NCBI GenBank assembly: GCA_030407005.1
Contig: JAUDYN010000011.1
Span: forward strand, 1,230,501-1,294,500
DNA from: Desarmillaria ectypa
Taxonomy: Eukaryota > Basidiomycota > Agaricomycetes > Agaricales > Physalacriaceae
Direction: 5' to 3'
Length of the DNA stretch: 64,000 nucleotides
In this document: one piece after another, positions 1 through 64,000 of the stretch
How the letters are laid out: each line of letters opens with the position of its first letter
How positions within the stretch are numbered: position 1 is the stretch's first letter
Position numbers and translations under genes: made by a program
Notes under the pieces: model-generated
The model's database searches: none
What the model was told of the DNA's origin: nothing
Seen by the model: the letters and a program-made list of their open reading frames with translations, nothing else

Positions 1-2112
1 ACCAGCTCAAAAGATAAGCCATACAATAAAAGCTCTAGATTAATGGTTCTGCGGCTAAGCAGTCTTAATTTACACCCTCTACTAGTCCAAATGGCTGAAC
101 GTCTAAGCAGAGTTCTTGAGGCCTCCGGGCTTGTACCTACACGAGAATGAGCACGAAGTTCGCATTCGGACACGATGATACGCACCATTGCCAAGTAACT
201 GCAACAAATGGCAAGGCAAAGCCGAAGGCAAGATATGAATAGAAACCAACAGCAAACGACTTTTTGTTGCGGTAGTTGAAAGGGAAGTGCTAACAAGACG
301 CGGCAATTAACAAGAGGAGAGGGCACTCTCAAGTAGAAACGTACATCCGTGTTAGGGTGCGGCTTCACGCTTGCTGGGACCCATATTGACCGGCTTTGAG
401 CGGGAGCGCGGAGAGAGCGGAGAGCGACGCGAGAGAGGGTGACAGACGACATACTTAAGCCGCAGAGTCTTAAAACGTTGCTGAGCCTTTTTTAATAGCG
501 TCCCCGCAAGCGTAGGGCACCTTTTAACTAGCTGCTCATAGCCTCAACCAGGGGGGTGGCCTGAGGCACAATGATGGCGGAGGCTCGAGAATGTCCTGGA
601 CGGTAGCCTGGAACTTGATTTCGCGGTCTAGTCTAGCAAAATATCAAAGAAATTTGTGGATTTCCTAGATCACGCGTAATTTTCCGCCTCGGGTGTGCTA
701 AAAATTCAACGTTCCAGTCAGAGATGACATTTCCGGGTACAACACGCAACTGGAGAGTGGGGAAACAATTGAAATGTTGATGGTGGCCGGAGCCCAGGCT
801 AGGTAAACAGGGGCGCTTGATTGGTTGTGACGTCTATGTCACAGCTACGTCACATTAGGCACATTCGGCAGCACGGCACGGCACGGCAACAAAATGTCAC
901 ACAGTGTGTGATAATTCCACCGTCATGGCAAAAGCAAAGGCAAAGTGCGTATTGCTTATTTCTTCTTCTTTATCTCGACCTCACGCGACACAATAGGTCG
1001 CTTGTTGTCCGTTTAATATCTACGGCGCAAACTGGATTCTTTTATACAACCAAGCGACTCCGCCAGGGTGCCTTACTGTCCGCGGTGAAGTATGATCCCA
1101 TGGGTACGTTGAATGATTGCTGTCCTTGCTTTTATTCACCTCTTCGGTAGTGAAGAGGAGGGTACTGTTTGTGGAAAGTAAAAAGAATAAAAAGTAGCGA
1201 TTTATCTGTGGGGATTGCATGTGAGTGGCACAGTCATTCGTGAATTCCCCCGGTTTGACGCGCATAAAGAGTAAACATACCAGGTGGCCCTGCACGCATC
1301 TATTAGAGAATCAAATCGTTGCGATTTGATACCGCCTTGCTGTGGTATCATACTCTTCCGAGAGCACAGCGGCCCGCATCACCATTTCCCCTCTGTACAA
1401 TAAATACGCGTTAATCGTGGAGAGGAATTCCGGACTTAAGAAATAGCATATATCTTCCCAATGGCGTTGGAATCTCAGGATCGTGAACCCGTGAAACTAC
1501 GGTCGGCTTCCGCAGGCTTGGGGCAATGTTCATTCAGAGAGCAGGCTCACGCAAGATTGCATGGCGATGAATACTTTGAGGTACGGCAAGTGAGCTCTGT
1601 GGAAGGAATTGGTCCTGAGGACGTGGAGTGGTGTGCTCAAGGATAACAACATGCCGCCAAATGACTGAGTAGAGATTTCCGGGGTTTTAGTGGGTATTTG
1701 AGGAAACGTCCACGTGGATGCCTACCATCGGATGAGCCGGCCCGAGTCCTACACTGGTTCAGGGACCGTGCTTAAACTGCATTTCCTCGGAGGTGGTTTT
1801 CCTTGGCGGGTGCGATTCCCGTACACTCAAGCCTTTCAGAAGGACTGACCTGTTCAGTTGCTATTGATTTTGTGCTCCACCAAAAAAAGAAAGAAAGAAA
1901 ACACCGTTTCCCTGAGTCTCATATGGGATGTGAGTAATTCTTATACTATGATCTTAAAAACGGGGCTCGGTCGGGTGTTCTTCGGGAATTTCAAGCCACT
2001 AAACACCTTGTCTACGTGCAGCCATCTACTATATATGTGGTAAATTTCCGAGAGCGTCAAGCAAACGGTACTTCATCCAAAGGAATCGCATCAACGAGGC
2101 GGCTAGCCTTTT
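1..2112. other. Left flank without a recognisable gene
   Basis: All open frames here are short (under about 110 codons), overlap each other and resemble no family I know. The segment ends where homology to the right arm of the large inverted repeat begins (2,113). A tRNA T-arm-like string near 1,810-1,835 lacks an acceptor partner and was rejected as a tRNA. Confidence 0.5.
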
Positions 2113-2491
2113 ACCTCAAGTCCACAGCGCCGGCTATTGATTGGATACCAGGTAACAGTGTTTCGATCTGGAAAGTATTCGGAGCGAAATTTTCGGGTCG
2201 CGTCTCGTTGGATCTGATCCCTGGGACTTTATTTTAGAGAGATGGGATCGCTATTCTGGCACGAATCTACCTATGTACGAAGACGTTATGCGGATCCTTG
2301 ATTTTTAACGATTCAACTTCCAGCAATATTAGCAGATTGACGTGTATCCATCAAAAAATCACTGACAGGCTGCGACGGTCAAGCATATCCATGCTATATC
2401 CGGGGCATTCCCGCATTTTTACAGATAGATAAGGACTTGCAAACGTCTTGGGCAGAACAGTATTCCCGGTCTTCGTTCTACTGAGCTCACC

Positions 2492-5253
<2,762 letters not shown>

Positions 5254-6018
5254 GCAGTAGAACTAACTTATAGGCTGTATTTATGCCGAAATCCAAACAT
5301 GTTAGAAAGCCTCAATTTATAAATGTCACGTGGAATTCCTTCATATAGATAGACATATGAAGACAGATTCAGAAGACGCAGAATCGCTATTCTAGAATTT
5401 GCTGCAAGCCAGATTCTAGAGATTTCAGTCTTAGTATGAAACCCCAGGATTGTGGAAGGAAGCGTCATCCAGATCCAAGCCACGGGCCTATTCGATGGAC
5501 GTAAACTTGAAGACAGTTTGCCACAGATATTTTCTCGCACCTCAATGTTTGATGTTGAAGAAGATCGTGAGATATACTACCCCTTACAATATAGACTCGA
5601 AACCATATTCGGTATCTCCCGTGTTTCTGCCGCGGTTTAGCTTTACCCGGCAGTAATTGATACCAGCATCCAGTGATAGTGCGCATGTTGGTTTCTCGAT
5701 CCAGCATGGTAGTTTGACTTACTCTAACATTTATTTTATGACGAAAATGGCATTAGGAAACATCGAGAGAAGGTAAAACAATGCGCTGTATCCTTTCTAT
5801 GATGCATCACGTCCCATTGTGTGCATCTCTGGGATGCAACCAACAGCTACGCTTAGGATACTTTGAACTTGTAAATCAGACTCCTTGCACGCTGATATGT
5901 AACCCGCAGACGACGATCGAAAAATTACTGACATCAATCGGCGACCCGTGTGGGAAAAATATACAGTTACATTTACACTGGCATACATTTACACTGACTA
6001 TTAGCCACAGTTTCGAGA
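5254..6018. other. Intergenic between GMC pseudogene and NIF3-like gene
   Basis: The two neighbouring genes converge here (plus-strand GMC, minus-strand NIF3-like), so this is shared 3' flank. Small overlapping open frames around 5,450-5,700 and 5,780-6,090 match nothing I recognise. The sequence repeats identically in the right arm. Confidence 0.5.
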
Positions 6019-6466
6019 TTAGAAATCCTCCATCCTATAAACATCATATGCAACTTGACCGTAAGGATGGACCTGTGAATGAGATTATTTAAGAAGTTAT
6101 TAACTCGTGGCCTCTATCACTAGCCTTCTTCAATTCCTGTATCACTTTACTGACTGTTTCCTTACTTCCGTCATTGACCACGATTTCGATTCTATCCTCT
6201 TCAACACGTTCCAGCTGTCCAACCGGGCCCAAACTCGGATTGGAATTGGGCGTCAGCCTAAACTGACCTGTTCTCACAAGATGTTCAGTGCAAAGTCATT
6301 TGAGAGGCGGAAGAGTTGATTGACCTGTGCCACGGATGATGAACGCGCACTGATCAAATACCCCGATGTTACCGAGTTCTCGTGGAAATTTCAGAAAGAG
6401 ATGTTGAAGAATGGCTTGTGTACGTGGCGAAGGGCCAAAAAAAATGAGTTTGAATTTGGCTGCCAT
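6019..6466 (-). CDS. Small NIF3-like protein
   Basis: Three exons on the minus strand (6,325-6,466; 6,125-6,267; 6,019-6,072) join to 339 nt, giving 112 residues plus stop in one frame. The protein starts MAAKFKLIFFGPSP and contains FDQCAFIIRGTGQF, a PNSNPSLGPVG segment, an LERVEEDRIEIVV strand and a final VHPYGQVAYDVYRMEDF. This is the compact domain found in NIF3/YbgI-type proteins and as short stand-alone fungal proteins. Its biochemical role is unclear. The second intron fits only with a GC donor (gctagt at 6,119-6,124), otherwise the HPYG-containing end falls out of frame. It diverges from the SET gene across a 311-bp spacer. Confidence 0.7.
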
Positions 6467-6777
6467 GATCGTTGCTGATAAGAAAGAGCTACACAGCCAC
6501 GGCCCGAAATACAACCTGAAGACGGGAATACGCAATCGCCGGCTTACTTCCTAACCGCTCTCGGTAAAATTGTTTTGAGTCGCATCACCATTGCTCCTCG
6601 TATTTCTCGAGCTTGTTGTCAACGAGACTGACTACGGAAAGCACCGATGACAGCGATGCTATTGAACTTTGAAATGAATTTCCGGTCATATACAGCGATC
6701 GAGTTGGGATCGGTGGCAGTGAAAAAGTTTGGTTGTCAGGATTTGGTCAAACACGGCTCAACGTAAACTACATCGAC
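6467..6777. promoter_or_regulatory. Divergent promoter region (NIF3-like / SET gene)
   Basis: 311 bp separates the ATG of the minus-strand NIF3-like gene (6,466) from the first supported ATG of the plus-strand methyltransferase (6,778). Both promoters must lie here unless the SET gene has an upstream non-coding exon. No clear TATA box was found. The region is duplicated without change at 27,109-27,419. Confidence 0.5.
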
Positions 6778-9700
6778 ATGCTTCCTGACGGACTCCCTCG
6801 ATGGACAACGAAGCCTGGTATTCCCTTCATCGTACTTGAAATACTGTTCTTATTTCATGCTCTAGAACCTTCGGATTCCGGCATCGAGTCTATTGATGAC
6901 AGATCTGTTGACGAATTGGCGGATGACAGGGACTCAATCGCACCCCAGAAACGCAAGGCGCCGCGACCGTCGATTGTTGGCAATGTGCAAAAACGGTCGA
7001 AGGTGGGGGAAAATTCAGGTGTGTCGTGATGTACTGTGCGTATATCGAGGGTCGAGGGTGCTCATCGTTGTAGGTTCAGCATCCTTAAGCGCGCCTACTT
7101 TTGCTTCAACACGGCCAAGACCAATCAGTACGCCTCGTTACATTGCGCAGGCAGCGTCTGATCTTGCCTTACTTCTTAGAGTCGTCTTCCAATACTTTCT
7201 CTGCTTCCCTGTTGCAGTCACCCCCACGCATAAACCACAGTACCAAGCCGGCACCGTCACGTAGGTATTTCCAGGCTGCGGTGCCCTTCTCTGTTAACGT
7301 TTATTGTAGGCTCAAGCGCATTTTCAAATGACATTGCAGCCCGAAACAAACCCTTCAGCGACACCCGAAACGCAAGTGCAGGACCATCGAAGGCACCTTA
7401 TGCTACCTCTCGGCCTATTGCGAGTTCAAGCACCAAGGTGCGATTCCGGCATCGACCCATTCAGGTGGCGCGTAAATCGACTGGAGGTGCAGGGCGTTCA
7501 ATGGCAAAGACGCGACCCGTCAAGCGTACTCGTGAAGAGAGGGAGCGGCAGAGTATGGTGTCATCCTCTTCCTCCTTATCCTCTTCCTCTTCACTTCCGG
7601 CGCCTGGATCTTTATACTTTACCCAGAAGGCAAAGCAGCCGCCGCCAGGTCAGCTCTATGTCCCCTCAACGTTATGATTAACTCACAGTCCTACAGCTGA
7701 AGCGGAAATCATCAATATTTCTGACGACGACGAACCAGTTACCAAGCCGAAACCCGCACTGAAGTCAGAGGTCAAAGCCAGGAGGGCGTCACCTGCGAAT
7801 TCCATCGTCGAAATTTCAAGTGACTCAGACCAAGATCGACGGCGGCGGCGCCCAAAGTTCCAACCAAAGCCCAAAGATCGACAAAAGCCCCCAGTTGAAA
7901 TCATTGATGTTGACGCATTGGACGACGTTGAAACGAATCCACCCCTTCCCCCGCATACAGACGAATCGGACGAAAACTCCAATCGGGGTGGTATCCCTGA
8001 TGATCCGATCATTCTGGATGAGCCCCTGTTCCTGGATGATCCCGACGAGCCTTTATTCGACGGGCCTCCGATCCCTGAGCCTTCGTCGAGCCGGCCGGCC
8101 GTATCTCAAGACATTGGAAACAAGGATGATGAGATGGGCCCGCAAGCAAATTCAAGTGCGAATCCAATATGGGAGCAACTGGATCCCGTACACGAAGCCT
8201 CTGGTACTTCGTCGGAGTTGAAGCTAATGGCCTCTGCTCCCTCAGTCGCTGCGTCACGACTCCCACGGCTCCCTAAGAAAGCCCGGCCTAGCCATCAATC
8301 TACTGCCCTTCCACAAATCCCCCGTGCACAGACTCCAGAGAGAAGCATTCCCATTGCTGTGAAAGGATCTCCTACCACACCCAGGCTTCCGAGGAAACAT
8401 GTAAGGTTTTTGTCTATCATCCGTATTATTCAGGCACTGATTAACCTTGAAGCATCCGCGTACACCTGATCAAACTGCTCCTCCTCTCTCAGTCAAAGCG
8501 TCACCGAACTCCCTTCGCAAGAATGTATGCATTTTTTTTCTCCATAATAGTTTAAGTGCTTGACACATTCCTAAAGTCACAGCTGCTCTTTGAGGATCAT
8601 TCTAATTCTAGGGTAGTAGGAAGCAGTGATGACGACCCCCAATGCGTACGTCTCTTTCAACCGCCTCAAATACATGTCCTTATTCATGTTGCTTAGTCTC
8701 CCGTCCTATCTTCGCCAAACAAAGGAATGCAGTCCTTAGCCGATGCAATTGTCCAAGCTCATGCCAATAACAATGTACGATCACCTCCCAAGCCGATACC
8801 TTTGCCTCGCAAGACAAAGAGCATAGCTAGCAAGGCTCGTGCTGCTGACCAACCGTCAGCCAGAGCAGAAGGTGGAAGACTCATAAATGCCTTAAAATTG
8901 TTGCAGGAACAATCTGGCCCTCGTAAGTGTATCGTTGTCTAATCTTGGTGTCCAGAATAATGAACTTGCACATCAGAAAATTGTTCTCCACCCAAGTCCC
9001 CCATACAAATCGTTGGTGAGATGGTTGATTCCCAGCCTTCTGCGTCTACGTCTAAGGATAGTCAGCCTGAAGCTTCGACATCCTCGGCTTGTGTGGAGAA
9101 TGCTATAGAAGTAGACAGTTCTTTGGATGATGCCACGCAGTCTATGCTTGAGTCCGACACACAAGATCTATCCCAGTTGACTCTCGCAACTCCGGAGCCT
9201 GAACAGGCTTTGGAATACGTCGATTTTCCTGACCCGGTCGGTGATTTTCACAAATCGGAATACAGATAGCTTATTGTGTCGTTTTTTTAGATGCCAGATG
9301 ATGAGCTTGAGCAACAGCCGCCGAAATCAACTGACGCGATGGATGTTGACGTCAATTCAGAGGTATGCTACTTCTCTTGGTTTTTTTTTTACCACGCTGA
9401 TTGGATTGGATTAGCATGATGCTGATGTACCAATGGTCGAGGCTTCTATCGAAGTACGTATTATCGATTTCACAGTTTCCAGTTCTGACGCCCTTGATAA
9501 CAATGATAAGAGCATTGACGTGGGTGCACAACTCTTTCCAGAGTCTGTGGTAGAAGATTTTCTTCCGGGATCTTCTCGCTCTTCCTTGCGTCGTTCGTCA
9601 CAGAGAACTTCTCCACAAAATTCTGTGGCGTCTTCCGAAAGTTCGTCTGTTGGACGATTCGATTCTCCTCATCCCAGTAATACACCTGAGGAACAGAGCA

Positions 9701-11159
9701 GACATTTATTCCTTGGTGGACTCAGGGTATGCAACTGGGAAGACGTGCGGGAGGAAATGCGCGCAGATCCTGTGTATCATTTAGCTGATAACCTTCCACA
9801 TGCGCTGCAAGATCACATCAACGCGATGCCTCTATATACAAGGATGCAGCCTCCAATGCGGCTTGTTTTTGAATCCATGATTCGCGAAAACACAGCAGAT
9901 GACGAACCCTTTGCGCCCCCCATCGTGATCGAAAACCTCGTAGACGACCAGCCTACACCGGACTGGGAGTTCCACTATACGAATAAGATGTGGCACGGGA
10001 AGGGTGTGCCGCCGCCAGACATGAAGGGACTCGAGTGCTGTGATTGTATTGGGTCTTGTGCGAAGAACAAGTACTGCGAGTGCAGGAAGCGTCAGTTGAG
10101 ACATGCCGATGACAGTGGCTTGAAAGACTGGATATATGATCCTCAGGGACGGGTACGCAACGAGTGTCTTGTGGACAGAGTGCCGATCTTCGAATGCAAC
10201 GACTTGTGCCGTTGCGAAGATGACTGCCGAAACCGAGTGAGTAGATTGTTTTTTTTTTTTTGCAACCTTTGAAGCGGACCGCCGACCATGAACAGGTTGT
10301 CCAGAATGGAAGGAAAATTCCGGTCAAGATTGCGAAGACTGAGAACAAGGGCTGGGGTATGTGACCTTGGTCGTTTGACATGCGATGCTGAGCGTGTATT
10401 CTAGGTGTCTTCTACTCTGGTACTAAACGAATACCCAGAGGGACATTCGTGGGTATCTATGCGGGTGAAATCTTGACAGAGGAAGAGGCTGAAATGCGCG
10501 GAATGTGCGCCAAGCCCTTCCTTTCATACTGCATGGGCTAGACTGACATCCGTCTGTCAGGACGTATGATAAATGGGGGAAAACGTATCTATTTGACTTG
10601 GACTTTGGTCATCTTAACGACATCAATGAAGCCCACAAGTACTCAGTGGATGCATATCACGCTGGCAATGCAAGTCGCAGTCTTTTTACATCATATCTAT
10701 TCCCTGAAATAATTCTTTGCACACAGTTTACGCGGTATTTGGTACGTCATGTCCCTTGTATCTTACTTGTGCCTTGCAGACTTACCGGAGACACCCCAGA
10801 ACCATTCCTGCAGCCCCAACTGTAAGTTGGCAGCATGTTATATCAATGAAGCCAATTTACACAAGCCGCTGCTGGCTATATTCACGTGTGAGGACGTCTC
10901 GGCGGGGGAGGAGCTTACGTTCTCGTATTCCGGGCCGGTCAATGATGTTAGTGAGCATTGCAAATTTCTGATTCAGGTGTACTCAATGTGGTATAGGAAA
11001 CTGTTGCCGAAACAGCGAAGAAGGTGAAAGAAGGCAAGGTTTCTGATGTTCATACTGCTTGCCATTGTGGAGCAGCTCTTTGCAATGGTATTTGCTTCAC
11101 TTTTACTGTTGTCAGATTCCCTAACACTTAAACTATCTTCAGGATGGCTATTTGCTTAA
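6778..11159 (+). CDS. SUV39/Clr4-like histone H3K9 methyltransferase (complete copy)
   Basis: A many-exon gene. The N-terminal half is disordered, Ser/Pro/Asp-rich and basic in patches, with no visible chromodomain. From about 10,030 comes a cysteine-rich pre-SET domain (CCDCIGSC, KYCECRKRQ, IFECNDLCRCEDDC). The SET domain follows: NKGWGVFYSG, GIYAGEILTEEEAE, YLFDLDFG, then FTRYL, NHSCSPN, and ELTFSYSGP. A post-SET CHCGAALCNGWLF ends at TAA 11,157-11,159. All catalytic motifs are present, so this copy should be active in trimethylating H3K9 in heterochromatin. The intron at 10,670-10,726 starts with GC (gcaagt), and the next exon is only 15 nt (10,727-10,741, FTRYL). The left arm of the inverted repeat stops at 10,644, so the last ~515 bp are unique to this copy. 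The start codon is the least certain part. Confidence 0.85.
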
Positions 11160-12509
11160 TTTATCAGGGGCAAAACGTCTTTGGAATGTGCGTCTGTTGT
11201 AGAACAAGGCTATCAGAGAGAATTGGATCTTTAAAGTAGTCCGCGCGGTGGTATCCTGCAATATAAGAGCTGAGTTGTAATAAAGATTTTCGCTCCCACT
11301 TGTGTACCTTACATAGATGTTAAGCCTCGACGTCCGACCCTTCGAACATCGAGGGAGTGGGATACACACAATATAGAACAGGATTAGGATGATGAACACG
11401 TTACGATGCCAACTGCTTGCTGGAAAGTTCCAGAATAGCTCGTGTCGGGGGTAGGTAGGTGTAGCATTGATGCTAATGCTGATGAGTTGCAGAGCACCGG
11501 CGAAGTAGCCCCATGTTCCCTCTATCTCCTGGGCACTTGTTGTCGCTACCAATTTATGCTATGGGGACTGGGTAACCTTAAGAAACATACAGACTCACTG
11601 GAATGTTTCTAACGACTCCCCACAACTTTGTTCAAGCCCTTAGCCCTTCACACAACCCCAGTTCCCAGCATCACTCATCATGATTAAGGTGGTCGATGGT
11701 ATCCACCTATGAGCTAGACGCGAACTGTCTGTTGACAGCTCTGTCATTAATGTAGTCTTCCGACCTCTGACTGCTTGTATAAAGAGGGGCGCCTGTTCTG
11801 CCTAGGCATGATCTATCGACGACCAAAGATGTTCTTTTCCACTCGCGACACCGTTAGTATCCCACCTTGTTATTTTCCATTGAAATATACTCCTAGTATT
11901 GTTCCTTCATTTTATGTGCCACTATCTCTAGCTAATATCTGCTCCGAAGTTTCTGCCTTGGTCCTGATCTTATGGGACTACTTGATAACGGCTGACGAAG
12001 AGGCCTCGCCAATATGGACCCCCCCGAAGCTTGGATACAAGAATTGATTCAATGCATATACACGGTGGTCTTCTCCCTTGAGGACCACCGCGCCAAAGAT
12101 GTGATCCAAGTAGATTTGTGCATAGGAGGCTCACTTGAATGAGTACGATGTTTAGGTCACGTTGTGCCAGGCGAGAAGCTGACACAATTGGTCGATACCT
12201 ATTATTACAGCAGATGGATACAACACATAGAGGTCACTTTAAAATATAGATCAGTGACACGTGGACTCAAATTTCAACCAACTGACCTCGAAAAACTTTG
12301 CTATGAGTTTGCCGCCGAAAAACGAGAAGCATGCATAAAAATGCACTTATGAAACTGGGTCCGCAGAACGTCGTTAACGAGCAAGTCCTGAGTCTTATTC
12401 CTTATGCAGATCTTGAAGATCAAGTCTAGAGAAACGGATTATGATTGGGACGAGAATCCGTACGTACGTTATCCCAGCGGAAACGTCAGATGGTCAGCGC
12501 AATGAAAAG
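11160..12509. other. Intergenic, no supported gene
   Basis: One minus-strand open frame of 134 codons (11,148-11,552) with a hydrophobic stretch overlaps the SET gene end and matches no family I know. A short plus-strand frame at 12,164-12,352 is also unassigned. A perfect hairpin-forming pair (GGTGGTC...GACCACC) sits near 12,063-12,087. Confidence 0.4.
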
Positions 12510-12716
12510 TGTTGGGATTTGCAACTTCAAGCATGTGCCAGAAGATTCCCGAACCTTCGGTACCATCAATTTAGCACGATACTAGGATATAATTAGGTAT
12601 TTTAGTAGAACATTCTAGATACATTCTGTAGTATTTAAGGAGCTCGTCTTGAGCTCTAGTAGCTAACAATTTAGTATTCTCTACTCAGCAAGCCTCCCAC
12701 TGCATTAGTTACAACA
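12510..12716 (+). mobile_element. Solo LTR, copia-like, 207 bp
   Basis: It begins TGTTGGGATTTG and ends GTTACAACA, and is bounded by the perfect 5-bp target duplication AAAAG (12,505-12,509 and 12,717-12,721). It contains a TATA-like GTATTTAAGG followed by a short hairpin (GAGCTC...GAGCTC). There is no internal element sequence on either side, so it is a recombination remnant. Length and layout match the LTR at 31,788-31,994, and the first 12 bases match the 246-248 bp LTR family. Confidence 0.85.
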
Positions 12717-12721
12717 AAAAG

Positions 12722-15094
12722 TATTACTGCAGTACAATATTTTTCTAAGAGAGAAGACTCGCATTCAGCATATGTACATGGTTTTACAAGATATCATTAT
12801 ATCTTGGCGATATTGAAGCGAAAGATACAATCTACATAGGTCTTCGGAGTCCCGGCGTGCGGTCGGAGTCTAAAAACTACGCGCCGCCGAGCGATTCCCG
12901 TGGCCCCGCTTCAGCTCGCACATGGCCGTGCATGATCAACGTATGAGTCTGTCACTCAACCCGCTGCCGAGCCCATCGAGTGTATCCTTTTGGAATTTTG
13001 GCACTCTGAGTATCCTCCAGATGACCGGATTGCCTTCATGAGGGCTTGCCCCCTTTTCAACAGCGAAAAATGACTTTGCAACGGTATTATTTCTCGAGAC
13101 ATTTATGTCCCAACCGTTGCACATCTACTCCACCTCAGCTCTATCATCGATCTCGATAATTCTGCAATTTACCCTCCCACTCTCCCCGATTCTACACGCA
13201 CCATAACTTGTCATGTTGACCTCATTAAATCTACAAAAGTCTGAAGATGTCGCCATATTCAGTGTTCTGCAGCCTGCCCAATTACATCGGTCTTCGCAGG
13301 TGCTTTCCCAACATCGAGCGAATCAATCACGAAATCAAGTTTCGCGTCGGATGACATCGACGCCTTTTTTATCGTCAAGAGCTTTTCCGAACTCAAGTTT
13401 CTACAGCCCCCGAGGTAAAAACACAACTATGTGTACTACCTGTCGACTGAAGCATCGTCATCGATGATCCACCAGATGACGAAGTAGATCTCATCGTTCT
13501 CCGATAAAAGGGCTGACTGCGGTACGATGAAGGTTATCAACACACAACTCAGTGATTGCGGTTTGAAGGGATAAGGTAAACCTCGATTCGACAGCTTCGC
13601 TTTTACATAGTATTTCCGAGTAACAATAGATATATATGTGAAGTTTTGAATAAATTCTGACCAATACAGATCTATGCTTCTTGTGTTACTGAACACAATC
13701 CGACTTATCTGACAGGACTGTCTGGCTGCAGGTTTACTGCTTTTGTACTACAACTGATTCTTAACTGGTACTGTCTGTCTGAGTCCGGGTCTGAATGCTT
13801 GCTTAACTTGTTCTTGCACACTTAAAGTAGCAAGGTCACTCAAATTCTATTCTGGTGAGTCCAGGACTCAAATCTTTAGCCTATAAACCCGTACTATTCG
13901 CTGGGTAGCGTTCCGGGGGCTAGCAACCTGGCACCCCACTCGATACATACATGTTTTATATAGTATTCTACTCTATCTCTATTTGATTTACAAGGAGCGA
14001 TACTAGCTAATATAATTCACACTCCCTGGCAGATACTACTTCATTCCTGGACAGACACGACATCATAAATACACTCCCGGGTGCTACGATCACCCGGAAA
14101 CAATGACAACGTACCCGTCAACTTGCTAGGTTATCAGGCTTAGTCATTTTGCTAGAGGATACTGCCTGGTACCCTAAATGTCACTTTCTGCTTACTCCTG
14201 GTGGAGCGACACCACTACTTTATAGTGTAATGTTTTCTCGGAATAGTTGAGCTCATACAACATGATCGCTCGAACCTATTCTTAGAATCAGCCCGATCCG
14301 GTTAGCTAATCGTAACCATATAGCCAGGACCTTCGGCTTTATGGTTTATTTCCTCAATCTTACACGGAATACCTAGTTGGTTACTGAGCACGTTCGTTAC
14401 TTCGTCTCTTACGTTGCTCTTACTTCTTGGTTATTATGTCCAGGTGTGACTACGGTACCATTATACATATGTTGTAAATAGCGAAGATAGATTTATAGGA
14501 GAGTGTATACGCCTGTACAGATAACCGGCGCATCACCGAGGATCATGCATCCCCATTCTTGCAGAGATTATTTTTGACATGGTCCAATGTGGCCAAGACT
14601 TTGAGAGGATATGAGCTGAAGCATCAACCTACTCTGCGGTAGACGGTTCGACATATCATGGGGACGCATGCCATTTTCATAATCAAATTTTAATCAAAGA
14701 AAAAAAATGTGACTTACGGAAGATCAAATTTCGCTTCAAGAAGGCCATTCGAGGACCTTGTAGTGAGATACCTTTTTTTTATTACTTTCTGCTGCTTTAA
14801 TGACGGTTACCAATTCAAGTTTTAATTTTTTAATTTTTAATTTCGAATTTTGCGGACTTGTATTTAATATTTAACATAGGTGAAGCGATTGAAAGTCGAG
14901 TTGGCATGATGTTCTGATACAAGAAAAGCCGAAGCCGAAGATTTATCTACTACAGCTGACTCTTTTATAGCCCATATCTCTCCGTCGACGCTCGGAGCTA
15001 TGGGTTATTACAGAGTATGGACTTCTAGAGAGGTCATTATAGTGCTTATATAATCAATTACACGTATTTAAAGAGTTGTAAATGAAGTATCTAA
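12722..15094. other. Gene-poor spacer
   Basis: There is no convincing gene. Short frames at 12,936-13,124 (minus), 13,213-13,467 (plus) and 13,436-13,696 (minus) have no recognisable domain. The stretch 13,750-14,560 has an LTR-like texture, but I found no matched ends or target duplication. The repeated motif GCTATGGGTNATNACAGAGT occurs at 14,997-15,016 and again in direct orientation at 15,590-15,609. Confidence 0.4.
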
Positions 15095-15361
15095 CTACTT
15101 CCGACGGAAAAAATAGGTGATTTCTATGTTCCGCATTTCCTGCACACCTTCAAGTCGAGTTTGCCTCCCAAATGAAGCAAGAACTGTCTCCATTTGCCAT
15201 GCAAATGAACTATCCATCTCTGCAATGTACTTCTGAACAGTCATCACAGCTTGAAGAGTCTCCTTGCGCGTAGGACGCATCTCCACTGGTCCCGAATCTG
15301 ATCTGTCATCATCGCAACCTTCTAACCTTGTGCTGCTGCTGCACTCAAGACAGCGCCGCAT
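15095..15361 (-). pseudogene. C-terminal tail of a pogo/Tigger-like transposase
   Basis: This 88-codon frame ends in a TYFFRRK-like tail preceded by a QTRLEGVQEM segment and an ETLQAVMTVQKYIAEMD helix. That order resembles the C-terminus of fungal CENP-B/pogo-type DDE transposases as I remember them. The HTH and DDE parts are not present upstream, so it is a fragment. The identification is from recall of family texture, not a search. Confidence 0.45.
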
Positions 15362-16218
15362 ATTTCCTGTTTCGATGTGACATGATTGTCGTCAAACTAC
15401 CCTGACATCTTCCCGACACAGCCGGAGGCTAAATACGTGCTTATCCACAGGGTTCGAACTGACGTTATCCACATCTAAAATTTATTCGGCTAAAAGTATG
15501 GGTTTATGCGCAGTAGATTTTCGGAAAATGCTATGGGTTATGGGTTATGTACCCCATTTTCCTACGAACGAGGTTAGTCGACATCCCAGGCTATGGGTCA
15601 TAACAGAGTTGACTGTAGATCTTTTCCTGCATCTTTTCCTGGGATTCCCCGTGTTGCGGCGCTGCATCTACTCTCGTTTCTCTCGTTTCTCAATACACCT
15701 GTTCCTTTAGCGTTTATACAAGAGTTGAAATAAGGGGCGATCAGTAGCTGCGCTGCCGTCGGTCGACAACCCACCAACACTACCGCGACCGGTGGAAGCT
15801 GCAACATCGGTTCTGTTTTCCCAATGCGGAGAGGACGTAAATGCACCAGTTCCATCTTCAAAGTAGTACGAAACATATCTTCGAAAAATCAACAGCCAAA
15901 AACTTCGCCGTCCAGAATGCTTAGTTGGACTCCTTAGCACCTTCCATTAGCAACACTACCGCTGCCGCTGCTACGTATGACGGCTATTCACTGGCTTTTG
16001 TTCGTTCCACTGATGCTGATTCGCCGACGACAATCTGAATCGAGACCCACGATCGCCGTCGCTCTAGTCGGTAATATTCAATTGTGCTGATTTTTATGAT
16101 TAATGCTACTCTCGGATTCGCTTCTATCAACGTTGATGTTTTAAGTGCCTTTGAGATAGGTTCCATTTCGTTAGAGTTTTTTTAAATTTATGCGCACATA
16201 TAACGCTTAAGTTTTTAT

Positions 16219-16695
16219 CTAAGAACTATAAGAGGAGATGCGAAGTACCCACAGGATGCAGGTCCGCAGCGCCTTCGAAGATTTCGGTGTTTCGTCTGGG
16301 TACAAAGAATAAGAGTCTTGATATATGAGAATACATTCAGAATTCAAGTCCAATACGCGATCGAAAGGACACGAGTAGGCGGACGTATGCCAATAATGCT
16401 CAATGCGAATATAGCCTGTTTCTTTTGAATCAAAGTTTTGAACGGACATATGGGGCAGTAGGTAGGTTGCCGTTCCTTCAACACTGACCAGACCGCCGTC
16501 CTGCATCCATCTTTTCATATTGCGAGTAATGGCGCGATGTTTATCCGAAGCCACGGTCCGACATAGCCGGGGTAGGAGCTGTAACCGCGTTGACTCAGAT
16601 TCCGGGGCCTCAGAAGTCAGGTCCAGTACGCGAGTCATTCTACAGACGGGAGCCAAGCTCCGTCTATGTGAAGTACAGTAACGGAAGGTCACCAT
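16219..16695 (-). CDS. Hypothetical protein
   Basis: The open frame from the first ATG (16,695) encodes about 158 residues, beginning MVTFRYCTSHRRS. An upstream non-ATG extension or exon is possible. No signal peptide, transmembrane segment or known domain is evident. The central part (QNFDSKETGY, HYWHTSAYSCPFDR) is preserved in the copy at 54,236-54,662, which argues that it was a real gene before duplication. The copy-2 version is broken by an LTR. Function unknown. Confidence 0.45.
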   Translation of the reverse strand: MVTFRYCTSHRRSLAPVCRMTRVLDLTSEAPESESTRLQLLPRLCRTVASDKHRAITRNMKRWMQDGGLVSVEGTATYLLPHMSVQNFDSKETGYIRIEHYWHTSAYSCPFDRVLDLNSECILIYQDSYSLYPDETPKSSKALRTCILWVLRISSYSS

Positions 16696-16941
16696 GATTG
16701 GGAACAAAGATCGCCAACCTAGTCTCACCAAGTACTAACACATTTACCGGAAATCAGAGTTGAAGTTTATGCAGCTCAGGATTTACAGTGAGAAATGCGG
16801 TGGGTACCTTGGAGCTCGTAAGTAGGGTATGCAGAAATATATTTCCCTCAAACCACAAGTAGAAATCAGAGAGACTAGCTAGGTTGTTGCAGGGTTTACT
16901 TAGGGTTCTTGCCGTTCCGAAGTTGATCGCCGTCTACAATA

Positions 16942-18223
16942 CAATATGTGATAATGCATACGGGTCGGGAGTCAGCATCTTATGCATTATCACATAATAT
17001 TAGATATGTCACACATTGTGACTTTTATGACTAACCGTGACTCTGCGGGACTCTCCCACGTTGGCGCCACCTTCTTTACCATGTACAATATGCCTATGTA
17101 AACATTATATGTCAACGCTACGACTATAGAAATCGCACAGACTCGACCGCTCCTTTTTCCGGCTTTCCTTCGTTAAATGAAGCGATAAGGGCATCTGTAT
17201 GACACTTTGCAAAGTGCTCTACCACCTCGCGCTGCTTCATTGGCTGATTGTTGTCATAAAAATCAATGATCTCCCCAAGGGTGAGGATTTTCTTTCGGTC
17301 TCTGGCATCAAGATTTGACGGCTGTCGCGCGGTGGGTGTTAACATTGTTGTTCCTCCCTCCTTTCGGACCCGGCTTCTGTTTGCAAGGAGCAGTGGAGTG
17401 ACTGGGTTTACGTTTCTTGGACTCGGAGGGGAAAGGGGTTCCAAAAAGTAGAAAAAAATACATAGGGTTGAATAAAATATTTCGTGCTGTATGTAGACCC
17501 TCCTACCCTGTCATGTGCTCATATGACATAATATTACCATATATAGAATGCTGTGACCCGAGTACTCAGCAAACTGGCAAACACTCGCTCCCCCACACAT
17601 CTTGAGCTCAATTCTCTTGCTTCCATTTCTTGCATACCCCACATGACCGTCTGTACAGCACATGATATAGTCATATTATAGAGCATACTTGGGGATAGTC
17701 CATTCATGAGTAGACAACCATAAAATTTCTAATCCAACCACTGCTGCCTTGCATGATAGCATTCCAAAAATGGAAACATATTGCATATTATGATCAGATT
17801 GGCAAGTACCTTGCAAGTACCAGTGAAAATACACCAGGGAGAGGAAGGTTTAAAGCTTCAGAAATAGATATAATGACATGAAAATCTGGAGCCAAGTCAT
17901 TTTTTTCATGACTGGCACTCGACCCTCCCTCCCTACCCGGTGTTCTGGGCCGACATCCCAGTATCCCCTTGTCGGAGGGCATGGTATATGATACAGATAA
18001 AAGAGGCAGTTTTTTTTTGATGTTCCTCTTCAGTCCAGTCGCTTCGAATAGAATATTATTTGGCTATTTTATGCATGGGTGCTATGTAATCCTGCTTACT
18101 TGGTACTATCTGATAATGCATATCAGTGCCGAATGCATGTGCATTATGAAATATTACATCTTGTGCATAAGTCCCTGCGAACGAGGACGGGAGTCATCCT
18201 ATCGTATGCATTATCACATATTG
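16942..18223. mobile_element. Pogo-like non-autonomous DNA transposon, 1,282 bp
   Basis: Perfect 21-bp terminal inverted repeats starting CAATATGTGATAATGC (16,942-16,962 and 18,203-18,223) are flanked by TA on both sides (16,940-16,941; 18,224-18,225). The duplicated block at 54,900-54,955 lacks the insertion, which confirms it is extra sequence. Inside is a minus-strand frame with a helix-turn-helix-like segment. There is no DDE domain, so it would depend on a transposase made elsewhere. Extra internal copies of the terminal palindrome lie near 16,982-16,998 and 18,112-18,126. Confidence 0.75.
17124..17444 (-). CDS. HTH-domain fragment inside the pogo-like element
   Basis: A 106-residue open frame with a Pro/Ser-rich start and then RDRKKILTLGEIIDFYDNN and KQREVVEHFAKC. 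This resembles the Psq/CENP-B N-terminal helix-turn-helix that binds transposon ends in pogo-type transposases. It ends before any catalytic DDE domain. It may be a truncated transposase remnant or a DNA-binding competitor. The first ATG is at the upstream end of the frame. Confidence 0.5.
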   Translation of the reverse strand: MEPLSPPSPRNVNPVTPLLLANRSRVRKEGGTTMLTPTARQPSNLDARDRKKILTLGEIIDFYDNNQPMKQREVVEHFAKCHTDALIASFNEGKPEKGAVESVRFL

Positions 18224-18759
18224 TACTGTACGTATTTATCACTGGCATTTTCCTGACCATTTTCTCTTCTTCGCTCGAAGACAAGAGAAAAAGACGCCAA
18301 GAAGAAATTGTAGCCCGACTCAGTACGGCACTACGAACGGCCTTGTGGAAATACAACGTAGGCGTCTTCCCAAATACTTGGCATTTCTGTGTTGACAGGT
18401 ATGCCATGCAAGTAGGTCATTTCACGGCTTGGTCATCGCCGGTGACTATGAATAACTCTCTGCGAGTATGCGACGCGAGCAGTTGAGGACTCAAAGATCG
18501 CTACGGTACCGAGTTTTTCTCTACCGCGAAGTCGCAGGTCATCCTGTCATCCTGTCATCCCGCGCAGTTTTGAAATGTTCTTTGCTATTTTATATGAAAT
18601 TAAGGTACCGAAGTGGTAGTTCATGGTGTTCTCTGCGTACCGAAAATTCTCCTTGCATCTCTAGATATATTACCGGGCCGCCGTCTTATCACGCGCCTGT
18701 CCAAAGAAATTCTGTATATATAGTTGTTGCGCAAACCAAGTCGACCTAAAGATTCGACT

Positions 18760-20283
18760 ATGCTATCCAAGCTGTTTACTGCTATTCTCTGTGCCCAAGC
18801 CGCCTGGGCTTACAGCTCGCCACCCTCTGGCGCCATTACTATCGGTAGCTCTGGGAAGTACTCTACCCTCGCTGCGGCATTGGCAGATACCTCTAGCAAT
18901 GCACGTTCTCCCACGTCTAAATGTCGCGCATAGGTACTTACGAATCTCCAGGTTTACTTCATTTACTCTGGCACGTACACCGGTCAAACGCTCATCTCTC
19001 GAAGCAACATCAAAATCTATGGACAGACCAACACGGCCAATAGCTACACCGGCAACAGTACGTTTTCATCACTTCCCTTGCCGAGGAACTCTTTTCTCAC
19101 ACATCCGTCCCAGCCGTCACTTTGACCAACTCCCTCGGTGCCGACGCCGCTGGTTCCAACGATGCGAGTGGCACTGTCCGTGTACACGGCTCCAACGTCG
19201 CCCTTTACAATTTGAACATCGTGAATTCACGCGGTCAGGTAAATTTCTGTTCTCGTATTTTGTTCTAGCGACATGTTCTGAACTTTTTCTTCAAGGGCGT
19301 AAGTGCCTCCGAATGCCGCCTCATCCGGAGGCCGCTGATGTGTTTCTAGGTCCAAGCCATTGCCCTAAGTGTTCAGGCAACCCAGTTCGGTGGTTACGGT
19401 TTGAAAATTGTCGGATATCAGTAAGTTTTCCGTGCCCTTTGCTACGACTATATCCTACTAATTTTCCGTAGGGATACTTTGTTGGCGAATGTGGGCTAGT
19501 GAGTACAGTTCTTCTCTGGAGTATCCAGGTTATCTTTATACCGAATTCATAGCGAATTTATCGCCAAATCTTACATTGAAGGCAATACGGACTTTGTATG
19601 TTTTCATACTTTCCCCAATTCTGACCCTTTCTAAATTTCATTTACCACGCAGATCTTCGGACAAACCGCATCGTGAGTGCCCACCCACTAATGAATAGCG
19701 GCCTTCTCACGGCTCATTATCCAGGCTCTGGATTACCGGCTCCGACATCCACGTAATGACCCTCTTTGAGTCCTGATTCTCGCTCATATCTGTTTGGCTC
19801 CTTTACAGACTTTGGGTAACGGATATATCACCGCCTCCGGACGAAGCAGCAACGACAACAATTGGTATGTTATTGATAACAGTCAAATCTCTGGATCCGG
19901 GGGTGCCTACCTCGGAAGGCCGTGGGGAAACTACGCTCGAGTAGTCTTCCAGAAGAGTACACTCGGCAGCAACGTACCTGCCGCAGGATGGTCCATTTGG
20001 AACACTGGGTAAATCCTAGATTTCAATTTCAAATCACACACATTTTACTGATCTACTTTTATCCTCAAGTGATGAACGGTAATTCTGTTGTTTCTTCTCT
20101 CTACAAAATGAATGTCCTGACGCTCTGGGTAGCACCGACCATACTACTTTCGCGGAATACGGCAACTCCGGCCCTGGTGCTGGCACTTCTTCGCGTGCTG
20201 GCTTTTCTAGGGTTTTGAGCAGTGCTGTGAGCATCTCGACCGTGCTGGGCTCCACGAGCTGGATCGATTCCAGTTTCTTGTAG
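18760..20283 (+). CDS. Pectin methylesterase (CE8), copy 1
   Basis: Twelve exons: 18,760-18,900; 18,952-19,057; 19,114-19,238; 19,296-19,298; 19,350-19,420; 19,472-19,498; 19,553-19,595; 19,653-19,672; 19,725-19,752; 19,809-20,008; 20,070-20,078; 20,133-20,283. They total 924 nt, giving 307 residues and a TAG stop. The start MLSKLFTAILCAQAAWA is a signal peptide, so the enzyme is secreted to demethylate plant pectin. CE8 motifs appear in order: GTYTGQ, GQGVQAIALS, GYQDTLLA, EGNTDFIFG and YLGRPWGNYARVVF; catalytic Asp residues and the LGRPW Arg/Trp are present. Intron 1 fits only as GC-AG, and exon 4 is a 3-nt microexon (one Gly). Copy 1 has Gly where copy 2 has Arg after LGRPW. The length is normal for fungal enzymes. 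Confidence 0.9.
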
Positions 20284-20460
20284 CACACGTAATTGCTTGA
20301 TTTTATCATTGTTTCGAATAAACTGCACCAAATTGCATACTTTGTGACGCTGAACAGTTAGTCTGGGGCCGTTAGTCTCGTGCAGAGTTTCCTCATCCCG
20401 TGGATATCAACTTGACTGCATAGATTTTAGCAGGAAATTAAATGTAAGGTATTTAGTTGC

Positions 20461-21109
20461 TGTTAGGAATCTGCCGAAATCGGGATATGAGAGTGAGGGG
20501 CAACAAGGGATGATCGAAGCGAGGTAGGATATGTTATAAAGATGTATGTCGTTAGAGAATAGAATGGATTCCGGCAAGGGTTCGTGAGGAGACCTGAGAG
20601 GTCCGGTTTGCGAGGTAAAGGGGTCAGTAAGTGCAAAGCAATTACTGTAGGAAGCAGCCGGTAAGTGCGGAGCTATTACGGGCTGCAGGTGAAGACAAGC
20701 GCTAGGCATAGTCTTCGGATTGGTGTTGGAAAGTGCTTGGCATATCCAATGAGTTGTTCAGCAAGCGATAGGCATAACTGACAAGGTTTCTGACAAGCAC
20801 TAGGCATAGTCAGGAAGCGAGGAGATTGGCAAGCACCAGGCGTAACCAATCAGATGCTTAGTTCACACAATGAAGTGGACTTGAAGATGAGTAGATTGAT
20901 TTCCTCTTACAATATTACAGACAGTATTTATATACTAAAGGGCTCAAGTCATGAATATTCTACAATGTTCTATTATATTCTAGTATGAGCAAGAAGAATA
21001 GAGAAAGTAAGAGAAAGTTATGTGTGAGTCACTGATAGGACCGAGAAGGCTGAGTGTAGGCATGCGTTGACTCATGCACCGAGTTTACGGATACACGATA
21101 TCCATAACA
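20461..21109. mobile_element. Solo LTR with internal short repeats, 649 bp
   Basis: It begins TGTTAGGAATCTG and ends ATCCATAACA, and is bounded by GTTGC (20,456-20,460) and GTTGG (21,110-21,114), a 5-bp target duplication with one change. The matching position in the duplicate (about 57,120-57,130) lacks it. Between 20,697 and 20,850 a degenerate motif of the form CAAGCRMTAGGCATA recurs about five times. A TATATACTAAAG promoter-like site lies near 20,930. No internal element remains. Confidence 0.8.
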
Positions 21110-22174
21110 GTTGGGTTGCGTCCGCAAAATCGCTGACCAGAACAAGTTTTAACTTTGGCTGATTGAAGCAATTATAATACTTAATCTACTATAGGACATT
21201 GGAATCATCCCAGATGATGAGGGCCAACCTTTTTTGGCTCCAGTCATCAAATGATATTATGTACATTCATAACTGGTAAATTGACCTGGATTACTAGAAA
21301 TTAACTTGAGGGCCAGCATGATATTGTCCACTAGCATTCAGCACCTCATCCTCTGTCCAATTTCCTTTGCCTGCCCTTGTGGTTTGCATTATTATGTGTT
21401 GTACAACTTGAACACTTTGCCAAGAACAATTAGGTCAGATGTGAAGCTTGAAGCTCAATGAGCATTGGTTCTCGAAAGACATATGTGAGAAATGGCTCCT
21501 TCTTTGAAGGTTCAAGATGATAGGAGTCCAAGATCAGATGAGGAATGGCTGGGCAACGAACTCAAATGGATACTCTGATGTATAAATATTAACACTCAAT
21601 GAATAGAAAAAGATCAGGATAATGCATGCTCACACCACCTAGATTCACCTTCATGAATCACATTCAGGGAAGAACACTTGCATCATTTCAAAGGAGATAC
21701 TAACAGTCACAGCACCCATGATGCATGGGAGAATGAAAAAGAACAATTGAGCCACTTGATATTGATCATGATCAGTAAGCCTACACAGCAACCACCATCT
21801 ACTGTTAGGCGTCTACTTGTCCAAACAAAGTCAAACAAGCAGTCTCACATTCAGACAATCACTTGTAGGGAATGCATAAGGAGAACTAAGCGCTAAGTTC
21901 TTAGGCAAGCGAGCAGAGAAGTGAGCAAGCAGAAGAAGTTGGTATTAAACTTTAGTCCTGTTGTAACTAAGCAGAGGAGAATAGAGATAAGAGAATTAAT
22001 TAGCCGAGAGAGAGAGAGAGAGAGACGTCGTACTTAAATACAGTTTGTACTACTTCGAGAATTTACTATAAGTCACTGTATAAGTCCAGGTCACGGTCCA
22101 AATCAGCTGCTGCTGATTAATGCCGAATCTTCGAGTATATTCTCGTACTCGCTCGGGATTGCTATCCCAACGGA
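21110..22174. other. Intergenic, end of segmental duplication
   Basis: 21,110-21,807 is the 3' flank shared with 57,120-57,816. Here it has lost most of the CpG sites that copy 2 keeps. 21,808-22,174 is unique. No gene is supported; an open frame at 21,678-21,896 is a chance frame in decayed DNA. Confidence 0.5.
22006..22025 (+). repeat. GA microsatellite
   Basis: Ten tandem GA dinucleotides. Confidence 0.95.
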
Positions 22175-23241
22175 ATGGCAGTGGAAACGAACCCAGGCTG
22201 GTTGAGAATGACACCTCTGTATGTCAGAAAATATGAGACACGGAGGAAACCTGATGGGTGACGTGACTTCCCGTCTAACCCCGCGACGGTCCACTATGGG
22301 GGTAGCCATACATTGAGTAGCCAGAACTCAGCTTCTGCTACGTTCACATTTACCGGTAGGTCACGCCGGCGCCAGATTTCATCCTCGACTTCTGACGCGT
22401 CTTTTCCTTTTCAAAAGGCGTCGCTGTATACTTTCTATCCCCTTTGTGGCCATATTGGGTCAATTCGACAATTACAATCGACGGCAGAGATGAGACGACC
22501 CTCAACCTCACAGATCCCTTCGCTTCGACGACCGACTCTGGCGGTTCAGAATCATCACCGTATAATGTACGGTGGAGCAAGACTGGACTGTCCAACTCTT
22601 CACATGAAGTCGTTGTCTCAATGGCGCGCTCAGGTAGTTGGGTAATCGTGGATGGATTTATGTAAGTGTACCTACGATTTCTTGCTCGAGGTTTTGCTCA
22701 CTGCTTAGATAGCTACACCGTCGATAATGGCTCTGAGACTGCCACGTCTTCCACCACCTCTGCTTCTGCCCCTGCTTCTGCAACAGCAACCGGCAGCAGT
22801 AGCAGTGGTTCGGGAACCAATGTTTTGGGTATCGCCCTCGGTGCTTCACTCGGTGCCGTCACCCTGTTGACGGCCATCGGTATCTTCTTCTGTTGTCGAC
22901 GGCGCCGAAACACATCCAAATCTACGCTCGACAAGCCATGGGATGGTGCCGTGTCGGGACCATTCTCTACGTCTTTCTCGCTACCCGCGATGTCCCAAGA
23001 CTACAGGTACTCCCACGTCTCTAACAACAGCGTCAGCGGAATTCCTGGATCTCTACCTGCGACAGCGGCATCTTCCACGTCTCCACTATTGGCCGCTGCG
23101 AATTCCAGAGGACATGCTGGCAGCGTGTCCGTCTCTAGTGCGGTGGTGTCGTCCTCACACCCATTGATGGTGGCCAACCCAGGTCGTGAGGATACCCCTT
23201 TCAATCCCTACCACGAATCCCTGTATGCAGCATCAACAGGC
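22175..23241 (+). pseudogene. Single-pass membrane protein, C-terminally truncated
   Basis: The supported exons give an ectodomain (SASATFTFTG, then VAVYTFYPLWPYWVNSTITI and WSKTGLSNSSHEVVVSM), a Ser/Thr-rich stalk, a transmembrane helix (VLGIALGASLGAVTLLTAIG) and a basic stop (CCRRRRN), followed by a low-complexity cytoplasmic tail. This is a common agaricomycete surface-protein plan with a beta-sandwich ectodomain. The N-terminal exon boundary is unsure; 22,175 is the nearest ATG compatible with the frame. The gene is cut at 23,241|23,242 by the inverted-repeat junction. The frame then runs 12 codons into antisense SET sequence and stops at 23,277, so the natural C-terminus is lost. Confidence 0.65.
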
Positions 23242-26200
23242 GAGTACTTGTGGGCTTCATTGATGTCGTTAAGATGACCAAAGTCCAAGTCAAATAGATA
23301 CGTTTTCCCCCATTTATCATACGTCCTGACAGACGGATGTCAGTCTAGCCCATGCAGTATGAAAGGAAGGGCTTGGCGCACATTCCGCGCATTTCAGCCT
23401 CTTCCTCTGTCAAGATTTCACCCGCATAGATACCCACGAATGTCCCTCTGGGTATTCGTTTAGTACCAGAGTAGAAGACACCTAGAATACACGCTCAGCA
23501 TCGCATGTCAAACGACCAAGGTCACATACCCCAGCCCTTGTTCTCAGTCTTCGCAATCTTGACCGGAATTTTCCTTCCATTCTGGACAACCTGTTCATGG
23601 TCGGCGGTCCGCTTCAAAGGTTGCAAAAAAAAAAAAACAATCTACTCACTCGGTTTCGGCAGTCATCTTCGCAACGGCACAAGTCGTTGCATTCGAAGAT
23701 CGGCACTCTGTCCACAAGACACTCGTTGCGTACCCGTCCCTGAGGATCATATATCCAGTCTTTCAAGCCACTGTCATCGGCATGTCTCAACTGACGCTTC
23801 CTGCACTCGCAGTACTTGTTCTTCGCACAAGACCCAATACAATCACAGCACTCGAGTCCCTTCATGTCTGGCGGCGGCACACCCTTCCCGTGCCACATCT
23901 TATTCGTATAGTGGAACTCCCAGTCCGGTGTAGGCTGGTCGTCTACGAGGTTTTCGATCACGATGGGGGGCGCAAAGGGTTCGTCATCTGCTGTGTTTTC
24001 GCGAATCATGGATTCAAAAACAAGCCGCATTGGAGGCTGCATCCTTGTATATAGAGGCATCGCGTTGATGTGATCTTGCAGCGCATGTGGAAGGTTATCA
24101 GCTAAATGATACACAGGATCTGCGCGCATTTCCTCCCGCACGTCTTCCCAGTTGCATACCCTGAGTCCACCAAGGAATAAATGTCTGCTCTGTTCCTCAG
24201 GTGTATTACTGGGATGAGGAGAATCGAATCGTCCAACAGACGAACTTTCGGAAGACGCCACAGAATTTTGTGGAGAAGTTCTCTGTGACGAACGACGCAA
24301 GGAAGAGCGAGAAGATCCCGGAAGAAAATCTTCTACCACAGACTCTGGAAAGAGTTGTGCACCCACGTCAATGCTCTTATCATTGTTATCAAGGGCGTCA
24401 GAACTGGAAACTGTGAAATCGATAATACGTACTTCGATAGAAGCCTCGACCATTGGTACATCAGCATCATGCTAATCCAATCCAATCAGCGTGGTAAAAA
24501 AAAAACCAAGAGAAGTAGCATACCTCTGAATTGACGTCAACATCCATCGCGTCAGTTGATTTCGGCGGCTGTTGCTCAAGCTCATCATCTGGCATCTAAA
24601 AAAACGACACAATAAGCTATCTGTATTCCGATTTGTGAAAATCACCGACCGGGTCAGGAAAATCGACGTATTCCAAAGCCTGTTCAGGCTCCGGAGTTGC
24701 GAGAGTCAACTGGGATAGATCTTGTGTGTCGGACTCAAGCATAGACTGCGTGGCATCATCCAAAGAACTGTCTACTTCTATAGCATTCTCCACACAAGCC
24801 GAGGATGTCGAAGCTTCAGGCTGACTATCCTTAGACGTAGACGCAGAAGGCTGGGAATCAACCATCTCACCAACGATTTGTATGGGGGACTTGGGTGGAG
24901 AACAATTTTCTGATGTGCAAGTTCATTATTCTGGACACCAAGATTAGACAACGATACACTTACGAGGGCCAGATTGTTCCTGCAACAATTTTAAGGCATT
25001 TATGAGTCTTCCACCTTCTGCTCTGGCTGACGGTTGGTCAGCAGCACGAGCCTTGCTAGCTATGCTCTTTGTCTTGCGAGGCAAAGGTATCGGCTTGGGA
25101 GGTGATCGTACATTGTTATTGGCATGAGCTTGGACAATTGCATCGGCTAAGGACTGCATTCCTTTGTTTGGCGAAGATAGGACGGGAGACTAAGCAACAT
25201 GAATAAGGACATGTATTTGAGGCGGTTGAAAGAGACGTACGCATTGGGGGTCGTCATCACTGCTTCCTACTACCCTAGAATTAGAATGATCCTCAAAGAG
25301 CAGCTGTGACTTTAGGAATGTGTCAAGCACTTAAACTATTATGGAGAAAAAAAATGCATACATTCTTGCGAAGGGAGTTCGGTGACGCTTTGACTGAGAG
25401 AGGAGGAGCAGTTTGATCAGGTGTACGCGGATGCTTCAAGGTTAATCAGTGCCTGAATAATACGGATGATAGACAAAAACCTTACATGTTTCCTCGGAAG
25501 CCTGGGTGTGGTAGGAGATCCTTTCACAGCAATGGGAATGCTTCTCTCTGGAGTCTGTGCACGGGGGATTTGTGGAAGGGCAGTAGATTGATGGCTAGGC
25601 CGGGCTTTCTTAGGGAGCCGTGGGAGTCGTGACGCAGCGACTGAGGGAGCAGAGGCCATTAGCTTCAACTCCGACGAAGTACCAGAGGCTTCGTGTACGG
25701 GATCCAGTTGCTCCCATATTGGATTCGCACTTGAATTTGCTTGCGGGCCCATCTCATCATCCTTGTTTCCAATGTCTTGAGATACGGCCGGCCGGCTCGA
25801 CGAAGGCTCAGGGATCGGAGGCCCGTCGAATAAAGGCTCGTCGGGATCATCCAGGAACAGGGGCTCATCCAGAATGATCGGATCATCAGGGATACCACCC
25901 CGATTGGAGTTTTCGTCCGATTCGTCTGTATGCGGGGGAAGGGGTGGATTCGTTTCAACGTCGTCCAATGCGTCAACATCAATGATTTCAACTGGGGGCT
26001 TTTGTCGATCTTTGGGCTTTGGTTGGAACTTTGGGCGCCGCCGCCGTCGATCTTGGTCTGAGTCACTTGAAATTTCGACGATGGAATTCGCAGGTGACGC
26101 CCTCCTGGCTTTGACCTCTGACTTCAGTGCGGGTTTCGGCTTGGTAACTGGTTCGTCGTCGTCAGAAATATTGATGATTTCCGCTTCAGCTGTAGGACTG

Positions 26201-27108
26201 TGAGTTAATCATAACGTTGAGGGGACATAGAGCTGACCTGGCGGCGGCTGCTTTGCCTTCTGGGTAAAGTATAAAGATCCAGGCGCCGGAAGTGAAGAGG
26301 AAGAGGATAAGGAGGAAGAGGATGACACCATACTCTGCCGCTCCCTCTCTTCACGAGTACGCTTGACGGGTCGCGTCTTTGCCATTGAACGCCCTGCACC
26401 TCCAGTCGATTTACGCGCCACCTGAATGGGTCGATGCCGGAATCGCACCTTGGTGCTTGAACTCGCAATAGGCCGAGAGGTAGCATAAGGTGCCTTCGAT
26501 GGTCCTGCACTTGCGTTTCGGGTGTCGCTGAAGGGTTTGTTTCGGGCTGCAATGTCATTTGAAAATGCGCTTGAGCCTACAATAAACGTTAACAGAGAAG
26601 GGCACCGCAGCCTGGAAATACCTACGTGACGGTGCCGGCTTGGTACTGTGGTTTATGCGTGGGGGTGACTGCAACAGGGAAGCAGAGAAAGTATTGGAAG
26701 ACGACTCTAAGAAGTAAGGCAAGATCAGACGCTGCCTGCGCAATGTAACGAGGCGTACTGATTGGTCTTGGCCGTGTTGAAGCAAAAGTAGGCGCGCTTA
26801 AGGATGCTGAACCTACAACGATGAGCACCCTCGACCCTCGATATACGCACAGTACATCACGACACACCTGAATTTTCCCCCACCTTCGACCGTTTTTGCA
26901 CATTGCCAACAATCGACGGTCGCGGCGCCTTGCGTTTCTGGGGTGCGATTGAGTCCCTGTCATCCGCCAATTCGTCAACAGATCTGTCATCAATAGACTC
27001 GATGCCGGAATCCGAAGGTTCTAGAGCATGAAATAAGAACAGTATTTCAAGTACGATGAAGGGAATACCAGGCTTCGTTGTCCATCGAGGGAGTCCGTCA
27101 GGAAGCAT
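23242..27108 (-). pseudogene. Truncated copy of the H3K9 methyltransferase gene
   Basis: Identical to 6,778-10,644 but ending in the exon that encodes KTYLFDLDFGHLN...YS. It therefore has the N-terminal region, the pre-SET zinc cluster and the first half of SET, but lacks the FTRYL exon, NHSCSPN, the ELTFSY segment and the post-SET cysteines. Catalytic methyl transfer is not expected. The intact promoter region is duplicated, so a truncated transcript could still be made and would read into antisense membrane-protein sequence. Confidence 0.9.
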
Positions 27109-27419
27109 GTCGATGTAGTTTACGTTGAGCCGTGTTTGACCAAATCCTGACAACCAAACTTTTTCACTGCCACCGATCCCAACTCGATCGCTGTATATGA
27201 CCGGAAATTCATTTCAAAGTTCAATAGCATCGCTGTCATCGGTGCTTTCCGTAGTCAGTCTCGTTGACAACAAGCTCGAGAAATACGAGGAGCAATGGTG
27301 ATGCGACTCAAAACAATTTTACCGAGAGCGGTTAGGAAGTAAGCCGGCGATTGCGTATTCCCGTCTTCAGGTTGTATTTCGGGCCGTGGCTGTGTAGCTC
27401 TTTCTTATCAGCAACGATC
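27109..27419. promoter_or_regulatory. Duplicate divergent promoter region
   Basis: Identical to 6,467-6,777 in reverse. It would drive the truncated methyltransferase (minus strand) and the second NIF3-like gene (plus strand). Confidence 0.5.
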
Positions 27420-27867
27420 ATGGCAGCCAAATTCAAACTCATTTTTTTTGGCCCTTCGCCACGTACACAAGCCATTCTTCAACATCTCTTTCTGAAATTT
27501 CCACGAGAACTCGGTAACATCGGGGTATTTGATCAGTGCGCGTTCATCATCCGTGGCACAGGTCAATCAACTCTTCCGCCTCTCAAATGACTTTGCACTG
27601 AACATCTTGTGAGAACAGGTCAGTTTAGGCTGACGCCCAATTCCAATCCGAGTTTGGGCCCGGTTGGACAGCTGGAACGTGTTGAAGAGGATAGAATCGA
27701 AATCGTGGTCAATGACGGAAGTAAGGAAACAGTCAGTAAAGTGATACAGGAATTGAAGAAGGCTAGTGATAGAGGCCACGAGTTAATAACTTCTTAAATA
27801 ATCTCATTCACAGGTCCATCCTTACGGTCAAGTTGCATATGATGTTTATAGGATGGAGGATTTCTAA
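27420..27867 (+). CDS. Small NIF3-like protein (second copy)
   Basis: Exact reverse-complement copy of the gene at 6,019-6,466. Exons are 27,420-27,561, 27,619-27,761 and 27,814-27,867, encoding 112 residues. It is complete, so dosage of this protein should be doubled if both copies are expressed. The second intron again needs a GC donor. Confidence 0.7.
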
Positions 27868-28632
27868 TCTCGAAACTGTGGCTAATAGTCAGTGTAAATG
27901 TATGCCAGTGTAAATGTAACTGTATATTTTTCCCACACGGGTCGCCGATTGATGTCAGTAATTTTTCGATCGTCGTCTGCGGGTTACATATCAGCGTGCA
28001 AGGAGTCTGATTTACAAGTTCAAAGTATCCTAAGCGTAGCTGTTGGTTGCATCCCAGAGATGCACACAATGGGACGTGATGCATCATAGAAAGGATACAG
28101 CGCATTGTTTTACCTTCTCTCGATGTTTCCTAATGCCATTTTCGTCATAAAATAAATGTTAGAGTAAGTCAAACTACCATGCTGGATCGAGAAACCAACA
28201 TGCGCACTATCACTGGATGCTGGTATCAATTACTGCCGGGTAAAGCTAAACCGCGGCAGAAACACGGGAGATACCGAATATGGTTTCGAGTCTATATTGT
28301 AAGGGGTAGTATATCTCACGATCTTCTTCAACATCAAACATTGAGGTGCGAGAAAATATCTGTGGCAAACTGTCTTCAAGTTTACGTCCATCGAATAGGC
28401 CCGTGGCTTGGATCTGGATGACGCTTCCTTCCACAATCCTGGGGTTTCATACTAAGACTGAAATCTCTAGAATCTGGCTTGCAGCAAATTCTAGAATAGC
28501 GATTCTGCGTCTTCTGAATCTGTCTTCATATGTCTATCTATATGAAGGAATTCCACGTGACATTTATAAATTGAGGCTTTCTAACATGTTTGGATTTCGG
28601 CATAAATACAGCCTATAAGTTAGTTCTACTGC

Positions 28633-31394
<2,762 letters not shown>

Positions 31395-31787
31395 GGTGAG
31401 CTCAGTAGAACGAAGACCGGGAATACTCTTCTGCCCAAGACGTTTTCAAGTCCTTATCTATCTGTAAAAATGCGGGAATGCCCCAGATATAGCATGGAAT
31501 GCTTGACCGTCGCAGCCTGTCAGTGATTTTTTGATGGATACTGCAAAGGATTATTTACATCAATCTGCTAATATTGCTGGAAGTTGAATCGTTAAAAATC
31601 AAGGATCCACCTAACGTCTTCGTACATAGGTAGATTCGTGCCAGAATAGCAATCTCATCCCCCTAAAATAAAGTCCTAAGAATCAGATCCAATGAAACGC
31701 GACCTGAAAATTTCGCTCCCAATACTTTCTAGACTGAAAAACTGTTACCTGGTATCCAATCAATAGCCGGCGCTGTGGACTTGAGGT

Positions 31788-31994
31788 TGTTGAAGAAAGC
31801 AATTCTGAGCACTTGCGAGAATGCCCTCAAAGTTTCGGCATTAGTCAGTGGCATAAACTTTGAAGCACAAAAGCAGACATATTTAGTAGTTTATATTAGA
31901 TTCTAGAAGTACACAAAATGTATTTAAGTAGAGCGTCTCTCGCTCAAGGGACTTAGTTAATTCTCATTTTTCTACACATCCTCTACTGCTTACA
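31788..31994 (+). mobile_element. Copia-like LTR, 207 bp
   Basis: It begins TGTTGAAGAAAGC and ends CTGCTTACA, and contains GTATTTAAGTAG followed by a small hairpin (GAGCG...CGCTC). Length and layout match the solo LTR at 12,510-12,716. It abuts the outer limit of inverted-repeat homology exactly and is followed by a primer-binding-site-like sequence, so it is probably the 5' LTR of a truncated element. Confidence 0.65.
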
Positions 31995-31997
31995 ATA

Positions 31998-32009
31998 GGT
32001 TATGGGCCC
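31998..32009 (+). promoter_or_regulatory. Primer binding site-like sequence
   Basis: GGTTATGGGCCC lies 3 nt after the LTR end. It differs by one base from the initiator-tRNA anticodon-region complement used as primer site by copia-type elements. About 220 bp of internal sequence follows before the next LTR insertion, with no coding remnant seen. Confidence 0.5.
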
Positions 32010-32229
32010 TGGCCCTAATGAAATACCTATTTGATTACCTACCACTACACATACACCCTATTTACATAAGTGCCAACTTCGAACACATAGTGACTTACCA
32101 TACACAGTATAATGTCCAAGCCAATCATCTTGAATTCAGCTAACTGAGGGGCAAGTGTAGCCAAGAAACAGCCCCCCCTCCCCCCAGCATGCATGGTGAG
32201 GAGGACCCAGGTAGATTGCATTGTATATG

Positions 32230-32477
32230 TGTTGTGAAAAACGGGGGATGAATAGATCAGTTCGTTCCCAGTTAGTACATGCGCAGTGTCAGGCCAATAG
32301 TATTGCACTTGGCTGAGCTCTGCAAACGCATGCAGATGTACACTACTGTACCTACTTATATACTAAATGCTAATTTACTAGAATCTTCTACAAGTTGCCT
32401 AATATTTCTCTCTTAATCAGCAAGTTCGGCATGATGCCAGATTGCCATCATCTCGGCTCAACTCTCAAATCCCAACA
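32230..32477 (-). mobile_element. Solo LTR, 248 bp family, copy a
   Basis: On the plus strand it runs TGTTGTGAAAAACGG...AAATCCCAACA, with the perfect 5-bp target duplication ATATG (32,225-32,229 and 32,478-32,482). The promoter-like TATATAAGTAG reads on the minus strand, which sets orientation. The same LTR occurs at 54,010-54,255 and, inverted, at 52,490-52,925. Confidence 0.9.
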
Positions 32478-32552
32478 ATATGAGTCACTAAGATGCTAAT
32501 AGAAAGAAAAAGGAGAGACTGGAAGGAGTGATAAGAGAAGAAATGATTGAGA

Positions 32553-32972
32553 TTAAGATGGATTATGCCAATGTAGTGATTGTCCTGAAAATTTAGTGTC
32601 AGGTACTAGTTTGTGAAGGTGACAGATGAACCAGGATCTTGATGATGATTTCCCAGAGCTATGGGTCCATAAGAAAGGGTGCATAGGGAAGATGTTGTCC
32701 CAGCTCCTCAAGTACCTTTGAAAGAGGTGGACAGGGTTGATAATGTCATCAGGCTTGGTTGGGATGATAATGCAGCTCCCTTCAAATGTCAAATCTGTCT
32801 TATGAGTAGGGATCCAGAAGGCAAATCCTTCAGGGATCCATTCTACTGATGCATGCTGTGAGTACTTGCATGTGCTGCACAGGTTAGAATTGTTGGGCAT
32901 GGCCATCCTCACTAAGGTGTAGAAGTCTGTAAAGAGCATGGTGGCAAAGAGGAGATTGTCATATAAGAGCAT
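32553..32972 (-). pseudogene. Tyrosine recombinase remnant of the DIRS-like element
   Basis: A 139-codon open stretch matches the C-terminal recombinase of fungal DIRS-like elements in texture: LLFATMLFTDFYTLVRM, then SVEWIPEGFAFWIPTHKTD, FEGSCIIIP, HLFQRYLRSWD, LFPMHP-like and SRSWFICHLHK. The conserved Arg of the first catalytic box appears as LVRM. Later catalytic His and Tyr positions fall in disrupted sequence. No LTR-type integrase was seen here. Confidence 0.65.
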
Positions 32973-33379
32973 AGCAGGTAACTCTGCTTGTGCGAGGTGA
33001 AGATGTTCCTGAAATAGTGGCTGTTTTTGATGAATGGGCTTGCTTCAAAGATGCATACATTTCTTCAGTGTTCACTTCATGAGCATCCCATTCCTTATTG
33101 TGTGAACATCAGAAAAGTAAGATTTGAGTTGGCTCACTATTTCTGAGATAGCTGCTAACAGAGTGAGATTCAATATGATGGATATGTACACCATGAAGAA
33201 GCTAAGAGTGTTGGCAGTTGGTTTGATAGGGAAGTTGTGGAGAGTGCAGAATATCAAGTAGGAGTTGAGGGCTGATGAGTATGTTGACTACAATGAAATG
33301 TCAAATGTGAGGCCTAACACAATTGATTAACAATGAATAAGCTTGTCAAAAGACCAGGCACTGTGAGAAGGTTGCTTGG

Positions 33380-35300
33380 CCATACAGGAGATGTGAATCA
33401 TTTTTTTGTCACTCCCAGCATATCTTGAGGGGGTGTATATGATTATATTAAGAGCCAAGGCTTGAGGTTGAGCACTTTATCAAATCTGAAGCAGGAGAGA
33501 GCATTAGCAATGCCATTTTCTGACCCAGGGACATGTAGGACATGAAGATCAATCATGTAGTGCAGCAGATGATTGTATAAGGGAAGGGCTTAAAGTGAGT
33601 TGAATAGATCAACTGTGTTTTGATTGTCTGTGTGAATGATTATACAGAGCTGTTGTATAAGCATAGGATTGGATCTTATAATCTTGCAGAATCAGCATAG
33701 TGCTGAGACAACATATAGAGCTTCTCAAAAGAAGATGGTATTCTTTGGGGCATCACCAGGAATGAGTGTGGCAAAATCTAGCAGCAGCTCAGGTATCTAG
33801 AAGTCTATACTAGCTAAACATACATCACAATAGATAATGAGATTGGTCTGAGTGTACACATCCTAGTCAATCATATCAAAAAGGAACACTCTATCTGATT
33901 TCTTTATATACTTAAGAAATCAAGTAGATCTGCCTTCATTGTATTATTGAGGTACATGGACTTATAGGCTTGATTCTTTCTAGAGATCTTTATATAAATG
34001 TGATATCATGCTAGCTTTAGAAGTGAGAAGACATTGAGTGACCAGTTGATCCACCCTGCCAACTAGTTCCACTCCTGTAGAGTGCAATGTCTGAATGGTG
34101 AGTTAATGAAATCACATACTACAGCAATAAGCTCAGCCTTAGAGTCAGCTGATAGTGTGATCATCATAGTATTAATATCAATTAGAAATTCAATGATTAT
34201 CAGGATTGTCCCCCATACCTATTTTCTGTCCTTGTGAGGGGTGCTTAGATCATCTAGAAGTCAAAGGAAATTTTCTTACTTTATGAAAGGAAGATGGTCA
34301 TAAGAATTATACTGAGTAAGCTGTTCTTCTATCTTCCATCCATATATATCATTTATATAGCAAAAGATGTTGAGCAGAAGCTTAATATAAATGGTGATCC
34401 ATATGACTAGGCCCATTACTGATGCTCAGTTTCTAGGTGATCTGCAACTGCTGAATGAACTTTTCCAGTCCATATTGCACCATAAGTTATCTCTGTCAAT
34501 GCCTCTATTGATCTCATCATACATCAGTATATTTGTAGTTATTGCTTGCTTAATCTGCCATAATAGATATATAGGTAGGTGGTGAAAGATCTTGCTTATG
34601 TCTGACTTCCAGAGAACAAGTCAAACATCACCATGAATATGACAAAAGTGTAGGAGTGAGGGCAGAAATTGATGTAGAGTGTCCATATGAGGTCTGTGAG
34701 TGCTATCTTTGTCTATTATACTATTCTGACTGAAGGTTCCACAGCTCTAGTGTGAGATAAGCCTAAGATCATCTGAATGTGGCTTTAGTATTATAATCAC
34801 AGGTGTGCTGTACATTCCTGGTAAGAGATTAGGACCAAAGATAGGAGAGAATTTTTTCTTTTCAATTTCCAAGTCTCACTGACTGGTCAAGAAGTCTTGT
34901 TCTCTCACTGATAGAGGAGATGCTCAAGAGTTATCTCAAGTGACTAGGTATCTGGAGTCATGTCAGATGTTTGCCCATAGCCAGAACCCTTTACACAAGG
35001 CAGTCATAACTGAGTTGATGAATGGAGTGTTTGGATAAGATGTTAGGAGGGATGCAAGATAGTCAATGTTGATTGGTGTAGTTATATTGAACAGGTGAGG
35101 GTTCACTTTGATTGTATGCAGTGCTATAAGGTTCTGAAGCTCATATTCAGATGAATATGATAGAGGATCATCTATTTCTGTACAGTGTGCTATTCAGCTT
35201 TCAAACCATGTAGGATCCCACTAAGTATATCCTCTTATGAAGCAAGATAAATAGCTGATATAATCTTTGCATGAAATATCCACTAATTCTATCTTGTTGT
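33380..35300 (-). pseudogene. Reverse transcriptase and RNase H remnants of the DIRS-like element
   Basis: Translating the minus strand in shifting frames gives RT blocks (KPHSDDLRLISH and LVLWKSDISKIFHHLP near 34,800-34,570), a thumb-like block (EWNQLAGWINWSLNVF near 34,080), and an RNase H tail (DNQNTVDLF then LHVLHVPGSENGIANALS near 33,620-33,500, and PPQDMLG near 33,430). Many stops are present. The segments occur in the correct order, which is the main support. Confidence 0.65.
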
Positions 35301-35735
35301 AGTCACACCAACTTATGGCTGATTCTTCCAGACTCTCTTCTCATAGTGCTATTCAGTTAATATTTGCATTGGCAGTCTCTATAAAGTGTGATATGTCAGT
35401 TCACCTAGCAGTTAGCTCAGATTGATTTTTTTGCACACTTTGAGCATGACTGCTTTAGGTGTTTGGTTGACTTCCATACAATGCATATATGTTTGTAGTG
35501 ACAGGTGTCTGAGTTACATCTCCCAGCATTCCAATTCTTATAGATCTCCTCATCATTGTGTCAACACTTTCTCAGACTACTCTCTTCAGTGCCTGCAGAT
35601 GGTGTTGCATAGGCAGTGCCTCCAGTCTTGAGATGTTAGAATTTCTTGTTAGATCTATGGTCCACATGATCTGCAGACACACATAGTCCTAAGGGCTGTC
35701 TCATATTCAGACAATCATCCTAAGGTTATGTTTAT

Positions 35736-36151
35736 TGTTACAATTTTTCTGTTATCTTATCTTATCTGAGTCATATCTATGACTCATCCATCTAATCAAC
35801 CATTGTTTCCAACTCATATTAACACACTCACCGACCACTATCCTTATTCTCATCAACTATCACCTCAGACTCCTTCTATTGGATCATGATCCTTCTGGAC
35901 CATTCTACTTTGACACTGTTTCAGCATAGACTGAATCATTTCATCTAAATATAACTGCCATACTTACAGTATATAAGTAGAGTAAAACCCACTGTTGTAC
36001 TCTATCTTTTGACTAAATTACACTCATATACCTCTTACTCACATACACTAAAGACTGAGCTTAAACCTCTAACTGGGTGATTGTTCGAACACGTAACAGC
36101 CCAAGAGATCAGCTTATGTCCCAAGTCACATGCTTAAGCAGGGCTGTAACA
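35736..36151 (+). repeat. LTR of dead gypsy relative, copy 1 (416 bp)
   Basis: It starts TGTTACAATTTTTC and ends GGGCTGTAACA, and is alignable along its whole length with the 424-bp LTR at 40,522 but much diverged and CpG-poor. It has TATATAAGTAG near 35,972. Its ATCTTTTGACTAA (36,004-36,016) is complementary to the bases immediately after the LTR (36,152-36,164), the same self-priming layout as the young element. Confidence 0.85.
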
Positions 36152-36209
36152 TTAGTCAAAAGATTCACTCCTACTTCTAAATGCTAGCTGTAAAAAAGCA
36201 TTCTCTTAT

Positions 36210-37746
36210 GACCAATGAAGAGAACCCACAAAACCCCAGAACCATCTCTCTTGGCATCGCAATTGGTGGTGCCATTCTTTTAACCTTTTTTATGGTCCTC
36301 AATTTATGAGGAAGAAATCTGTATCCTTCTTCACCAAAGGTGAACCTAATGACTCCAACTCTCATCCTGACTATGTTGTTCCCCAGAGACTATCCCCTGC
36401 CCGATTGGGTGAATGAGAGGCGATACCTCTCAGTCATTCCTGAGCATAATTTGCCATTGCCTCCTCCTCCAAGGAGTCAATTAATGAGAGAACCTCTGCC
36501 ACCGGTCCCTCCTGGAACCCAATTGAGGAGGCCCTGACTGCAGGGCTGTCCTCTGTCAATGAGCACAATGCTCAGGCCATCTTTCTCCATTACAGAATGG
36601 AATGACCCACCCCCTCCATCACCAAGGAATATGCGTGGCACATATGGGCTGAGGAGAATGTCCTGCCCCCCTACCCTAGGCCCCCACACCCCTGCCCCAT
36701 CCATCCCCCTACCCCCACCCTTCTTTTGTACTCTCAGTGAATACCCCCCCAACCACAATCCTCCTCCTCCTTTGATGAGTCCTATCACAGACCCCAAAAC
36801 CCTGACAATCCTGCCATGGATTGAGACCACCTCTACGGGCCCTGGGTCTGTAGAGAAAACTGGCCCCGGGGAGGGACCAACTCCATCTCTTCTCTCCCAA
36901 TCATCAAAATCTCTGACAAGTCTGATAGGGAATTTGACGCCCCATGCCCACCCCCTCTCACTACCACCAACAGTCCCTTTAACCCAAATAGGGGGGACTA
37001 TACCTGGCCCAAACTCTCCGAGTTTGACAGGGGTCTATTTGACCCCTTCAGGTCCGCTGCCTGGGACATTCGACGTCAGAATGTGGAGGCGAGAAGTCTC
37101 TGGGATGAGCCCAGAATAAGCATGGATGAGTGGCTTGCCCATAACTGGGGAGACCCCATTCGGGGTCCTAACCCTGATGCCACACTCCATGCCTGAATAT
37201 AGGCAAACTGAGAATGTTGGTTATTCCCCGCCACAGTCAGGGATATACTACCAGGGCTTTGAGCCTGAGATGAGGATGAGCAGAGAGAGCTGAAATGCTC
37301 CCTACAACACTTATGGGTATTGGAGATCCAATGAGAGGAATAGATGGGGGCAAGGGCCCCAATACAATATGTTTACCTATGACACAGGATACTATGGCAG
37401 GCTGGGATATCACCAGCCCCAATATAAAACAATTCCAGATTATCCCCCAGACACTCCAGTTGCAAGACCAAGACCCCTGCCTGACTCACTGCCATACAGT
37501 CAGGCATAACAACAAGGCTACCATCTCTACCAGGGTGGCAGTCTTCTCTTTGCAGGCATGGGAGAAGATATAGAAGCTGAAAATATCCCTGCAGAAACCA
37601 CCACTGCAGGGGCATCAAGAATTCTAGCAATGGCAGAAGAAATTTGGCAGCAGACAAAAACTGCACTGGCTGAAAAGGAGAAGTGCATCATGGAGATGCG
37701 TGAAGAGCTCAAAAGGGAGGAGTCTGCCATGAGGATGATGGCGGTA
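36210..37746 (+). pseudogene. Dead gypsy relative copy 1: ORF0 and gag remnant
   Basis: Homologous to 41,005-42,610 of the young element. Frame A starts MTNEENPQNPRT and keeps the membrane segment (SLGIAIGGAILL), and further on DYTWPKLSEFDRGLF and SLWDEPRISMDEWL. Frame B starts MLFPRDYPLPDW and keeps EWNDPPPP, YNMFTYDTGYYG and PDYPPDTPVA. Both frames are thus recognisable over the same DNA. It is broken by indels and cut at 37,746 by repeat unit X. Confidence 0.75.
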
Positions 37747-39094
37747 ATGTACTTGGTAACTGCAAGTGACAAAAGAATTAGGGAATGGCAATGAACACCA
37801 ATCACACTAAACCTCTTACTACTCTACACTTAATCACCAATATTGAATTTGGGTGGTTTCAAGTATGATGGAAGCACTCTGCAGACTTCAATAATCAAGT
37901 ACAATTGTCTTAAAGACATTTTATTCGTTACTAGTGAGTTTATACAAAGTACTACTCATACTAGTGGGGTGGGTAAGACACAATTGGATAAGAGTGACTT
38001 GGTTTGAGCTACTGCGCTTGTTCTGACTGAAACTGCTTCAGACTGGTGGCACTCTTGGCCCTATACTGCTTCCTACAAGTGATAAACACTTGACCAGTCG
38101 CACTCTTGGCTGACTAGTGGCACTCTTGGCCTAAGAATAAACTATAACTCTGAGAAATTTGCTTGAACTAACTTCAAAACACTCCGGACCTTTGCAGGAC
38201 ACAACAGTGACTCTAATGGACTTCAATTCAATGCAATTCTATAGGTGACTTAGCAACTATTAATCACTTCATCGAGGTTAAGCATAAAAGCCTTTAATTG
38301 GGGACACCAGTTACTACCAGTGAGGGCTCAACTGCAGGGATGGCTTGCCTGGTCTGCACGAGCACCCATCCCACTACTTATATACTACTGAGGCAGAACT
38401 ATAAATATCATCTGGGTATAGGGTATATTGGTAAGGATTTCTTGGCTAGTCACGAATAATGGTGAATAATCACACAATAGTTGGTCTAGTCTGTTTTCTT
38501 TTCAAATATTCAGTCTAGAGACTCCACAGTTGGTCTTTCCCTTGGCCCAACTACCTGCCCTAGTAATGTGGTTATATAAATATCTGGATATTGGTACCTG
38601 TAATAGCTATCCAATCATGATCGAGGGTGCAGTCTGGCTCCACTAGCATCGATTATAAGAGATCTATATTGAAATAGTCGGATCTGGGCTCAAGATTAAT
38701 CCATTCCTAATTTATTTCTAAGTCCTGTTTCAAGATTGCCATGTGACTAGTTATCCTGACTTAGGCATTTATGCCCAGTCTGGGCTGCTAGTGACAGAAC
38801 TTCATGAGATCTGTGTACTCTGCTCCTGGTTTTTGTATGCTAGTAGCATCCTTCATTTGCTAGTGGCTGTATTTCACTTAGTCCTGCTAGCATTTGAGTT
38901 ACTAGTCTGGCCGGCTGGTAGATTTAACCCACTAATGGTGTTGCATCTAAGTCCTGGCTCTACCAGTTGCTTACTGCTTTTAACTATCAGCTTGAAGCCT
39001 CAGCTATAATCCTCTATGTATCACTAGTATAGGATAAATGTGCAATAGTATTGTTACAAAATCGTAAAATCTGAGTATGAATGCATAGATGGCA
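37747..39094 (+). repeat. Repeat unit X, left copy (1.35 kb)
   Basis: It is the reverse complement of 39,758-40,521 joined to 49,040-49,608 (coordinates sum to 78,852-78,853 in the inner part), with scattered differences. X starts ATGTACTTGG and ends GATGGCAT. It contains a thrice-repeated TGGCACTCTTGGC-type motif (about 38,047-38,140) and TATATAAATATC near 38,572. It may be the LTR of another element or a DNA element; the termini do not settle it. An 88-codon frame (38,743-39,009) is present in both copies, but nothing suggests it is a real protein. Confidence 0.75.
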
Positions 39095-39757
39095 TAGTAC
39101 TGCATATCTGGTGAGTTTCACTGTGCTAGCTCAGTGGACTTCATGGCAGTGCCAGCACCACCCAGCAAATCCTGCACCTCATCAGGGGCTCAGGATTCAC
39201 TATAGATTATGGTATCAGCTTCTTCTAGAAGTGTGACATACCTGTTTCTTTTTGATTCTTTGTCGGTCTTTGGTCTTGGAGTCTGTGAAGTCATGTGATA
39301 TGTATTGTTCATCATAGGTAATTGTCTAGGTGCATATATATTAGTCCAACCTGCAGAGACCAAGGACTCACCTTTAGAAGACATGGTCGAGCAAGGAGAA
39401 TCGAACCCTTGTTGACCTAATCTTTTGCCTTCTCAATCTTGGTCATAGGTGGCACCACACTGTTAGTGGGCCCTACTGACTGAATATTCTTGAAGTCCTT
39501 TCTCTTAGGACAATCCTTTGCCATATGATCCTTCTTATCATAGTGGAAACATCTGCCTTCTGCCTTTCATTGATCAATCTCCATGGGCTTTCCTGCCCCT
39601 CTGTATGTCATCCACTGACCCATTCTGGCATCCTGACTCACCCCTGTGTTAGTTGTCAGCTTTGGGGCTGAGTAACTTGTCACCCCAGTGGTAGCTTTGC
39701 TACTGGGGTGTTGGGGTGGGAGTCTTTCTTCTGCCCATCTCAGGGCATGCCAGTGAT
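39095..39757 (-). pseudogene. Dead gypsy relative copy 2: end of gag and start of pol
   Basis: On the minus strand this continues the gag that breaks off at 49,609. It has the basic GRCFHYDKKDHMAKDCP zinc-knuckle remnant (first Cys kept, second changed to Tyr), a gag TAG stop at 39,418-39,420, a T-loop-like hairpin (39,386-39,418), then an ATG (39,382-39,384) opening a frame homologous to the young element's 43,765-43,960 (MSSKGESLVSAGW, RYVTLLEEADT). It then decays into X. Confidence 0.75.
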
Positions 39758-40521
39758 ATGTCATCTACACATTCACACCTAGATTTTGCGATTTTGTAAC
39801 AATACTATTGCACATCTATCCTATACTAGTGATACATAGAGGACTATAGCTGAGGCTTCAAGCTGATAGTTAAAAGCAGTAAGTAACTGGTAGAGCCAGG
39901 ACTTAGATGCAACACCATTAGTGGGTTAAATCTACCAGCCGGCCAGACTAGTAACTCAAATGCTAGCAGGACTAAGTGAAATACAGCCACTAGCAAATGA
40001 AGGATGCTACTAGCATACAAAAACCAGGAGCAGAGTACACAGATCTCATGAAGTTCTGTCACTAGCAGCCCAGACTGGGCATAAATGCCTAAGTCAGGAT
40101 AACTAGTCACATGGCAATCTTGAAACAGGACTTAGAAATAAATTAGGAATGGATTAACCTTGAGCCCAGATCTGACTATTTCAATATAGATCTCTTATAA
40201 TTGATGCTAGTGGAGCCAGACTGCACCCTCGATCATGATTGGATACCTATTACAGGTACCAATATCTGGATATTTATATAACCACATTACTAGGGCAGGT
40301 AGTTGGGCCAAGGGTGTGGAAAGACCAACTGTGGAGTCTCTAGACTGAATATTTGAAAAGAAAACAGACTAGACCAACTATTGTGTGATTATTCACCATT
40401 ATTCGTGACTAGCCAAGAAATCCTTACCAATATACCCTATACCCAGATGATATTTATAGTTCTGCCTTAGTAGTATATAAGTAATGGGATGAGTGCTCGT
40501 GCAGACCAGGCAAGCTATCTC
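39758..40521 (-). repeat. Repeat unit X, right copy, first part
   Basis: Inverted copy of 38,331-39,094. It is interrupted at 40,521 by the young gypsy element and resumes at 49,040. The join in the uninterrupted left copy reads through GCAAGCCATCCCTGCAG, which defines the empty target site. Confidence 0.85.
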
Positions 40522-40755
40522 TGTTACGATTTTTCCCTTATCTTATCTTATCCGAGTCATATCCATAACTCATCCATCTAATCTAGTCCAGAAACCGACT
40601 CGTATCCAGATATTCGCCGACGACCACCCTCTTTCTCACCATCTGTCACCCTAGACGATTACCATTGGTTCTATGATCCTCCTGGATCGTCCTACTTCGA
40701 CACCGTTTGTGCATGGACCGTAGCGTTTCATCTAAATATAACGCCGTAGGAATAC

Positions 40756-40763
40756 TATATAAA
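40756..40763 (+). promoter_or_regulatory. TATA box of the gypsy LTR
   Basis: TATATAAA in the 5' LTR, about 30 bp upstream of the self-primer. The same promoter is repeated in the 3' LTR near 48,846-48,853, where it could drive outward transcription into repeat X. Confidence 0.65.
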
Positions 40764-40790
40764 CAGAGTATATTAGACCATTGTACTCTA

Positions 40791-40802
40791 TCTCTTGTTT
40801 TA
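40791..40802 (+). promoter_or_regulatory. Self-primer sequence (predicted RNA 5' end)
   Basis: TCTCTTGTTTTA is perfectly complementary to TAAAACAAGAGA immediately after the LTR (40,946-40,957). In Tf1/sushi-type elements the folded 5' end of the RNA itself primes minus-strand DNA. No tRNA primer site is seen. Confidence 0.7.
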
Positions 40803-40945
40803 ATTAACACTATAAACTCCTTATTCGCACTACACTAAAGACTATTAGCGTAGTTCTCTCGTTTGGGTGATCGTTCGAACGCGTAATGGCCCAGAGAGGA
40901 TCAGCTGACTGGCCCCAAGTCACGTGCCCAAGGCAGTGCCTAACA

Positions 40946-40957
40946 TAAAACAAGAGA
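40946..40957 (+). promoter_or_regulatory. Primer binding site for self-priming
   Basis: TAAAACAAGAGA directly abuts the 5' LTR and pairs over 12 bp with 40,791-40,802. The matching pair is preserved with different bases in the dead copy at 36,004-36,016 and 36,152-36,164. Confidence 0.7.
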
Positions 40958-41004
40958 TTTCTAACCAACTTTTCTTCTATTACGCTAGCCGTATAGAAGA
41001 ACTC

Positions 41005-42219
41005 ATGTCCGGAGAAGACAGAAACTCTCAAGAACCCCGAACCGTTTCCCTCGGCGTCGCCATCGGCGGTGCCATACTATTATCTTTCTTTATGGTCCTC
41101 GCCGTACTCATCTACGAGGAAGAACTCTGGGCCTTGCTAAGAAGGCAACCCCGGAGACCAGAACCAGATCCCCGCCCCGTCCCAGCCGCCACCCATGACC
41201 TTCCCAGGGGGATACCCCCCACAAGACTGGGAGAACGAGAGGAGCTTCCACTCGTTCGTCCCCGGGCCCGATTCATTATCGGGCCCTCCTCCTCCTCCGA
41301 GGAGAGCACTAATTCGCGGCCCCCGTCTCCGGGGATCGCAGAACTTCAGGCTCAGATTGCCCGAAATGCTCTCGCCTACAATGCGAGGGCCCTCCTCCTC
41401 CGGAGCCAGTTGGAACGACCCACCGTTGCAATGGAGCAACCAACAATCGGTCCCGAGGAGACCGAAGAACACGAGGGGGACATTTGGACTGATGGGGATG
41501 AACCCCCGCCCCCATACCCCGGTCCCCCCCCTCGCTCAAGAAACCCCGCCCCTCGCCTATCTCGGCAAAGGTCTGACTCCCCGCCGCCCAACAGCGGCAG
41601 CAACAGCAACAGCAGATCCGACTCCAGCGGATCCGACTCCGACCAACCCCGACACCCCGACGATCCCGGCATGGATCGGACCCACCCCTACGGTCCCTGG
41701 AGCCGTGAGCGGTGGCCAAGCGAGGAGGAGTTCTCTCTCTCCTCCCTCCCCGTCATCGAAATCTCCGATGACGAGTCCGACGACGGCCTCATCGGAAACC
41801 ACACCCAGGCCGCTCCCCAGGCCCCTGACGATCCCTTCAACTCCGACGGGCTCGACTACACCTGGCCAGAACTCTCCGACTACGATCAGAGACTATTCAG
41901 TCCCTACCGGACCACAGCATGGGAAATTCAATGAAGGGACGTTGAAGCCCGAGACCTCTGGGAAGAACCCAGAATGGAGATGGATGAGTGGCTCGCCCTT
42001 AACAGGGGCGACCCCATCCGAGTACCGATGGAGGGCCCTAGCAACGCCAGGGCCCTCATCGTCAACCACCGGATTCGTGCCAATCGCGACCGGTCAATCT
42101 TCGGTCCCGCCGCAGGGGATCATTTTCCAGGGTTATTACCCAGGACCCCACAGGAGCAGAGAGAGCTGGACAGAACCCTCCAGCATCTCTGGAGGTTGGA
42201 GATGGCACGAGAGGATTGA
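41005..42219 (+). pseudogene. ORF0: transmembrane, acidic/Pro-rich protein overlapping gag
   Basis: About 404 codons from ATG 41,005 with one in-frame TGA at 41,932-41,934 (relatives have an Arg codon there). Near the N-terminus is a hydrophobic helix (SLGVAIGGAILLSFFMVLAV) followed by YEEELWALLRR. Then come Pro/Ser-rich and acidic stretches (ISDDESDD) and a conserved end (DYTWPELSDYDQRLF, MDEWLALNRGDPI, LQHLWRLE). Start, membrane helix and C-terminal blocks are recognisable in both dead relatives. It shares 41,195-42,219 with gag in another frame. I know no assigned function for such an ORF in fungal gypsy elements; a membrane or assembly role is speculation. Confidence 0.65.
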
Positions 42220-43732
42220 GGAAGAAGAACCTCAATACAATACGTTAACCTACGATACAGGTTACTATGGAGGGATGGAATACCACCACCCTCAATACGA
42301 AACTTATCCGGATTACCCACCGGATACCCCGGTCGCAAGCCCACGACCACTTCCCGACTCACCCCCTCATCATAGGGCGCGTCACCAAGGATACCACCCT
42401 TACCAGGGTGGCAGTCTTCTCTTCGCAGGGGCAGGAGAAGAAATGGAAGCAGAAGGACCGCCGGCAGGAAGCGCCACCGCAGGGGCATCAAGGAATCCTG
42501 CCACGGCAGAAGAAACTCGGCAGCAGATGCGAACCGAGTTACAGGAGAAAGAGCGACGCATAGCGGAGATGCGTAGTGAGCTCGACAAGGAGGACGCCGC
42601 CCGCAAGACACTGGCAGACTATCTCCAAGTCCAAGAGCGGGAGAAGGAGCCGGAAAGAGGGAGACCGCCGGGCCCACCAAGAGGGTACCCGGGATACAGA
42701 CTGGATCGATTTTCGATCCCAAGACCTCCCCCTGGTCAGGGACCACCTGACCCAATCCCGAATCCGGTCGGGAATGCCGCTGCTGATGCCCCCTATTTGG
42801 GCATCAAGCCAACTCTCGTCAAAGTCCCCGCCCCGTTCAAAGGGGACCATGACAACATTGAACGCTTCATAGGCGATTGCATCGCCTACTTTGAAGTGTT
42901 CAGACACTATTTCCAGGTGCCGTCGCACCTGGTACTATTCGCGACATCCCACTTCGAGGGTGCCACCAAGGACTGGTGGGTCTACAAGAGACCCGAATAC
43001 TGGGTAGGCGATGCCTTTGACGGCACCGCTGCCCACTTCCGATACCCCGACTGGGCCGACTTCGTCGACCTAGTCACAAGACAATTCCGAGATCCGGTGA
43101 TCGAGGAAATCCACAAAAAGTGCATGTTCGATCTGCGCATGGGAGCACAGCCCGCCTCCCACTACTTCCAGAAGCTGGAAGAAGAAGCCAAGCTAGCGGG
43201 CCGGAGATCCGACGAAGCGGAATGGGGCGCGATGGTAAAGGCGGTGCGACTAGGAGTCCCTAGTTCGTACACTACCTTTATTTCGAATATGGGGGTGAGC
43301 ATTCCGCGCTCATACCCCGAATGGAAGGAACGCATTCTGAGAATGTATGAAGAGAGACAGCGGAAGTGGGTCTTTGACCAGACCACCAGTATGCCTCGGG
43401 ATGGCCAGAAGCAGGGCCCGCGTCCCCAACAACAACAACCCAGCGGCAAGAACACCGCTGGGGCGACGAGTTCCTCGACTCCAAAGCCAAGCGCTGGGAG
43501 TGGAGGGGCTGGTCGCGATGTTAGAACCGGTAAGTGGACAACGTACGGGGGGGCGGGAAAGCCTATGGACGTAGACCGGCAACGAGCCGAGGGGCGCTGC
43601 TTCAGGTGTGACCAAAAGGGTCACCTGAGCAGGGATTGCCCTACAAGAAAAGAGAAGAACATAGTGAGATATGTGGGGCCCACTGACGCAGTGGTGCCAA
43701 GCACCTCCAAGGTTGAGGAGGTAAAAGAGTAG
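41195..43732 (+). CDS. Gag polyprotein
   Basis: 845 codons from ATG 41,195 to TAG 43,730-43,732. The N-terminal ~340 residues are Pro/Ser/Thr-rich and overlap ORF0. Then come a Tyr-rich segment, a coiled coil (ETRQQMRTELQEKERRIAEM), a retrotransposon gag domain (about residues 540-735; FKGDHDNIERFIGDCIAYF, ATKDWWVYK), a basic Gln-rich stretch, and a CCHC zinc knuckle CFRCDQKGHLSRDCP near the C-terminus for nucleic-acid binding. Start and opening residues (FPxxYPxxxW) are conserved in the dead copies; one has ATA for ATG. The protein would form the virus-like particle. Pol follows in the -1 frame relative to gag. Confidence 0.85.
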   Translation: MTFPGGYPPQDWENERSFHSFVPGPDSLSGPPPPPRRALIRGPRLRGSQNFRLRLPEMLSPTMRGPSSSGASWNDPPLQWSNQQSVPRRPKNTRGTFGLMGMNPRPHTPVPPLAQETPPLAYLGKGLTPRRPTAAATATADPTPADPTPTNPDTPTIPAWIGPTPTVPGAVSGGQARRSSLSPPSPSSKSPMTSPTTASSETTPRPLPRPLTIPSTPTGSTTPGQNSPTTIRDYSVPTGPQHGKFNEGTLKPETSGKNPEWRWMSGSPLTGATPSEYRWRALATPGPSSSTTGFVPIATGQSSVPPQGIIFQGYYPGPHRSRESWTEPSSISGGWRWHERIEEEEPQYNTLTYDTGYYGGMEYHHPQYETYPDYPPDTPVASPRPLPDSPPHHRARHQGYHPYQGGSLLFAGAGEEMEAEGPPAGSATAGASRNPATAEETRQQMRTELQEKERRIAEMRSELDKEDAARKTLADYLQVQEREKEPERGRPPGPPRGYPGYRLDRFSIPRPPPGQGPPDPIPNPVGNAAADAPYLGIKPTLVKVPAPFKGDHDNIERFIGDCIAYFEVFRHYFQVPSHLVLFATSHFEGATKDWWVYKRPEYWVGDAFDGTAAHFRYPDWADFVDLVTRQFRDPVIEEIHKKCMFDLRMGAQPASHYFQKLEEEAKLAGRRSDEAEWGAMVKAVRLGVPSSYTTFISNMGVSIPRSYPEWKERILRMYEERQRKWVFDQTTSMPRDGQKQGPRPQQQQPSGKNTAGATSSSTPKPSAGSGGAGRDVRTGKWTTYGGAGKPMDVDRQRAEGRCFRCDQKGHLSRDCPTRKEKNIVRYVGPTDAVVPSTSKVEEVKE

Positions 43733-43764
43733 GGCGTCAAGGGTTCGATTCCCCTTGCACGCCC
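43732..43764 (+). other. T-arm-like RNA hairpin between gag and pol
   Basis: Starting on the last base of the gag stop codon: GGGCGT pairs with ACGCCC (43,759-43,764), and inside it CAAGGG pairs with CCCTTG around the loop TTCGATTC. This reproduces a tRNA acceptor/T-arm minihelix, including the B-box-like GGTTCGATTCC. The dead copy keeps the fold with two compensated base-pair changes. A role in pol translation is inference. Confidence 0.6.
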
Positions 43765-44766
43765 AAGTCTCAAGGTGTGTCCTCGGTTTCCGCGGGTCGG
43801 ACTAAATATTATGAAAACAGAAAAATATCTACGAACAATATATCTATGACTTCACCAAAGCCGAAGACAAAAAAGAAAGAATCAACAAAGACAAACAGGT
43901 ATGTCATACTGCTAGAAGACGCTGACACCAGTATCTGTAGTGACCAATCCCGAACCTCCGACGAACTGGAGCGGGACTTGCCAAATGGTGTTGGCGCCGC
44001 AACAAAGTCCAAAGAGCAGTGCTCACCGGATACGCCGCTGAGCGCTCAGCGACGAGCAGGGACCAGTAGGCAGGACTCCTCTGGGACTTCCAGAAGTCCG
44101 ACCGTCCCAGTACCCGCTTCGAGCAGCGGGGCAAGCTCACCAGTTCTGCCAGGGTCGGCGGAGGATCAGAACAGTGCCTCTCACCAAGGCCAGGCCTTAC
44201 CCGGACGAACCGGTCCGGGGAGTGGAAAACTTGACGAAGCTGAGTACCAAACCGGGCCGGCAAGTTGCAGGGTTGACAACCATGCGAAGGTCGCCTTAGG
44301 CACTAGCTGGGAGTCAATGACCAAGGAATTTCAAACTCCGTCACGAGTGGTGCCGGCCGAGGAAAAGGGACAGGATCCCGCTAGCGCCCAGGCAGTAAAA
44401 AGGGGGCATTTCAGCAGAACTACCGTCGTTGAAGTACCCGACGAAGAAGATGATACAGCATTCAGAATATGGCAAGATAAACAATCCAAAGCCAGTACTC
44501 CGATATGCAGAACACCGGAAAAACAAACATTCGACCTTCCGAACGTACAGGGAAGTGTCGAAACCAATACCGATCTTAACAAGGGGGTATCAATTGCTTT
44601 CGAATGTATGGGAAAGCTGAAAAAGTCTTCTGAATGCACAGGGAAGCAAGACGAATTCCAATGGTTTAAACCATTCGGAATTGACTGGACAATGCGCGCT
44701 ATACGCAACTCCAAGGATTTGGCTAATGCCAAAGCGGTTCTCTCCATTTGGGTACACCCCAAATGA
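43765..44766 (+). pseudogene. Pol N-terminal region (pre-protease)
   Basis: The pol frame is open from 43,717 and first stops at TGA 44,764-44,766. No ATG is present near its 5' end: the codon aligned with the ATG of the dead copy is AAG at 43,765. The product is Lys/Ser/Glu-rich with no known fold; the opening SVSAGRTKYY and the RYVILLEDADT block are shared with the dead copy. It continues in the same frame into protease. Confidence 0.65.
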
Positions 44767-46812
44767 CTTGGAGAAATCAACGACGAGCTTATCCGAAGCT
44801 TACAAACAGAAGAAAGTACGGCCCGGGAACAACTCTACGAATTGCACGAACCCATTCGTTATATTCGAGGCACCAAGAGTTCCGGTCAGGACTTCTTGGT
44901 AGACATCCAACTTTCCCCATGTACCGGGAAAAAAGTACTGACAACCCGAGCGTTGTTGGATAGCGGCTGCACGGGCAGCTCTATCAACCGAACGTACGTC
45001 CAACAACACCAGTTGGACACCAGGAAGGCCGCAGCCCCTATACCGGTCTATAATGCCGATGGAACGCGCAACAAAGCAGGAGATGTTACCGAATTTGTAG
45101 AATTGCGAATGACAATTGGAGGACATAGTGAACGCATTGACCTCGCAGTCACCGACTTAGGTTCCAAAACTGTATATTTGGGACACGACTGGCTTAAACG
45201 CCACAACCCTTTTGTCAACTGGAAGGCAGGAACCTTGACATTTGGACGATGTCATTGTGTTCAGAACCACTTTACTCTGCCAGACGCAGATGAAGAAGAC
45301 CGATGGGACGAAGAGCTCGAAGAGGGAGAAAGTATTCTTGCCGTCAATATGCAAGAAGAAATCATCCTTCGAGCCGTCCATCACGCGAATGAGTTAGCAG
45401 CTGCAGCTAACGCTGAGAAACCAAAGCAGACGTTTGAGGAACTCATACCTCCTCAGTATCAAAGCTTTAGAGATTTATTCTCTAAAGAAAGCTTTGATGA
45501 ATTACCAGAACGAAGAACCTGGGATCACGCCATCGAGCTAATCCCCAACGCAAAATCTACCTTAGATTGCAAAGTGTACCCGCTCAATCGCAATGAGCAG
45601 GAACAATTGGACAAATTCTTAGATGAGAATTTAGACTCAGGACGCATTCGTCCATCGAAATCCCCATTCGCCTCTCCTTTCTTCTTTGTCAAGAAAAAAA
45701 ATGGCTCTCTACGACCAGTTCAGGATTATCGAAAACTGAATGAAATGACGATAAAGAATCGTTATCCCCTCCCACTCATCTCTGAGCTTATCGACAAGTT
45801 ACGAGGAGCCAAATACTTCTCCAAGCTGGATGTACGATGGGGTTACAACAATGTCCGGATTCGAGACGGAGATGAAGAGAAAGCCGCGTTCAGAACTAAT
45901 CGAGGGCTCTTTGAACCCACGGTAATGTTCTTCGGGCTCACCAATTCACCAGCCACCTTCCAGTGGATGATGAACGACATATTCAAGGATTTGATCGCCG
46001 GAGGAAAGGTCACCATTTACCTCGATGATATACTTATCTTCACAAAATCCTTGACAGAACACCGGAACATAGTACGACAAGTACTCCAGCGACTTCGAGA
46101 AAACAAGTTATTCCTCAAAGCCGAGAAATGCGAGTTTGAAGTACTCGAGACGGAATACCTTGGGGTTATCATAAGCGAAGATGCCATTCGCATGGACCCA
46201 ATCAAAATAGCAGGAATAGCAGAATGGCCGACCCCAACAAAAAAGAAAGAACTACAATCCTTCCTAGGATTCACGAATTTCTACCGAAAATTCATCAAAG
46301 ACTATTCCAAGATAGTCCGTCCCCTCACCCAGTTAACTGGAAAGGTAGACTGGACCTGGGGATCAGAACAAGAACAGGCGTTTGATCAAATCAAGAAGCT
46401 GATGACGACAAACGTAATCTTAACGATTCCTTCAGACGATGGAAAGTTCCGAGTAGAAGCAGATGCGAGTGACGGAGCCATTGGCGCTGTACTCAGCCAA
46501 GAAAAAGAAGGCAAATGGAGACCCGTCGCTTTCATGTCCAAAGCGCTCACCGCCACCAAGCGCAACTATGAGATCTACGACAAAGAATTACTAGCCATCA
46601 TGCTAGCGCTAGAAGAATGGCGTCATTATCTCATGGGCGCCAAAGAAATCATCGAGATCTGGACCGACCACCAGAATCTCCAGTACTTCCGAAAACCCCA
46701 GAAGTTGAATCGTCGACAAGCACGATGGGTCACCGAACTAGCGGAATACCACTTTATCCTTCAGCATAAAGCCAGAACTGCTAACCAGAAGGCTGATCTT
46801 CTCAGTAGATGA
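44767..46812 (+). pseudogene. Pol: protease, reverse transcriptase, RNase H
   Basis: Same frame as the preceding segment. The aspartic protease has LLDSGCTGSS (near 44,955). The RT has FVKKKNGSLRPVQDYRKLN, SKLDVRWGYNNVRI and the catalytic YLDDILIF (near 46,020). RNase H has EADASDGAIGAVL and YDKELLAIMLALEEW. The frame stops at TGA 46,810-46,812 but the homology continues without shift. Catalytic Asp residues are intact, so inactivation is by stop codons alone. Confidence 0.9.
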
Positions 46813-48531
46813 GATGATCATGATCAGGGAAAAGAAGACAATAAAGACATTGTCGTTCTATCCCCGGAACACTTCCGTGCCCTGATAATACCAACCACGG
46901 AAGAGAGAATCACGCGCATAAGAGACGCAACAAGACAGAAGGAACAGTGGGACCAGGGAATTGAAAAATCCCTCAATCATGAAAGAGGAATCACGCAGGA
47001 GAACGAAATCCTGTGGTATGACGGATGAGTCTATGTCCCCAACGACTCAATGCTACGCGGTGAGATCATTGCGCAATTCCATGATCACATCACCGCTGGA
47101 CACCCCGGAATCGCCAAAACCAAAGAGCTCATACTCCGTGAGTATTGGTGGCCGAAAATGAAGAAGGACGTAGAATCTTACATCAAGGGATGTGAGACTT
47201 GTCAAAGGATGAAGAGTGACACGCAGGCCAAGGCTGCCCCTCTTCACCCCAACACAATTCCTGATATGCCATGGACACATATCTCCGTCGATATGATCAC
47301 CGGACTCCCGGAGTCAGATGGATTTGACGCTCTACTAGTCATCGTAGACTGTTTTTCAAAAAATATCCTCTTGTTTCCATGCAATGAGGAATTATCAGCA
47401 GAAGGATGGGCATTAATACTTCGCAATCAAGTATACGCGAAGCATGGAATGCCGCAAGTGGTTATCTCTGACAGAGGACCTCAATTCATTTCAGCATTCA
47501 TGAAAGAACTATATCGAATGCTGAATATCACTCAAAACGCGTCCACGGCATATCATCCGCAGACAGACGGACAGACAGAGAGAGTCAACCAGGAGGTTGA
47601 AAAATACCTTCATATCTTTGTCAACCATAGACAGACCGACTGGGTAGCATGGCTACCACTCGCCGAATTTGCCCACAACAACCGAGTTCATTCGGCCACG
47701 GGCAAAAGTCCTTTCATGGTCCTATACGGACGAAATCCCCGACTCATCCCTGAGTCAATACAGAAAACCGGTTTTGTAAACCCTACAGCCGTTAACTTTA
47801 CAGAAACTATGGCCAAGGTCCATAAGGAGGTTCACGAAGCATTGGAAAAAGCGGCAATGCAAATGAAGATGCAATATGACAAAAAGAAGCAGACTCAACG
47901 AGAGTACCGAATCGGAGATAAGGTATGGCTTGATACCGCCAACCTTCACCTTCCACGACCAAAGAAAAAGCTTGACGACAAACGAACAGGACCATTCGAA
48001 ATCGTTGAAAAGTCGGGAGCGACAGCATACAAGCTGAAACTACCACCCCACTGGAAAATCCATCCCCGGTTCAATGAAAAATTGTTGACTCCATATGTTG
48101 CACCGTCATTTGCAAATCAAGAACAACCGCCTCCACCTCCCCCGGATCTCATAGACGGTCAAGAAGAGTACGAAATCGAAGAAGTCTTGGACTCGCGCAC
48201 CAGAAAGGTACGGTCCAAACGAGGACAACCATCTAGGGAAGTCACAGACTACCTGGTCAAATGGAAAGGATGGACTCGTGAACACAATTCATGGGTTCGA
48301 GAGAATGAAATGAAGAATGCCTCGGAAGCAATCCAAGAGTATAAGGCGAACGTAAACCGCGCCGTATATGCTCCAAAAATCGCAACCAGGAAAATAGTGG
48401 TCAAAATACTGGATCACGAATATTCGGAACATGGCGACGTAGCATACCTCGCCAAAAGAACAGATGGATGCATCAAATGGATTATCAATCCAGACGAAGG
48501 GATATGGAAAAAACTGATTGATCAGTACTAG
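46813..48531 (+). pseudogene. Pol: integrase with chromodomain
   Basis: The frame continues with a further TGA at 47,026-47,028 just before VYVPNDSMLRG. The HHCC zinc finger (HDHITAGHPG ... CETCQRMK), the catalytic core (VDMITGLPESDG, VISDRGPQF, Glu in GQTERVNQE) and a GPFEIVEK module precede a chromodomain (YEIEEVLDSR, YLVKWKGWTREHNSWV; about 48,165-48,345). A further C-terminal tail ends at TAG 48,529-48,531. Chromodomains of this class bind modified histone tails and steer insertion to heterochromatin. An in-frame ATG at 47,050 could start a separate integrase. Confidence 0.9.
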
Positions 48532-48601
48532 ATCAGTCAAATCGCAACACAAAATGACACCCCTTTGGAAGAGCCTTAGCAGTCGGGACGACTGCTTTAA
48601 C

Positions 48602-48611
48602 AAGGGGGTAA
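48602..48611 (+). promoter_or_regulatory. Polypurine tract
   Basis: AAGGGGGTAA immediately precedes the 3' LTR, the usual position of the plus-strand primer. Confidence 0.6.
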
Positions 48612-49034
48612 TGTTACGATTTTTCCCTTATCTTATCTTATCCGAGTCATATCCATAACTCATCCATCTAATCTAGTCCAGAAACCGACTCGTATCCAGA
48701 TATTCGCCGACGACCACCCTCTTTCTCACCATCTGTCACCCTAGACGATTACCATTGGTTCTATGATCCTCCCGGATCGTCCTACTTCGACACCGTTTGT
48801 GCATGGACCGTAGCGTTTCATCTAAATATAACGCCGTAGGAATACTATATAAACAGAGTATATTAGACCATTGTACTCTATCTCTTGTTTTAATTAACAC
48901 TATAAACTCCTTATTCGCACTACACTAAAGACTATTAGCGTAGTTCTCTCGTTTGGGTGATCGTTCGAACGCGTAACGGCCCAGAGAGGATCAGCTGATG
49001 GTCCCAAGTCACGTGCCCAAGGCGGTGCCTAACA
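48612..49034 (+). repeat. 3' LTR of young gypsy element (423 bp)
   Basis: Nearly identical to 40,522-40,945. It keeps CpG at three places where the 5' LTR has TG or CA. Confidence 0.95.
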
Positions 49035-49608
49035 ATCCCTGCAGTTGAGCCCTCACTGGTAGTAACTGGTGTCCCCAATTAAAGGCTTTTGTGCTTAATC
49101 TTGATGAAGTGATTAATAGTCACTAAGTCACTCATAGTATTGCATTGAATTGAAGTCTCTTAGAGTCACTATTGTGTCCTACAAAGGTTCAGAGTGTTTT
49201 GAAGTTAGTTCAAGCAAAGTTCTCAGGGTTATAGTTTATTTTTAGGCCAAGAGTATGACTAGTCAAGTGTTTATCACTTGTAGGAGCAGTATAGGGCCAA
49301 GAGTGCCACCAGTCTGAAGCAGTTTCAGTTGGAACAAGTGCAGTAGCTCAAACCAAGTCACTCTTATCCAATTGTGTCTTACCCACTCCACTAGTATGAG
49401 TAGTACTTTGTATAAACTCACTAGTAATGAATAAAATGTCTTTAAGACAATTGTACTTGATTATTGAAGTCTGCAGAGTGCTTCCATCATACTTGAAACT
49501 GCCTGAATTCAATATTGGTGATTAAGTGTAGAGTAGTAAGAGGTTTAGTGTGATTGGTGTTCATTGCCATTCCCTAATTCTTTTGTCACTCGCCATTACC
49601 AAGCACAT
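49035..49608 (-). repeat. Repeat unit X, right copy, second part
   Basis: It resumes the X copy interrupted at 40,521 and is the reverse complement of about 37,747-38,335. It ends CCAAGCACAT, next to gag sequence of dead copy 2. Confidence 0.8.
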
Positions 49609-51899
49609 CACTGGTGGTCTGGTCAAAGACCCACTTGCATTGGCATTCCTCATACATTCGTGAGATCTGCTCTTTTCACTCTAGATACAAATGCGGGATA
49701 TTGATGCCCATATTTGAAATGAATGTCATATAGGAGGATGGTACTCCTAGACAAATGGCCTTCACCATTGTGCTGTGCTCATTCTCATCAGTCTGTTGGC
49801 CTGCCAATTTAGCCTCTTCTTTCAGCTTCTGGAATTAATGGGAGGTGGGCTGCATTCCCATCTGGAGGTTGAACATCTGCTTCTCATGGACTTCCTTGAT
49901 GGCAGGGTCCTGGAATTGTTGTGAGACCATGTCAATGAAGTTGTCCCAAGTGGGATATCAGAAATGGGCAGCGGTTCCATTGTAGGAATCACCCACCTAG
50001 AATTCAGGTCTCTTGTAGACCCACCAGTCCTTGGTGGCCCCTTCAAAATGAGAGGTCATGAATAAAACCAAGTGTGATGGCACCTGGAAGTAGTGTCAGA
50101 ACACTTTGAAGTAGGCAATGCAATCACCCATGAAGCATTCAATGTCATCATGATCCTCTTTGAATGGAAGGGGAGTTTTGACAAGGATGGGTTTTATGCT
50201 CAAATATGGGGCATCATCAGGTGCATTCCTGACAGGATTAGGAATGGGATCAGGAGGACCTCTACTAGGGGGCAGTCTTGGAATCAAGAATCAATCTGGC
50301 CTTGGACCCAGGTAGCCTCTTGGCAGTTCCGTGGGTCTTCCTCTGTCAGGTTCTTTCCCTTTGTTGTTGTTGCAAAGATAGTCTGTCATTCTCTTTTTAG
50401 CAGATTCCTCCCTTGTGAGCTCTTTATGCATCTCCATGATGCATTTCTCCTTTTTGGCTAATGTGGTTTTTGTCACTTGTCGAAGTTCTGCCATTGTTGC
50501 TGTGGTTCTTGATGGCCCTGCAGGGTCCTCTTCAGCTTCCATTTCTTCTCCTGCATCTGTGAAGAGAAGACTGCCACCCTGATAGGAGTGGTAGCTGGGT
50601 TGTCTTGCCTGATGATAGGGTGGGGAGTCAGATAGAGGTCATGGATTTGCGACCAGGGTGTTAGGGGGATAATCAGGATGATTTATGTATTGGGGCTGAG
50701 AGTAGCCCAGCCCATCGTAGTATCCATACCCATATCTAGCTGCTTCAAATGTTAATATTGGGTTCATTCTCCTCCCTTCTGGTGAGCTCCAATTGCCATA
50801 GCTATTGAAGGGTGTGACCCAGCTTCCATTGTTCCTGCATCATCCTTGGATGTAGTCCTGGTACCATATTGCTGATGGAAGGGTGATAAAGTTCCTGGTT
50901 CCTGTTGGTGTGAATTGGGGCCCAAATTGTGGCATTAGAGTTCAGTCCCCATATTGGTTCTCCCCTGTTAAGGGTGAGCCACTCATCCATGTTGGGATGA
51001 TGCTTGGGCCAGGCTATTTTGGCTTCAATGTCTGCTCACCTGAGGTCCCAGGTGATAGATGTAATTGGACCAAGGATTTCTTGGTCAATGGCTGCAAGGG
51101 CAGGCCAAGTTTGGTTTGTCCCATCAGGGTTGAAGAGACTGTTGAGAGTGAGGAGGATGTTGGGAAGTGGGATAGACTTGGCCTCAGAGTTTGAGCCCCC
51201 TTCAGAGTCCAAAGAGAGCTCAATGATGGGGAGTAAGGATGAGGAGTCTGGGTTCCCTCTTGGCTAAGGGTCTCTTCCTTGAGCCCAGGATCTGTAAGGG
51301 TGGTTTCAATTTATGTTGGGATTGTTGATGTGTAAGGCCCTGAAGTAGGGCCGAGGAGAGAGGGAGCAGGAGTGGGGTGGAATTCTCCAGTTGTGGGGTC
51401 AGAGGGCAGGGGCATGGGGATGAGGGGGAAGAGAGTATGGGGGCAGGGGGTTGTCATTCTGAGCCTGAATGTCCCATGCATATTCCTGGGCCTCGGTGGT
51501 GGCAGGTCATTCCAACTAGTAGATTGCAGGAATTGTTCCTGTGGAATTCTCATTGGTGTCCTCAGAGGAGGATGAAGCTGACCCAGGGGTGAGATAATGG
51601 AGCCACCTCTCTTGTTCCCAGTTGGACAGGGGATAACCTTCTGGGAATGATATGTTTGGGATAAAGGGGAGGTCAGGGTGGAAGTTGGGGATGGCAGGAT
51701 CACCTTTCTTGGCAAAGAAGGATATGTGCTTCTTCTTCATATGCTAGTACTAGAAGGGCTGTGAAAATTATAAGAATGGCAGCACTGCCGATTGCGATGC
51801 TGAGGGTGATTGTTTGTTAGTTTTCATTATTTTCAGGTATGGGTAGGTGCATCTTTTATGGCTAGCATAAAAGATGCAGGATGGTTACCTTTTGACTAA
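49609..51899 (-). pseudogene. Dead gypsy relative copy 2: ORF0 and gag remnant
   Basis: Reads on the minus strand from the LTR at 52,295. It keeps the membrane segment (TITLSIAIGSAAIL, YEEE), SFPEGYPLSNW, SWNDLPPPRPRNMHGTF, MDEWLTLNRGEPI, a coiled-coil segment and gag-domain blocks (DAPYLSIKPILVK, FMGDCIAYF), ending at the FDQTTS equivalent where X is inserted. It is CpG-poor, with multiple stops and frameshifts. The gag end resumes at 39,757. Confidence 0.8.
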
Positions 51900-52295
51900 T
51901 ATTACAGCCCTGTCTAACATGTGACTTGGGATGTAAGCTTCTCTCTGGGCTGTCTCATGTTCAGACAATCACCCTTTTAATAGAGAGGTTGGCTAAGTCT
52001 TTGGTTTTGTGTAGTAGAAGGTATATGGATGTAATTTAGTCAAAAGATAGAGTACATCAGTGAAAACTACTCTACTTATATATTGAAAATACAGCATTAT
52101 TAATAAATGAAATGGTATCATCTATGAGAGAACAGTGTGTAAATCAGATGGATCATGGGCAAATAAGAGTAAACTGGGGTATGAATCATCAAGAAATAGG
52201 GTGGTCATTGGTGAATGCATTGATACTGTCTGAGATAAGATATGTGGTGTCATGAATATGACAAAATAAGATTAGATAATGGAAAAATCATAACA
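51900..52295 (-). repeat. LTR of dead gypsy relative copy 2 (396 bp)
   Basis: Minus-strand TGTTATGATTTTTCC...GGGCTGTAATA, homologous to the LTRs at 35,736 and 40,522. The terminal CA has become TA. The self-priming complement (TTAGTCAAAAG) follows at 51,899 downward. Confidence 0.8.
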
Positions 52296-52489
52296 CTTTC
52301 TTACTTACATCTGTACTCTAGACTGACATTCATGTTATTGGTACAAGTATCACTGGCTGACATGAACATAGAGAAGTAACTTCAGTTGTGTGTATTAATA
52401 TAGCAAGTCTGTGTCATATCTACTAGAATTCTTCTCTCTGTTCAGCATTTTTACTTACTTTGATACTACTCTTGTAAATTAAATTCTTG

Positions 52490-52925
52490 TGTTGAAATTT
52501 GAGAGTTGAGCTAAGATGATAGTAATCCAGCATTATGCTGAACTTACTGATTAAGAGAGAAGTATTAAGAAAAGTGTAAAAAATTCTAGTAAATTAGCAT
52601 TTAGTATGAAGTAGATACAGTAGTGTATATCTGCATGCATTTACAGAGTGTTGAAATCCTAGATGTTGCACAGGGTAGACTCCAGGCTGGTAAAGCCAGA
52701 TGTAAAGAAATTGTTATCCTATGGCTCTTTCACACTAGAATCTAGAATATACTACAACTTTTTATGACTCTCATGCTTACTCATCAACTCTCAACATGAT
52801 GCCAGATTGCTCCTTCTAAAACTTTTCAGCAAAGTCCCAATATAGAGCTCAGCCAAGCACAATACTATTGGCCTAACACTGTGCATGTATTAACTGAAAA
52901 CAAACTAATTCCCTATTTTACAACA
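52490..52925 (+). mobile_element. Solo LTR, 248 bp family, copy c, with nested insertion
   Basis: Target duplication TCTTG at 52,485-52,489 and 52,926-52,930. The two halves (52,490-52,648 and about 52,843-52,925) together make one LTR of the 248-bp family in plus orientation. They are separated by a nested LTR-like insertion. Confidence 0.75.
52649..52842 (-). mobile_element. Nested LTR-like insertion (194 bp)
   Basis: It starts TGTTGAAATCC and ends GTCCCAATA, between CAGAG (52,644-52,648) and TAGAG (52,843-52,847), a 5-bp duplication with one transition. Its 3' part resembles the 248-bp LTR family, so it is a related member inserted into an older one. Confidence 0.55.
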
Positions 52926-52930
52926 TCTTG

Positions 52931-53799
52931 TAAGCAATATTTTGTCTTAGTCATATTAATGTATAACACTAGCAAACTATATTACTGTACTGTATAGTAA
53001 GCCTTTCTCTTGCCTTGCAAACTTATAAGTATGCACAGCACTTTTTTATATGTTTTATGTGCATGTGCTCAAAGACCATATATCATCTTGATAATATTCT
53101 CACCAAGAACCTCATACAGCTGCCCTTTATCAAACTAATATCAGTCTATTTGCCTGCTGCAGCTGACTTGTTCCATAGTATTATCCTCATGGCATATAGT
53201 ACTAACACATAGTTATTGAACTTGTGACTTCTATGGCTGAGACCTATTAGATTACTGTGTAGAACCTGGATGTATGATGTATGCCTGAGAGAAAATGAAA
53301 CAAATCAACAATCAATGTGCCTGTTGATATGAGATCACATGGTTTTAATAGTATAAAATTTTGCAAGTTTTCCTTTGTTTAACTTGGTTCAAATTGCATT
53401 ATACTTGCAATGATTGAATTAAGAAAAGTCTGTCCAAGGGACAGAGGTGATAAATTGTAGGTTGGTTCCATGATTTTAGAGTGTATAGAGCCTAGAGGCT
53501 CATCACCATTTTCACTGTTCTATATACAGATTCATACATATGGATATAGACCTACAAGTCACTTATCTCAGTTTTGATATTACACACTCATATTTTTTAC
53601 AAGCCTATATACCAAATCAAACTATCTAACTGTTTCTCCTCAAAAAGAATGTAGTGGTGCAAAAGAAAGCTATATATGTAAGTTCAGAGAATCTTAACAT
53701 GTGATTGATCTCTCTGCCATCAGTAATTTCTGGTGCTGATCATGGTCCAGCTACACAGACTCATATGTAGCCATGGCTTATCAGCAGCCAGCCTTTCAA
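52931..53799. other. CpG-poor, gene-free spacer
   Basis: No coding sequence or transposon ends recognised. The texture (many TG/CA, few CG) resembles the decayed elements to the left. Confidence 0.5.
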
Positions 53800-53944
53800 G
53801 TCAGTAATATTCAGTTGTCCTGATTTTTATGATTAATGCTACTCTTGGATACACTTCTATCAACTTTGAGATAGGTTCCATCTTATTAGAGTTTTTTTAT
53901 TTATGTGCACATATAATGCTTGAGTTTTTATCTAAGAACTATAA

Positions 53945-54662
53945 GGGGAGATACAAAGTACCACAGGATGCAGGTCCACAGTGCCTTTGAAGACTTCAGT
54001 GTTTCATCTTGTTGTGAAAAATGGAGGATGAACAGATCAGTTCATTCCCAGTTAGTATATGCAGTGTCAGGCCAATAGTATTGTGCTTGGCTGAGCTCTG
54101 CAAACACATGCAGATGTACACTACTGTACCTACTTATATACTAAATACTAATTTACTAGAATGTTCTACAACTTTTCTAATATTTCTTTCTTAATCAGCA
54201 AGTTCAGCATGATGCCAGATTGCCATCATCTCAGCTCAACTCTCAAATCCCAACACATCTGGATACAAAGAATAAGAGTCTTGATATATAAAAATACATT
54301 CAGAATCCAAGCCCAATACACAATCAAAAGGACATGAGTAGGCAGATGTATGCCAATAATGCCCAATGCAAATATAGCCTGTTTCTTTTGAATCAAAGTT
54401 TTGAATAGACAGATAGGGCAGTAGGTAGGTTGTCATTCTTTCAACACTGACCAGACCGCTGACCTGCATCCATCTTTTCATATTGTGAGTAATGGCACAA
54501 TGCTTATCTGAAGATATGGTCTGACATAGTCAGGGTAGGAACTGCCACATTGATCCAGATTCTTGGGCCTCAGAAGTCAGGTCCAGTATGCGAGTAATTC
54601 TGCAGACGGGAGCCCAGCCCCATCTATGTAAAGTATAGTAACAGAAGGTTTCTATGATTGGG
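53945..54662 (-). pseudogene. Broken copy of the hypothetical gene at 16,219-16,695
   Basis: Alignable with copy 1 throughout (NMKRWMQ-like start of the preserved block, QNFDSKETGY, SYSLYPD) but carrying frame changes near the 5' end. It is interrupted after the SLYPD codons by the solo LTR at 54,010-54,255. Confidence 0.7.
54010..54255 (-). mobile_element. Solo LTR, 248 bp family, copy b (246 bp)
   Basis: Plus-strand TGTTGTGAAAAATGG...AAATCCCAACA with the perfect target duplication CATCT (54,005-54,009 and 54,256-54,260). The empty site is preserved in copy 1 near 16,290 (as cgtct), proving insertion after duplication. Confidence 0.95.
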
Positions 54663-55425
54663 AACAAAGATTGCCAACCTAGCCCCACCAAGTACTAACA
54701 CATTTACCAGAAATCAGAGTTGAAGTTTATGCAGCCCAAGATTTACTGAGAAATGTGGTGGGTACCTTGGAGCTCGTAAGTAGAGTATCTCAATGCAGAA
54801 ACATATTTCCCTCAAATCACAAGTAGAAATCCGGGAGACTAGGTGTTGGCATTAAACATTTGTCTTGGCACTCAGGGTTTACTCAGGGTTCTTGCCGAAG
54901 TTGATCGCCGTCCACGTGTTTCTCACGTTGCTGTCCTCTTCCTCAAGACAAGAGAAAAAGACGCCAAGAAGAAATTGTGGCCCGACTCAGTACGGCACCA
55001 CGAAATGGCCTTGTGGAAATGCAACATAGGCGCCTTCCCAAATACTTGGCATTTCTGCTTTGACAGGTATGCCATGCAAGTAGGTCATTTCACGACTTGG
55101 TCATCGCCGGTGACTATGAATAACTCTCTGCGAGTATGCGACGCGAGCAGTTGAGGACTCAAAGATCATTATGGCACCGAGTTTTTCTCTGCAAGTCCGC
55201 GAAGTCGCAGGTCACCCTGTCATCGGGCGCAGTTTTGATATGTTATTTACTATTTTATATACCACAACTTGGCACCGAAGCGGCAGTTCATGGTGTGCTC
55301 TGCGCACCGAAAATTCTCCTTACATCTCTAGATATGTTACCGGGCCGCCGTTTTGTCACGCGCTGTCCAAGGAAATTCTGTATATATAGTTGTCGCGCAA
55401 ACCAAGTCGACCTAAAGATTCGACC

Positions 55426-56950
55426 ATGCTATCCAAGGTGTTTACTGCTATTCTCTGTGCCCAAGCCGCCTGGGCTTACAGCTCGCCACCCTCTGGTGCC
55501 ATTACTGTCGGTAGCTCTGGGAAGTACTCTACCCTCGCTAAGGCATTGGCAGATACCTCTAGCAATGCACGTTCTCCCACGTCTAAATGTCGCGCATAGG
55601 TACTTACGAATCTCCAGGTTTACTTCATTTACTCTGGCACGTACACCGGTCAAACGCTCATCTCTCGAAGCAACATCAAAATCTATGGACAGACCAACAC
55701 GGCCAATAGCTACACCGGCAACAGTACGTTTTCATCACTTCCCTTGCCGAGGAACTCTTTTCTCACACATCCGTCCCAGCCGTCACTTTGACCAACTCCC
55801 TCGGTGCCGATGCCGCTGGTTCCAACGATGCGAGTGGCACTGTCCGTGTACACGGCTCCAACGTCGCCCTTTACAATTTGAACATCGTGAATTCACGCGG
55901 TCAGGTAAATTTCTGTTCTCGTATTTTGTTCTAGCGACATGTTCTGAACTTTTTCTTCAAGGGCGTAAGTGCCTCCGAATGCCGCCTCATCCGGAGGCCG
56001 CTGATGTGTTTCTAGGTCCAAGCCATTGCCCTAAGTGTTCAGGCAACCCAGTTCGGTGGTTACGGTTTGAAAATTGTCGGATATCAGTAAGTTTTCCGTG
56101 CCCTTTGCTACGACTATATCCTACTAATTTTCCGTAGGGATACTTTGTTGGCGAATGTGGGCTAGTGAGTACAGTTCTTCTCTGGAGTATCCAGGTTATC
56201 TTTACACCGAATTCATAGCGAATTTATCGCCAAATCTTACATTGAAGGAAATACTGACTTTGTATGTTTTCATACTCTCCCCCATTCTCACCCTTTCTAA
56301 ATTTCATTTACCACGGCAGATCTTCGGACAAACCGCATCGTGAGTGCCCACCTACTAATGAATAGCGGCCTTCTCACGGCCCACTATCCAGGCTCTGGAT
56401 TACCGGCTCCGTTATTCACGTAATGACCCTCTTTGAGTCCTGATTCTCACTCATATCTGTTTAACTCCTTTACAGACTTTGGGTAACGGATATATCACCG
56501 CCTCCGGACGAAGCAGCAACGATAACAATTGGTATGTTATTGACAGCAGTGAAATCTCTGGATCCGGGGGTGCCTATCTCGGAAGGCCATGGAGAAACTA
56601 CGCCCGAGTCGTCTTCCAGAAGAGTAAACTCGGCAGCAACGTGCCTGCCGCAGGATGGTCCATTTGGAACACTGGGTAAATCCTAGATTTCAATTTCAAA
56701 TCACACACATTTTACTGATCTACTTTTATCCTCAAGTGATGAACGGTAATTCTGTTGTTTCTTCTCTCTACAAAATGAACGTCCTGACGCTCTGGGTAGC
56801 ACCGACCATACTACTTTCGCGGAATACGGCAACTCCGGCGCTGGTGCTGGCACTTCTTCACGTGCAAGCTTCTCTAGGGTTTTAAGCAGCGCTGTGAGCA
56901 TCTCGACCGTGCTGGGCTCCACGAGCTGGATCGATTCCAGTTTCTTGTAG
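55426..56950 (+). CDS. Pectin methylesterase (CE8), copy 2
   Basis: Same 12-exon structure as copy 1, shifted by 36,666-36,667 bp: signal peptide MLSKVFTAILCAQAAWA, the 3-nt Gly microexon, GYQDTLLA, EGNTDFIFG, and YLGRPWRNYARVVF with the usual Arg after LGRPW. Stop TAG is at 56,948-56,950. No frame-breaking change was found, so both paralogues appear functional. They differ at a handful of residues, for example Lys for Ala near residue 39 and Ser for Gly near the C-terminus. The GC-AG first intron is conserved. Confidence 0.9.
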
Positions 56951-57835
56951 CACACGTAATTGCTTGATTTTATCATTGTTTCGAATAAACTGCACCAAAT
57001 TGCATACGTTGTGTCGCTGAACAGCTAGTCTGGGGCCGTTAGCCTCGTGCAGAGTTTCCTCATCCTGTGGATATCAACTTGACTGGATAGATTTTAGCAG
57101 GAAATTCAATGTAAAGTATTCAAGTTGCGTTGCGTCCGCAAAATCGCTGGACGAGAACAAGTTTTAACTTTGGCTGATTGAAGCAATCATAATATTTAAT
57201 CTACTATAGGACATTGGAATCGTCCCAGATGATGAGGCCAACCTTTTTCGGCTCTCGAGTCGTCGAATGATATTATGTACGTTCGTTACCAGTAAATTGA
57301 CCCGGATTACTAGAAATTAACTTGAGGGCCAGTATGATGTCGTTCACTAGCATTCAGCACCTCATCCTCTGTCCAATCTCCTTTACCTGCCCTTGAAGTT
57401 TGCATTATTGTGCGTTGTACAACTTGAACACTTGGTCAAGAACAAGCAAGTCAGACGTGAAGCTTGAAGCTCAATGAGCATTGGTTCTCGAAAGACATAT
57501 GTGAGAAATGGCTCCTTCTTTGAAGGTTTCGAGGTAATAGAAGTCCAAGATCGGACGAGGAATGGCTGGGCGACGGACTCAAACGGATACTCTGATGCAT
57601 AAATATTGATGCTCAACGAAAAGATCGGGATAATGCATGCCCACACCACCCAGATTCACCTCCGCGAATCACGTTCAGGGAAGAACACTCGCACCATTTC
57701 GAAGGAAATACAATGCTAATAGTCACAGCGCCCACGATGCGTGGGAGAATGAAAAAGAATAGTCGAGGATATCGATCATGATCAGTAAGCCTACTTAGCA
57801 ACCACCATCTGCCCTGTTACCATTTGGTACATCTA

Positions 57836-59373
57836 ATGGAAATAAGGGTAAGTTCAATTTATGTGTATTGTAGTGTGTCCTTCCATTCACCGGTTTGTAG
57901 CTAGGGCCTATTCACACCCTACCTGAGGAGCTATTCTTTAGCATATTTTCCAGCCTGATACAATCATGGGATCCATGGCCTCTTGGACGCTTATCCTACA
58001 CAGAGAGCCCTTGGATCTTGACCCTCATATGCAAGTCGTGGAGGGAGTTGTTGTTTAGGTCACCACTGCTCTGGAAATCCTACTTCGAGCACAGGCCGAT
58101 CTTTGGCACAGGAACAGCAGTCTACCCTCCTCCTTCCCAATTATATGCTTTGCTATCCTCCGAACGATTTTCTTCTGTTCCCATATCCTTCCAGGTCAGG
58201 CTGATGGCCGGGACACTCACCTCGGTTCCTGCAGCCTGGGTCGACCTTCTGACAGTCCTCAGCGAAAATAACACCAGCCTCGCTCCGGTGACTCTCATAA
58301 TCAAAGGAAGGGCCGCTATGGCATCTTCCGTTGTAGATCTTTGCCGGACGGTCTTCTCGGGTAACGGATCCGAGGAAACGATTAGAATCGGATTCGACAT
58401 TGATCATAACTGGACTTTTGAAGGACAGGCAGGCATGGAGACTCTAAAACATATCTTCGCAACAATGCCTCCCTATCTTCCCCTTGCCCGACTTTGCGGC
58501 TCGTTTTCTCTTTCCAATGAACAAGTTGCAGATTATATCCTTTTTGCTCAGATCATTAGCCACTGCGTCCATCTCACCCACCTCAAAATATCGTCCCCCC
58601 TTGACAAGCGTATTGCTTACGCTATAGCTAGCGCCCGTCCCCCACTTTCCGTATTTGACTGTAATAATTATATAGCAAGCGCGCTGTCTCAGGTGCTCTG
58701 GACCGTCCGCAAAACATTGGTCTGGCTTAATGCCGGGTCCGTTATACGGGTCACCCACACTGGCGGTACCGTGACATTTTCCAGCGGCATGCAAACATTT
58801 GTGTTGCCACCCTCTGGATTTCCTTTACTCCGCGAAATCCATATCGCTTTCGATGACAGCAGTACAGGGCTCTTGGAAGCACTGGGAAACACCAGACTGC
58901 CATCTCTCTCCGCGCTGCGGCTGCATATCAATCGCGCTAGTGATGACCTTCATGATTCGGAGCGTCACTTGCGTGATTTCCAATATGCATCAGCCTTTGC
59001 GAACAAGTATGGCCAGCAGACCAGATTCCTGACCCTTGATGTTCTCGGTGAAGAGGCGGACTGCGTACAATCCATACTCAACCAGTTCCCTAACCTCGAA
59101 GGGTTGGCTCTGGGAAGCGTTGGATTATTTTGCCCGTGCCATGCAGCACTGCGCAATCTGCGTATTCAGTATGCGTGGAACGAGAATTGGCCGCTCCTTT
59201 ATCCCGAATCAGGCCGTCTCCCTGCTCTCAAGACAGTGGGATTTCCCGCCACACAGTGGACCGAAGGCCGGGAAGATCTTCAGGCACACGGTATAGGTGT
59301 CGATCTCTGGGAGGACAATTATGCATGGGGAGATAGGAACATGTCGTTTTGGATGCAAGGTTTTTTCTCTTGA
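57836..59373 (+). CDS. F-box / leucine-rich-repeat-like protein
   Basis: Exon 1 is only 12 nt (57,836-57,847, MEIR), then an intron 57,848-57,900 (gtaagt...tttgtag), and one long exon to TGA at 59,371-59,373, giving 494 residues. The N-terminal F-box reads IHTLPEELFFSIFSSL...LICKSWRELLFRSPLLW and would bind Skp1 in an SCF ubiquitin ligase. The rest has irregular leucine-rich segments (FPLLREIHIAF, LPSLSALRLHI, FPNLEGLALGSV) typical of the large, fast-evolving agaricomycete F-box families. The substrate is unknown. The start lies only 20 bp beyond the end of segmental duplication A. Confidence 0.8.
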
Positions 59374-59719
59374 TTTCGTGATATCTCTGGGCGTTTTCGT
59401 GCGTTTATATACTCCTCCTAATCCTAATTCTTACTGATGTGATCATCATCAAGATGGAGGGTTTATTGGCGTACGGTGGACCCCTTAGGAATCTTCGTCA
59501 GTTGAATGCCTTCCTGTATCACATTTGTATCCAAGGGGAGAGCTTGACTTTCCTTTTCCCTGGGACATGGGGTTCGGAATATGTTTTAGAATGGTGATGG
59601 GCACAGGTTACGCTCTGCTCCGACTTCGCAGGCTGTCATTCTGTGCATTAACGAGCGAGCATCATATATGAATACATAGGATCATCAGATATTACTAAAA
59701 TCTATACCGAAAGACCCCT
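59374..59719. other. Convergent intergenic region
   Basis: Shared 3' flank of the F-box gene (plus) and the permease (minus). No other feature seen. Confidence 0.6.
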
Positions 59720-62291
59720 CTACGTGTCAGACGCCTCCTGTACTTTCATTTCAGTTTCGTACTTCTTGGCTGTGCTGGGGTCCATAACATCGATACCCAT
59801 CTCTTCAGCTGCAAACGCAAAAATGAGTCTCGCAAGTATCCCTTTGATAGGGAATGGGTAAGTCTTACCAGCAATCTGCTTGACGGGTCCAGTAAACCAC
59901 TTTCTCGCACTCAAAAACCAATACCCGAAACTATAAGTAAGAACGATCCCAACTGCCACAATGGAATAATTGAAAGTTTGCGAATCAACGGGCTGTTCCA
60001 GTAGGCAATGAGAGTTTTATTGGGCCGTATCGCTGACTGGATAAGGACACGTACGTTCACTTGGGGAAGAATGAAAGCAATGGAGATGAACATGATCCAC
60101 AGCACCGCGGCCATCGCCACTGGGTATGAGAATGAGCCAAGATGGAATGGACCTCGAACAAAACTTTCTCGATTTAAGACACGGAGCGCGACGGGTATAC
60201 CTAGACCGATTGGTCATGGAAGGGCTCATAGTGTGAAGTATGAATACACTTACCATAAGATATATACAGACCGATGGTGGCGATAGATGTAGCCGCTGAA
60301 AACGCGACCGTGCTGCCTAAGCTAGGCAGGCCTAGAAGGAAACTCAAGGTACAAGCAAGCCATACTAAGGAAGGAAGGATAAGAGATAAGAGATACTACT
60401 ATTGTACAGGCACATACCGGTCCGTATGGGCGACTTCCACTTCGTATTGACGACCGCGAAGAACTTGGATCCCGGAACACCACCGTCCCGAGCAAATGCG
60501 TACATCATACGGGAATTTGACGTGATTGAGAATGTCCTTACTTTACCATCAGTGGGGATGACACGTGCAAGAATTACTATACTTACCCGCAGAAGAACAT
60601 ACACCCGATAATAATGACCTGGTAAATAATAGGCCAGGAATATGAGTGAAATATTGGAAGCATACCATAAGGACGATTGCACCGTCAGTTCCGACGGTGT
60701 CCAAGAATATTTGAGCCACTGGTTGTCCGGTTGCTGAATTTACGGTCCCATCGAGATCTTGAATGGAGAAGAGCAACCCGAGAAGGAGATACCACCCTAG
60801 AATAGATGACACGCCGATGGCCATGATGATGCCGATACTTCCTGACATGGCAGCGTTGCGTGTCTCTTCCGTCATCTGCGAGTTTCCGTCAATAAGAGGC
60901 ATCGTAGGTGCAAAGAGCTCAAAACAAACACACATGAGCACTAGCATCGAATCCTGAGATGATGGTCAGGGTGAGTGCACGGAGAAAACGAATATCGCAC
61001 ACCTGTGAGAGTGTACTGGTAACATATAGAAACACATCAACAGGTGAATGAATACGCTTATCGGGAAAGAACTTACTTGTGCCATAAGAGTCTAGGTAAT
61101 GCGGGTCAATTGCAAAGAATTTGGAAGGATACTAAGGGAGGGACGTACACCAATAACCACGACGTATGCATGACTAGCTCTTTCACCCCACCCACCAGTA
61201 CCATCGATAAATTGCGTAAAGACAAATTTTGCCGACTGGTGCGTTGGAGCCTTGGCGAGAATAGCAATCACCAGTGAAAAGGTTCCAAGGGCGTGCCACC
61301 ACACAGAGATGTTATTCAGGTAATGCAGAATGTGTACGCCAAACGTGTTGATCAAGCCTACATATCCATCAAACGGGTACAGGAATAAATGAATGCAGGT
61401 ATGCGAACCTTGTGTGGCCAAAACAGCTGCGTAGACACCAATCTGAGTCTTCGAAGTAGGCACAAAGTCTGTTTTGAACGTGCACACTGTGGACAAAAAG
61501 CTGGCACAAGCGAAACTGATACCTGTGGTGACAGCAACTTGGCCCAAAAGATTGAACCAGCCTATGAGCATCGTCAATCGATGCGCCTAAATGAGAGACC
61601 GACATTGCATACCACATATCCACGACGCCATCGCAGCGTATTGCGGTTTTGAAAGCATGGCAGCCCAGAAATAAGGTCCCCCTGACGTTGGATGTGCACT
61701 GGTAGGAAAAGTTAGTAGGTATTGACGATAACTGACAGTGAGATTGATCCAACCTGCAGACCTCTGATGGCGTGTTAACGGTCACATTGAAAAACGGACA
61801 GAGAGAAGTGTGACTTACCAGCCATGGCTAGTCCCACAAACATAGTGAATATTGAGACTACAACCCATCCCCACACCATCACAGCAGGACCTCCGGTATT
61901 CTATTCGTATTAATTAAGGTATGATGGGTTTGCAGACACGATGCACTCACCAATCCAAACAGAAACAGTGACGACATACCCGTCACTACGGATATGATTG
62001 AGAAGGACACCTGAATGTCGGCTTTGAGCACGGTACATAGATGGGTCGCGAAAAACAAAAGGTACCCCAAAGTTCTGTTAAAAAGGTATTAAAAGACAGA
62101 TGTGCGTGATTTCTTCTGAAAACGGTACCTGCATCAAACCCAATTCTCGCCTAGTATACCGCAGCTCAAGTTAGTATCGCAAGGATGTATGGGTAGATAA
62201 CGAAAACGTACTTGAGCTCCTGCTTGTAACCCATCCGGGCCAAATCCTCCTCATCGTTCTCAATGACATGATCATGGATTGCATCGGCCAT
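59720..62291 (-). CDS. Amino-acid/GABA-type permease (APC superfamily)
   Basis: A multi-exon minus-strand gene from ATG 62,291 (MADAIHDHVIENDEEDLARMG) to TAG 59,720-59,722. After the hydrophilic N-terminus comes NFGVSFSIISVVTGMSSLFLFGL, the start of the transporter core. Hydrophobic segments follow (GWFNLLGQVAVTTGISFAC, SGSIGIIMAIGVSSILGWY), with the MTEETRNAA loop and the SRMMYAFARDGGVPGSKFF motif found in fungal GABA/choline/basic amino-acid permeases. About 12 membrane helices are expected. It is an integral plasma- or vacuolar-membrane amino-acid or amine importer; the exact substrate cannot be read from the sequence. No disabling mutation was seen, but not every exon joint was resolved. 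Confidence 0.85.
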
Positions 62292-62830
62292 GTTGGATGC
62301 AAAGAACTGAAAGGTAGGAAGTCATCATAAAAAGATCCGTCGTACTTTAAAATGGTGGATACACGATAAGAGAGCACATGCACAAATTTCCCGGAAAGGA
62401 CCTACCCGCGGTGTTAAGTCGCGACTCAGGGATTGTCATTTGATGATCATTAACATTCCTACAGTGTTATCTCTGTGAGCGAACCCGTACCATTGAATGG
62501 CTTACCCGCGGCGTCGGTTGGTTAGGAGTACAGCCAGCTCCTCTTGGGAAAAATGCTGACCAAACGGGGACAGAAACGAATCTTCCGGTAATCAAAGACT
62601 GCTGATTTTACCCGGGTAATAGGTCATGCTATTCAATTTCTGTAGACCGAGGATTGACGAGATTTGCCGTGGCAGAGCACAGGTGGCTGTACCCCCCAAT
62701 TTTTTGAAATGGCTAGTTGCTTTGACAGAATTTCTATATACCGAAGCATACATACGGACCTCTGAGATGTAATTCTACGGTTATCGAATGTACTTTAGGA
62801 ATAACCGACCATCGAAATAACTGCACCAAT
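62292..62830. other. Permease upstream region
   Basis: It lies between the permease start and the 3' end of the Puf6-like gene, which is transcribed in the same direction and toward it. Presumably it holds the permease promoter and 5' UTR. No coding sequence is supported. Confidence 0.5.
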
Positions 62831-64000
62831 CTACAACTGACTTACCTTCTCTAATAACATATTCTTACCTTTCATATCACCCTCCTTAATCTCCTTGACC
62901 ACATCGACGTCAAACCAAGACTTCACCAACTGCTTAGCCTTACCTCCGCTCAACGCCTCGGCAACCACAAAGGCACCATTCCGCTCACCCTTCGTACACA
63001 TCCCGACAATCACATCCTGCCCTAGAGTCTCAACGAACTGATCCGCAAAAATGGCCGAATCCCACCCGGGCACCTTTTCAACGGCATTACTCGCTCGATT
63101 GAAGTGCCCGCCCTGAAGGAGAGTCTTATACATGCGTGAAGTATGCGGGAGATCGATACCGTGTGGGTTAGCCAGGTCGGTTGACGGATAAGGAGCCGCA
63201 GCTGCTTTGAAGAGTGCTTCAACTGCCTTGGACTTGTCTACAAGGTAGAGATCAAAATTGGATGCTCGAAATTCAGAAGCGAGATGGGCGTACCGCCAGC
63301 CGCGTAAAGCAAAATCTCGGGGATGACTAGGCTTCCGCCAGGCTCCCGACTAATCTTTTCACCATTCTCAGTTATCCACGCAAGTAGATGCTCGCTGGCG
63401 CCGACGCGTATTTCATTTTGTCGGATATCCGCATCCTTTTTGCTCGTTCGGGATCTGATTTCATCGGTCTCCGTTATCGACGCTATCTGCGCGGGGGTGA
63501 AGTGTCGTCTGGTACGAGGAACCATTAGATAGAGGAGGGCTCTACGACCCTGCGGCGAAGGATACAACGTATCGGCTGCTTGCGTGATCTCGGGAACTAG
63601 GGTTTTCAGCACAAGCTTTGTGTCACTAGACGAAAAATGGTTCAATTAAAAAAAATGGAAGAGGACAACATACTTACTCAAGTACATCTATAGCTGTGAA
63701 CAGGACGAGCTGAGCCTCATCATTCGTGCACATCTTCCGAATGTGGGGCTTGAGTACTTTGAGAATCTGTTTTCGATCTTTTGCCGTTCCGCGTGCGAGG
63801 AACTCGCGCACAACTCGGCTCCCGTCTTTTGTATGGACCAGTTCAGCCAAAACTTCCTGACAGCTGTTGCACTGCGCTAAATGAAAGGAAAGGTTGCAAA
63901 AACTGATTGCGTACCATTCGAACATTTCGCGAAATTGCTTCTCACGTTCCTCTTCTTCACTTTCATTGACAGCTACGATGTATTCCCACAAGGCGCGATG
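62831..64000 (-). CDS. Puf6/PUM3-like RNA-binding protein, 3' part (runs off window)
   Basis: Three minus-strand exon segments (64,000-63,674; about 63,630-63,300; 63,240-62,831) encode the C-terminal half: Puf-type helical repeats (SCQEVLAELVHTKDGSRVVREFLARGTAKDRKQ, split here by an intron-like interruption upstream) followed by a CPL-like domain (KLVLKTLVPEI, GRRALLYLMVPR, GASEHLLAWI, FVVAEALSGGKAKQLVKSW). Puf6-type proteins act in nucleolar ribosome assembly and mRNA binding. The 5' part lies beyond position 64,000. The last codons before TAG 62,831 overlap a gtaagt, so a further 3' exon is possible. Confidence 0.8.

What the first reader, a model, noticed from the sequence alone, without database searches (positions are those of the whole stretch)
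41005..42219. Transmembrane ORF0 dual-coding with gag over 1 kb
Frame 1 (ATG 41,005) encodes a membrane helix and conserved C-terminal blocks. Frame 2 (ATG 41,195) is gag. Both frames are recognisable at protein level in two diverged relatives: SLGIAIGGAILL and DYTWPKLSEFDRGLF for ORF0, FPRDYPLPDW and EWNDPPPP for gag. Over 1,000 nt of overlapping code and an N-terminal membrane protein upstream of gag are not features I know from fungal gypsy elements. Weak context at the first ATG (C at -3) would allow leaky scanning to gag.
Basis: partly seen in the sequence, partly recalled or inferred. Interest (0 to 1): 0.8.

Follow-up and report, generated by a model that had tools for sequence, protein, structure and literature searches.

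The report
Membrane protein gene overlapping retrotransposon gag
A family of fungal jumping genes carries, ahead of and overlapping its capsid (gag) gene, a second gene in another reading frame that encodes a small membrane-anchored protein also found in honey fungus (Armillaria) elements; what the protein does is not yet known.

Summary
The finding is real, with corrections. The window holds a Ty3/gypsy chromovirus (LTRs 40522-40945, 48612-49034). ORF0 (ATG 41005) and gag (ATG 41195, +1 frame) overlap. In this copy ORF0 ends at TGA 41932-41934, not 42219. In 17 of 30 genomic copies examined it runs 395-403 aa, about 1 kb of overlap, and 16 of those keep gag open past it. All 13 ORF0 nonsense sites fall on CGA/CGG codons, as CpG decay after insertion would give. 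ORF0 is under clear purifying selection in the overlap. Gag-frame constraint there is weaker: stop depletion, fourfold-site constraint and a conserved ATG support it; one variant test is not decisive. ORF0 homologues head eleven Armillaria ostoyae gag gene models (blastp E down to 1e-21); other models follow the gag frame, again +1 of ORF0, so the arrangement exists in a second genus. ORF0 has one N-terminal transmembrane helix, a PPxY motif, a SUMO-interaction-like motif and a conserved C-terminal block. Its ATG has a pyrimidine at -3 in 57 of 57 copies, fitting leaky scanning. Function, inferred only: membrane-anchored adaptor recruiting an Rsp5/NEDD4-type ligase. New variant of a known kind.

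The parts
40522..40945 (+). 5' LTR (TG...CA)
   Evidence: 419 of 424 identical to 3' LTR
48612..49034 (+). 3' LTR
   Evidence: flanks ATCTC/ATCCC, imperfect 5-bp target duplication
40756..40763 (+). TATA box TATATAAA in the LTR
40946..40958 (+). primer-binding site TAAAACAAGAGAT, exact reverse complement of LTR 40790-40802 (self-priming of Tf1/sushi type, inferred)
   Evidence: 13-nt match found by script
41005..41934 (+). ORF0 of this copy, 309 aa, ended by a TGA at a codon that is CGA in the reference copy L022; in most relatives the frame runs on to the site of 42217-42219
41056..41112 (+). ORF0 transmembrane helix, residues 18-36
   Evidence: hydropathy; AlphaFold2 helix 12-36, block pLDDT 81-96; hydropathy 2.4-3.2 in 29 close and 28 diverged copies
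41506..41517 (+). ORF0 PPxY motif (PPPY, residues 168-171)
41752..41793 (+). ORF0 SUMO-interaction-like motif VIEISDDESDDGLI (residues 250-263)
   Evidence: motif pattern recalled, not a library match
41827..41931 (+). start of ORF0 conserved C-terminal block (DDPFNSDGLDYTWPELSDYD...); its second part lies past the stop, at 41935-42216, and is conserved in other copies
41195..43732 (+). gag, 845 aa, +1 frame relative to ORF0; overlap with full-length ORF0 41195-42219
   Evidence: PF00098 at residues 801-816
43777..44766 (+). ORFx, linker reading frame between gag and protease (329 aa counted from a GTG)
   Evidence: several Armillaria models join it to pol
44842..46812 (+). pol: protease, reverse transcriptase, RNase H
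47050..48531 (+). integrase with chromodomain (PF00385)
35733..37773 (+). decayed diverged relative: LTR, ORF0, gag N-terminus
49606..51831 (-). second decayed diverged relative: ORF0 and gag

Best explanation
A fungal Ty3/gypsy chromovirus lineage carries a real extra gene, ORF0, between the primer-binding site and gag, and the last five sixths of full-length ORF0 overlap gag in the +1 frame. Shown: ORF0 is under purifying selection at the protein level; the gag frame is open and modestly constrained through the overlap; both start codons are conserved; the arrangement also exists in Armillaria. Inferred: one mRNA is scanned from the LTR; the weak first ATG makes ORF0, and ribosomes that pass it start gag at the next ATG about 190 nt on. 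ORF0 sits in a membrane by one N-terminal helix with its long disordered tail in the cytosol; the tail's PPxY motif recruits an Rsp5/NEDD4-type ubiquitin ligase, its SUMO-interaction-like motif and C-terminal block bind a modified partner (Gag particle or host protein), so ORF0 acts as a membrane-anchored adaptor for particle placement, release or removal of a restricting protein. I put about 0.95 on ORF0 being a coding gene, 0.8 on gag being translated through the overlap, 0.9 on a membrane helix, 0.55 on leaky scanning and 0.3 on the adaptor function.
For: ORF0 selection. All 13 ORF0 nonsense sites lie on codons that are CGA (10) or CGG (3) in L022. Copy L020, whose two LTRs are identical over 425 bases, has an intact 400-aa ORF0. 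Gag frame in the overlap. Armillaria ostoyae: ORF0 heads 11 gene models that run on into gag (P0002, P0004, P0006, P0009, P0011, P0012, P0018, P0023, P0031, P0036, P0037); blastp E 1e-21 for P0037 and 6e-18 for P0018. Gag-frame models P0016, P0003 and P0043 fit the +1 frame of Armillaria ORF0 at 28, 26 and 27 of 30 residues against shuffled maxima of 16, 17 and 19. Start context: pyrimidine at -3 of ORF0 in 57 of 57; at gag -3 a purine in 27 of 28 diverged copies; no ATG between the two starts in 24 of 30 close copies. Architecture.
Against: No transcript, ribosome or protein data. The gag-frame odds ratio is not separable from placebo frames when only shared variants are used. In the last third of the overlap, against diverged copies, gag second positions have the highest transversion rate, an ORF0-dominated pattern. 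With the low-complexity filter on, no match to gag residues 1-293 in Armillaria appears among the rows shown; with it off, one short match, residues 211-251, to P0038 (E 3e-4 in a 605-letter set). In close copies gag's ATG also has C at -3, 27 of 29. Every Armillaria ORF0 is known only from gene models that fuse it to gag. ORF0 stops occur in 2 of 6 copies with intact gag. Function rests on short motifs in a proline-rich disordered chain; strict PPxY is kept in only 9 of 28 decayed copies, the rest mostly LPPY as C-to-T decay would give.
Confidence: 0.75

Rival explanations
1. ORF0 is the N-terminal part of a single ORF0-Gag protein, joined to gag by an intron or a programmed frameshift near the end of ORF0; the gag frame upstream of the join is not translated.
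For: A. ostoyae gene models do join ORF0 to gag.
Against: The join points differ between models, from inside the C-terminal block (P0002) to nearly the end of ORF0 (P0037), as gene finders do when bridging two frames. The last third of the overlap, which such an intron would remove in some models, is where ORF0 is most constrained (odds ratio 0.11). The gag frame is nearly free of stops through the overlap and its ATG is conserved. P0043 follows the gag frame without ORF0. Splice or frameshift signals were not modelled.
Confidence: 0.15
2. Only ORF0 is coding in the overlap; gag starts downstream (for example after 42219) and the open gag frame follows from ORF0's composition plus RNA-level constraint.
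For: Gag's first 290 residues are hardly conserved between genera; gag-frame odds ratio with shared variants is like placebo; ORF0-like position pattern in the last third; an open frame by composition alone has probability about 0.005 per sequence.
Against: Stop-making changes depleted, 2 stops in 9,629 codons, conserved ATG, with purine at -3 in diverged copies, gag frame also open in Armillaria.
Confidence: 0.12
3. Only gag is coding and ORF0 is an accidental frame.
For: Gag core and zinc knuckle are ordinary.
Against: ORF0 odds ratio 0.27 in the overlap and 0.09-0.27 in the ORF0-only stretch; ORF0 matches across genera where gag's overlapping part hardly does.
Confidence: 0.01
4. ORF0 is an envelope-like membrane protein for transfer between cells.
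For: Membrane helix; late-domain-like PPxY.
Against: One helix at the N-terminus followed by a disordered, probably cytosolic tail; no second hydrophobic segment above 1.6; lies upstream of gag rather than after pol.
Confidence: 0.05

Closest known systems
Additional ORFs (aORFs) of LTR retrotransposons, including upstream aORFs in plants
   Same: Extra sense gene beside gag-pol; a review says aORFs lie upstream or downstream of gag-pol (PMC7264820, passages read)
   Different: The word 'overlap' does not occur in that paper's main text; it says most aORFs lie between pol and the 3' LTR; homology to ORF0 not tested
Murine leukaemia virus glycosylated Gag (recalled)
   Same: Membrane-anchored product encoded ahead of gag
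   Different: Glyco-Gag is an in-frame extension of Gag; ORF0 is in another frame
Polerovirus ORF0/ORF1 overlap (recalled)
   Same: Two overlapping frames near the 5' end of one RNA, second start reached by leaky scanning
   Different: Unrelated virus and proteins
Viral PPxY late domains binding NEDD4-type ligases
   Same: PPxY motif; certain retroviruses use PPxY-type late domains, ligands of NEDD4-type ligases (PMC2940739, abstract read)
   Different: There the motif sits in Gag; here in a separate membrane-anchored protein; binding untested
Tf1/sushi chromoviruses (recalled)
   Same: Chromodomain integrase and self-primed PBS are found here
   Different: ORF0 and the gag overlap are not features I know from them (recalled)

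Membership tests
Ty3/gypsy (Metaviridae) chromovirus | protease-RT-RNase H followed by integrase, between LTRs | tested here: met
Ty3/gypsy (Metaviridae) chromovirus | chromodomain at the integrase C-terminus | tested here: met
   PF00385 E 3.4e-12
Ty3/gypsy (Metaviridae) chromovirus | Gag with CCHC knuckle | tested here: met
   PF00098 E 1.7e-5; two of five Armillaria relatives scanned pass the PF03732 cut-off, three fall below it
Ty3/gypsy (Metaviridae) chromovirus | placement on an RT tree | not tested
   no tree built
Tf1/sushi self-priming group | PBS complementary to the element's own 5' RNA end | tested here: met
   13 nt exact match to the LTR just past the TATA box; RNA start not mapped
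Retroviral env | gene downstream of pol with signal peptide, ectodomain and C-terminal anchor | tested here: not met
   upstream of gag, one N-terminal helix
Glyco-Gag | in-frame N-terminal extension of Gag | tested here: not met
   gag is +1 to ORF0
Known protein domain for ORF0 | Pfam match | tested here: not met
   0 families for window ORF0 at E 0.01; in five Armillaria fusions every match up to E 1 lies in the gag part
NEDD4/Rsp5 adaptor or late-domain protein | PPxY that binds WW domains | not testable with these tools
   motif in 12 of 12 sequences scanned and 27 of 29 close copies; binding needs an experiment

The most novel reading that the evidence does not exclude
The element carries a gag-overlapping gene for a membrane-anchored ubiquitin-ligase adaptor: a late domain supplied by a separate membrane protein rather than by Gag, placing or releasing retrotransposon particles at fungal membranes without an envelope, with a SUMO-binding motif choosing the cargo.
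Probability: 0.2. Interest if true: 0.85.

Novelty: new variant of a known kind. Interest (0 to 1): 0.62.

Why it matters
Long same-strand overlaps in which both frames are kept are familiar from viruses, but I know of none over gag in a fungal LTR retrotransposon (recalled; searches listed under Tried and rejected found none). Many copies at graded divergence in one genome, plus a second genus, make the two frames' constraints measurable. If ORF0 is an adaptor at membranes, it would show an envelope-less retrotransposon manipulating ubiquitin and membrane traffic. It also warns that fungal gene models probably fuse two separate proteins here.

Tried and rejected
ORF0 as query in the 5.8-billion protein set gave nothing; its 0.55-1.75 length limit shuts out most of the fused Armillaria models, which came up through gag. 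Gag in IMG/VR: no match. Variant test restricted to variants shared by 2 or 3+ copies: not decisive for gag. Position-class rates against the decayed copies: ORF0-dominated in the last third of the overlap. Armillaria P0037 against the own genome: 74 matches (68 of 1,174 candidates scored), nearly all gag; seven rows cover part of its ORF0 stretch, best E of a row confined to it 4.5e-18; not followed. AlphaFold2: ORF0 mean pLDDT 60, P0018 39; no fold search made, confidence too low. tRNA scan: none in the window. Rfam over 40400-49200: one match far below its gathering score, rejected. Frameshift and splice sites joining ORF0 to gag were not modelled. Host species not identified. Literature searches: no listed title or abstract start describes a gag-overlapping membrane ORF in a fungal element; for 40, 50, 72, 73 and 74 only part of the hits was listed (12 of 15, 12 of 22, 10 of 14, 10 of 31, 10 of 1,043), and subscription papers are mostly not held. 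Passages read: PMC2774666, PMC12786077, PMC7264820, PMC5408684, PMC5741268 (75, hits only in its reference list); abstract: PMC2940739.

Full report
1. The element. The window lies in an unnamed 40.6-Mb genome in 32 contigs. Two LTRs, 40522-40945 and 48612-49034, match at 419 of 424 positions. Between them stand gag with a CCHC knuckle, a linker frame, protease-RT-RNase H, and integrase with chromodomain: a Ty3/gypsy chromovirus. Gag residues 430-845 find 44 proteins at E 0.001 (7,991 candidates scored): 39 named A. ostoyae, 2 A. solidipes, 2 unnamed, 1 weak Moniliophthora; the best is 50% identical over the whole query. The host is therefore probably an agaric, not identified here.

2. ORF0 as it stands. 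A DNA search of the own genome with 41005-42219 scored 40 places (of 268 candidates), 81-92% identical besides the window itself; 30 were cut out and examined, the window copy (L001) among them. ORF0 runs 395-403 codons in 17 of 30; the gag frame is open from its ATG past the end of ORF0 in 23 of 30; both hold in 16 of 30. In three of the 17 (L003, L019, L030) the stop lies three codons before the usual site. The 13 ORF0 nonsense sites are CGA (10) or CGG (3) in L022; in the overlap 19 of 23 stop instances are one C-to-T or G-to-A step from the L022 codon, as expected from CpG decay after insertion. Of six copies whose gag is intact as far as held, L012, L013 and L022 have a whole ORF0, L003 ends three codons early, and L001 (window) and L023 carry a TGA at codons 306 and 382. 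LTR pairs of six further copies are 95.3-100% identical; the one with identical LTRs, L020, has an intact 400-aa ORF0 but a stop late in gag.

3. Selection. Columns with variants shared by three or more of the 30 copies: in the ORF0-only stretch 0.19/0.11/0.40 for ORF0 positions 1/2/3; in the gag-only stretch gag position 3 has 0.32 against 0.09 and 0.05; in the overlap the three classes are 0.19/0.14/0.26, so both fast classes are damped. A logistic model of all possible single changes, with transition and CpG terms, gives in the overlap odds ratios 0.27 for ORF0 non-synonymous, 0.42 for gag non-synonymous, 0.88 for the third frame (a re-fit with a base term has codon-bootstrap ranges 0.18-0.38, 0.30-0.62, 0.64-1.3). 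With shared variants only, ORF0 stays at 0.27-0.39 but gag is 0.45-0.74, while placebo frames in the gag-only stretch reach 0.39-0.82; that version does not prove gag. Fourfold sites: ORF0 0.103 in the overlap against 0.178 outside and 0.142 at gag fourfold sites downstream (p 0.007, 0.008); gag 0.100 against 0.142 (p 0.004). In diverged copies the same contrasts are 0.296 vs 0.461 (p 1e-4), 0.296 vs 0.329 (p 0.09, not significant) and 0.251 vs 0.329 (p 8e-4). Stops per 1,000 overlap codons: close copies ORF0 2.4, gag 0.2, third 33.7; decayed copies 29.9, 8.7, 63.6. Against diverged copies the transversion rates by class in the last third of the overlap are 0.230/0.128/0.275, i.e. highest at ORF0 position 3 = gag position 2: there ORF0 dominates.

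4. Depth. A second search with the 36-kb relative gave 43 matches (40 of 362 candidates scored); 30 loci (L031-L060) were cut. In the 19 of them where one tblastn match spans nearly all of L020 ORF0 identity is 39-51%. These copies are decayed. Still, in the 28 usable ones the helix stays hydrophobic (28 of 28), the motif tyrosine is kept in 28, PPY in 24 and strict PPxY in 9 (mostly LPPY otherwise), the SIM-like core matches in 28, and the tryptophan of the C-terminal block is kept in 26; in 29 close copies the figures are 29, 28, 28, 27, 29 and 29. ORF0's ATG is kept in 29 of 29 and 27 of 28, gag's in 29 of 29 and 25 of 28, the rest ATA. The ORF0 codon overlapping gag's ATG varies (CAT, AAT, GAT, TAT) while AT stays fixed. 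A third search with the 51-kb relative listed 46 matches but no loci could be cut.

5. Armillaria. I read 40 of the 44 gag hits. Eleven A. ostoyae gene models begin with an ORF0 homologue and continue into gag (P0002, P0004, P0006, P0009, P0011, P0012, P0018, P0023, P0031, P0036, P0037); P0008 and P0028 (A. ostoyae) and P0033 (A. solidipes) hold part of it. Blastp of L022 ORF0 against the held proteins reaches E 1e-21 (P0037) and 6e-18 (P0018); window gag, filter on, aligns from residue 294 onward in the 24 rows shown. A table of which residues can be coded together shows that models following the gag frame are the +1 frame of Armillaria ORF0: P0018/P0016 28 of 30, P0004/P0003 26 of 30, P0011/P0043 27 of 30, against shuffled maxima 16, 17 and 19 (20-30 shuffles each). 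Of up to 396 pair-and-frame combinations the 25 best were printed and of 52 the 16 best; all 41 are +1. Three of those are own-genome positive controls, and several pair one genus with the other. P0043 follows the gag frame for 619 aa from MSYPTNQEQHW, comparable by eye to window gag MTFPGGYPPQDW. So both frames exist in a second genus in the same register.

6. Protein. One hydrophobic segment near the N-terminus in 12 of 12 sequences scanned (window, L020, ten Armillaria), N-flank charge 0 to -2 and C-flank 0 to +3, a weak hint at a cytosolic tail; one PPxY in 12 of 12; a SIM-like pattern in the middle of the chain in 11 of 12, the twelfth (P0011) having FILIDSDDED by eye. AlphaFold2 gives confident helices 12-36 and 111-137, a less sure one at 288-308, and disorder elsewhere; P0018 shows helices at similar places, only the first with block pLDDT above 70 in the ORF0 part. 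No Pfam family.

7. Mechanism. The first ATG has C or T at -3 in 57 of 57 copies; gag's has A or G in 27 of 28 diverged copies but C in 27 of 29 close ones. No ATG intervenes in 24 of 30 close copies. This is the layout for leaky scanning, not a proof. Function is inferred from motifs only: PPxY is a known ligand type for NEDD4-family ligases in retroviral late domains (PMC2940739, abstract). I commit to a membrane-anchored ligase adaptor at about 0.3.

8. Known or new. Upstream aORFs are reported for plant LTR retrotransposons (PMC7264820, passages), aORFs also for fungi and for rotifers (PMC12786077 and PMC5408684, passages). I found no description of a gag-overlapping membrane ORF in the listings of nine literature searches of open papers, several of them capped. 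Hence: new variant of a known kind.

Noticed in passing
window 40946-40958 and 40790-40802: The primer-binding site is an exact 13-nt reverse complement of a stretch of the element's own LTR just after the TATA box: self-priming as in Tf1/sushi elements.
   Followed up: partly
window 43732-43764: Right at the gag stop begins GGGCGTCAAGGGTTCGATTCCCCTTGCACGCCC, which looks like the T-arm and acceptor half of a tRNA at the gag-pol junction; ARAGORN calls no tRNA in the window.
   Followed up: no
window 43777-44766: The linker frame before protease also has a SIM-like stretch (TVVEVPDEEDD) with counterparts in Armillaria (VTCIEIPDEDDD, MIEVPDEEDD); seen by eye.
   Followed up: no
window 44764-44766: A TGA separates the linker frame from pol in the same frame in this copy; the Armillaria model P0010 reads straight through this region.
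   Followed up: no
window 40886: A difference between the two LTRs creates an upstream ATG with a 20-codon frame in the 5' LTR only. Among 29 close copies scanned, others have none to three upstream ATGs, mostly short frames; L006 and L014 have one in frame that extends ORF0.
   Followed up: partly
window about 37654-37900 and 49500-49610: Both decayed relatives in the window run into the same sequence near the point where their gag similarity stops, as if cut by the same insertion or rearrangement.
   Followed up: no
L008 (C23) and L009 (C18): Two copies are 99.4% identical over about 4.2 kb, one on a 26-kb contig: close relatives, a recent duplication or an assembly duplicate.
   Followed up: no
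A. ostoyae gene models P0002, P0004, P0006, P0009, P0011, P0012, P0018, P0023, P0031, P0036, P0037: These 11 annotated proteins are probably artificial fusions of ORF0 with Gag, with varying join points.
   Followed up: partly
own genome, e.g. G000:C29:713015-714466: Other gag families in the genome match the Armillaria P0037 ORF0 stretch (seven rows), so more distant ORF0 families exist here.
   Followed up: no
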